Assembly: GCA_003153015.1 (NCBI GenBank)
Contig: PMBS01000156.1
Coordinates: 131 to 35,075 of the forward strand
Source: Myxococcales bacterium
Lineage (GTDB): Bacteria; Myxococcota_A; Polyangia; Fen-1088
Length of the DNA: 34,945 nucleotides
Reading direction: 5' to 3'
The notes beneath the pieces are model-generated. The model was not told the origin of the DNA. It saw only the letters and a program-made list of their open reading frames with translations, and did not search any database. The translations under genes and the position numbers were made by a program. Below, one piece after another: positions 1 to 34,945 of the stretch. Within the stretch, counting starts at the first letter, position 1; every line of letters starts with the position of its first letter.

Positions 1-305
1 TTGATGTACTGATCAAGGGCGAAGCGTGTCTTGAGCAGGATGCCGACTTCCAGAATGCCGGGCTTGACATCCGGGTGGCCGATGGCGCCCAGAAAAATGG
101 AGTCGAACTTCTTGAATTCTTCCAGCGCACTGTCGGGCAGGATCTCTCCGGTGCGCTTGTAGCGCTCACCGCCGAAATCGAAGCTCTGGTAGTTCAGCTT
201 GACGCCGTGCTTGGCGCATGCCGCATTCAACACCTTGACGCCCTCGGCCAGCACCTCGGGCCCAGTGCCATCGCCCGGAATGAGCGCGATCTTGTACGAT
301 TTCAT
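1..305 (-). CDS. leuB: 3-isopropylmalate dehydrogenase-like protein (5' part, runs off window)
   Basis: I translated the minus strand from the ATG at 305; this ORF is missing from the track because it leaves the window. It begins MKSYKIALIPGDGTGPEV, the N-terminal nucleotide-binding signature of the isocitrate/isopropylmalate dehydrogenase family. Further on it has LGAIGHPDVKPG and the substrate-side stretch LLKTRFALDQYIN. In this family the LLxLRxxLDLYxNxRP-type region tells isopropylmalate from isocitrate dehydrogenases, and this version fits the LeuB side best. LeuB is a cytoplasmic enzyme that oxidatively decarboxylates 3-isopropylmalate in leucine synthesis. About 101 codons are visible and the catalytic Lys/Asp region lies outside. 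An AAAGG about nine bases upstream could be the ribosome site. A tartrate or homoisocitrate dehydrogenase cannot be excluded. Confidence 0.8.
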   Translation of the reverse strand, partial: MKSYKIALIPGDGTGPEVLAEGVKVLNAACAKHGVKLNYQSFDFGGERYKRTGEILPDSALEEFKKFDSIFLGAIGHPDVKPGILEVGILLKTRFALDQYI

Positions 306-341
306 GTTCGAGCCTTTCGCTTCAATTGTCGCGTGGGAAAC

Positions 342-404
342 CCGCCGGCTTTGCCGGTGGCGGACCATCTCGGGACGGCATGGGAACCCTTCGAGGGTTC
401 CCAT
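342..404 (-). promoter_or_regulatory. Two hairpins in the leader of the leuB-like gene
   Basis: At 380-404 there is a perfect 11-bp inverted repeat, ATGGGAACCCT-tcg-AGGGTTCCCAT. At 342-360 there is a second hairpin (CCGCCGGC/GCCGGTGG around TTT, one G-T pair). Both lie within 100 bases upstream of the leuB-like start, in what would be its transcript leader. They could be attenuation or mRNA-stability elements, part of a dispersed repeat, or a terminator for transcription arriving from the plus side. There is no U tract, so a classical terminator is not supported. Confidence 0.4.
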
Positions 405-557
405 GTCAAATCGAAGTTCCGCTGATAGCACGTCGGAGCGTGAGCGAACAAGGGGAAGGCGGCGCAACTTTGTGCGTCACGCAAGAAAACCCTTTTCGAA
501 GCTCCGCAGACTCGACAGGTGGCCGGCGATTTTGCTACTGTTTCCGAGGAGAAAGAA

Positions 558-914
558 ATGGGAAACCGGCTGTATGTTGGCAATTTGTCGTACAATGTGA
601 CCGAGGCGGAGTTGCGCGAGGTCTTCGCTGAAGGGGGAAAGAACGTCGTCGAGGTGAAGATCGTGCTCGACCGGGACACCGGGCGGCCGCGCGGGTTCGC
701 CTTTGTTGAGATGGGCAGCGACGGGGAGGCGAGCCAGGCGATCACCACCCTGACCGGGCGCGAGATCCAAGGACGACCTATCAGCGTGAGCGAAGCCCGC
801 GAACGTGGAGCACGCGGTGGCGGCGGCGGTGGCGGATTCGGCGGCGGCCGCGGCCGTGATCGCGACCACGATGACCGCGGCCGTGGAGGCGGACGCCGCG
901 GCGGCGGCTGGTAG
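558..914 (+). CDS. Glycine-rich RRM RNA-binding protein
   Basis: This 118-aa protein has one RNA recognition motif (residues about 3-80) followed by a Gly/Arg/Asp-rich tail. The RNP2 motif is LYVGNL and the RNP1 motif is RGFAFVEM, both with the aromatic residues that stack on RNA bases. The tail (GGGGGGGFGGGRGRDRD...) resembles RGG-type auxiliary RNA-binding regions. Family members in cyanobacteria and myxobacteria are small cytoplasmic RNA chaperones, often cold- or stress-induced. I start at ATG 558 rather than the track start at 519 because GAGGAGAAAG sits directly upstream and the family begins M-x-x-R/K-LYVGNL. It appears monocistronic. Its regulation cannot be read from the sequence. 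Confidence 0.93.
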   Translation: MGNRLYVGNLSYNVTEAELREVFAEGGKNVVEVKIVLDRDTGRPRGFAFVEMGSDGEASQAITTLTGREIQGRPISVSEARERGARGGGGGGGFGGGRGRDRDHDDRGRGGGRRGGGW

Positions 915-1010
915 GCGAGCGTCCTTGGCGGGCCCATCTGCCCGCGGCGCTCCAGGGTTTTTCGGTGAGCTGATATAGATCCGGCCGCGCCGTGGAGATA
1001 AGCTCTTCTT

Positions 1011-1820
1011 GTGAAGAAGGCTCCAGGTTTCAGCTTCGACGTCTCGCGCGAAGGGGTGGGAGCGCGACTGGAGGAGATGGAGCGCAAGTTGGAGCGTATG
1101 CGCGGGCTGTACGAGTCCTTCTTCATGGGTATCGAACGTTCGCCGCCCGAGGTATTGCGCCGCGACCTGAACCGGCAGATTCTCGAAATGCAGCAGGTGC
1201 CGATCAGTAACGCTTCGCTGCGTTTTCGCTATCAGGCCCTGACCCAGCGCTGGGTGCTGCTCATCACTTACTGGAACCGCACCATGCGCGAGATCGAGGC
1301 CGGCACGTTTAGCCGCGACCTAGCCAAAGCGAAACGCCACCTGACCACCAAAGGCACTTCGGCCGTCACCCTGGAAGAGGCACTGGCCATGGGCATCCCC
1401 GCTGCCCGGGCCAAGGCCTTCGTCGCTCATCAGCAGGCGGTGCAGGACAGGCGCGTGGCACGGGCCAAGGATGCAGCAGCGGGCGCGGCCCAGGCCGACG
1501 GAGCCCCAGCCTCTGCAGATACACCGAAGACCGCGCCACCCGCCGCGCAGGCGACAACCGCGCCGTCAGGCGTACCGCCGTCGGTTGCTCTGCCTGGGCT
1601 TTCCGATGTGGAAATGCAGGACGCCTACCGCCGCTACCTCGCAGCACACCAGAAGGCGGGCATAGCAGACTCGGCGCCGCCGATGGACAAACTGCGCCGG
1701 AGCCTGGCCAAGCAGCTTCCCCAAATCCTCTCCGCCAACAACTGCTCGCGCGTGCGGCTGGACATCGCGGTCGAGGACGGCAAGGTGCGCCTGCGTGCCT
1801 GGCCGCTCAAGGAGTCGTAG
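1011..1820 (+). CDS. Conserved hypothetical protein, myxobacterial type (coiled coil plus C-terminal domain)
   Basis: This 269-aa cytoplasmic protein has no signal peptide or TM helix and starts at GTG 1011. Residues about 15-50 are a charged amphipathic helix (GARLEEMERKLERMRGLYESFFMGIERSPP) likely to form a coiled coil, followed by a helical part with LRFRYQALTQRW. An Ala/Pro/Thr-rich linker (about 150-195) leads to a C-terminal domain with LSDVEMQDAYRRYLAAHQKAG and a beta-rich end (SRVRLDIAVEDGKVRLRAWPL). The arrangement reminds me of the uncharacterised 'MXAN_5187' family of Myxococcota, but that is recall, not a search. Function is unknown. It stands alone, convergent with the lipoprotein cluster downstream. 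Confidence 0.8.
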   Translation: MKKAPGFSFDVSREGVGARLEEMERKLERMRGLYESFFMGIERSPPEVLRRDLNRQILEMQQVPISNASLRFRYQALTQRWVLLITYWNRTMREIEAGTFSRDLAKAKRHLTTKGTSAVTLEEALAMGIPAARAKAFVAHQQAVQDRRVARAKDAAAGAAQADGAPASADTPKTAPPAAQATTAPSGVPPSVALPGLSDVEMQDAYRRYLAAHQKAGIADSAPPMDKLRRSLAKQLPQILSANNCSRVRLDIAVEDGKVRLRAWPLKES

Positions 1821-1838
1821 GGCGACCTGCGGTCGCCC
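1820..1838. terminator. Hairpin between convergent genes, possible bidirectional terminator
   Basis: This is a perfect 8-bp stem with a 3-base loop, GGGCGACC-TGC-GGTCGCCC. It begins at the last base of the stop codon of the 269-aa gene and lies 18 bases from the end of the convergent lipoprotein gene. Position and strength suit a bidirectional terminator, but no T tract follows on either strand. Confidence 0.5.
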
Positions 1839-1856
1839 ATTCCGCTTACCCTGCCG

Positions 1857-3422
1857 TCAGCACTCTGGGCACTGGCAGGTGAGCGTCGTGCTGTTCGGCG
1901 CGACACACGACAAACCGCCGCTGCAGATCCCCATGCACGCGCAGGTCGGGTTCGCGGCGCACTGGGGAGGCGTGGAGACGCAATGGTAGGAGAAGGGCAG
2001 GGTCTGGAAGGTCGCACAAAGCAGTCCTGTAGGCGCTGCAGACGTTGCGGCGCACGCGTCACACGAACTAACCTCCGAGCAATCCTCCACCTTCGCACAA
2101 CCCCCGGCAGGGCAGTTTCCGACGAACAGGGGAGCCTGCCCGGCCGAACACAGGGGAGTAGGAGTAGCGATTGGGCAAATGCCCCCCGCTGGTTTGCAAG
2201 CCCGACTGAATGTGCAGCGACCGGCGATGCACGCGACCTCGCTGTCCTGAATCTGGCGAGCGGCGCAACTGCTCTGAATGCACATTGCACCACAGCGGGG
2301 CATGGCAGTGCCCACAGGGACGGGCAGGCAGCTGCAGCAGTCCGAGAAGAGCTGACAATCATTGTCCGTCATGCACTCCGGGTATCCGCCGGACGAGCCA
2401 CCGGCTCCGCCCGTACTCGTGCCTCCGGTGCCTCCAGTCGTCGTGCCGCCAGTAGCCGGCCTGCCGCCGGTTGCGGTGGCGCCGCCAGTTCCCGTGGTCC
2501 CGCCTGCTCCTGCATCTTTGCTTGGGCATGCGCCGTCGAAGTTCTTGGACACGCCGGCAACTTGGCGCAGGCAATCGTTGCCATAGGTCTTCCCATCGCA
2601 ACCGCAAACGGGCAGAAAGAGTTCGGGGCAAACCTGAGGCCGGGCCGCGCAGGTTCCAAAAAAGTCGCAGCAGCATTCCCCCGGCGACGTTTCGCAGAAC
2701 TCACCTGCCGCGCAGGGATATCCCGCAAGTCCACCGCAGATCTTGCCGGTACCGCCGGTGCCGCCAGATCCGGTGGTGCCGCCGGTTTGCGTGGCGCCTC
2801 CAGTTCCCGTGGTACCGCCGGTTCGCACGCTGCCCCCAGTTCCGGTGCCACCACCTGCTCCTGTCGCACCACCGGTCTGCGTGGCGCCTCCAGTTCCCGT
2901 CTTGCCGCCAGTTGCTGTGGCGCCGCCAGTTGCTGTGGTACCGCCGGTTTGCCTCACACCGCCAGATCCTGTCGCGCCGCCGGTTTGCACACCGCCTCCG
3001 GTTCCTGCGTTACCGCCGGTTCGCACGCTGCCTCCAGTTCCTGTGGTGCCGCCCGATCCCGTCGCACCACCGGTTCCCGTGGCGCCTCCATCTTGCATTC
3101 CACCGGTCCGCGTGGCGCCTCCAGATCCCGTCGCACCACCGGCTCGCGTTGCGCCGCCTGCTCCCGCGGTGCCGCCGGTTGTCGCAAATCCACCGGCTGC
3201 GGTGACGCCGCCGCTTCCAGTGACACCCCCGGTGTTCACGGCGCCGCCCGCCCCAGTACCACCTCCGTGGCCCGCAGGTGCGTCGAGGTCAGGCGCATGT
3301 CCATCCACTCTCGCTAGACTGAGCCCCGATTGATTGCTGCTGCAACCAGCGGGCAATCCCAGCGCAACCATGCTGCTTGCAATCATCCCAAGAATCGCCG
3401 GGGTCGTCGCTAGTCTAGTCAT
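1857..3422 (-). CDS. Kazal-domain lipoprotein with TGG-repeat stalk (paralog 1, most distal)
   Basis: This 521-aa exported lipoprotein has signal peptide residues 1-26 and lipobox LPAGC, with the lipidated Cys at 27. Residues about 53-227 are an almost pure Gly/Thr/Ala/Ser tract of GATGTGG-type units, a flexible stalk. A Cys-rich module follows (CGGLAGYPCAAGEFC..., 229-265), then one Kazal-like domain (CPELFLPVCGCDGKTYGNDC...GAC, 265-299). A second short TGG stretch (303-346) leads to a unique Cys-rich C-terminus. Kazal domains are known as serine-protease inhibitors, but here inhibition is inference. ATG 3422 is preceded by GGAGGAGG. It lies 81 bases downstream of the next paralog on the same strand, and its C-terminus is unlike either sister. 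A cell-surface location is likely. Confidence 0.88.
   Translation of the reverse strand: MTRLATTPAILGMIASSMVALGLPAGCSSNQSGLSLARVDGHAPDLDAPAGHGGGTGAGGAVNTGGVTGSGGVTAAGGFATTGGTAGAGGATRAGGATGSGGATRTGGMQDGGATGTGGATGSGGTTGTGGSVRTGGNAGTGGGVQTGGATGSGGVRQTGGTTATGGATATGGKTGTGGATQTGGATGAGGGTGTGGSVRTGGTTGTGGATQTGGTTGSGGTGGTGKICGGLAGYPCAAGEFCETSPGECCCDFFGTCAARPQVCPELFLPVCGCDGKTYGNDCLRQVAGVSKNFDGACPSKDAGAGGTTGTGGATATGGRPATGGTTTGGTGGTSTGGAGGSSGGYPECMTDNDCQLFSDCCSCLPVPVGTAMPRCGAMCIQSSCAARQIQDSEVACIAGRCTFSRACKPAGGICPIATPTPLCSAGQAPLFVGNCPAGGCAKVEDCSEVSSCDACAATSAAPTGLLCATFQTLPFSYHCVSTPPQCAANPTCACMGICSGGLSCVAPNSTTLTCQCPEC
2742..3266 (-). repeat. TGG-repeat coding tract of lipoprotein 1
   Basis: About 525 bases encode overlapping G-A/T-T/S-G-T/A-G-G units. 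The bases repeat as imperfect copies of GGCGGCACCACGGGAAC-like units. The tract is translated and in frame and probably forms an extended surface linker. Length polymorphism by slippage is expected, which is inference. The same periodicity creates long spurious Pro/Val-rich ORFs on the plus strand. Confidence 0.8.
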
Positions 3423-3503
3423 AGCTGGCCTCCTCCGTTGTGTCTCTGCGGTACTACCTTCTTATTGTTGCTGGCTCGTCTGAAAGTTCCACGGTTTTCT
3501 GGT

Positions 3504-5138
3504 CTACGCGCAGATTGGGTAGGAACAGGTGTTGCACGTGATGGTCACTCCGCCGGTGAGGGTGGCATTCACGGAGCACGAACCCGGGGACGTGCCGCAT
3601 TCGGGAGCGACCGGTCCCTGGCCGCAGACATTGTTGACACATTGAACTATGCGAGCGCCGCCCTCCATGATCAGGCACAACTGTCCGGACGGACAGCTCG
3701 TACCGACACAACTGACACTACTGCAGGTTGCGGTTTGAGCCGTCCAGGTGCCGCCCGTGCAGGTTGCCTGCGTGCGGCCGGTGCCAGGGCAGTTGTCATA
3801 AAAACACGACGCGCCCGGGCTGCTGCAGGGTGAGCCGTTTGTCGGCGCAACAAAGGGACACCCGGGCACCGAGACGGCACACTCGCTCGGGAGGACGCAC
3901 CCCTCGTAGCAGTTGCTGGTGTACGACATGACATACAGTCCCCCGCAGGAGGGCTGCGCAATCGTGCACCCAAACCCAACCGGGGGGGTGCATTTGGCGC
4001 GGCCACCGTCGGCACAGCGACTGAAGCGTTCGCAACAGCCGATAGCGGAACACCCGCAAGCTCCGATATCCATGAAGACCGAGTGGCAATCACTGCGGCT
4101 GTCACACGCCGCTTGAGTTGTCACCTGGCTGCAGCTCACCGGAGCAGCGTCGGTTGTTCCGGCGTCCGGAGCCGGGCAAGGGGCGGCACTGCATACGACA
4201 CTGCAAGAACCGGTTCCAGGCGTGCACCCGGGACACCATCTCTGGCCGGCCGGACAGACTCCCGCATCCGCTGTGGCGCACGCGCCGTCGTAGTTCTTGG
4301 ACACGCCGGCGTTGCGGCGATCGCAGTCGCTGGGATAGGTCTGCCCGTCGCAGCCGCAAACCGGCTGATAGACCGTCACGCACCCCATCCCGGTATTCAC
4401 CACGCAGGTTCCGAATCCATCAGCCACGTTGCAGGTCCCGGCCGGCATTTCGCAGAATTCGCCGGTCGCGCAGGGCAGTCCCGCAATACCGCCGCATTTC
4501 GTGCCCGTACTGCCTCCTGTGCCTCCAGCGCCGGTGGTGCCTCCAGTGCCCGTGGTGCCTCCAGTGCCCGTGGCGCCGCCAGTCCGCGGGCTCCCGCCAG
4601 TTCCGGTTGTGCCGCCGCTCGATCCCGCACCGCCCGTTGCCGGGCACGGCGTCTGGCAGACCCCTGCCAGAGGACTAAGGCACTGCCCGCAGCAGAGCGT
4701 CCAGTTTGGCGCGCACCCTGTGCTGGTCCCAGTTGTTCCGCCGCTGGCGTTCGCTCCACCAGTTCCAATGGTTCCCCCGCCCGCTTTCGACCCGCCACTG
4801 GCCTTCGTTCCGCCACTCGCTGTGACTGTGCTGCCGCCGTCGCCGACGCTGCCGCCGAAGCCACCTGCCGTGGTGCCGCCGGTTCCCGTGACAACGCCGC
4901 CCGTGGGGACGCCCCCAGTGTCCACGGCGCTGCCTCCGCTCCCCCCAGCCGCACTGGTGGTACCCACGCCGCCAGCACCTCCACTGCCCGCAGGCGCGTC
5001 CGCGGCAAGTGTCGGCGCGTCCACATTCTCTTGGCCGATTGTCACCTTGTTGCTGCCGCAGCCGACGAGCAATCCCGCCGCGACTAATCCGCCCACGAAA
5101 GTGGCAAGCATAACTGGGACTGTTGCAATTCTAGTCAT
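3504..5138 (-). CDS. Kazal-domain lipoprotein with TGG-repeat stalk (paralog 2, middle)
   Basis: This 544-aa exported lipoprotein starts at ATG 5138 (MTRIATVPVMLAT...), preceded by TGAGGAGT. That start is preferred over the 14-codon longer track start because it matches the sister genes. The lipobox is LLVGC with Cys27, and the mature start GSNKVTIGQENVD closely resembles paralog 3. TGG-rich linkers occupy about 51-140 and 168-213. Between them is a small module GCAPNWTLCCGQCLSP, shared with paralog 3. The CGG module (215-250) and one Kazal domain (253-287, CVTVYQPVCGCDGQTYPSDC) follow. The next Cys-rich region, QRWCPGCTPGTGSCSVVC through RSDCHSVF, is also shared with paralog 3, but the last about 120 residues are unique. 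Protease inhibition or surface adhesion are the plausible roles; neither is shown. Confidence 0.88.
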   Translation of the reverse strand: MTRIATVPVMLATFVGGLVAAGLLVGCGSNKVTIGQENVDAPTLAADAPAGSGGAGGVGTTSAAGGSGGSAVDTGGVPTGGVVTGTGGTTAGGFGGSVGDGGSTVTASGGTKASGGSKAGGGTIGTGGANASGGTTGTSTGCAPNWTLCCGQCLSPLAGVCQTPCPATGGAGSSGGTTGTGGSPRTGGATGTGGTTGTGGTTGAGGTGGSTGTKCGGIAGLPCATGEFCEMPAGTCNVADGFGTCVVNTGMGCVTVYQPVCGCDGQTYPSDCDRRNAGVSKNYDGACATADAGVCPAGQRWCPGCTPGTGSCSVVCSAAPCPAPDAGTTDAAPVSCSQVTTQAACDSRSDCHSVFMDIGACGCSAIGCCERFSRCADGGRAKCTPPVGFGCTIAQPSCGGLYVMSYTSNCYEGCVLPSECAVSVPGCPFVAPTNGSPCSSPGASCFYDNCPGTGRTQATCTGGTWTAQTATCSSVSCVGTSCPSGQLCLIMEGGARIVQCVNNVCGQGPVAPECGTSPGSCSVNATLTGGVTITCNTCSYPICA

Positions 5139-5192
5139 CGTGAGACTCCTCAGTCGTGTCTCCGTCAAATGGTGTTGCAAGCAAGCAATCGA

Positions 5193-6938
5193 CTACTGGC
5201 ACTTCCCGCTGGCGAGGAGAGCCCCAGGAGCGCACACGCAGCGGCCGTCAGCCACGCAGCGGCCATGAATCGAACTCAGGGCCGGATTGTCGTTGCAGGT
5301 CTGGTCAGCACCAACCGTACACGCGCCGGCTGGGCCCGCGCAACCGTAGCCCGGCAAGAAGCAGCCAGCGCCGCAGCTGCAGGTGCTGACCGTGTGGCTG
5401 TTGGCAGGCGCACATCCACAGGCCCCGACCAGACAGGAATTCGGGAAATCGGAGGTGGCGCTGCAGCAGAGCGAGCTGCTGACTGCGCCGCCGGTCGCGG
5501 TGCAAAGCACGGCGGGCGACGAAGCGTCGCCGCTCGGCCTCACATCCTGGCCGCCATCAACACCGGCGCACTCGCTTTGGCGGACACAGCCCTCGTAGCA
5601 GACGCCGGTGTACGACAGGACATAGGGCGCTTCGCAGAAAGGCTGCGGCGCCATACAGGCAACCGGGCCGCTGCAGTTGGCGTGGCCACCGTCGGCGCAG
5701 CGGTTGAAGTGCGCGCAGCAACCAGCAGCGGCGCACCCACAAGTTCCCGGATCCACGAAGACCGAGTGGCAATCGCTGCGCGCATCACACTCCGTTTGGG
5801 TCGTCACCTGGCCGCAGCTTGCTGAAGCCACATCCCCGGTTCCTGCGTCGGGAGCTGGACAAGCAATGGCGGAGCACACAACGCTGCACGAACCCATTCC
5901 AGGCGTGCACCCCGGGCACCATCTCTGTCCGGTTGGGCAGACTCCGCCATCTGCTGTGGCACAGGCGCCGTCGGACTTCTTCGTCACGCCGGCAGCTTTT
6001 CGGTCACAGTCGTTGCCATAGGTCTTCCCGTCGCAACCGCACACGGGTTGGTAGTCCGTGACACAGCCTTGCGGCTTGACTGCGCAGGTCCCGGTCGCAT
6101 CGGCCACGTTGCAGGATCCTGTCGGCAGGTCACAGAATTGACCCGGGCCACATGTCATTCCCCTGAGGCCTCCGCACGTTACACCGGTCGTTCCGCCCGT
6201 GCCCCCTGTTCCCGTGGTCCCGCCCGATGCCATGGCGCCGCCGGCTCCTGTACTGCCGCCGGCTGCTGCATCTGCCGTGGCACAAGCGCCGTCGGACTTC
6301 TTGGTCACGCCATTGCTGGTGGCAAGCCGGACGCAGTCGTTGCTGTAGGTCTTCCCATCGCAGCCGCAGACAGGCTGGTAGAGCATGTCGCAAACCTGAG
6401 GCTTGACCACGCAGGTTCCAAGTTCGTCGGCGATGTTGCAGCTCCCTGGCGGCATGTCACAGATTTCACCGGCCGCGCAGGACAATCCCGCAAAGCCACC
6501 GCAGGTCTTTCCCGTGCCGCTGCTGCCGCCGGTTGCAGTGGCGCCGCCGGTTCCCGTGGTACCGCCCGCTGGGCACGGCGCGCAGATTCCGGCAGCGGGA
6601 CTGAGGCACTGGCCGCAGCAGAGCGTCCAACCCGGCGCACATCCCATGCCGGTCCCTGAGCCGCCTGTCCCGATTACTCCGCCAGCGGCCTTGCTGCTAC
6701 CGCCAGCGCCGCCGTTGCCGCCCGAGCCAATTGTCGTGGTGCCGCCGCTTCGCGTGGACCCGCCCGTTTCCGTGACACCACCGCTCCCGTTGCTGCGGCC
6801 TCCACTTCCCCCTGACGCTGCCGCGTCCAAATTCTGTTGTCCGATCGTCACTTGGTTGCTGCCGCAGCCGGTACTGCCAGCGACCAGGCCGCCGACAAGA
6901 ATTCCCAGTGTCACTGGAGTTATTGCGAATTTAGTCAT
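5193..6938 (-). CDS. Kazal-domain lipoprotein with two Kazal repeats (paralog 3, proximal)
   Basis: This 581-aa exported lipoprotein starts at ATG 6938, preceded by CAGGAGAAGAA. The signal peptide ends in GSTGC with lipid Cys25, and the mature start (GSNQVTIGQQNLD) matches paralog 2. A short Gly/Ser linker is followed by the GCAPGWTLCCGQC module, then two copies of the CGG+Kazal unit: 146-219 (CDMLYQPVCGCDGKTYSNDC) and 255-327 (CVTDYQPVCGCDGKTYGNDC). A TGG spacer separates them. This is a clear internal duplication. The region QRWCPGCTPGMGSC to CYEGC is shared with paralog 2, and the Cys-rich tail (from about 480) is unique. It lies 36 bases after the putative anti-sigma gene, so co-transcription is likely. 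Confidence 0.88.
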   Translation of the reverse strand: MTKFAITPVTLGILVGGLVAGSTGCGSNQVTIGQQNLDAAASGGSGGRSNGSGGVTETGGSTRSGGTTTIGSGGNGGAGGSSKAAGGVIGTGGSGTGMGCAPGWTLCCGQCLSPAAGICAPCPAGGTTGTGGATATGGSSGTGKTCGGFAGLSCAAGEICDMPPGSCNIADELGTCVVKPQVCDMLYQPVCGCDGKTYSNDCVRLATSNGVTKKSDGACATADAAAGGSTGAGGAMASGGTTGTGGTGGTTGVTCGGLRGMTCGPGQFCDLPTGSCNVADATGTCAVKPQGCVTDYQPVCGCDGKTYGNDCDRKAAGVTKKSDGACATADGGVCPTGQRWCPGCTPGMGSCSVVCSAIACPAPDAGTGDVASASCGQVTTQTECDARSDCHSVFVDPGTCGCAAAGCCAHFNRCADGGHANCSGPVACMAPQPFCEAPYVLSYTGVCYEGCVRQSECAGVDGGQDVRPSGDASSPAVLCTATGGAVSSSLCCSATSDFPNSCLVGACGCAPANSHTVSTCSCGAGCFLPGYGCAGPAGACTVGADQTCNDNPALSSIHGRCVADGRCVCAPGALLASGKCQ

Positions 6939-6974
6939 TTCTCTTCTCCTGAGTTGTTTCTGCGGGCTTCGTCT

Positions 6975-8078
6975 CTAGTGTTCCCGGCCCGGCTCGATTC
7001 CGTTGGACTGTTTGGCGTTTCCGTCAGATCTCTTGCATGCGGATCGCACGCGCTCGGCCAGGGGCGACTGCGGGGCGGTGCGCCAAAAACGCTCGGCCTG
7101 GGCCTCGGCCGCAGGGCCGGGGTGCGCCTGACAAGAGGCAATAGCCCCGATGGCTCGCCTTTCTTCATTCAGCGTTCCCTTGCCAAAGCGGCGGTCGTAT
7201 TCGGCCAGCCGCCGCAAAGCCTGGGCAGGAAGCCCCACGCGCAGGTCTTCCTGGGCCTGCCGGAGCAGGGTGAGTTCCGGATCTAGAGAGTCGAGCGCGG
7301 GGCCGGGCTCTGGTGCGCTCGCGACCGCGGACACGGGTCGTGGCTCGTAGCGGACCACTTCGCGGCGCCGCATCTCGGATGGCAGCGGTTTGGGGCGCAG
7401 TTCTTCCACGACGGCCCGAACCTCGGGTGCAGCCATCGGCGGGGCTGAGGATTCAGCCAGCGGACGCTGGGCAGGAAGGCCTGCTGGCGAATCTTCCTGG
7501 GCCCGCCGGGGCACGGTCAGGACCGGATCAAGAGAGGCGAGCGCGCGGCTCGGCACTGGTGCGCTGGCGACTATGGACCCACGGCCCGTTGTCGCGGGCC
7601 GTGCCTGGTTGCGAACCACTTCGCGACGCCGCACCTCGGGCGGGAGCGGTTTGGGGCGTGGTTCTTCCACGACGGCCGGAGCCGCGGGCGGCAGCGGGAT
7701 GGGACGCGGTTCTTCCACGACCTGAGATTCGGGTGCAACCACCGTTCGGGTTGGAGGCGTAGGCAGGGTCCGGGACACATGGCGGGACGCCGTACGGTGT
7801 GACGTCGTGGTCGGCGACGGCGAGTGCGCCTTCCAGGCCCACAGAGAAACCGAGCCGCCGCCCAACACCGCAACGGTCAGCGCAGCCACGGTCACCTTGG
7901 TGGCCAGGGTCATGGCGACCGCGCCACCTGCAGCCGTGGACACGGCAGACGCAGCACCCACGGTAGCCACGCGCAGGAGCACGGCGTGCTTGATGCGCGC
8001 GCGGTCCGCACGGGTGGGCGCCTCTGCGCCTCGGGCTGCTTCCAACATCGATTGCACTTCAGGTCCGAGGTCGTTCAT
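6975..8078 (-). CDS. Single-TM protein, putative anti-sigma factor partner of the ECF sigma
   Basis: This is a 367-aa protein. The cytoplasmic N-terminus (1-about 45) is acidic/basic helical (LEAARGAEAPTRADRARIKHAVLLRV). A hydrophobic part follows (about 45-85), ending in a likely TM helix VAALTVAVLGGGSVSLWAW. A long Pro/Arg-rich linker leads to a helical C-terminal domain (from about residue 265, LLRQAQEDLRVGLPAQALRRLAEYDRRF) resembling one TPR-like hairpin. It overlaps the sigma gene by ATGA, the usual arrangement for a sigma/anti-sigma pair. No zinc-binding HxxxCxxC anti-sigma motif is visible, so the role comes from context. The linker holds a degenerate copy of the start of the C-terminal domain (see repeats). 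Confidence 0.75.
   Translation of the reverse strand: MNDLGPEVQSMLEAARGAEAPTRADRARIKHAVLLRVATVGAASAVSTAAGGAVAMTLATKVTVAALTVAVLGGGSVSLWAWKAHSPSPTTTSHRTASRHVSRTLPTPPTRTVVAPESQVVEEPRPIPLPPAAPAVVEEPRPKPLPPEVRRREVVRNQARPATTGRGSIVASAPVPSRALASLDPVLTVPRRAQEDSPAGLPAQRPLAESSAPPMAAPEVRAVVEELRPKPLPSEMRRREVVRYEPRPVSAVASAPEPGPALDSLDPELTLLRQAQEDLRVGLPAQALRRLAEYDRRFGKGTLNEERRAIGAIASCQAHPGPAAEAQAERFWRTAPQSPLAERVRSACKRSDGNAKQSNGIEPGREH
7198..7412 (-). repeat. Internal duplication in the anti-sigma-like gene, copy 2 (intact)
   Basis: This copy encodes VVEELRPKPLPSEMRRREVVRY... through LDPELTLLRQAQEDLRVGLPAQALRRLAEY. It lines up with 7449-7673 (VVEEPRPKPLPPEVRRREVVRN... LDPVLTVPRRAQEDSPAGLPAQRPLAES). The downstream copy continues into the C-terminal domain and looks like the functional one. 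Confidence 0.75.
7449..7673 (-). repeat. Internal duplication in the anti-sigma-like gene, copy 1 (diverged)
   Basis: This is the partner of 7198-7412. The helical part has lost its hydrophobic pattern (Leu to Pro and similar changes), so it probably serves only as linker. A third fragment, VVEEPRPIPLPP, lies just upstream at about 7689-7721. Confidence 0.75.
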
Positions 8079-8704
8079 GGCTGCCTCCGCAGTTCCTGCG
8101 CCCGAAAGCGCAGCAGAGCCTTTTGAAATTCTTGCCGGGCCGCGCGCAGACGGGAGGCGACCGTGTTCGGGTTCGCCTCGACGATCTCCGCGATCTGCAC
8201 CGCGGTCATCTGTTCGATCTCCGCCAGAACGAAGACCTCACGCTTGTCCTCATCCAGCTCGCCCAGCAGACGGTCGAGAACCCGCAGGGCCTCGACCCGT
8301 TCCAGCGTCGCCGCAGGACCTTTTTCGTGATCGGCCGCCAGGGTTTGGATCTCGGCTGGATCCTCTGCTGCCCGATCTCCGGGTTTGCGCTGGTGGGCGC
8401 GCCAGTAGTGCCTCACTACATGCACCAGGATCTTGAACACCCAGGTCTTGAGCTGCGCCCGGCCCTCGAACTCGGCCAGACGGCGGTGCACGATGAAGAA
8501 CACCTCTTGCACTACATCGTCCATGTCCGCTAGCCGGACCCCCATGCGACGCACCGCCCGCCAGACAAAATCCAAGTGATCCTCGTACACGGCATCGAAG
8601 TCCGGGACAGGCACGCGGCTCGGCGAAGCCGCGGTTTCGAGCGCGTTCCCGGCAGGACAACTCATGCTGATCACTTGGTTCCCGGGAGAGCGCGAATTCG
8701 TCAT
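8075..8704 (-). CDS. ECF-type RNA polymerase sigma factor
   Basis: This 209-aa sigma-70 family ECF factor has region 2 at about 35-105 (FDAVYEDHLDFVWRAVRRMG, then DMDDVVQEVFFIVHRRL, the core/-10 recognition helix). Region 4 is at about 140-200 (LDRLLGELDEDKREVFVLAEIEQMTAVQIAEIVEANPNTVASRLRAAR, a helix-turn-helix for the -35 element). No region 3 is present, as expected for ECF. I start at ATG 8704, where TGATG links it to the stop of the upstream gene; ATG 8665 (MSCPAGN) is an alternative. The track's 310-aa version reads back through the upstream gene. The ATGA overlap with the downstream membrane protein suggests sigma/anti-sigma control. It probably activates this operon itself, but I could not identify a promoter motif. 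Confidence 0.93.
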   Translation of the reverse strand: MTNSRSPGNQVISMSCPAGNALETAASPSRVPVPDFDAVYEDHLDFVWRAVRRMGVRLADMDDVVQEVFFIVHRRLAEFEGRAQLKTWVFKILVHVVRHYWRAHQRKPGDRAAEDPAEIQTLAADHEKGPAATLERVEALRVLDRLLGELDEDKREVFVLAEIEQMTAVQIAEIVEANPNTVASRLRAARQEFQKALLRFRAQELRRQP

Positions 8705-9684
8705 CAGAAATGCAGCTCGACCCCCAGGCTGATGCGGACCCCAACCGCGGGGGTCTGGAAGACTCGGCCTGGCTCGTTCTTGAACACGAACTCGGTGCGC
8801 CGCAGGGGAGCCAATACATCCACATGCAGGGGAATCCTGAAGTGGGGGCCAAGGGGGATTGCCGCGTAGGCGCCAGCGCCCAAGGCCGACCATAGGGTTT
8901 GGGCGGGCAAGCTCTCGCTGACACCAACTCCTTGGGCCGACACCACACCAAGTTCGGCATCCGCACAGGCGCCAAAGGCCAAACCTTCTCGCCCGAGGTT
9001 GAAACAAGCCGCGAGCGCCGCGGCGGTGAGGTTGAACTGGCCATAGGCACCAGCGGGTGTCGCTGCCATGGCCTTCTGGTCACGCCGCAAGCCGTAGGTC
9101 CCACGCAGTTCCACGCGCCAACGTCGCCCGGCCAGGCCGACCCCGCCGCCCAGGCCCACGTCGAAAGAAGGCAGAGTCCGGTAGCTGCCGACTGTGTGGA
9201 TGCCCAGGAGGTACTGCATGGCTCGGGGTTTTCTCTGAAGCGCGGGATCGGTTTCCGCGGGCGGCGTCGCCGGAACCGGTTTGGGCGGCGTCGCGTGGGC
9301 TGCTACCGCGTTTGGATCGATCATCAGTGCGATGATGAGAGCCGTAGCATCGGCGAGATCCTGGCAGGAGGCGGCCTCAATCGACCGCTGTCCGGGTCGG
9401 CCTGCCAATTCGGTTTCGACCGCGAGCGACCAGGTCTGCCCATGCGACACCTGCGCGCGCGCCTTGATGTCGCCGCCCTGGGGCACGCGTATGTCCCCGC
9501 CCAGCAGGCGCGCGATCTCGGCGCGCAGGTCATCGCGCGAAGGACAGCCCGCAGGCGCCTGCCAGGAGATTGTGAGTGCGCCTGGCTCATCGGCGTGGAC
9601 CAAGCGCGCACTCCCCAGCATGGCCAGAGTCAGCACGGCGCTTGCAAAGAGAATGCTAGGTGGCCGCCGGTTCACGCGATCCAC
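8704..9684 (-). CDS. Predicted outer-membrane/periplasmic protein ahead of the ECF sigma
   Basis: This 326-aa protein starts at GTG 9684. It has a cleavable signal peptide (residues 1-about 31, SILFASAVLTLAMLGSARLVHA). An N-terminal domain of about 100 residues (ISWQAPAGCPSRDDLRAEIARLLGG ... SCQDLADATALIIALMID) contains two Cys. A Pro-rich hinge follows, then a Gly/aromatic region of alternating hydrophobic strands ending VGVRISLGVELHF. The C-terminal Phe and strand pattern are typical of outer-membrane beta-barrels. Proteins of this layout sit near sigma factor genes in myxobacteria (recalled, not searched). It is the first gene of the six-gene minus block and is coupled to the sigma by TGATG. 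It may sense or respond at the envelope, but its exact role is unknown. Confidence 0.82.
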   Translation of the reverse strand: MDRVNRRPPSILFASAVLTLAMLGSARLVHADEPGALTISWQAPAGCPSRDDLRAEIARLLGGDIRVPQGGDIKARAQVSHGQTWSLAVETELAGRPGQRSIEAASCQDLADATALIIALMIDPNAVAAHATPPKPVPATPPAETDPALQRKPRAMQYLLGIHTVGSYRTLPSFDVGLGGGVGLAGRRWRVELRGTYGLRRDQKAMAATPAGAYGQFNLTAAALAACFNLGREGLAFGACADAELGVVSAQGVGVSESLPAQTLWSALGAGAYAAIPLGPHFRIPLHVDVLAPLRRTEFVFKNEPGRVFQTPAVGVRISLGVELHF

Positions 9685-9785
9685 AGTACACCCGGTTGGA
9701 GCGCGGTGAGAAACGGTGCGATCTGCCTTTTCCGAAGATCAAGCCTTCCCTGAAGCGCCGTTTTGGTTATCGTCGGGCTGTGCAA

Positions 9786-12167
9786 ATGACCTTCGAGGCC
9801 TGGTTCGCTGCGCGCTATCCCCAGATCCCGGCTGCGGGCGCCGCGGCGGTGCTCCGTCTGGCCGAGGACGGGGCCACGGTGCCGTTCATCGCGCGCTATC
9901 GCAAGGAGCAGACCGGTGCTCTCGACGAGGTAGCCATCCGCGCGGTCATCGACGGCAAAGAGTCTTGGGACGACATCGTCAAGCGGCAGGCGTATGTCGT
10001 TGGCGAGATTGAGCGGCAGGGAAAGCTGACGCCTGAGCTGCGCGACAAGATCCTGGGCAGCTTCGACATGACGGCGCTGGAGGATCTGTATCTGCCGTAC
10101 AAACAGAAGCGCAAGACCAAGGCGGTGATCGCGCGTGAGGCGGGTCTGCAGCCGCTGGCCGACTGGCTGTGGGATTGCGGCCTCGGAATCATCGCGCCCG
10201 CGCCGGGTGAGACCCCCGACGGCCACGCCAGCGCGTTCTGCGATCCAGCAAAGGGCGTGCCCGATGTGGACGCGGCCCTGAATGGCGCGATCGAGATCCT
10301 GGTCGAGCGCCTATCCGAGGATGCGGGTCTGCGCAGCACCGTGCGCACGCGCTATTTCGAGGACGGATTTGCCAAGACCCGCCAGGGCGAAAAGGCCAAG
10401 CCGGCCAGCAAGTTTGAGAACTACTTCAGCTTCGAGGAGCCGGTGCGCAACCTACGCAAGCCGGAAAACTCGCACCGCTACCTGGCCATGCGGCGGGGCT
10501 GGATGGAAGAGGAGCTGGTGATGACCCTGGGCGGCCCCACGCCAGCCGAGCCTGCTGAGCCAATCAAGCCGCGCACCGGCGGCCCGGCCGATCGATTGGT
10601 CGAGGAGCTGCTTCACGGCTTTGAGGCCGCCGCGTGCAGCAAGCCCAATTTCGAGGGTGCGCCTCTGCTGAAAAAGGCGGCGCGCTTCGCCCTGCGTGTG
10701 CACGTGATCCCGGCCATCGAGAACGAGGTGCACAAGACCTTGCGCGAAGTCGCCGACGAAGCGGCCATCAAGGTGTTCGCCGAGAACGTGCGCAAGCTGC
10801 TCCTGTCCGCGCCGTTCGGGCCCAAGGCGGTGCTGGGCGTGGACCCGGGGCTGCGCACCGGCTGCAAGCTGGCGGTGGTGGATGATTCGGGCAAGTACCT
10901 GGGCAGCACGGTCATGCACCTGGAAACACCGTCGGGGCTGGCCGCGGCGGGCGGCATCCTGGCCAAGCTGGTCAAACAGGGCGGCATCCGCGCGGTGGCA
11001 GTGGGCAATGGCACCGCGGGCCGCGAAACTGAAACCTTCGTGCGCAAGGTGCTGGACGAGGCGGGCCTGCACGCGCCAGTGGTCATGGTCAGCGAATCGG
11101 GCGCCAGCGTGTACAGCGCCAGCGACGCCGCCCGCGAGGAGTTCCCCGATCTCGACGTCACCGTCCGCGGCGCCATCTCCATCGCGCGCCGACTGCAGGA
11201 TCCCCTGGCCGAGCTGGTGAAGATCGATCCCAAGAGCATCGGCGTGGGCCAGTACCAGCACGATGTCTCGGCCACCGCGCTGAAGAAGAGCCTGGATGTG
11301 GTGGTGGATTCTTGCGTGAACCAGGTGGGCGTGAACCTGAACACGGCCTCGTATCATTTGCTCGGCCATGTGTCGGGTATCGGCCCGGCCCTGGCCAAAG
11401 CCATGGTCGAGCACCGGGGCAGAAAGGGCTTGTTCCGCTCGCGCGCCGCTTTGCTGGAGGTGCCGCGTTTTTCCGCAAAGGTGTTCGAGCAGGCTGCCGG
11501 CTTTCTACGCATCCCCGAAGCCGAGCACCCGCTCGACAACACCGGCGTGCACCCCGAGCGCTATCCGGTGCTGGAAAAACTTGCGGCGCAGCTGCATGTC
11601 GCAGTGGCTGGGCTGCTGGGTCCCGGGGTCAGACTGGTCAAGCAAGCGCGCGAGCTGGAAAAGCAGCTGGGCGCCTTCACCTTCGCCGACATTATTGCCG
11701 AGCTGGAAAAGCCCGGCCGCGATCCGCGCGAAAGTTTTGCGCCGTTTTCTTACCGCCAGGACATTCACACACTCGACGATCTGCAACCCGGCATGCTCTG
11801 CCCCGGCATCGTCACCAACGTCACCAACTTCGGCGCCTTCGTCGACATCGGGGTGCACCAGGACGGATTGGTGCACATCTCCCAGCTTGCCGACCGCTTC
11901 GTCAAAGACCCGCGCGAGGTGGTGAGCGCCGGCGATCGGGTCAGCGTGCGCGTGATCGAAGTCAAGCTGGACAAGCAACAGATCGCGCTCTCCATGAAGT
12001 CAGGCGCGGAGGTGGCGCGTGGGCACGACGAAAAGAGCGGCGCCCCACACGACGACCATAGCGGCGGCAGCCGTCCACAAGGCCCGCGCGCCTCTGTGCC
12101 CGCGTCCCAGCCCAAGAAGCCTTTCAACAACCCCTTCGCCGGTCTGGAGAAACTGCGCGGGAAGTAG
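9786..12167 (+). CDS. tex: Tex-family transcription accessory / S1 RNA-binding protein
   Basis: This 793-aa cytoplasmic nucleic-acid-binding protein is close to the usual Tex length. The N-terminal Tex domain starts MTFEAWFAARYPQIPA and includes VPFIARYRKEQTGALDE. A YqgF/RNase H-like fold follows at about 340-450 (VLGVDPGLRTGCKLAVVDDSG). Helix-hairpin-helix motifs come next (LLGHVSGIGPALAKAMVEHRG), then an S1 domain at about 660-735 (GIVTNVTNFGAFVDIGVHQDGLVHIS). The tail is low-complexity and ends NNPFAGLEKLRGK. ATG 9786 is chosen by homology rather than the track start at 9660; no clear Shine-Dalgarno is seen. Tex is linked to transcription and to tolerance of RNA polymerase stalling. It diverges from the sigma block across about 100 bases that must hold both promoters. 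Confidence 0.97.
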   Translation: MTFEAWFAARYPQIPAAGAAAVLRLAEDGATVPFIARYRKEQTGALDEVAIRAVIDGKESWDDIVKRQAYVVGEIERQGKLTPELRDKILGSFDMTALEDLYLPYKQKRKTKAVIAREAGLQPLADWLWDCGLGIIAPAPGETPDGHASAFCDPAKGVPDVDAALNGAIEILVERLSEDAGLRSTVRTRYFEDGFAKTRQGEKAKPASKFENYFSFEEPVRNLRKPENSHRYLAMRRGWMEEELVMTLGGPTPAEPAEPIKPRTGGPADRLVEELLHGFEAAACSKPNFEGAPLLKKAARFALRVHVIPAIENEVHKTLREVADEAAIKVFAENVRKLLLSAPFGPKAVLGVDPGLRTGCKLAVVDDSGKYLGSTVMHLETPSGLAAAGGILAKLVKQGGIRAVAVGNGTAGRETETFVRKVLDEAGLHAPVVMVSESGASVYSASDAAREEFPDLDVTVRGAISIARRLQDPLAELVKIDPKSIGVGQYQHDVSATALKKSLDVVVDSCVNQVGVNLNTASYHLLGHVSGIGPALAKAMVEHRGRKGLFRSRAALLEVPRFSAKVFEQAAGFLRIPEAEHPLDNTGVHPERYPVLEKLAAQLHVAVAGLLGPGVRLVKQARELEKQLGAFTFADIIAELEKPGRDPRESFAPFSYRQDIHTLDDLQPGMLCPGIVTNVTNFGAFVDIGVHQDGLVHISQLADRFVKDPREVVSAGDRVSVRVIEVKLDKQQIALSMKSGAEVARGHDEKSGAPHDDHSGGSRPQGPRASVPASQPKKPFNNPFAGLEKLRGK

Positions 12168-12177
12168 GCTCCGAAGC

Positions 12178-12310
12178 TAGCTTTTTCACCACAGAGGGCA
12201 TAGAGAACACAGAGATCGTATAGGAAGAAGTGGTCCGGACCGACTGGGGCCAACCCTTTCCTCTCCCATCCGCCTCTGCGACCTCTGTGCCCTCTGTGGT
12301 GAAAAAGCTA
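12178..12310. repeat. Long-armed imperfect inverted repeat of the CACAGAGG type
   Basis: The left arm (12178-12214) is TAGCTTTTTCACCACAGAGGGCATAGAGAACACAGAG. The reverse complement of the right arm (12273-12310) reads TAGCTTTTTCACCACAGAGGGCACAGAGG..., so 23 bases pair perfectly and the rest imperfectly. The enclosed about 58 bases are not coding. Repeats built on CACCACAGAGGnCACAGAG are scattered through many bacterial genomes (established in general terms). This copy could be a non-autonomous mobile element and may also act as a terminator after tex. No target-site duplication was identified. Confidence 0.7.
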
Positions 12311-12378
12311 ACTCGTCCATCGTCTGATCTCGTGATGATTCTGGCTGCCATTGAGGTATTCTTCATGCGGGTTGCTTG

Positions 12379-12918
12379 ATGATGAACCGGTGCTTCCCAG
12401 TCTTTGCTCCTTTGTTTTTGGCGATAGCGGCGGTTGCCGCTCCGGGAGGTCGTGCCATGCAACTTACTTCGCCCGACTTTTCGCCCAACGGACAGATCCC
12501 CACAGCCCACACCTGTGAAGGGGCAGACCGCGCGCCGGGCCTGGCGTGGACCGACGTGCCCGCGGCCAGCAAGAGTTTCGTGCTGATCGTCGACGATCCA
12601 GACGCACCGGATCCGGCGGCACCCAGGATGACTTGGGTGCACTGGGTGGCCTACAACCTGCCCGGCGCAACCCGCGCCCTGGCGCCCGGGGGAATCCTCC
12701 CGGCGGGCGCACTGGAAGGTCTCAACGACTGGAAGCGCGTTGGTTGGCGCGGCCCTTGTCCGCCCATCGGCCGCCACCGCTATTTTTTCAAGTTGCACGC
12801 ACTCGACATCACGCTGCCAGACCTGAAGCGGCCGTCCAAGGCGCAGGTTGAGAAAGCCATGCAAGGGCATGTGCTGGCGCGGGCCGAGTTGGTTGGCACC
12901 TACCAGAAGCAGAAATGA
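12379..12918 (+). CDS. Secreted PEBP-family (YbhB/YbcL, Raf kinase inhibitor-like) protein
   Basis: This 179-aa protein has a signal peptide (MMNRCFPVFAPLFLAIAAVAAPGGRA) followed by the complete bacterial PEBP fold. It carries the start MQLTSPDFSPNGQIPTAHTCEG, the ligand-pocket motif IVDDPDAPDP, the strand WVHWVAYNLP, and the signature GWRGPCPPIGRHRYFFKLHALD. Bacterial homologs such as YbhB are small proteins of uncertain function, thought to bind phosphate- or phosphoethanolamine-like ligands. The signal peptide makes this one periplasmic. Start codons TTG 12376, ATG 12379 and ATG 12382 are all possible. It stands alone after the repeat and is not obviously part of an operon. Confidence 0.93.
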   Translation: MMNRCFPVFAPLFLAIAAVAAPGGRAMQLTSPDFSPNGQIPTAHTCEGADRAPGLAWTDVPAASKSFVLIVDDPDAPDPAAPRMTWVHWVAYNLPGATRALAPGGILPAGALEGLNDWKRVGWRGPCPPIGRHRYFFKLHALDITLPDLKRPSKAQVEKAMQGHVLARAELVGTYQKQK

Positions 12919-12977
12919 TCGCGGCGCGCCTTCCAGTCGGCCTGGCTGGCTGACCCCGCGTCGTTGTCTCTCGCTCC

Positions 12978-13196
12978 ATGCCCGAGGGAATAGGGATTCA
13001 AATCGCTATGCCCGAGGTGCGTAGTGCCAACAGGTTGGGCAAATTGGGGAAAGCGCTCGGGACCCGCCGCAAGCTTGCGATCGTCTTGGGCGGCATTGCC
13101 CTTGGCCAGGCTATCTTGTACGGACCATCGCTGATCGCGCACGAGCGGCTGAAAAGACTGGCATCAGAGGATTTCGATCCGGGCAGGGCAGCCTGA
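12978..13196 (+). pseudogene. Small ORF with one TM-like segment, possible gene relic
   Basis: The 12919-13337 interval lacks a convincing gene. This 72-codon ORF contains a membrane-like run (RRKLAIVLGGIALGQAILYGPSL) that resembles the first helix of large polytopic membrane proteins of the YfhO type, then a short polar end. It has no Shine-Dalgarno. It could be a real small membrane protein, a decayed 5' fragment, or chance. I favour a relic, weakly. Confidence 0.25.
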
Positions 13197-13268
13197 CGGC
13201 CGGTGCGCCGCGTGAGAATCCCCTGGATAGACAGTTCATCGCTTCCGGGCTAGGAAAAACGCTGAGCC

Positions 13269-13329
13269 GTGCCAAAGGGGCAAGGGCACTACCTTCTACA
13301 GGTTTGACTTCATGAGCCCCCTTTCAGGG
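13269..13329 (+). promoter_or_regulatory. Hairpin-rich 5' leader of the PL11 lyase gene
   Basis: Three short inverted repeats lie in the 70 bases before the lyase start: GTGCC/GGCAC (13269-13289), CCT/AGG around TCTAC (13292-13302) and CCCT/AGGG (13319-13329). The last abuts and partly covers the AGGGAGGA ribosome site. Their spacing suggests a structured leader, but it does not match a riboswitch consensus I recognise. Confidence 0.3.
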
Positions 13330-13337
13330 AGGAACAC

Positions 13338-15599
13338 ATGCAACGAGAGCACAAAACCCAACGTCGAGTAGCCGGGATTCTCACATCATTCCTCTGCGCA
13401 ATAGGCGTAGGAATGCTGTTCCCTGCGTGCGATTCTTCTACCGGAACCACCCAACGCGGAACTGGCGGCGCCCAAACCACCGGCGGCGCACAAACTACCG
13501 GCGGTGCCCAAACTAACGGCGGCGCCCAAACTAACGGCGGCGCCCAAACTAGCGGCGGCGCCCAAACCACTGGCGGCGCCCAAACCGCCGGCGGTGCCCA
13601 AACCACCGGCGGCGCCCAAACCACTGGCGGCGCCCAACCCACCGGCGGGGTTCAAACCACTGGCGGCGTCACCAGGACGGGCGGCGCCCAAACCACTGGC
13701 GGCGCCCAAACCACCGGCGGCGCCCAACCCACCGGCGGCGTGAAGACCACCGGCGGCGTCATCACCGACGGCGGCGCATCGAGCGCAGGTGGCGTCACGG
13801 GTGCGGGTGGAGCAACCAAGCCGATAGTCACCGGGGGAGGCAGCGGCCACTACCAGATGGAGAACTTGGATCGCGGCGTGGTGGCCGTGAAGGTCTCAGG
13901 CGGCGTCTATGTCGGCTGGCGCATGTTTGGCTACGAATACGACACCACGGCCAGCAACGTTTCGTACAACCTCTACCGGGACGGTACCAAGGTGGCGAAC
14001 GTGACCGATAGCACCAACTACCAGGACGCGTCCGGTACCAGCAGCTCGAAGTATACGGTGAGCGCTGTGATCAAGGGGACTGAGGGGGCGCAGTCTCCTG
14101 CGGCCACAGTCTGGGCGCAGCAATACCTGAGCATTCCGATCAAACCCCCGTCCGGCTCGTACAGTGCGAATGATGCGAGCACCGGCGATCTCGATGGCGA
14201 CGGCAAACTCGACATCATCCTCAAGTGGGATCCGTCGAATTCGAAGGACTCTGGGGCGAGCGGCACGACAGACCCTTGCATTATCGATGGGTATACGATG
14301 GCCGGAACGCGACTGTGGAGCATCAATGTGGGTTCAAACATCCGCGCCGGGGCGCACGATACGCAATTCTCCGTGTACGACTTCGACGGTGACGGCAAGG
14401 CCGAGGTGTCGTTCAAGACCGCGCCTGGCACCAAGGATGGCAAGGGCAACTTCCTGGCAAAAGGCCCGGCAGCCGGCGCCGACAACAGCAAGGATTACCG
14501 CAGCTCTGGTGGAATGATGTTGGAGGGACCGGAGTGGCTAACCGTGTTCAGTGGCGTTGACGGCTCGGAACTGGATACCGTGGACTATCCGGTGCCCTAC
14601 GGGACGGTTGCCAATGCTCAAGCGACCTGGGGAGACGCGGCCGGCAACCGGTCGCACCGCTACAACGGCGGGTTTGCCTTTGTGAAGGATGGCGGCGTTG
14701 CCACTGGCCAGCCGAGCATCATCCAGCAGCGCGGGTACTACACGCGTCTGACGGTCTCTGCCATGACCTTCCGAGGCGGGGTGTTGGCGAAGAACTGGGT
14801 CTACGACAGTGGGTCCACCAACGGCAATGAAGCCTATGGCCAAGGCTGCCACTCCTGCATGACGGCGGACGTGGATGGCGACGGTGCGCAGGAGATAATC
14901 CCCGGATCGTCAACCATCAACAGCGACGGAACCTTCAGGTGTGCAACAGGAATCGGCCATGGCGATGCCTTGCACGTGAGCGAGCTGGTGGTTGGCAAAG
15001 GGATTTCGGTCTTCCTGCCTCACGAGATGGCCGGGGGTCAGGATTGCCATGACGCCTCGACGTGCAAGTTGTACTTCAACATGACAGGAGGTAGTGACAA
15101 CGGGCGTGGCGTCGCCGATTATGTCAACCCCCTCGACGTCGATGCCGCGGTGTGTTCCAGTACCCATGGCAGGAAGAATTGCGGAACTGGTGTCGACGTT
15201 GCTTCCAATGCCGGGACCGACTTCCTCATCTACTGGGACGCTGACGAACTACGCGAGATTGAAAACGGCACTTCCATCACCAAGGATGGCGGCGGAACTT
15301 TGTTGAACGCGAGCGGCTGCGCGTCGAACAACAGTACCAAGCAAACCCCGACCTTGACCGCCGACCTGCTGGGTGACTGGCGCGAGGAACTGGTGCTGCG
15401 CGAGTCGGGCAACACGGCCTTGCGGCTGTTCACGACGACAATTGTGACCAAGCGCCGCATCTACACGCTCATGCACGATCCGACCTATCGGGCGCAGGTA
15501 TCGTTTGAGCAGGCGAGCTACAATCAGCCGCCCCACGTGGGATTCCATATCGGCCCGGGCATGGTTGACCCGCCCAAGCCCGATATCCACGTGCAGTAG
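13338..15599 (+). CDS. Lipoprotein rhamnogalacturonan lyase, PL11-like
   Basis: This is a 753-aa protein. The signal peptide ends in the lipobox FPAC (Cys31), predicting lipid anchoring at the envelope. Residues about 41-162 are a TGGAQT hexapeptide repeat linker. From about residue 170 it matches the PL11 rhamnogalacturonan lyase family (YesW/YesX type): an N-terminal beta domain (MENLDRGVVAVKVSGGVYVGWRMFG), then a propeller with calcium-type repeats DLDGDGKLDIILKWDPS, VYDFDGDGKAEVSFKTAPGTKDG and DVDGDGAQEIIPGS. It ends with LGDWREELVLR and LMHDPTYR. Such enzymes cleave the rhamnose-galacturonate backbone of pectin by beta-elimination. The ATG is preceded by AGGGAGGA. No other pectin genes are nearby, so it probably acts as a stand-alone surface enzyme. 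Confidence 0.93.
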   Translation: MQREHKTQRRVAGILTSFLCAIGVGMLFPACDSSTGTTQRGTGGAQTTGGAQTTGGAQTNGGAQTNGGAQTSGGAQTTGGAQTAGGAQTTGGAQTTGGAQPTGGVQTTGGVTRTGGAQTTGGAQTTGGAQPTGGVKTTGGVITDGGASSAGGVTGAGGATKPIVTGGGSGHYQMENLDRGVVAVKVSGGVYVGWRMFGYEYDTTASNVSYNLYRDGTKVANVTDSTNYQDASGTSSSKYTVSAVIKGTEGAQSPAATVWAQQYLSIPIKPPSGSYSANDASTGDLDGDGKLDIILKWDPSNSKDSGASGTTDPCIIDGYTMAGTRLWSINVGSNIRAGAHDTQFSVYDFDGDGKAEVSFKTAPGTKDGKGNFLAKGPAAGADNSKDYRSSGGMMLEGPEWLTVFSGVDGSELDTVDYPVPYGTVANAQATWGDAAGNRSHRYNGGFAFVKDGGVATGQPSIIQQRGYYTRLTVSAMTFRGGVLAKNWVYDSGSTNGNEAYGQGCHSCMTADVDGDGAQEIIPGSSTINSDGTFRCATGIGHGDALHVSELVVGKGISVFLPHEMAGGQDCHDASTCKLYFNMTGGSDNGRGVADYVNPLDVDAAVCSSTHGRKNCGTGVDVASNAGTDFLIYWDADELREIENGTSITKDGGGTLLNASGCASNNSTKQTPTLTADLLGDWREELVLRESGNTALRLFTTTIVTKRRIYTLMHDPTYRAQVSFEQASYNQPPHVGFHIGPGMVDPPKPDIHVQ
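13458..13823 (+). repeat. TGGAQT hexapeptide-coding tandem repeat
   Basis: About twenty 18-base units of the type GGCGGCGCCCAAACCACC encode T-G-G-A-Q-T, with variants (N, S, A or P at one position; V for A). The later units are more diverged. The tract is in frame inside the PL11 lipoprotein gene, between the lipobox and the catalytic domain. Confidence 0.9.
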
Positions 15600-15782
15600 A
15601 TTCGTCTCGAGTTCCCCCGGGGTATGGGGACGTCCGCAAACTGGCAAACGACCTCGGTTTTTCTGCCCAAGCGGACGACCGGTCCCGTGCATGACCGCAA
15701 GGTTGCGTCGCCCCGATCGCAGGCCAAGCACCCCGTCATGAGCGCCAAGCCGCCCGCGATTGGCGAAACTTCCGTACCAAAC

Positions 15783-16148
15783 CTACTCGCCGGACGAGTG
15801 CGCCATTCGGACCGCCGCATAGGCCGGTTGGCCGGGGCAATCCGGTGGGTTGAGCTTGCGCAACTCTAGGCGCAGGGGAACCCCGGCAAAACGCGCAGCG
15901 AGTGCGTCGATCATGTGGCGAGCCAGGGCTTCGAGGAGGTGGTGGGTCTCGCCGGTCCCGATCTCCACGATGATCTCGGCCACTTGTCGGTAGTCGATGG
16001 TGTCGACCAAACGATCGGTGGACTGGGCGGTCTCCAGCGGCGCATCGATCTCGACGTCCACTTCGAACCGGCGCAAAGAACGGCGCTCCGCAGGGGTCGC
16101 GCCGTGGCGCCCCTCGAAGCTGAGGTGAGACAACACAAGGGTGGGCAT
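15783..16148 (-). CDS. folB: Dihydroneopterin aldolase
   Basis: This 121-aa cytoplasmic enzyme of folate synthesis converts 7,8-dihydroneopterin to 6-hydroxymethyl-dihydropterin and glycolaldehyde. Recognised elements are the opening LVLSHLSFEGRHGATPAERRSLRRFEVDVEID, with the family's conserved Glu and strand pattern, DTIDYRQVAEII with the conserved Tyr, THHLLEALARHMID, and the C-terminal LRLELRKLNPP carrying the catalytic-type Lys. Length is normal. It starts at ATG 16148, 38 bases downstream of def on the same strand, so the two are probably co-transcribed. About 180 bases after it contain no gene that I can see. Confidence 0.93.
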   Translation of the reverse strand: MPTLVLSHLSFEGRHGATPAERRSLRRFEVDVEIDAPLETAQSTDRLVDTIDYRQVAEIIVEIGTGETHHLLEALARHMIDALAARFAGVPLRLELRKLNPPDCPGQPAYAAVRMAHSSGE

Positions 16149-16186
16149 TCGCTATGCCACGCCCTTGCCCGCTGCAGCTCCCTGGT

Positions 16187-16708
16187 TCAAGGCGCCTCGA
16201 CCTCGGCTTCCTTGCGCATCTTACGTCTGATGATTTGGCGCTTGACCGGGCCCACCATGTCAATCAGCAAGCGGCCCGCAAGATGGTCGTGCTCATGCTG
16301 CATGGCCCGCGCGAACAGGCCGCTACCCTCGACCGTGAAGGGCTTGCCCTCGACGTCGAGCGCCTTGAACTCGGCGGTCATGGCCCGCTTCACCGGCACG
16401 AATATCCCCGGAAACGAAAGACACCCCTCGTCGCCGGTCTGCTCCTCGTCGGACAAGCGGACGATCTGGGGGTTGATGAAAACCACCGGCGGATCAGTAG
16501 CCGGCCGGGCCGCCACCTCAGGGTCCACCAGGAAAAGCCGAAGCGGAACGCCGACTTGGATGGCTGACAGTCCGGCGCCCTCGGCCAGGTACATGGTGTC
16601 GGTCATATCTGCCACCAAACGCTTCAGATCGTCATCAAAACTGGTGACGTCACGCGACGTCTCGCGCAGGCGCTGGTCGGGAAAACGCAGGATGGGAAGA
16701 ATGGACAT
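16187..16708 (-). CDS. def: Peptide deformylase
   Basis: This 173-aa cytoplasmic metalloenzyme removes the N-formyl group from nascent proteins. All three family motifs are present: GAGLSAIQVGVP (motif 1, with Ser in place of the usual Ala), EGCLSFPG (motif 2, metal-ligand Cys) and QHEHDHLAGRLLID (motif 3, two metal-ligand His and the catalytic Glu). I start at ATG 16708 (MSILPILRFPDQRL), because the extra 21 residues of the track ORF do not belong to the family. It is upstream of folB and diverges from ribA. Confidence 0.96.
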   Translation of the reverse strand: MSILPILRFPDQRLRETSRDVTSFDDDLKRLVADMTDTMYLAEGAGLSAIQVGVPLRLFLVDPEVAARPATDPPVVFINPQIVRLSDEEQTGDEGCLSFPGIFVPVKRAMTAEFKALDVEGKPFTVEGSGLFARAMQHEHDHLAGRLLIDMVGPVKRQIIRRKMRKEAEVEAP

Positions 16709-16808
16709 CTCAATAGAAAGGATGACATCCGACGACGGTCCAAGCAAGACGCGGCAGCGCGGCACGGCCATTCAACTGGCTGGCCTCCCTCGAAACTGCG
16801 CCCGTGCG

Positions 16809-16837
16809 TTGACAACCCGGGGTGCCGTCCGTAGCTT
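16809..16837 (+). promoter_or_regulatory. Candidate sigma-70 promoter for ribA-mrp
   Basis: TTGACA (16809-16814), a 17-base spacer and TAGCTT (16832-16837) lie about 25 bases ahead of the ribA start. The -35 is perfect, the -10 matches 3 of 6. It implies a short leader of about 18 bases with no FMN riboswitch. Confidence 0.5.
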
Positions 16838-16861
16838 AACCTCCCCGTCCGCTTCACTTCC

Positions 16862-17532
16862 ATGAAGCTCGTCCGATATGCCGAAGCCGATCTGCCGACG
16901 GTCCACGGACCGTTTCGCCTCTTCGTGTACCATGAGTCCGGCGACAAGAACGGGGCCATCCCATGCCAGGAGCACATGGCCATCGTGCGCGGACCCATAG
17001 AGGGCAAGGGCCACGTGCTAACCCGCGTGCATTCCGAGTGCTGGACATCGGAGGTCATGGGGTCGCTCAAGTGCGACTGCCGCGAGCAGTTCCACGTGGC
17101 GCTGGAGAAGATTGCGGCCGAGGGCGCGGGCGTGCTGGTCTATCTCCGGCAGGAGGGCCGCGGCATCGGGCTGGGCAACAAGATCCGCGCCTATGCCCTG
17201 CAGTCCGGCGGCGCCGACACGGTAGAAGCCAACCTGGCGCTGGGTTTCGAGGCCGACGAACGCTCCTACGACATCGCAGGCGCAATTTTGCGCGATTTGG
17301 GCGTGCTCTCGGTACGGCTGATGACCAACAACCCGCTCAAGGTCAAGGGGCTGGAAGACGCGGGCGTGACCGTGGTGGATCGCGTCTCACACTGGGTGGG
17401 CGAAAACCAGCACAATGCAGGCTACCTGGCGGTCAAGCGCCACAAGATGGGCCACCATCCCGATGCGCGTGGACCTGGTGCGACCGACCCCTTGCTGGTT
17501 CTTCGCGCCGTGCCCAAGACTGGCAAGGGCTA

Positions 17533-17533
<1 letters not shown>
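16862..17533 (+). CDS. ribA: GTP cyclohydrolase II
   Basis: This 223-aa enzyme catalyses the first committed step of riboflavin synthesis, opening GTP to a diaminopyrimidine with release of formate and pyrophosphate. Visible motifs are the zinc-binding region VHSECWTSEVMGSLKCDCREQ with three Cys, the GTP-binding LRQEGRGIGLGNKIRAYALQ, YDIAGAILRDLGV, and LMTNNPLKVKGLEDAGV. It stands alone and is not fused to a RibB (DHBP synthase) domain. The C-terminus is a little longer than minimal. The stop TAG overlaps the GTG start of the mrp gene by one base, so the two genes are translationally coupled. Confidence 0.96.
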
Positions 17534-18645
<1,112 letters not shown>

Positions 18646-18647
18646 CA

Positions 18648-18662
18648 GCCAGCCTGGCTGGC
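18648..18662 (+). terminator. Hairpin just after mrp
   Basis: GCCAGC-CTG-GCTGGC starts three bases after the mrp stop codon and lies before the next gene. The stem is strong, but no T tract follows, so termination is uncertain. Confidence 0.3.
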
Positions 18663-18706
18663 CGTGATACTGGACCCAACCAGGGTGAAAGGGCATTCTT
18701 GCGGGG

Positions 18707-20329
18707 GTGAACGGCCCGGTGAATCTGCACAGCGTCTCTCGCCGCGCGATCCGCGCGGTTTCCGGATGGCGCCCGGGCGTGTACCTGTTCATCGCTGTGA
18801 GCAGTCTCTACTTCGCGTCCATGAGTCGCGAGGTGCCTTGGGGCGACGCGCGGCCGATCTACGAGGTGGCCGAGTCCATGGTGAACCTGCAGGGAGTCGC
18901 GGTGCCCATCCGCTGGCCCTCGGATGCGCCGCCGGGCCGCGGTGGCAAGTTCTACGCGGCCCCGCCCTTCATCCCATCTCTGGTGCACCTGCCCGGCGCG
19001 GCCTTGCGTGGTGCTCTCTGGCACCTCCACCCGGGCCCGGAACTGGAACACTTGTCAGCGGTTTTCGCCTGCCATTTGGCCGGCACCCTGCTGGGCGGGC
19101 TGGTGGCATGGTTGTTCTTCCGCCTCTGCCTGCGCCACGGCGCCTCGCCGCCCCTGGCTGGTGCTGCAGCGATTCTGCTCGCGACGACAAGTATAGTCTG
19201 GGTCTACGCTCGCTCGCCCTTCAGTGAGATCACCCAGATCGCTGGTTTCACCGGCTTTTTCTTCGAGCTTACCAAGCTTCGCGAACGGCCCGATCGGCGC
19301 ACCGCCCTGCTCACAGGTCTGTGGGCCGGCCTCCTGCTCAATACGAAGTACATCTACGCCCTGTCGTTTCCCGGCGCTTTTCTCCTGGTCGCGCTGGCGC
19401 ATCGGAAGACCCTGCGTTCGTTGGCCGCGCCACTTCTCAGCGCTGCCTTGGGGTTCCTGCCGGGATTGCTCGTGGCCTTGCTCTACAACTACCTTCGCTT
19501 CGGCTCGATCATGAAGACCGGCTACCTCAAGGTGGGCGATGTGATGGTGGAGAACGTTTTCGTCAGTCTGTGGGGCTTCCTGTTTTCGCCGGGCAAGAGC
19601 ATCTTCCTGTACACGCCACCCCTGGTCCTCGCCCTGCTCGGCTTTCCTGGTTTCTGGCGCAGCCATCGCTGGACAGTGCTGGCCATGATTGCCACCATCG
19701 TGCCGGTCATCCTGTTCTACTGCTGCTATCCCGCCTGGCCGGGCGACTGGGCTTGGGGACCGCGCTACGCGGTCTTCGCGGTTCCCGTGCTGTTGCTTCC
19801 TGCCATCAGTTTCCTTTCCGCCGCACGCCGGCCCGGGCGCTCCCTGGCAGTAGCGTTGCTGGCGGCCGGCCTCTGCGTGCAACTTCTGGGCAACGCCTTC
19901 TATTGGGACCACTTCATTCGCATCGGCCTCGACGCACGCACCAAGTGGCTCGGTCAGCCCAATCGCAGCGCATCCGTGACTGCGGACAAGGGTGGCTACT
20001 GCGAAGGCTGTTTCGAGGACACCTATCCCACGGTCTGGCTGGGCCCATTCCAGCCCATCCTCGGTCACCTCTGGCTGATACGGCATGTGCCCTTTGGCCA
20101 CGACTGGAAACGTGCTTCGCAGGATGCGCCCTGGCGTCGCCACACCCGCCTCAACCTCGACGCCAGGGCCACCTACGAGCGGGCACGCATGGACCATTGG
20201 CTCTACGAGACGAGCAAGTATCGGATCGAGGGGTGGATCATGCTCTTGCTTCTCTTGGGTGCAGGAACCGGCGCTGGGATTCTTTTCGTCCGGCGTACGC
20301 GAGAGAATGGTCAGCTCAGCTCGCAGTGA
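18707..20329 (+). CDS. Polytopic membrane protein, GT39/ArnT-like glycosyltransferase candidate
   Basis: This 540-aa inner-membrane protein starts at GTG 18707. It has about ten hydrophobic helices, the first at about 22-38 (GVYLFIAVSSLYFASM). A large first extracytoplasmic loop contains WGDARPIYEVAESMV and GRGGKFYAAPPFIPSL. The layout, with an acidic residue in the first loop and many helices, resembles lipid-linked-sugar glycosyltransferases of the GT39/GT-C group. The exact DE catalytic motif is not clear. A C-terminal soluble stretch (about 420-500) precedes a last helix (GWIMLLLLLGAGTGAGILFV). It may glycosylate an envelope component; substrate unknown. The 3' end overlaps the convergent ankyrin gene by 14 bases. 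Confidence 0.8.
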   Translation: MNGPVNLHSVSRRAIRAVSGWRPGVYLFIAVSSLYFASMSREVPWGDARPIYEVAESMVNLQGVAVPIRWPSDAPPGRGGKFYAAPPFIPSLVHLPGAALRGALWHLHPGPELEHLSAVFACHLAGTLLGGLVAWLFFRLCLRHGASPPLAGAAAILLATTSIVWVYARSPFSEITQIAGFTGFFFELTKLRERPDRRTALLTGLWAGLLLNTKYIYALSFPGAFLLVALAHRKTLRSLAAPLLSAALGFLPGLLVALLYNYLRFGSIMKTGYLKVGDVMVENVFVSLWGFLFSPGKSIFLYTPPLVLALLGFPGFWRSHRWTVLAMIATIVPVILFYCCYPAWPGDWAWGPRYAVFAVPVLLLPAISFLSAARRPGRSLAVALLAAGLCVQLLGNAFYWDHFIRIGLDARTKWLGQPNRSASVTADKGGYCEGCFEDTYPTVWLGPFQPILGHLWLIRHVPFGHDWKRASQDAPWRRHTRLNLDARATYERARMDHWLYETSKYRIEGWIMLLLLLGAGTGAGILFVRRTRENGQLSSQ

Positions 20330-20798
20330 AGACCGTCAAGCCCAGCCGTTCCGCCAGCGCCCGTGGGGTCACGCCTGCGAGGTTCGCCAGATCGTCTCGG
20401 GCGCGGTTTTCTTGCAGCAGACGGACCAGGCCGAGACGGCCGCCCGCCGAAAAAACCGCGCGCCACAGGACCGAGCAGCCCTCGTCATCACGCGCGTTCG
20501 GGTCGGCTCCTTTGGCCAGCAGGATGCGCGCGATCTCAGGCAGGTATTCCTGGGCGGCAAAGTGCAGCGGGGTCCAGCCATGCTCGTCCGCCGCGTTCAC
20601 CTCTGCCTTGGCCTCCAAGAGAAGCCCCACCAGAGCAACGCTGTTGCCCAGCACCGCCTGGTGCAACGGCGCGCGGCCCTCCTCGTCGCGCACATTCGGG
20701 TCCGCGCCCTCGGCCAACAACTCGCGCACGCGCAGCAGATCGCATACGAAGGCCGCCTCGACCATCTGTTGGTTCGTCGCAAGCTTCGCGGATGCCAT
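20316..20798 (-). CDS. Ankyrin-repeat protein
   Basis: This 160-aa soluble protein has three to four ankyrin repeats. Motifs include LLAEGADPNVRDEEGRAPLHQAVLGN, LLEAKAEVNAADEHGWTPLHFAAQE and LLAKGADPNARDDEGCSVLWRAV, plus a degenerate fourth. The N-terminus has no signal peptide. It is 15 bases downstream of the UvrD-like gene on the same strand and probably co-transcribed. Ankyrin repeats mediate protein-protein contact, so it may bind a partner of the helicase or be unrelated. No enzymatic motif is seen. Confidence 0.9.
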   Translation of the reverse strand: MASAKLATNQQMVEAAFVCDLLRVRELLAEGADPNVRDEEGRAPLHQAVLGNSVALVGLLLEAKAEVNAADEHGWTPLHFAAQEYLPEIARILLAKGADPNARDDEGCSVLWRAVFSAGGRLGLVRLLQENRARDDLANLAGVTPRALAERLGLTVFTAS

Positions 20799-20813
20799 GC
20801 TGGGTAGCCGAGA

Positions 20814-23105
20814 CTAGATTTTTTGCAGAAACTTCGCCATCACCGTCTTCACGCCAACGCTGGCGAAGCGGACCGTCACTTTGAAATCATCGCCCACCGA
20901 CTGCCAGGCGCGCACCTCGCCCACCCCGAACTTCGCGTGTCGCAACTTGCCTCCCACGCGCAGGCCCAGCTCGCTTTCTTCTCCGCGCGCCATGCCCGGG
21001 TCGTAGTGCCGGGTGATCTCGCCCGGCTTGATCACCGGCGCGGCACGCCCGCGCACCTCCCTGGGCGACTCGTCCCGACTCCAGCGACCCTGCCAGGGGC
21101 CGGCCCCGTCGGTTTTCTCGTTGTGGTACGCGGGCTGTGGCGCGATCACCTGGTCAATCACCTCGGCCGGTAGATCGCGCAAGAAGCGGCTGGGCACGCC
21201 CCCGAGTCCCTGGCCCGACAACCGGCGCCAGCGTACGCGGCAAAGATGCAGACGCTTCATAGCACGGGTGACCGCCACGTAGCAGAGACGGCGCTCTTCC
21301 TCGACGGCCGAATCATTATCGATGCTGCGCTGATGAGGGAAAACCCCCTCCTCCAGGCCGACCACCAGCACCTCGGGGAACTCCAAACCCTTGGCCGTGT
21401 GCACAGTCATCAGCGCGACCGCGCCCTTCTCCGGATCATAGCTGTCTACGTCGGAAGCCAGAGTGATGCGTTCCAGGAAGTCAGCCAGGGTGGGCTCCTC
21501 GGCCTCGCGCTCGTACTCGAGCATTTGCGCCACCAGCTCCATCAAGTTCTCCAGGCGGCCCTCGGCCTCGACCGTGTTCTCAGCCGCGAGCTGGTCGCGA
21601 TAGCCTGAGTCTTCCAGAACCTTTTCCGCCAGGTCCGCTGGCGGCAGTGAATCCCTTGCCGCGCGCAAGGATTGCAGAAGCTCGCAGAAGGCTGCCACCT
21701 TGTGGCGCGGACCTTGGCCCAAGACATCGGGCTCGCGCACGGCAATTTCTAGGGCCGCGTGCAGTCCGACTCCCCGGTCGCGGGCTAGTGCCGATAGGCG
21801 ATCCACGGTGCTGTTGCCAATCCCGCGCGCCGGCACATTGATGATGCGGGCCAGGCCCACGGCGTCGTCCGGGTTCTGCAAGACGCGCAGGTAGGCAACC
21901 AGATCCTTGATTTCCGCCCGGTCATAGAAGCGCGTGCCGCCCACCACCAGGTAGGGCAAGTTATGCGTGCGCAAGGCTTCTTCCAATACGCGCGACTGCG
22001 CGTTGGTTCGGTAGAAGACGGCAAAATCCCGCGGCGCTGCTCCTCGGGCCAGCCCGGCTTCCACGGTGGAGGCAACATATTCGGCTTCCTCACGTTCCGT
22101 GTCGCCCTCGAAGACCACGACTGGATCCCCGGCGGCGGTCTTGGTGAAGAGCCGCTTCGGCCGGCGCTCGGTGTTGGGCGCAATCACCGCATTCGCCGCG
22201 CGCAGGATGTTTCCGGTCGAACGGTAGTTCTGCTCCAGCTTGATGACGCCGGCCCCGGGATGGTCGCGCTCGAAGTCGAGGATGTTGCGGATATCGGCCC
22301 CCCGCCAGCCGTAGATGGACTGATCCTCGTCGCCCACCACCGTGATGCTGCGTGTGCGGCGCGAGAGGAAACGCACCAGGCGGTACTGCACGCTGTTGGT
22401 GTCTTGGAATTCGTCGACCAGAACGTGATCGAACCGCTCGGCCAGCGCGGCCGCCACCGAGCTGTCGGGGCTGCCCAGACGCAAGGCCCAGAGCAGGAGA
22501 CCACCGAAGTCCACTGCATTGGCGGCGGCCAGGCGCTCCTCGTAGGTGCGGTAGGCATTAGCGACGACCTTGTCGAGCGGGCCCGAGGCCACAAAGTCGG
22601 CCGCGCTGATTCCCTGGTTCTGCGCGCGATCGATGATGGCCACCACCTGCCGCACCGGGAAGGTCTTCTCCGAGATGTTCAGGTCGTGCAGCACACGCGC
22701 CATCAGGCGACGCTGATCATCCGCGTCGTAGATCACGAAATCCTTGCGAATGCCCACCGCCGTCCCGTACAAGCGCAGAAGCCGCGCTGACAGCCCGTGA
22801 AAGGTGCCCAGCCACATACCCGGCAGGTCGCCGCCTTGCTGGCCGAGCAAACGGGCCACGCGTTCCTTCATCTCGCGCGCCGCCTTGTTGGTGAAGGTCA
22901 CCGCCAGCACGCGGCGCGGGTCCGCTCCCTCGGCCAGAAAGCGGGCCAGCCGACAGGTAATCACGCGGGTCTTGCCCGAACCCGCGCCGGCAATCACCAG
23001 CAGCGGCTCCGACGGATAGGTCACCGCCTCGACCTGACGTGGGTTCAGTTCGCGGGTGAGGGCTTCCCCCAAGCGCGGTGATGGCGCGTGCGGTGGATCG
23101 AGCAT
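20814..23105 (-). CDS. UvrD/PcrA-type superfamily 1 DNA helicase
   Basis: This 763-aa ATP-dependent 3'-5' DNA helicase has the full SF1A motif set. Motif I is VIAGAGSGKTRVI, Ia is VTFTNKAAREMKERV, II is VLVDEFQDTN, III is VVGDEDQSIYGWRGADI, IV is QNYRSTGNIL, V is LMTVHTAKGLEFPEV and VI is YVAVTRAMKRLHLC. The C-terminus has a PcrA/UvrD-type Tudor-like tail (GGKLRHAKFGVGEVRAW...VKTVMAKFLQKI), which in relatives contacts RNA polymerase. The start is taken at ATG 23105 (MLDPPHAPSPRLGEALTRELNPRQVEAV). It acts in excision and mismatch repair. Whether it is UvrD or PcrA cannot be decided here. Confidence 0.95.
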   Translation of the reverse strand: MLDPPHAPSPRLGEALTRELNPRQVEAVTYPSEPLLVIAGAGSGKTRVITCRLARFLAEGADPRRVLAVTFTNKAAREMKERVARLLGQQGGDLPGMWLGTFHGLSARLLRLYGTAVGIRKDFVIYDADDQRRLMARVLHDLNISEKTFPVRQVVAIIDRAQNQGISAADFVASGPLDKVVANAYRTYEERLAAANAVDFGGLLLWALRLGSPDSSVAAALAERFDHVLVDEFQDTNSVQYRLVRFLSRRTRSITVVGDEDQSIYGWRGADIRNILDFERDHPGAGVIKLEQNYRSTGNILRAANAVIAPNTERRPKRLFTKTAAGDPVVVFEGDTEREEAEYVASTVEAGLARGAAPRDFAVFYRTNAQSRVLEEALRTHNLPYLVVGGTRFYDRAEIKDLVAYLRVLQNPDDAVGLARIINVPARGIGNSTVDRLSALARDRGVGLHAALEIAVREPDVLGQGPRHKVAAFCELLQSLRAARDSLPPADLAEKVLEDSGYRDQLAAENTVEAEGRLENLMELVAQMLEYEREAEEPTLADFLERITLASDVDSYDPEKGAVALMTVHTAKGLEFPEVLVVGLEEGVFPHQRSIDNDSAVEEERRLCYVAVTRAMKRLHLCRVRWRRLSGQGLGGVPSRFLRDLPAEVIDQVIAPQPAYHNEKTDGAGPWQGRWSRDESPREVRGRAAPVIKPGEITRHYDPGMARGEESELGLRVGGKLRHAKFGVGEVRAWQSVGDDFKVTVRFASVGVKTVMAKFLQKI

Positions 23106-23170
23106 CTCGTGGGCTTCCACCACATGGTTATACAGAACATCGTGGGAGAGAGCACAGGGCAACCTTGCAC

Positions 23171-23578
23171 TCACCGAACCGGTCGACGGCCCAAAACCTC
23201 GATGCGGACCTGGGCCGCTCCTGCCCGCAGCATGTTCAGCCGGCGCGCCGCCGCCTCGGACAGGTCCAGTTGCCGTCCGTGCGCGCAGCCACAGCGATCG
23301 TTGACCCGCACCTCCACGGAAGGGCCGTCGGGCAGGCGGGTGACCCGCAGAATGGTTCCCATCGGCATGGTCGAGTGCGCCGCCGTAAGCAGCGCGGGGT
23401 CATAGGGCTCGCCCGAGGCCGTCTTGCGACCGACAAGGGCACGGCTGTAGTGGCTGGCCCGAATCTCGACGCTCTCGCCCGGCGAGGGCACCAGCGTCGT
23501 CGCGCAGGCACCCACCAGCACCAGGGCCAGCAAGGCCGGATGGTGCGTGGGTGGGAAGACTACCAGTGGATTGCACAT
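23171..23578 (-). CDS. RlpA-like double-psi beta-barrel lipoprotein
   Basis: This 135-aa protein starts at ATG 23578 (MCNPLVVFPP...LLALVLVGAC). That makes a lipoprotein signal peptide with lipobox LVGAC; the longer track start would put 20 polar residues in front of it. The mature part is an RlpA-type DPBB domain: ASHYSRALVGRKTASGEPYDPALLTAAHSTMPMGTILRVTRL, then VRVNDRCGC and LDLSEAAARRL, the hallmark substrate-groove residues. Known RlpA proteins are septal lytic transglycosylases or bind denuded glycan. No SPOR domain is present, so the role is less certain. It lies 65 bases upstream of the helicase gene. Confidence 0.92.
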   Translation of the reverse strand: MCNPLVVFPPTHHPALLALVLVGACATTLVPSPGESVEIRASHYSRALVGRKTASGEPYDPALLTAAHSTMPMGTILRVTRLPDGPSVEVRVNDRCGCAHGRQLDLSEAAARRLNMLRAGAAQVRIEVLGRRPVR

Positions 23579-23710
23579 GTCGGGTTGGCAGTCTGGCCCG
23601 GATGGGCGGCCTGGGGAAGCAATGGATTCCACCTCCATCCTCCGTCACCGGGCGTTGCTGGCGGGTCGCGCGCTGGCGGCGCGATGTGGCCGCGCTCGCG
23701 GGCTACGGCT

Positions 23711-24142
23711 GTGAGTTGTGCTAGCTTGTCTAGCACCTTGGTCACTGCCGAAGCACTCGCTGCTGTGGTTGCTCTGCTGGAGGGGAGATTTCCCCTCTCG
23801 GCACTCTGGCTATTTGGCTCGCAGGCCCGGGGCGAGGCGCGGGGCGATTCGGACGTAGATTTGGCCGCCCTGTTTTCCAGGCCGGTGCCCAGCGAGGCGG
23901 TGCTTGCCGCTCGCCTCGACCTCTTCAGCCTGCTGGGACGGGAGGTAGACCTGGTCGACCTCCGGCGGGCCTCGCCCATTCTGGGGCGCCAGATCCTACG
24001 CGACGGACGCCTGTTGTTGGATCGGGATCCGGTGGACTGGCATGTGTTCGCCATGCTGCTGCCCTCGCGCTGCGTCGACTTGAAAATCTCCCGCGCGGCG
24101 GCGGAGCGCACCCTGGTCGAGGTGGTTCATGACCGACGCTGA
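23711..24142 (+). CDS. MNT-type nucleotidyltransferase (antitoxin-like), apparently orphan
   Basis: This protein of about 143 aa starts at GTG 23711; TTG 23726 or 23738 are alternatives, and the longer track ORF is a shadow. It has the minimal nucleotidyltransferase signature LFGSQARGEARGDSDVDL, with the GSxxRG motif and two metal-binding Asp. LLGREVDLVDLRRASPILGRQILRDGRLL follows, with the third Asp. In MNT-HEPN type VII toxin-antitoxin pairs, such proteins inactivate the HEPN RNase by adding AMP. The HEPN gene normally overlaps the 3' end. Here that partner is cut to ten codons (next entry). The MNT reading frame itself looks intact. Confidence 0.88.
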   Translation: MSCASLSSTLVTAEALAAVVALLEGRFPLSALWLFGSQARGEARGDSDVDLAALFSRPVPSEAVLAARLDLFSLLGREVDLVDLRRASPILGRQILRDGRLLLDRDPVDWHVFAMLLPSRCVDLKISRAAAERTLVEVVHDRR

Positions 24143-24161
24143 TGTGGTGCTGGCCAAGTAG
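24129..24161 (+). pseudogene. Truncated HEPN partner of the MNT gene
   Basis: Inside the end of the MNT gene an ATG at 24129 opens a frame reading MTDADVVLAK and then stops (TAG 24159-24161). The position, a 14-base overlap with the MNT stop, and the opening residues are what HEPN (DUF86-type) toxin genes show. The rest of the gene, normally about 130 codons, is absent; a hairpin pair and the next gene follow at once. It is best read as a decayed toxin start, though ten codons could be chance. Confidence 0.5.
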
Positions 24162-24172
24162 CCCCAATCCCA

Positions 24173-24202
24173 GCCCACCCTGGGCGGGCGCCGTTCGCGC
24201 CC
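24173..24202. terminator. Tandem hairpins between convergent genes
   Basis: Two adjacent inverted repeats, GCCCA-ccc-TGGGC (24173-24185) and GGGCGC-cgttc-GCGCCC (24186-24202), lie between the MNT remnant and the convergent S41 protease gene. They could end transcription from both sides. No T tract is present. Confidence 0.45.
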
Positions 24203-24210
24203 TTGGCCCT

Positions 24211-27200
24211 TCACTTGCCCGGCTGCCCGGCCGCGTTCCCGGTCTTCTGCACCACGGTGGCTGCCCCGCGGTCGAGGACGACCACGGTCTGCACCGACTG
24301 GATCTCATTGGTCTCGCGCGCGAACACCTGGACCAAGTTGCTGCCCGGCCAAAGCGGCACATCGGCCTCGAAGGCTAGACGGGTCTTGTCTCCCTTGTTG
24401 GGCTGGTAGAAGACCTTCTTGGGTGGCAGCTTGGAGTCGCGGTTCCACACCCGGATGTAGACGTCTTTGACCTCGGTGTCGTCGGTGGCTGTAGCCTTGA
24501 TATGTACCGTGTTGCCCGGCACCACCGTGGGCGCCGCAACCACCAGGACGGGCGGGGTCACCTGCCACTTGGGGACAAAGCTGCCGTGGATCGCGCCGCC
24601 CGGCGTGACGTCCGCCGCAGTCACGAACGCCGGCCGACCGCTCTCGATCTCCACCCGCTGGAAGGCGCCGATGCGGCCGGTGCTCTTCCACACGCTTCCC
24701 TTGGGGGCATAGCCCACGACCAGCGCATCGTCGGTCGGCGCCTGGCGCAAGACCGCCTCGGAACGCGTGATGGTGACCGGCTGGTCTTCGGCCGCGGGAG
24801 CGGGGCCAGCCGGTGCCAGCTTGACCTTGATCTTGTCGGTCACCGATTCGCCGAGAACCGTGTCGGCCACCACCAGCTCAAGCTGGTACTCGTCCCCGCG
24901 AAAATCCGATCCGACCTCGTAGACGAAGGTGAAGGTCCGGCTGGCTCCCGGCGCCAGATCCTTGGTGTCGAAACGACCGGCGCTGATCAGAATGCCTTCC
25001 TGCCCGGAACCGTTGCGCAAGATGGCCTCGGTGCGCAGGGCCGCGCCCTGCCCGATGTTCTTCACCTTCACCAGCGTTCGCACGCGCTCGCCCCTTTGCA
25101 CCTGGCCGTCGCGATTCCCGACCAGGTCGTCAATGGTCTGGTAGCTGTAGGCGAAAAGCGGGTGCGCCTTGCCCTCGATGTTGAGGGTCATCTCGGGGCT
25201 GTTGGCCATCAGCGTCCCCTGTCCAGACATGTCGGCCCGGATGACATCGGTGCGAGTGAGACTGCTCTTGGACGCTCTGACGGTCAGGTCGTAGGTCTTG
25301 CTGCTACCCGGGGCGATCTTGCCGAAGACCATCTCATTCTCGTCGAAAAGCGGGTTGTCGCTCTTCAGCACCGCACGCACCCGGTAGACCGCCGTGGTCC
25401 CCACGTTCTTCACCGTGCCCCGGACCTTGATGGTGTTGCCCGCCTTCACTTGGGCTTCGCCACTAGCCGCCGCCAGAGTCACCTGAATCTGGCCCGGCCC
25501 TTGGTTGCCTGGGCCGGTGCTCCAGTCGACACCCAGTTTCTCCAGCGCGGCGGACAGGCGCCTGTCCTCGTCGGCACGAACCTTGTCGAAGAGCGCCTTG
25601 CTCGAATTCACCAGATCCTGTCGGCGCGGCGTGCGAGCCTGGGCGAGTAGGTCGCGGGCCAGCGTGATGGGAAAATCCATGCGATCTTCCTCGGGCTCCA
25701 CGTTGTCGCTCTCGTCCTCGTCGGGCAAATTGGTGTCGATCTCATCCAGCTCCTGCTTGCGTCGCAATTCAGCCGCTGTCGGCACATAGAGGTACGCGAC
25801 GACCTCCTCGGGTTTCGTGCCCTTGCGCACGCTCGGGCTCACCAGATGCCACTCGTAGTCCGATTCCTGGCGCCGTCGCGTGGAACTTTGTAGATTGATC
25901 CACGCCTCATCGTTGTTCTTTTCCACCCGCATGCGCACCAGTTCCACATCGGGCGTCACGCCCACGCCCTGGATGGAGGTATCCCCTGGGGTCAGGTACT
26001 GCGCTGTCGTAAGCTTGAGCCCCAGCTTGTCGTCCTCGGGCTTGTTGCCAAAAGACACGGGGGACGGGATGTCGAACAGCATCTGCACCGAACCCTTGCC
26101 GAAGGTGGTCTCGCCGATGACAACCCCGCGGTCCAGGTTCTTGATGGCCCCGGCGACGATCTCCGAGGCGCTGGCCGAGTTCTGGCTGACCAGAACCGCC
26201 AGCGGGGCCTTGTTGTCGCCATTGCGGGTGGCGTGCTCGTCCTTGCGCTGCGCCCCGCCCACGCCGACCATGGACACGATGACGCCCGACTCGATGAACG
26301 CATCGGCCACCTTTTGCGCCTGGTCGTACAGCCCGCCGGGATTGCCCCGCAGGTCCATGATAATGCCCTTGACCTTCTCCCGGTCGAAGAAGGCCAAAGC
26401 CCGCCCCAGGTCGCTCTCGGTATTGGCGGAAAAGCTGAGCACGCGGAAGTAGCCGATCTTGGCAGCGGGCTGTCCGCCGACCGCGGGAACCGTCAGCACG
26501 CGTGGCGGCGGGTCGATGGCGGGCGGGCGGATGAAATCGCGGACGATGGTGAACTTCTTCGCAGCCGGCACATTGGCTCGCTCGATGTAGACGTCCACCG
26601 GCGCACCCACCTCACCACGCAGCCGGTCCACCGCCTCTTGCAGCGTCATGTTGATGGTGGACTCGTTGTTGATGCGGACGATGTGGTCTTTGGCCTTGAG
26701 TCCGGCGCGTATCGCCGGGGTGTCCGGCATGGGCTTCTTGACCAAGATGCGCCCCTTGCGGTCCATTTCGATGACGATCCCAAGCCCCCCGAATTTGCCC
26801 TGCGTGGTGGTGCGCATGTCCTTGTAACTGTCCACGTCGAGCAGGACCGAGTGCGGATCCAAGGTGTAGAGCATGCCGTTGGTAGCGGTCATTTCGATCT
26901 CGACCAGGTGGCGGGCCGCATCCTTGGCCGCCACCGGCTGCAAGCGCGGCTGGATGAAACGAAAGATGTCCTGCAACGTGCTGCGCAGGGTCCAGGGCGA
27001 GTCCACCCGCTCCACGGGAAAGGTCTTCTGCTCGCTATTGACTCGCACGGTGACCTGCTTGGGATCCTGCTCGGGAAATCGGTCGACCAGGATCTCCGGC
27101 ACGTCCCGCTGCAAGAAGTCGAGCGCACCCACCAGCATGCGCCTGGGATCAAGGCGGGTCTTGTCGAAGTACTGGTTGTTTACGTAATAGAGCGTCTTGG

Positions 27201-27369
27201 TGAAGATCTGGGCCTGCGCCAGATCGTAGGTCGCGCTCCCGGCTTGGACCGCGGCGGACAGGGAGGCATTGGTGCCGAGCCGTAGGTCATCGCCGCGGCG
27301 TGAAATGGTGAGAAACAGGGCGAGGGTGCAGGCCCCCAGAAGGATGATTGTTTTACGTAGGCGTCGCAT
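24211..27369 (-). CDS. Large PDZ/S41 C-terminal-processing-type protease with extra domains
   Basis: This is a 1052-aa protein. I start at ATG 27369 (MRRLRKTIILLGACTLALFLTI) because GGAG lies six bases upstream and the longer track start has none. The N-terminal hydrophobic helix is a signal anchor. A helical S41 N-terminal region (YYVNNQYFDK) leads to a PDZ domain (GGLGIVIEMDRKGRILVKKPMPDTPAIRAGLKAKDHIVRIN). The S41 core has MDLRGNPGGLYDQAQKVADAFI, the nucleophile Ser in VSQNSASASEIVAGAI and the Lys in TTFGKGSVQ, so the Ser/Lys dyad is intact. The last about 450 residues exceed normal CtpA length and look like repeated Ig/CARDB-like domains plus an SH3-like stretch (SVWKSTGRIGAFQRVEIESGRPAFV). 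It acts in the envelope; substrate unknown. Confidence 0.92.
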   Translation of the reverse strand: MRRLRKTIILLGACTLALFLTISRRGDDLRLGTNASLSAAVQAGSATYDLAQAQIFTKTLYYVNNQYFDKTRLDPRRMLVGALDFLQRDVPEILVDRFPEQDPKQVTVRVNSEQKTFPVERVDSPWTLRSTLQDIFRFIQPRLQPVAAKDAARHLVEIEMTATNGMLYTLDPHSVLLDVDSYKDMRTTTQGKFGGLGIVIEMDRKGRILVKKPMPDTPAIRAGLKAKDHIVRINNESTINMTLQEAVDRLRGEVGAPVDVYIERANVPAAKKFTIVRDFIRPPAIDPPPRVLTVPAVGGQPAAKIGYFRVLSFSANTESDLGRALAFFDREKVKGIIMDLRGNPGGLYDQAQKVADAFIESGVIVSMVGVGGAQRKDEHATRNGDNKAPLAVLVSQNSASASEIVAGAIKNLDRGVVIGETTFGKGSVQMLFDIPSPVSFGNKPEDDKLGLKLTTAQYLTPGDTSIQGVGVTPDVELVRMRVEKNNDEAWINLQSSTRRRQESDYEWHLVSPSVRKGTKPEEVVAYLYVPTAAELRRKQELDEIDTNLPDEDESDNVEPEEDRMDFPITLARDLLAQARTPRRQDLVNSSKALFDKVRADEDRRLSAALEKLGVDWSTGPGNQGPGQIQVTLAAASGEAQVKAGNTIKVRGTVKNVGTTAVYRVRAVLKSDNPLFDENEMVFGKIAPGSSKTYDLTVRASKSSLTRTDVIRADMSGQGTLMANSPEMTLNIEGKAHPLFAYSYQTIDDLVGNRDGQVQRGERVRTLVKVKNIGQGAALRTEAILRNGSGQEGILISAGRFDTKDLAPGASRTFTFVYEVGSDFRGDEYQLELVVADTVLGESVTDKIKVKLAPAGPAPAAEDQPVTITRSEAVLRQAPTDDALVVGYAPKGSVWKSTGRIGAFQRVEIESGRPAFVTAADVTPGGAIHGSFVPKWQVTPPVLVVAAPTVVPGNTVHIKATATDDTEVKDVYIRVWNRDSKLPPKKVFYQPNKGDKTRLAFEADVPLWPGSNLVQVFARETNEIQSVQTVVVLDRGAATVVQKTGNAAGQPGK

Positions 27370-27531
27370 GAATGACTCCGGTTGGGTCGGAGAAGACGAA
27401 CTTGGATCGTCGAGTAGATCCATCTTGTGGCCGAATCATAGCAAGACAGAAGCGCGCCGTCGTGCGAGGATTCGCAGCGCGACTTGGCCGCTGCGGTTTG
27501 CAGCACTTGTGGCCATGTCGGCACCCATGCA

Positions 27532-28404
27532 ATGGAGAGGCTGTTGACCGAATCTCACTCTGGCACGCTCTATGTTGTGGCTTCGCCCATCGGCCACCCG
27601 CAGGATCTGTCGCCCCGCGCGCTCGAAACCTTGCGCATGGCCGACCTGGTACTGGCCGAAGACACGCGCTCGGCGCGCAAGCTGCTGGACGGGCACGGGA
27701 TCGACCGTCGCACGCAGTCGTGCTTCGATGCCAACGAGCCGGCGCGTGCCGCACAAGCAGCGGCCTTGCTGCGCTCGGGCGCCAGCATCGCGCTGCTCTC
27801 CGAGGCGGGAACCCCCACCGTGTCGGATCCAGGCTACCGGGTCGTGCGCGCGGCCATTGCCGCGGGCGCTCGGGTGGTGCCTGTGCCAGGGCCCTCGGCG
27901 GTGCTGGCCGCGCTGGTGGGCTCCGGCCTGCCAACCGATCGGTTTCTCTTTGTGGGGTTTCCTCCGCGCAAGGCAGGCGCACGCCAAGGCCTGCTGGCTC
28001 AACTTCGTTCGCTTCCTGCCACGCTAGTCATCTTCGAATCGCCCCATCGAATCGCGACCACGCTGGCCGACTTGGCCGCCATCCTGGGAAAAGACCGGCC
28101 CGCTTGCTTGGCGCGCGAGCTGAGCAAGACCCACGAGGAATTCGTGCGCGGCACCCTGGCCGAGTTGGCGTCCCGGTACGCGACTGAGCGTCCCTTGGGT
28201 GAAGTGACCCTGGTGGTGGGCGGCGCTTCCGCGCAGGAACCGGAAGGCGACGGGCAATGCGACGAGGAAGTGCGCGGACGAGCGCGGGCGCTCCTGGCCT
28301 CAGGCCTGTCGGCGCGCGATGCTGCCGACGCTTTGGCCAGCGAAACCGGCCGCCCACGGCGCGAGACGTACCGGCTCGTGCTCGACTTGCGTGCACGCGA
28401 GTAG
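27532..28404 (+). CDS. rsmI: 16S rRNA (cytidine-1402 2'-O) methyltransferase
   Basis: This 290-aa SAM-dependent enzyme methylates the ribose of C1402 in 16S rRNA. Tetrapyrrole-methylase fold motifs are in order: LYVVASPIGHPQDLSPRALETLRMADLVLAEDTRSARKLL (His where the family usually has Asn after PIG), FDANEPAR, LLSEAGTPTVSDPGYRVV, PVPGPSAVLAALVGSGLP, FVGFPPRK, and VIFESPHRI. A C-terminal small helical region (RARALLASGLSARDAADALASETGRPRRETYRLVLDL) matches the HTH of longer RsmI proteins. ATG 27532 is taken; TTG 27544, with GGAGAGG ahead, is a real alternative. The gene is divergent from the S41 protease. Confidence 0.95.
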   Translation: MERLLTESHSGTLYVVASPIGHPQDLSPRALETLRMADLVLAEDTRSARKLLDGHGIDRRTQSCFDANEPARAAQAAALLRSGASIALLSEAGTPTVSDPGYRVVRAAIAAGARVVPVPGPSAVLAALVGSGLPTDRFLFVGFPPRKAGARQGLLAQLRSLPATLVIFESPHRIATTLADLAAILGKDRPACLARELSKTHEEFVRGTLAELASRYATERPLGEVTLVVGGASAQEPEGDGQCDEEVRGRARALLASGLSARDAADALASETGRPRRETYRLVLDLRARE

Positions 28405-28514
28405 GAAGAGCAAGTTGACGATGAGGAACGGATTGCCAGTGAAGAGGCCCAGCAGCTTCACCTGGAGGTAGTGGAGGGCATCGGGCTGCGGATCAAGCTC
28501 CCAGAATCCCGGGT

Positions 28515-28517
<3 letters not shown>
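28404..28517 (-). pseudogene. Relic of a polytopic membrane-protein gene between rsmI and the response regulator
   Basis: The 110 bases between the two stop codons are not random. Read on the minus strand they give [24 protein letters not shown], then [14 protein letters not shown]. This is a protein-like stretch with a membrane helix and a conserved-looking pattern I associate with large YfhO- or GT-type membrane proteins (recall only). No start, Shine-Dalgarno or further frame exists; both ends run into the neighbouring genes' stop regions. It is most likely an internal fragment left after deletion. Confidence 0.4.
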
Positions 28518-29972
<1,455 letters not shown>

Positions 29973-29986
29973 GGCGTGACGTTAGC

Positions 29987-32188
29987 TCATTTCAACCCGG
30001 AGGGCATGGGCGGTGGTGTGGGAAGCGACAGGGCTGGTGCGATGACCGCGGGCGGCGACAGCGGGATGGGGCCGGAACCGGGCAAGGGCGGCGGGCCTTT
30101 CTTCGCTTCCGCATAGGAGGCATAGGCATCGGCTTCCACGGGCAGAAGCACGGTGAAGGTCGAGCCGGCGCCCGGCTGGGAACGCACCTCGATGGTTCCA
30201 CCGTGGTTCTCGATAATGCGTTGGCTTATGGGCAGGCCCAACCCCGTGCCTCGTTCTTTGGTAGTGAAGAAGGGAATGAAGAGGTTGCGCAGATCCCCCG
30301 GCGGAATCCCCACGCCTGTGTCACGGAAGCGAACCTCCAGAAATGCTGCCGCTGCGCTCCGCCGCGTAGAGCGGCGCAGGCTGGTCGTCACGTGCAGCTT
30401 TCCGCCCTGAGGCATGGCCTCGAGCGCGTTGAGCGTCAGGTTGAGAAACACCTGCCGCAACTGCTGGGCATCGGCCCTCACCTGGGGTAGTCCCTCGATG
30501 AAGCTTGTCGAAATCTCCACGTTGGTGCTGCGTTCCTTGTCGAGGAGGTGCAGCGTCTTGCGAACCACATCGTTGATGTCGAGCGGATTCTGGTCGCCGC
30601 GATAGGGCCGGGCGTAGTCGAGGAACTGCGACACGATCTTGTTCAGCCGATCGACTTCCTCGACGATGATATCGAGAAACTCGCGTGTGCCACCGGCCTC
30701 GGCCGGCTGCGACCCGGTCGGTTGCAGAAACTGGGCCGCGCCTTTGATCGATCCCAGGGGATTGCGGATCTCGTGGGCGAGGCCGGCCGCCATCTGGCCA
30801 AGCGCCGCCAAGCGATCACGCTCTTTCATGCGCTCGTACACCTGCGAGTTCTGCAGGGTGACCCCGATGGACGCGGCCACCCCGCGAAACAGCTCAATCT
30901 CCTCTGAGGAATAGGCCTCGCGCAGGCGCTCATCGCGCAGAACCAGCATGCCCAGGAGTTGCTCTTCGCCGATCACCGCCAGCACGACCGAACCGTTGAC
31001 CAGCTCCAGGGCGCGCACCATGAGCAGGAGGCTCTCGCGCTCCTCGCTCTGGGTGTTGCGCAGGGCTGCCAGTTCTCGCTCAAGGCCTTCGATCGACACC
31101 ACGCCTGCGCGGCGCAGCCGCTCGAGAAAGGCGCGATAGGCGACGGCGTCCAAGCGTCCCTCGGGCCGCGGTCCGACATGTCCGGCCAACTCGTAGGCCG
31201 AGCCGTCGGGGTCGACAGTGTAGAGTGAGGCGTGGGTCACACGGCGCGAAGCCTCCAGGGCCGAGAGCACGCGCGGCACCAAATCCCGCACATCGATGAC
31301 GTTCATCAGATCGGTGCGCAGGTTTTCGATGCGCCGGAACAGCTCGTACTTCTCCTGAAACATCCAGCGATTCACCACCCGCTCCAGGCGTGTGCGCAAA
31401 GGCTCGAACACGATGATGATCGCGGTCGATGCCACCAGGGCGTTGAGGAAGAAAACGCCCAACTCGTCGAGTTCGACCCACTTCACCAGGAGGAGGCCAT
31501 AGATGACGGTGGCGATCATCACCAGGGTGGCCAACACCACCATCCGGCCGAGCAACTCGTTGAGGTCGAGCAAGCGGTAGCGGGCTAAAGTCTGCGACAG
31601 GAAGTACAGATAGATGGTGATGAAGATGTTCCCGAACGACGGCGCACCGGGAATCAGATCGAGCAACGCCGCCGTCACCGTCGCCACTCCACCGATCAAG
31701 AGGTAGAGGAGTCGGATCTTCTCGACCCGCGATGGCGTGCCCCGGTAGCGACGGTAGAGGTAGTAGACGGAGAGGTAGAGGCCGACGAAGACATAGGTGA
31801 CCAGAGCGGCGTGAAACCACAGGGCGGTGTGGATGGGCGCGGCCAGGAAGCGGCTGAGCAGCAGCGCCGAGTAGAGCAATCCCGCGCCCACCACGGTAGT
31901 GCGCGAGAGCGGCGGCGGCCCGGCCTCGTCGCCCAAGAAGGCCTGGAAGAACCGTTGCGCGGTCGCGGGAAGTGACACGGCGGCGGCCATAACGGCCCAC
32001 TTGAGGAACGAATCGGGCTCAGCCGTGCCAGTGGCGAAGAAAGACAGGAACTTTTCCAGCGCGATGTTGAAGGCGAAGGTTGCGAAGAGAACATGAACCG
32101 CCCGCCGCGGTTCACGCAGAAGAACGGCGCCACCGATCGCCAGGCTTACGATGGCAGCTACCAGTGCGGATAGGGTCTGGGTGTTCAA
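29987..32188 (-). CDS. Membrane sensor histidine kinase with GAF-like domain
   Basis: This is a 733-aa protein whose start is a TTG (codon at 32188); no better start is near. The N-terminus has about seven to eight hydrophobic helices, a 7TM-type sensor input region (1-about 260, e.g. WVELDELGVFFLNALVASTAIIIVFEPLRTRLE). A GAF-like domain spans about 290-445 (VTHASLYTVDPDGSAYELAGHVG). The kinase core follows: H-box LAHEIRNPLGSIKGAAQFLQ with phospho-acceptor His, N-box FLNLTLNALEAMP, G1 DTGVGIP and G2 GTGLGLPISQRIIENHGG. It ends with a Pro-rich tail. It is followed after 14 bases by the NtrC-type regulator. The signal is unknown; the 7TM input suggests a membrane or lipid-soluble cue. Confidence 0.95.
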   Translation of the reverse strand: MNTQTLSALVAAIVSLAIGGAVLLREPRRAVHVLFATFAFNIALEKFLSFFATGTAEPDSFLKWAVMAAAVSLPATAQRFFQAFLGDEAGPPPLSRTTVVGAGLLYSALLLSRFLAAPIHTALWFHAALVTYVFVGLYLSVYYLYRRYRGTPSRVEKIRLLYLLIGGVATVTAALLDLIPGAPSFGNIFITIYLYFLSQTLARYRLLDLNELLGRMVVLATLVMIATVIYGLLLVKWVELDELGVFFLNALVASTAIIIVFEPLRTRLERVVNRWMFQEKYELFRRIENLRTDLMNVIDVRDLVPRVLSALEASRRVTHASLYTVDPDGSAYELAGHVGPRPEGRLDAVAYRAFLERLRRAGVVSIEGLERELAALRNTQSEERESLLLMVRALELVNGSVVLAVIGEEQLLGMLVLRDERLREAYSSEEIELFRGVAASIGVTLQNSQVYERMKERDRLAALGQMAAGLAHEIRNPLGSIKGAAQFLQPTGSQPAEAGGTREFLDIIVEEVDRLNKIVSQFLDYARPYRGDQNPLDINDVVRKTLHLLDKERSTNVEISTSFIEGLPQVRADAQQLRQVFLNLTLNALEAMPQGGKLHVTTSLRRSTRRSAAAAFLEVRFRDTGVGIPPGDLRNLFIPFFTTKERGTGLGLPISQRIIENHGGTIEVRSQPGAGSTFTVLLPVEADAYASYAEAKKGPPPLPGSGPIPLSPPAVIAPALSLPTPPPMPSGLK

Positions 32189-32241
32189 GACCCTGGCATT
32201 TTACAGCCTTTGCCGTCCTGGCCTCGGTCTGTTAGCATCAC

Positions 32242-32276
32242 CGCTCATGAGCGCGGCCAATATTCCGCGGCCGCTC
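32242..32276. other. Palindromes in the divergent kinase/HNH intergenic region
   Basis: The perfect 12-base palindrome CGCTCATGAGCG (32242-32253) is followed by GCGGCC-N10-GGCCGC. Both lie in the 207-base gap between two divergent genes, where a regulator could bind. No protein can be named. Confidence 0.25.
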
Positions 32277-32395
32277 CGGCGGTCCACACCCCCCCAAGAC
32301 GCTTCGCATAAACGCGGTGCCGGGGCAAGGACTAGGCGGTTTCTGCTATCAGCACTCGATGCAGCAATAGCGCACAGTGCTAGGACGGAAGCTCC

Positions 32396-32992
32396 GTGAT
32401 TAACTCGTCTGTCCTGGTGCTCAACCGGAGCTTCCAGCCCATCCACGTTACCAATGTGCGGCGCGCCTTTACCCTGCTCTACTTGGGTGCGGCGCAGGCC
32501 ATCGACCGGCAGTTCCGCATGTTCGACTTCGATAGCTGGTCGCAGCTCTCGACCGAAACCGGCGATGAGGTCATTCACACCGTCAATCGCGCCATCCGCG
32601 TGCCGCGTGTGATCATGTTGCAGCTATACGATCGCATCCCCAAGGCCAAGGTCCGCTTTTCGCGCCACAACATCTACACAAGGGACGCCAATACCTGCCA
32701 GTACTGCGGCCGGCAGCTTGCCCGTTCGGACCTGAATCTGGACCATGTCAGGCCCCGATCCCAGGGCGGGCGCACGACCTGGGAGAATGTCGTGTGTTGC
32801 TGCGTGGACTGCAACCTGGCCAAGGGCGCGCGGACTCCGGAGCAGGCCAAGCTGCGTCTTCTCCGCACGCCTGCCCGACCCCGCTGGACCCCGACTTTCC
32901 GCACCGCGGGCGATGGCGTTCGCTACCGCGAATGGCTACCCTTCCTCGACCTCGCCAATGCGTCGTACTGGAATGTCGAGCTGGAGGAGTAG
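32396..32992 (+). CDS. HNH-family endonuclease
   Basis: This 198-aa protein starts at GTG 32396 with GGACGGAAG upstream. The N-terminal half (VLVLNRSFQPIHVTNVRRAFTLLYLGAAQAI) is the conserved fold preceding the HNH core in this widespread family. The core is CQYCGRQLARSDLNLDHVRPRSQGGRTTWENVVCCCVDCNLAKG. It holds two CxxC zinc-binding pairs, the catalytic-type DH and the Asn, so it should be active. Family members are ordinary chromosomal proteins of unclear role, possibly DNA repair, not restriction enzymes in the classic sense. It is followed immediately by hemD, which it overlaps. Confidence 0.94.
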   Translation: MINSSVLVLNRSFQPIHVTNVRRAFTLLYLGAAQAIDRQFRMFDFDSWSQLSTETGDEVIHTVNRAIRVPRVIMLQLYDRIPKAKVRFSRHNIYTRDANTCQYCGRQLARSDLNLDHVRPRSQGGRTTWENVVCCCVDCNLAKGARTPEQAKLRLLRTPARPRWTPTFRTAGDGVRYREWLPFLDLANASYWNVELEE

Positions 32993-33737
32993 TGTTCTTC
33001 AAGGACTCCGCGTCCTTCTGACTCGGCCGGCGCGCGCCGAGGCCGACAAATGGGCGGCGGCTCTGTCGGCGGAGGGTGCCACTGTCGTTCCCTATCCGAC
33101 GATCGAGGTGCTAGCGCCACCCTCATGGGAGCCGCTCGACCAAGCCCTCCGGCAGGTCGAGCGCTACGACTGGATCATCTTCACCAGTCAGGCCGCAGTG
33201 CTTTTTGCCGCTTCACGCATGGAGGACGGCCGCTTTCCGGCCGGAATGGCCCGCCCACGCGTCGCCGCAGTGGGCGCAGAAACCGCACGGGCGCTCGAGG
33301 AGGCCGGCGCCCACGTGGATCTCGTGCCCTCGGACCAGCGGCAAGAGGGCCTTGTTGGCGTTTTGCGCGACCTTGGAACCGGCACCCGCCTGCTCGTCGT
33401 TCATGCCCTCGCCGGCCGCGATACGCTGATCGGGGCCATGCGCGACCAAGGCTGCCAGGTTGACGTGGTCGCCGCCTACCAGACTGCCGCCCGCAGTCCT
33501 CTGCCGCCCCCACCGGCCTTTGACGTGGCGACTTTCGCCAGCCCATCGGCGTTGCTCGCCTTGGTGGAGAGACACGGCACCCGCGTCCTCGCGAACAAGA
33601 CAATAGCCGTTATCGGGCCCACCACCGCAGCCGAGGCCGTCCGTCATGGCCTTTCGCCTGTGATTGCTGCTGAGCCCAACATCGATGCGCTAATCTCGGC
33701 TATTGCCCGCGCCCGCGCACCCAAAGGAGGCAACTAG
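32973..33737 (+). CDS. hemD: Uroporphyrinogen-III synthase
   Basis: This 254-aa cytoplasmic enzyme cyclises hydroxymethylbilane to uroporphyrinogen III in heme synthesis. HemD sequences are poorly conserved, but the core pattern is clear: [39 protein letters not shown], then [65 protein letters not shown] and [35 protein letters not shown]. The start is uncertain: ATG 32973 overlaps the HNH gene by 20 bases, yet the best Shine-Dalgarno (GGAGGAG) lies later, inside the overlap. It is one base upstream of hemB. Confidence 0.92.
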
Positions 33738-33738
33738 G

Positions 33739-34734
33739 ATGTCATTCCCAGAAAACCGGCCACGGCGACTACGCCGCACCGAAGCTTTGCGTAGAATGGT
33801 TCGTGAGACCACGCTCTCCGTCGACAACCTGGTCTTCCCGCTCTTCGTGTGCCCGGGCAAGGGAGTGCGCCGCGAGATTGCGTCGCTGCCTGGGCAATTC
33901 CATTTCTCTGTCGACCAGCTTGGCCGTGAGGCTGAGGCGGTCGCCAACCTCGGTATACCCGCGGTCATCCTGTTTGGGCTGCCGGAGCGAAAGGACGCCG
34001 TGGGGAGCGAGGCCTGGCATCCGGAGGGCATCGTCCAGCGCGCTATTCGCACTATCAAGAAGGCCGTGCCTGATCTCGTGGTGGCTGCTGACTGTTGCTT
34101 CTGCGAGTACACGACCCACGGTCACTGCGGCGTCATCCTAGAAAAGAAAGGGAACCAGAGCGTGGTGGACAACGATGCCACCCTGGAAAACCTGGGCAGG
34201 GCAGCCCTGGCGCAGGCACAGGCGGGCGCAGACATCGTAGCTCCCTCCGGGATGATGGACGGGATGATTGGCTTTCTGCGCGAAACGCTGGACGAAGCCG
34301 AGCAGCAAGACGTCATCCTGCTCTCCTACGCGGCCAAGTACGCCTCGGCCTTCTACGGGCCCTTCCGCGAGGCGGTTGCCTCAGCGCCGTCATTCGGCGA
34401 CCGGCGCGGCTACCAAATGGACGTGGCGAACATCCGCGAGGCGATACGTGAGGTGGCTCTCGATGTGGAAGAGGGCGCGGACATCGTCATGGTCAAGCCC
34501 GCACTTCCTTGCCTTGACGTCATCGGCGAGGTGCGCCGTGAGTTCGATGTGCCAATCGCTGCGTACAACGTGTCGGGCGAGTATGCGATGCTCAAGCTCG
34601 CCGGCCAAAAAGGGCTTCTTGACTATGATCGAGCCATGGTGGAGACTTTAATGTCTGTACGGAGGGCGGGTGCCGACTTGGTCGTGACCTATCACGCCAA
34701 GGAGGCAGCGCAGCTCCTGACGGGCAAGAGATAG
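33739..34734 (+). CDS. hemB: Delta-aminolevulinic acid dehydratase (porphobilinogen synthase)
   Basis: This 331-aa enzyme condenses two 5-aminolevulinate molecules to porphobilinogen. The motifs are the N-terminal [18 protein letters not shown], a metal-binding Cys-rich loop ([14 protein letters not shown], the zinc-type pattern), a Schiff-base Lys in [15 protein letters not shown] and the second active Lys in [10 protein letters not shown]. Length is normal. AAAGGAGG sits eight bases before ATG 33739, within the hemD end, so hemD and hemB are co-transcribed and probably coupled. The Cys-rich site argues for a zinc-dependent type rather than the magnesium-only type. Confidence 0.97.
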
Positions 34735-34777
34735 CGGGTCGTCGGCGCCGACCGGGCGCGTCTGGGCTTTTTTGTTG
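34735..34777 (+). terminator. Probable terminator after hemB
   Basis: GC-rich inverted repeats (GGTCG...CGACC and GCGCC-gaccg-GGCGC) directly follow the hemB stop and precede a run of six T. This is the only T-tracted hairpin region in the window that fits an intrinsic terminator, though the T tract is offset by several bases. Confidence 0.45.
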
Positions 34778-34802
34778 ACTTTTGCCCGCCGATACATAAG
34801 CT
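34775..34802 (+). promoter_or_regulatory. Candidate rRNA operon promoter
   Basis: TTGACT (34775-34780) with a 16-base spacer to TAAGCT (34797-34802) lies about 130 bases ahead of the apparent 16S start. The context makes it a likely rrn promoter; the -10 match is weak, and TACATA at 34793 is another option with a poor spacer. Confidence 0.4.
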
Positions 34803-34853
34803 TCCCATCCCCTCTGCGGGCAGCCGGTGGTCGGCTTCCAGCGAGAGGGCCGT

Positions 34854-34931
34854 TCGGTCTTTGAAAGCTGAATAGCAAACTGAGAAGAAATGCCGATTCC
34901 CTTGTCCTCAAAAGGGACGAGCGGATTCGGC
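34854..34931 (+). promoter_or_regulatory. rRNA operon leader with boxA-like antitermination signal and hairpin
   Basis: GGTCTTTGAAAGCTGAATAGC (34856-34876) has the form of the boxA/NusB antitermination region found just ahead of bacterial 16S genes (usually TCTTTGAAAACTGAATAG or similar). It is followed by a hairpin at 34892-34931, GCCGATTCCC.../...GGATTCGGC. The arrangement (promoter, boxA, processing-type stem, then 16S) is the standard rrn leader. Confidence 0.65.
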
Positions 34932-34935
34932 CCCG

Positions 34936-34945
34936 AAACTTTGAG
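34936..34945 (+). rRNA. Possible first bases of a 16S rRNA gene (cut by window end)
   Basis: The final ten bases, AAACTTTGAG, resemble the 5' end of 16S rRNA (E. coli AAATTGAAG before AGTTTGATC). If the next bases are AGTTTGATCCTGGCTCAG, the window ends at the start of 16S. Too little is visible to be sure; the leader ahead of it is the main support. Confidence 0.4.

Follow-up and report, generated by a model that had tools for sequence, protein, structure and literature searches.

A Kazal-carrying copy of a class-wide Myxococcota cassette: outer-membrane protein, ECF sigma factor, probable TPR-bearing anti-sigma factor and tagged lipoproteins

Six co-directional genes on the minus strand of the window (the whole stretch of 34,945 nucleotides analysed here, from a Myxococcales bacterium) encode an outer-membrane protein (OMP), an ECF sigma factor, a protein with a single transmembrane (TM) segment and three lipoproteins. 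Jointly with the signalling and display mechanism proposed below, we lean somewhat towards taking them as one operon and as the Kazal-carrying copy of a class-wide cassette, composed of the OMP, the sigma factor, a TM protein with a TPR end as anti-sigma factor, and one or more lipoproteins tagged close to the lipid anchor. The cassette is best read as a self-contained unit of cell-surface signalling and display, equipped here with Kazal domains.

The block begins with the OMP gene at 9684-8704, which starts with GTG, and continues with the sigma gene at 8704-8075 (209 aa), the gene of the TM protein, a probable anti-sigma factor, at 8078-6975, and the genes of lipoproteins 1 to 3, called here K1 (6938-5193), K2 (5138-3504) and K3 (3422-1857). 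All six reading frames are open at these coordinates, as described in an earlier note made from the sequence alone, and the spacing given there was reproduced: the OMP/sigma junction TGATG is a 1-base overlap, the sigma/TM junction ATGA is a 4-base overlap, and gaps of 36, 54 and 81 bases precede K1, K2 and K3, respectively. The note had also seen no convincing terminator between the lipoprotein genes; none of the terminator-like sites falls in the three gaps, in a scan that gave no excess over shuffled sequences (6 versus 5.2). The single operon that it proposed is supported by the gene order, these couplings and the recurrence in relatives. In profile searches the sigma factor matches TIGR02937 (1.9e-26), PF04542 (4.1e-13) and PF08281 (2.3e-11), and it has the ECF build, with regions 2 and 4 alone, region 3 absent, and a length of about 200 aa. 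K1 consists of a lipobox (STG-C), a Gly-rich linker, two Kazal domains and Cys-rich C-terminal modules; K2 has one degenerate Kazal domain and Cys-rich modules, and K3 has one Kazal domain.

The OMP (326 aa) has a signal peptide, a periplasmic alpha/beta domain at about 9576-9319 and a beta-barrel-like C-terminal part ending with VELHF. It is thus more than an outer-membrane part, which refines the earlier description. The N-domain is predicted to be beta-alpha-beta3-alpha, like TolB-N or HPF, in a low-confidence model; all structures are single-sequence predictions, and that of the OMP is weak (pLDDT 37.6). No plug, TonB-dependent receptor or STN match was found for it in Pfam and NCBIfam. 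The TM protein starts with two short helices, followed by the TM segment (about 7916-7839), a Pro-rich linker and the TPR end (about 7295-7029), and in the window it has an extra partial repeat of the linker and TPR start, which is absent from its relatives. The TPR end has five helices, and its top structural matches are BamD with an E value of 0.03, which gives support at the level of the fold and no more. Pfam and NCBIfam gave no FecR match and weak TPR/BamD matches alone, so that no family backs the label "anti-sigma-like" used in the note, while conserved linkage, topology and natural fusions of a sigma factor with a TM/TPR part speak for it. The strongest argument for an action of the TM protein on the sigma factor comes from such fusions; together with the ATGA coupling and the single TM segment, they mark the TM protein indirectly as a probable anti-sigma factor.

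Among six other genomes of the genus (G001-G006), five retain the block. It is intact on one contig in G004, G005 and G006, and interrupted by contig ends in G001, where the OMP and sigma genes alone are seen, and in G002. The number of Kazal lipoproteins per block is two in G004, G005 and G006, three in the window and at least four in G002. The upstream neighbours vary among the genus genomes, and an MXAN_5187-type gene lies downstream wherever the contig extends that far. In G003, the block site contains no sigma, anti-sigma or OMP gene of the cassette kind; between the same neighbour genes there is a remaining fragment with one Kazal domain, indicating that the block was lost as a unit. The gene-neighbourhood check in relatives, set in the earlier note, therefore came out on the side of conserved linkage, and orthologous blocks in five relatives indicate that this linkage is more than chance.

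Furthermore, searches with OMP and TM-protein profiles revealed the same gene order far outside the genus: OMP, ECF sigma factor, a protein with one TM segment and a BamD-like TPR end, and lipoprotein. The OMP family is present in 61 of the 115 good genomes of the class, with up to at least 19 copies per genome. In the phylum sample it is confined to the class and to a pair of genomes from a single other family; in one genome of this pair, the OMP, sigma, anti-sigma and tagged lipoprotein genes also stand in this order. The fetched loci were picked from profile hits and annotated with a simple gene caller, which makes locus counts approximate; OMP, sigma and anti-sigma genes follow one another at 63 sigma loci, and at 12 further loci the sigma factor is fused to the anti-sigma protein, with the sigma part at the N-terminus, then the TM segment and the TPR end. 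The commonest sigma/anti-sigma junction is the same 4-base ATGA overlap as in the window. There are also variant arrangements. In some genomes the order is sigma, anti-sigma and OMP (loci L210 and L213), and sets of sigma, anti-sigma and tagged lipoprotein genes exist with no recognisable OMP gene adjacent (L318). Of the make-up proposed in the note, operon and linkage thus hold, while Kazal domains are not a defining part, the cassette being general and its cargo varied.

The 82 cargo proteins include DUF4215/disulfide repeats (8), Kazal domains (7), Pacifastin domains (5), Dickkopf-like (5) and VWF-like (4) modules, as well as RCC1 repeats and single enzymes, for example, pectinesterase, arabinofuranosidase and a laccase-like multicopper oxidase. 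Kazal and Pacifastin domains are absent among 43 control lipoproteins, as judged from the best 25 of 56 families. The Kazal cargo include orthologues and thus stand for a minimum of two separate cassette lineages (the C338 type, and the C251 type in G010). Pacifastin inhibitor domains occupy the same cargo slot in another family.

When unrelated cargo were read side by side, an aliphatic residue followed by Gly recurred at a distance of about eight residues from the lipidated Cys; this tag can be written C-x(3-8)-[ILVM]G. In K1 it is C-GSNQVT-IG (6866-6840, minus strand; lipid Cys25 to Gly33) and in K2 C-GSNKVT-IG; in the window copy of K3 it is eroded to CSSNQSGLS and in orthologues intact, e.g., CSSNHAGIG. 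The window block thus has every component of the cassette as defined: OMP, sigma, anti-sigma and tagged lipoprotein. Lipoproteins at other sigma loci of the window genome are tagged CSDQIHLG, CTKTDALG and CGQNLDVG. In the discovery set, the tag was present in 19/22 non-redundant cargo and in 11/117 other lipoproteins. Some of these 11 also lie near cassette genes. Since these statistics followed sight of the data, a held-out test was made, for which the pattern C-x(3-7)-[ILM]G-not G was fixed before 40 new loci were fetched. It was found in 11 of the 14 cargo detected in a first pass, and in a later pass, with improved lipobox detection and added control lipoproteins from random regions, in 16/25 cargo versus 0/43 controls (p 1.4e-9). 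With V allowed, an addition made after the held-out misses were seen, the counts are 21/25 and 1/43, leaving four of the 25 cargo unmatched. In a blind alignment of the 82 cargo, the tag Gly (G33 of K1) is nearly invariant, which is not so in the control alignment. Orphan lipoprotein copies outside the cassette are known from two genomes: two in the window genome have no tag, and one in G002 retains VG. These orphans (C114 and C216 of the window genome, C261 of G002) were considered as regulon members and rejected, as none has a copy of the promoter-like block described below; the DNA upstream of C114 and C261 resembles the end of the anti-sigma gene, so that these two are apparently copied operon tails.

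Four Kazal domains are found in the window, all on the minus strand: two in K1, at 6419-6273 with P1 Met (C-D-M-L-Y) and at 6100-5976 with P1 Thr (C-V-T-D-Y), a degenerate one in K2 at about 4388-4278 with P1 Thr, and one in K3 at about 2651-2568 with P1 Glu. Pfam Kazal_1 (PF00050) matches K1 in two copies (9.5e-10) and K3 (2.8e-6), and K2 marginally (4.6e-4, detected in the whole-genome scan alone). Of the three Kazal lipoproteins claimed in the note, K1 and K3 are thus significant and K2 carries one marginal, degenerate copy. A comparison of the first Kazal region of K1 with solved structures gave a match to ovomucoid (1.8e-12), with the reactive-loop register of turkey ovomucoid domain 3, and the flanking segment also matches follistatin and agrin. 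In true inhibitors the contact residues vary on a fixed scaffold. Among 25 distinct domains, entropy over the 20 columns between C2 and C4 peaks at P1 (2.77 bits), followed by P1', P3' and P2, and the stretch from P4' to C4 is nearly fixed. The cysteine pattern deviates from the canonical one in that C5 is absent and an extra Cys stands two residues after C3, in CGC; Asp and Ala, which stand at P1 in some of the domains, are not typical of inhibitors. The protease-inhibitor-like nature suggested in the note gains strength from the variable contact residues and from Pacifastin in the same slot. The displayed modules probably inhibit serine proteases, whether from prey, from competitors or from the cell itself.

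Directly upstream of the OMP gene, a promoter-like block (9712-9685, minus strand) consists of TTCTCA (9712-9707), 16 bases and TGTACT (9690-9685), followed by the GTG. Six species of the genus share it almost unchanged, although in three of them the flanks further upstream are unrelated. It does not match the sigma-70 consensus and is the best promoter candidate. No promoter motif is common to the cassettes across the class, conservation of a block upstream of the OMP gene being limited to the genus. A class-wide ECF promoter, AAC[CT]-N14-17-CGT, was tried and dropped, as it precedes the OMP gene in 10/106 cases versus 6.7 in shuffles and is not enriched; the most frequent spaced tetramer pairs there are merely GC-rich words. 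Likewise, a genus-level candidate, CCAACC-N17-CGTGAA, was rejected because its start site would fall inside the apparently translated signal peptide.

In the mechanism proposed here, the TM protein would hold the sigma factor at the inner membrane, and its TPR end may read the state of the OMP periplasmic domain, of the lipoprotein tag, or of both. A change of contact, caused by a ligand, protease attack or outer-membrane damage, would inactivate the anti-sigma factor, and the freed sigma factor would then transcribe the operon in a putative autoregulation. More OMP and lipoproteins would be made and displayed on the cell surface, in this copy with ectodomains that bear Kazal modules, probable serine-protease blockers. 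The cassettes may form a so far undescribed class of cell-surface signalling and display systems in Myxococcota. Many otherwise unrelated surface lipoproteins would be assigned, by the short [ILVM]G tag near their lipid, to a dedicated OMP and to an anti-sigma factor with a BamD-like TPR end, and exchangeable surface modules, including protease inhibitors, would come under the control of an ECF sigma factor; this is put forward tentatively, with its chances falling slightly short of even.

Or the lipoprotein may be the sensor and not the output: it would be held by the OMP, and binding of a protease to its Kazal domain, or envelope damage, would let the tag reach the TPR end of the anti-sigma factor. 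This arrangement fits the conservation of the tag solely beside the lipid anchor, the BamD-like nature of the TPR end, the highly varied cargo ectodomains, as expected of ligand binders, and the precedent of RcsF, which outer-membrane proteins retain until its release lets it signal to IgaA (PMC7553776). However, operons of the genus carry between two and at least four lipoproteins, which suggests an output, and the several cargo that are enzymes are more effector-like, so that a sensor appears unlikely. It is a little less doubtful that the OMP serves specifically to export or anchor its lipoprotein, recognising the tag and taking the lipoprotein to the surface, with the sigma and anti-sigma factors merely setting the dose. 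Specificity of the tag for cassette cargo, the neighbourhood of OMP and lipoprotein in most cassettes, and the untagged orphans of the window genome agree with such a role, whereas the sets that have no recognisable adjacent OMP, as at L318, and the VG kept by the G002 orphan do not.

As for the Kazal modules, they could be structural or adhesive Cys-rich modules, like those in agrin or follistatin, for which the missing fifth cysteine, the follistatin-like flanking segment and the many other cargo with non-inhibitor Cys-rich repeats can be adduced. Reactive-loop contacts whose variability exceeds that of the rest of the core, as in inhibitors under target pressure, and the unrelated Pacifastin inhibitors in the same slot point the other way, and a structural or adhesive role is regarded as rather improbable. 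Finally, the genes might be chance neighbours, with lipoproteins transcribed from their own promoters and functionally unconnected to the sigma factor; there is room for weak promoters in the gaps of 36-81 bases, and no shared promoter motif was found. Class-wide recurrence with cargo directly after the anti-sigma gene, a tag common to unrelated cargo and the joint loss in G003 make such a coincidence very hard to believe. Linked signalling and display remains the preferred reading.

In large Myxococcota genomes, numerous ECF sigma genes have no assigned role. If the preferred reading is true, one recurring cassette with tagged cargo would account for a good part of them, the tag would allow surface lipoproteins to be assigned to their sigma factors, and the signalling step would be testable through a change of two residues. 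It also suggests that bacteria display protease inhibitors on their surface, and that these belong to two unrelated folds, Kazal and Pacifastin. A search of open literature, to which the main ECF classification does not belong, gave no description of the cassette or the tag, and their novelty is provisional.

Several known systems share parts of this organization. With Kazal (ovomucoid/PSTI) inhibitors, the domains share the register C-P2-P1-P1'-Y-x-P-V-C, the CGxDGxTY core and the variable contacts, but they lack the fifth cysteine, have the extra Cys in CGC and are membrane-anchored on Gly-rich stalks. The Pacifastin cargo resemble bacterial pacifastin-like proteins, which occur in large GC-rich myxobacterial genomes, among others (PMC13388995); passages of that source on the flanking genes mention neither an ECF sigma cassette nor lipoproteins. 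Like sigma-I/RsgI of cellulolytic clostridia, the cassettes comprise numerous paralogous pairs of sigma and anti-sigma factors with a link to extracellular proteins, but their sigma factor belongs to a different group, no RsgI features were found, and they are Gram-negative, with an OMP and a tagged lipoprotein. The closest working models are signalling of the FecA/FecR/FecI type (PMC11637429) and RcsF/OmpA/IgaA (PMC7553776). TonB-dependent signalling (FecA/FecR/FecI, FoxA/FoxR/FoxI) likewise co-encodes an OMP with a periplasmic domain, a single-TM anti-sigma factor and an ECF sigma factor, and regulates surface proteins. Gene adjacency of this kind is seen at the 63 OMP-sigma-anti-sigma loci, whereas receptor/STN and FecR domains are not: the cassette OMP is about 300 aa long with no plug, TonB-receptor or STN part and a TolB-N/HPF-like periplasmic domain, the anti-sigma factor has a BamD-like TPR end instead of FecR, and a tagged lipoprotein is added. 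Compared with RcsF-OmpA/BamA-IgaA, the sequences are unrelated, the cassette contacts are inferred and the output is an ECF sigma factor instead of a phosphorelay, yet both combine a lipoprotein, an outer-membrane protein and an inner-membrane regulator into a possible sensing chain.

Cassette lipoproteins with Pacifastin-type inhibitor domains (E 9.6e-30) occur at five loci of another family of the class (L206, L205, L251, L262 and L227); a single protein can carry as many as four such domains. The anti-sigma-like protein of the window (8078-6975) carries a partial internal duplication at about residues 180-250, covering the linker and the start of the TPR domain, which is absent from its relatives. 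In a cassette from another genome of the same genus (G002 contig C37, L050:9041-10400), the OMP gene is eroded, and only the C-terminal end, ...GVELRF, is left before the sigma gene.

The window's own genome harbors two orphan copies of the K2-type lipoprotein outside the operon, on contigs C114 (L058:9130-10386) and C216 (L059:2636-3898); the tag beside the lipidated cysteine is now absent from both. On C114, the tail of the anti-sigma-like gene seems to have been copied along with the lipoprotein.

In relatives, the downstream border of the cassette is a gene for an MXAN_5187_C-domain protein wherever the contig extends far enough; the window has one at 1011-1820 (+ strand; C-terminal domain, NF041621, 2.3e-11). 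Elsewhere in the window, the gene at 13338-15599 (+ strand) encodes a large lipoprotein whose linker is built of GGAQTTGGAQT repeats and whose ectodomain, judged by eye, is FG-GAP/lyase-like. Linkers of this kind are frequent in surface lipoproteins of these genomes.

Kazal proteins from Hyphomicrobiales/Rhizobiaceae genomes (L041, L042 and L044) all have Arg at the reactive-loop P1 position (C-T-R-E-Y), while P1 is variable in the window's family of Kazal lipoproteins.

Follow-up and report, generated by a model that had tools for sequence, protein, structure and literature searches.

A hairpin between tex and a PEBP-family gene as a probable gene-less copy of a GxxExxY mobile element

The inverted repeat and its dispersed copies

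The window analyzed here, a stretch of 34,945 nucleotides from a Myxococcales bacterium, carries an inverted repeat between two host genes, tex and a gene of the PEBP family. An inverted repeat had been predicted at this junction at positions 12178-12310. Our results confirmed its presence, with arms slightly wider than those given: the repeat spans window positions 12175-12313, with arms of 40 nt (35/40 matched) and a spacer of 59 nt. The features of the locus are as follows.

9660..12167, plus strand: tex, the left neighbor, a host gene (Pfam Tex_YqgF, Tex_N and S1)
12175..12313, no strand: the whole putative non-autonomous element, 139 bp; conservation fades beyond RRGYTAGC, and BLAST match ends coincide genome-wide
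12175..12214, plus strand: left arm, AGCTAGCTTTTTCACC, then CACAGAG at 12190-12196, CATAGAG at 12199-12205 and CACAGAG at 12208-12214
12206..12207, plus strand: AA spacer, unpaired against 12281-12282 (GT on the opposite strand), a conserved 2x2 internal mismatch
12215..12273, no strand: spacer; its inner stem is rich in purines (GGAAGAAG... / ...CTTTCC), and it is similar to subterminal sequence of full-length GxxExxY elements
12274..12313, minus strand: right arm (reverse complement), CGCAGAG at 12274-12280, CACAGAG at 12283-12289 and CACAGAG at 12292-12298, then the tip TTTTTCACC
12376..12918, plus strand: PEBP-family gene, the right neighbor, a host gene (Pfam PF01161)

The exact 23-base match between the arms that had been reported, TAGCTTTTTCACCACAGAGGGCA, was recovered at 12178-12200 with its complement at 12288-12310. 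Each arm contains three CRYRRAG heptamers (mostly CACAGAG) set 2 nt apart, and outside the heptamers are found CACC, a T-run and the tip RGYTAGC. A 19-nt pattern occurred 2 times in the window versus 0.01 times expected; a chance origin of the repeat is therefore excluded. As the original prediction had claimed, the element is AT-richer than its surroundings (GC of 54%, whereas the window has 65%, tex 66% and the PEBP gene 64%). The sole ORF tested across the element (12124-12870, minus strand) had no Pfam match. RNA folding of the window element gave -75.2 kcal/mol, versus -39.1 +/- 4.0 kcal/mol for shuffled sequences (z = -9.0), and no Rfam 15 family was matched in the window at its gathering score. 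Transcription termination had been proposed as a further check on this copy; a search of positions 11900-12600 for an intrinsic terminator (a G+C-rich stem, then a T-run) detected none.

The source genome is a draft of 5.84 Mb in 385 contigs and is 87% complete. A search of this genome with a 24-nt arm, allowing up to 3 mismatches, returned 90 forward and 88 reverse hits, compared to 0 for a control pattern, and the window hairpin is one of about 90 copies scattered in it. Alignment of 51 oriented copies from three congeneric species extended end to end over ~116 bp with a mean column identity of 83%, the interior included, which indicates that the short copies share one origin and are not independent palindromes. 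On either side, conservation among 72 copies faded ~13 nt beyond CACC. Among seven congeners, arm hits ranged from 4 to 375 per genome. The tex-PEBP junction carried the copy in G002 and G004 but lacked it in G001 and G003, while G005 had no clear copy there. These copy numbers, the presence/absence pattern at the junction and the end-to-end likeness of the copies support the proposal of a mobile repeat that recurs in many genomes; the element occurs in many copies and is patchily distributed at tex-PEBP, as opposed to a single copy conserved at this site in distant relatives. No clean insertion joint was seen at tex-PEBP, where the empty intergenic DNA of the congeners is too diverged. Likewise, we observed no target-site duplication signal in 3309 combinations of offset and length, the best z of 3.1 being equal to that of random pairing; the ends may be ragged.

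In 44 of 71 short copies, AA in the spacer between heptamers 2 and 3 of one arm faced GT or GC in the other arm, and the arms matched at the variable spacer positions 19 and 20 less often than by chance (9/71 and 5/71, versus 31.5 and 24.2 expected). This conserved AA/GY mismatch suggests that the hairpin has a polarity. The arms of the window family are near-invariant, so covariation is uninformative in this family. At L021:1500-1685, one arm and part of the inner stem are duplicated beside an intact copy, as by slippage or repair; a nested insertion was considered for this locus and rejected in favor of a local duplication of one arm.

GxxExxY genes, their arms and repeat abundance

The sole GxxExxY gene of the source genome (G000:C350:399-743) is placed between two arms of the window repeat. 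This element measures 455 bp end to end, its ORF runs through both arms, and the encoded protein scored 149.7 bits against TIGR04256, for which the curated cut-off is 35. GxxExxY is TIGR04256 / PF13366 (PDDEXK_3) of the PD-(D/E)XK superfamily, and the element gene matches PDDEXK_3 only. The original prediction, which held that repeats of this kind have no known mobilizing enzyme, had missed this gene, a candidate enzyme carried on the element itself. Full-length elements were 424-692 bp long, with a median of 480 bp (36 elements). The arms of the short copies are of the same type as those of the gene-bearing GxxExxY element in the same genome, and subterminal likeness between short copies and the full element reached p<0.05 (uncorrected) at 7 of 14 ends tested. 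By sequence, the short copies thus resemble the full element minus its gene. Among predicted GxxExxY proteins, the tails TTEGTEDTE and SVSSVPSVV are annotation artefacts accounted for by arm read-through.

The own-genome GxxExxY element and the window copy are both intergenic; the former appears to lie between a recA start-like sequence on the minus strand and a ComM/Mg-chelatase-like ORF (L031:1-323 and 815-2239). GxxExxY matches were found on plasmids in seven records, mostly of large plasmids. Viral contigs and phage records contained no GxxExxY, and a phage or viral origin was rejected on this ground.

An AlphaFold2 model of the ~120-aa GxxExxY protein (pLDDT 96, pTM 0.88) was compared to solved structures using Foldseek. 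The best matches were PD-(D/E)XK nucleases (SSO0001, Cas4, lambda exonuclease, LHK-Exo, Hjc and the catalytic domain of the homing endonuclease I-Bth0305I); by E-value, these PDB matches were weak (0.005 to 0.2, with probabilities of 0.66-1.0). No sequence relative with a solved structure was found in the PDB. The glutamate of the GxxExxY motif, a D and an ExK in the spacing of the superfamily, followed by H and Q, were conserved across 66 diverse loci. As modeled, the GxxExxY protein is likely a nuclease.

The association of gene and arms was assessed at 80 contig loci from Chloroflexota, Planctomycetota, Bacteroidota, Acidobacteria, Verrucomicrobia, Proteobacteria, Cyanobacteria, Methanosarcinales and others. 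An inverted repeat tightly flanked GxxExxY at 54 of the 77 usable loci, versus 1 of 763 shifted positions (Fisher p = 2e-65), and the other 23 of the 77 were without a clear inverted repeat. A replicate from a phylum sample placed 10/18 GxxExxY loci in inverted repeats versus 1/169. The arms were nearly always trains of CRCRRAG heptamers (CACAGAG, CACGGAG, CACGAAG, CACAAAG, CGCAGAG or CGCAAAG), and the arm type was common to a gene and its nearest protein neighbor in 19 of 44 cases, compared to 8.6 expected. Quite different arms, namely GAGAGGTGGGGAGGG, GGAAGGCGGGAAGG and GGATGGGAGGAGG, accompany the GxxExxY genes at L047, L051 (G029, G045), L196 and L205, and these arm families escape a search for CACAGAG.

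GxxExxY was often co-oriented between co-directional genes (L281, L282, L284 and L285-L314), such as fabD-fabG in Sphingomonas, radA and a FAD protein gene in Bacteroides finegoldii, and ade and a mannose-1-phosphate guanylyltransferase gene in Bernardetia. Because its orientation is shared with the co-directional flanking genes, GxxExxY expression may ride on host transcription.

Repeat abundance followed the presence of the gene. Within the window family, all 10 genomes with the gene had 4-375 arm hits and all 8 without it had 0-1 (p = 2e-5). All 12 repeat-rich genomes of the phylum sample (at least 9 hits, a threshold set after the counts were seen) carried GxxExxY, against a background of 37 of the 284 genomes (p = 4e-12); 25 of these 37 were not rich in the CACAGAG motif, some of them with other arm types and some with none detected. 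For CGCAAAG, genus g10 gave 90 hits in G029 and 128 in G045, where the GxxExxY genes include CGCAAAG-armed ones, and 0 hits were found in G020, in G037 and in the CACAGAG genomes G000 and G004. Of the genomes tested, only the two with a CGCAAAG-armed GxxExxY were thus rich in CGCAAAG. In Sphingomonas, 27/28 genomes with the gene at fabD-fabG were repeat-rich, versus 1/12 without the gene there (p = 6e-8), and eight further genomes of named loci had 16-131 triple-heptamer hits, compared to 0-2 in controls. These counts carry no phylogenetic correction; the pattern recurs in at least three lineages. One genome, G098, contained nine fragmentary GxxExxY matches, which suggests a graveyard of decayed copies.

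Joint exchange of gene and arms in Sphingomonas

GxxExxY is a long resident of the fabD-fabG locus in over 100 Sphingomonas genomes. The arms at this locus vary by species, and left and right arms change in step. We analyzed a set of 30 loci, picked for their likeness to a query of type A. In the protein tree, arm types A, B and C each formed one clade (supports of 95/94, 100/99 and 99/97), whereas in the flank tree the arm types were scattered and four nearest-relative pairs differed in type, three of them with good support. In AU tests, the flank pairs were rejected by the protein data (p 1e-6 to 1e-59), and types A and B as clades were rejected by the flank data (p 4e-5 and 1e-4, respectively).

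The 200-bp flanks of YK209 and G469 were 100% identical on both sides, versus ~75% identity for the element between them (~57-85% per window of the comparison); flank identity of same-type relatives was about 95% at most. One switch point lies no more than ~12 bp short of the fabD end and the other by ~15 bp past the right arm, and such sharply mapped exchange edges were obtained for this pair only. By these comparisons, gene and arms travel as a unit in Sphingomonas, and most of the exchanges could be ordinary homologous recombination.

Hairpins of the CGCGAAG and CGCGGAG types were both present in Sphingomonas regardless of the type of the resident gene, which does not support strict subtype matching. 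No target-site duplication was derivable from empty fabD-fabG sites, the sequences of which are not alignable. G541 (L315) has an element-free fabD-fabG junction at about 92% flank identity, yet has 27 heptamer-repeat hits; recent gene loss or a copy elsewhere is possible. Concentric hairpins were seen at L327, L332, L333, L339, L340 and L344-L346 (Sphingomonas G424, G429, G560 and G539), with CGCGAAG outer arms around CGCGGAG or CGCAGAG inner arms and a short purine-rich linker on each side. These represent either a compound element or the nested insertion of one copy into the center of an older one, and nested cases could expose the target site.

A candidate mobilizing nuclease, rival explanations and known systems

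The association of gene and arms, the correlation with abundance and the joint exchange are solid observations. We consider it probable, at roughly 0.7, that a GxxExxY mobile element gave rise to the window hairpin as a non-autonomous copy, mobilized by the predicted nuclease in a REPIN/RAYT-like manner; mobilization by this protein is the step that we infer. The full element would comprise one GxxExxY gene between inverted arms of three CRCRRAG heptamers each, of the CACAGAG type in the window. The predicted nuclease would recognize the heptamer hairpin, possibly extruded or single-stranded, in which the invariant heptamers (three in each arm) are the apparent recognition units and the AA/GY mismatch would supply polarity. 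A maintained mismatch in the stem would point to recognition of a folded strand with polarity, as in REP/RAYT. The GxxExxY protein would bind the arms and nick or cut at or near them, repair would place copies of the element at new intergenic sites or in place of a resident allele, and host replication and recombination would complete the copying. Gene-less short copies would spread in trans. The suggestion that the repeat is copied by a host factor is probably wrong, as the repeat tracks, flanks and swaps together with an element-borne GxxExxY gene, and a RAYT is unnecessary for explaining the data. As a whole, the interpretation given in the original prediction is partly supported.

An unlikely alternative, although the best of those considered, is a homing-like selfish gene that spreads by gene conversion after its nuclease has cut alleles without the gene or with a different version of it; the hairpins would then be decayed elements or products of cutting and misrepair, as opposed to transposed copies. 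The unit replacement within 100% identical flanks in YK209/G469, the repeated swapping of alleles at fabD-fabG, the fold match to the PD-(D/E)XK homing endonuclease I-Bth0305I and the many Sphingomonas genomes with one gene copy at a fixed site all agree with homing. However, it leaves unexplained the tens to hundreds of uniform gene-less copies, with aligned interiors, at unrelated sites.

More doubtful is an explanation in which the hairpins are moved by another enzyme (RAYT/HUH or a DDE transposase) or arise by replication slippage, with GxxExxY as a passenger that adopted the arms. The hairpins do resemble REPINs and MITEs, an arm is locally duplicated in L021, and the enzymatic role of GxxExxY is putative. 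Nevertheless, if GxxExxY were a passenger, repeat abundance should not follow its presence in at least three separate lineages, nor should the gene recur within matching arms in many phyla.

We regard as improbable a host function in which the arms serve nuclease-based regulation or defense as operators, terminators or protected sites and are spread by selection, not by self-propagation. Long residence at fabD-fabG in over 100 Sphingomonas genomes is consistent with such a function, as is the weak match of one Sphingomonas GxxExxY to a reverse-transcriptase-associated PDDEXK defense model. However, the window copy has no terminator signature, PADLOC returned no match for the own-genome GxxExxY, and the 4-375 copies among seven congeners, together with the presence/absence at the site, fit mobility. 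Finally, the position of the hairpin, intergenic and directly 3' of tex, would suit an ordinary intrinsic terminator or a chance palindrome, an explanation that is dismissed by the missing T-run, the about 90 copies genome-wide and the lack of the hairpin at this junction in G001 and G003.

Beyond the window hairpin, we lean toward the view that GxxExxY elements are undescribed, phylum-spanning minimal mobile elements of bacteria and archaea, in which GxxExxY, a stand-alone PD-(D/E)XK-fold protein, is the sole gene product, co-diverges with its own arms of three heptamers and copies gene-less hairpins in tens to hundreds per genome. In the open-access journal literature, neither a link between GxxExxY and repeats nor a matching kind of mobile element was found. 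On this view, a common orphan repeat (the CACAGAGG type) has a candidate enzyme, and a biological role is given to a protein family that lacked one. If this is true, an unrelated enzyme would have provided a second way into the REPIN/RAYT lifestyle, and a PD-(D/E)XK nuclease with inverted arms would be a third route for the multiplication of short bacterial repeats, beside DDE and HUH enzymes.

REPINs are short non-autonomous hairpins present in tens to hundreds of copies per genome, and their cognate RAYT gene is single-copy, mostly vertically inherited and associated with more REPINs where it is present (PMC8049555). GxxExxY hairpins are likewise high-copy inverted repeat doublets that are more numerous in genomes with the gene than in those without it. 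However, RAYT is an HUH/tyrosine transposase and GxxExxY is a PD-(D/E)XK-fold protein with a match to PDDEXK_3 only; membership in REPIN/RAYT fails because the GxxExxY enzyme is not an HUH tyrosine transposase. Also unlike REPIN/RAYT, each GxxExxY arm strings together three heptamers separated by 1-3 nt, and the gene is placed between the two arms.

Like MITEs, the gene-less copies end in inverted repeats and have the appearance of a gene-bearing element that has lost its interior. In contrast to the MITEs of DDE insertion sequences, the full GxxExxY element has no DDE transposase, no target-site duplication was detected at the possibly ragged ends of the copies, and the long hairpin arms contain direct heptamer repeats. 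With PD-(D/E)XK homing endonucleases (I-Bth0305I and I-Ssp6803I), GxxExxY shares the predicted nuclease fold, a single gene and unit replacement at one locus; it differs from them in having inverted arms, dispersed gene-less derivatives and no intron or intein host. The element gene qualifies as a member of TIGR04256/PF13366, a family named by its motif only. TnsA of Tn7-like transposons is a PD-(D/E)XK-fold protein that is active at element ends. TnsA needs TnsB and other subunits, whereas the GxxExxY element has one gene.
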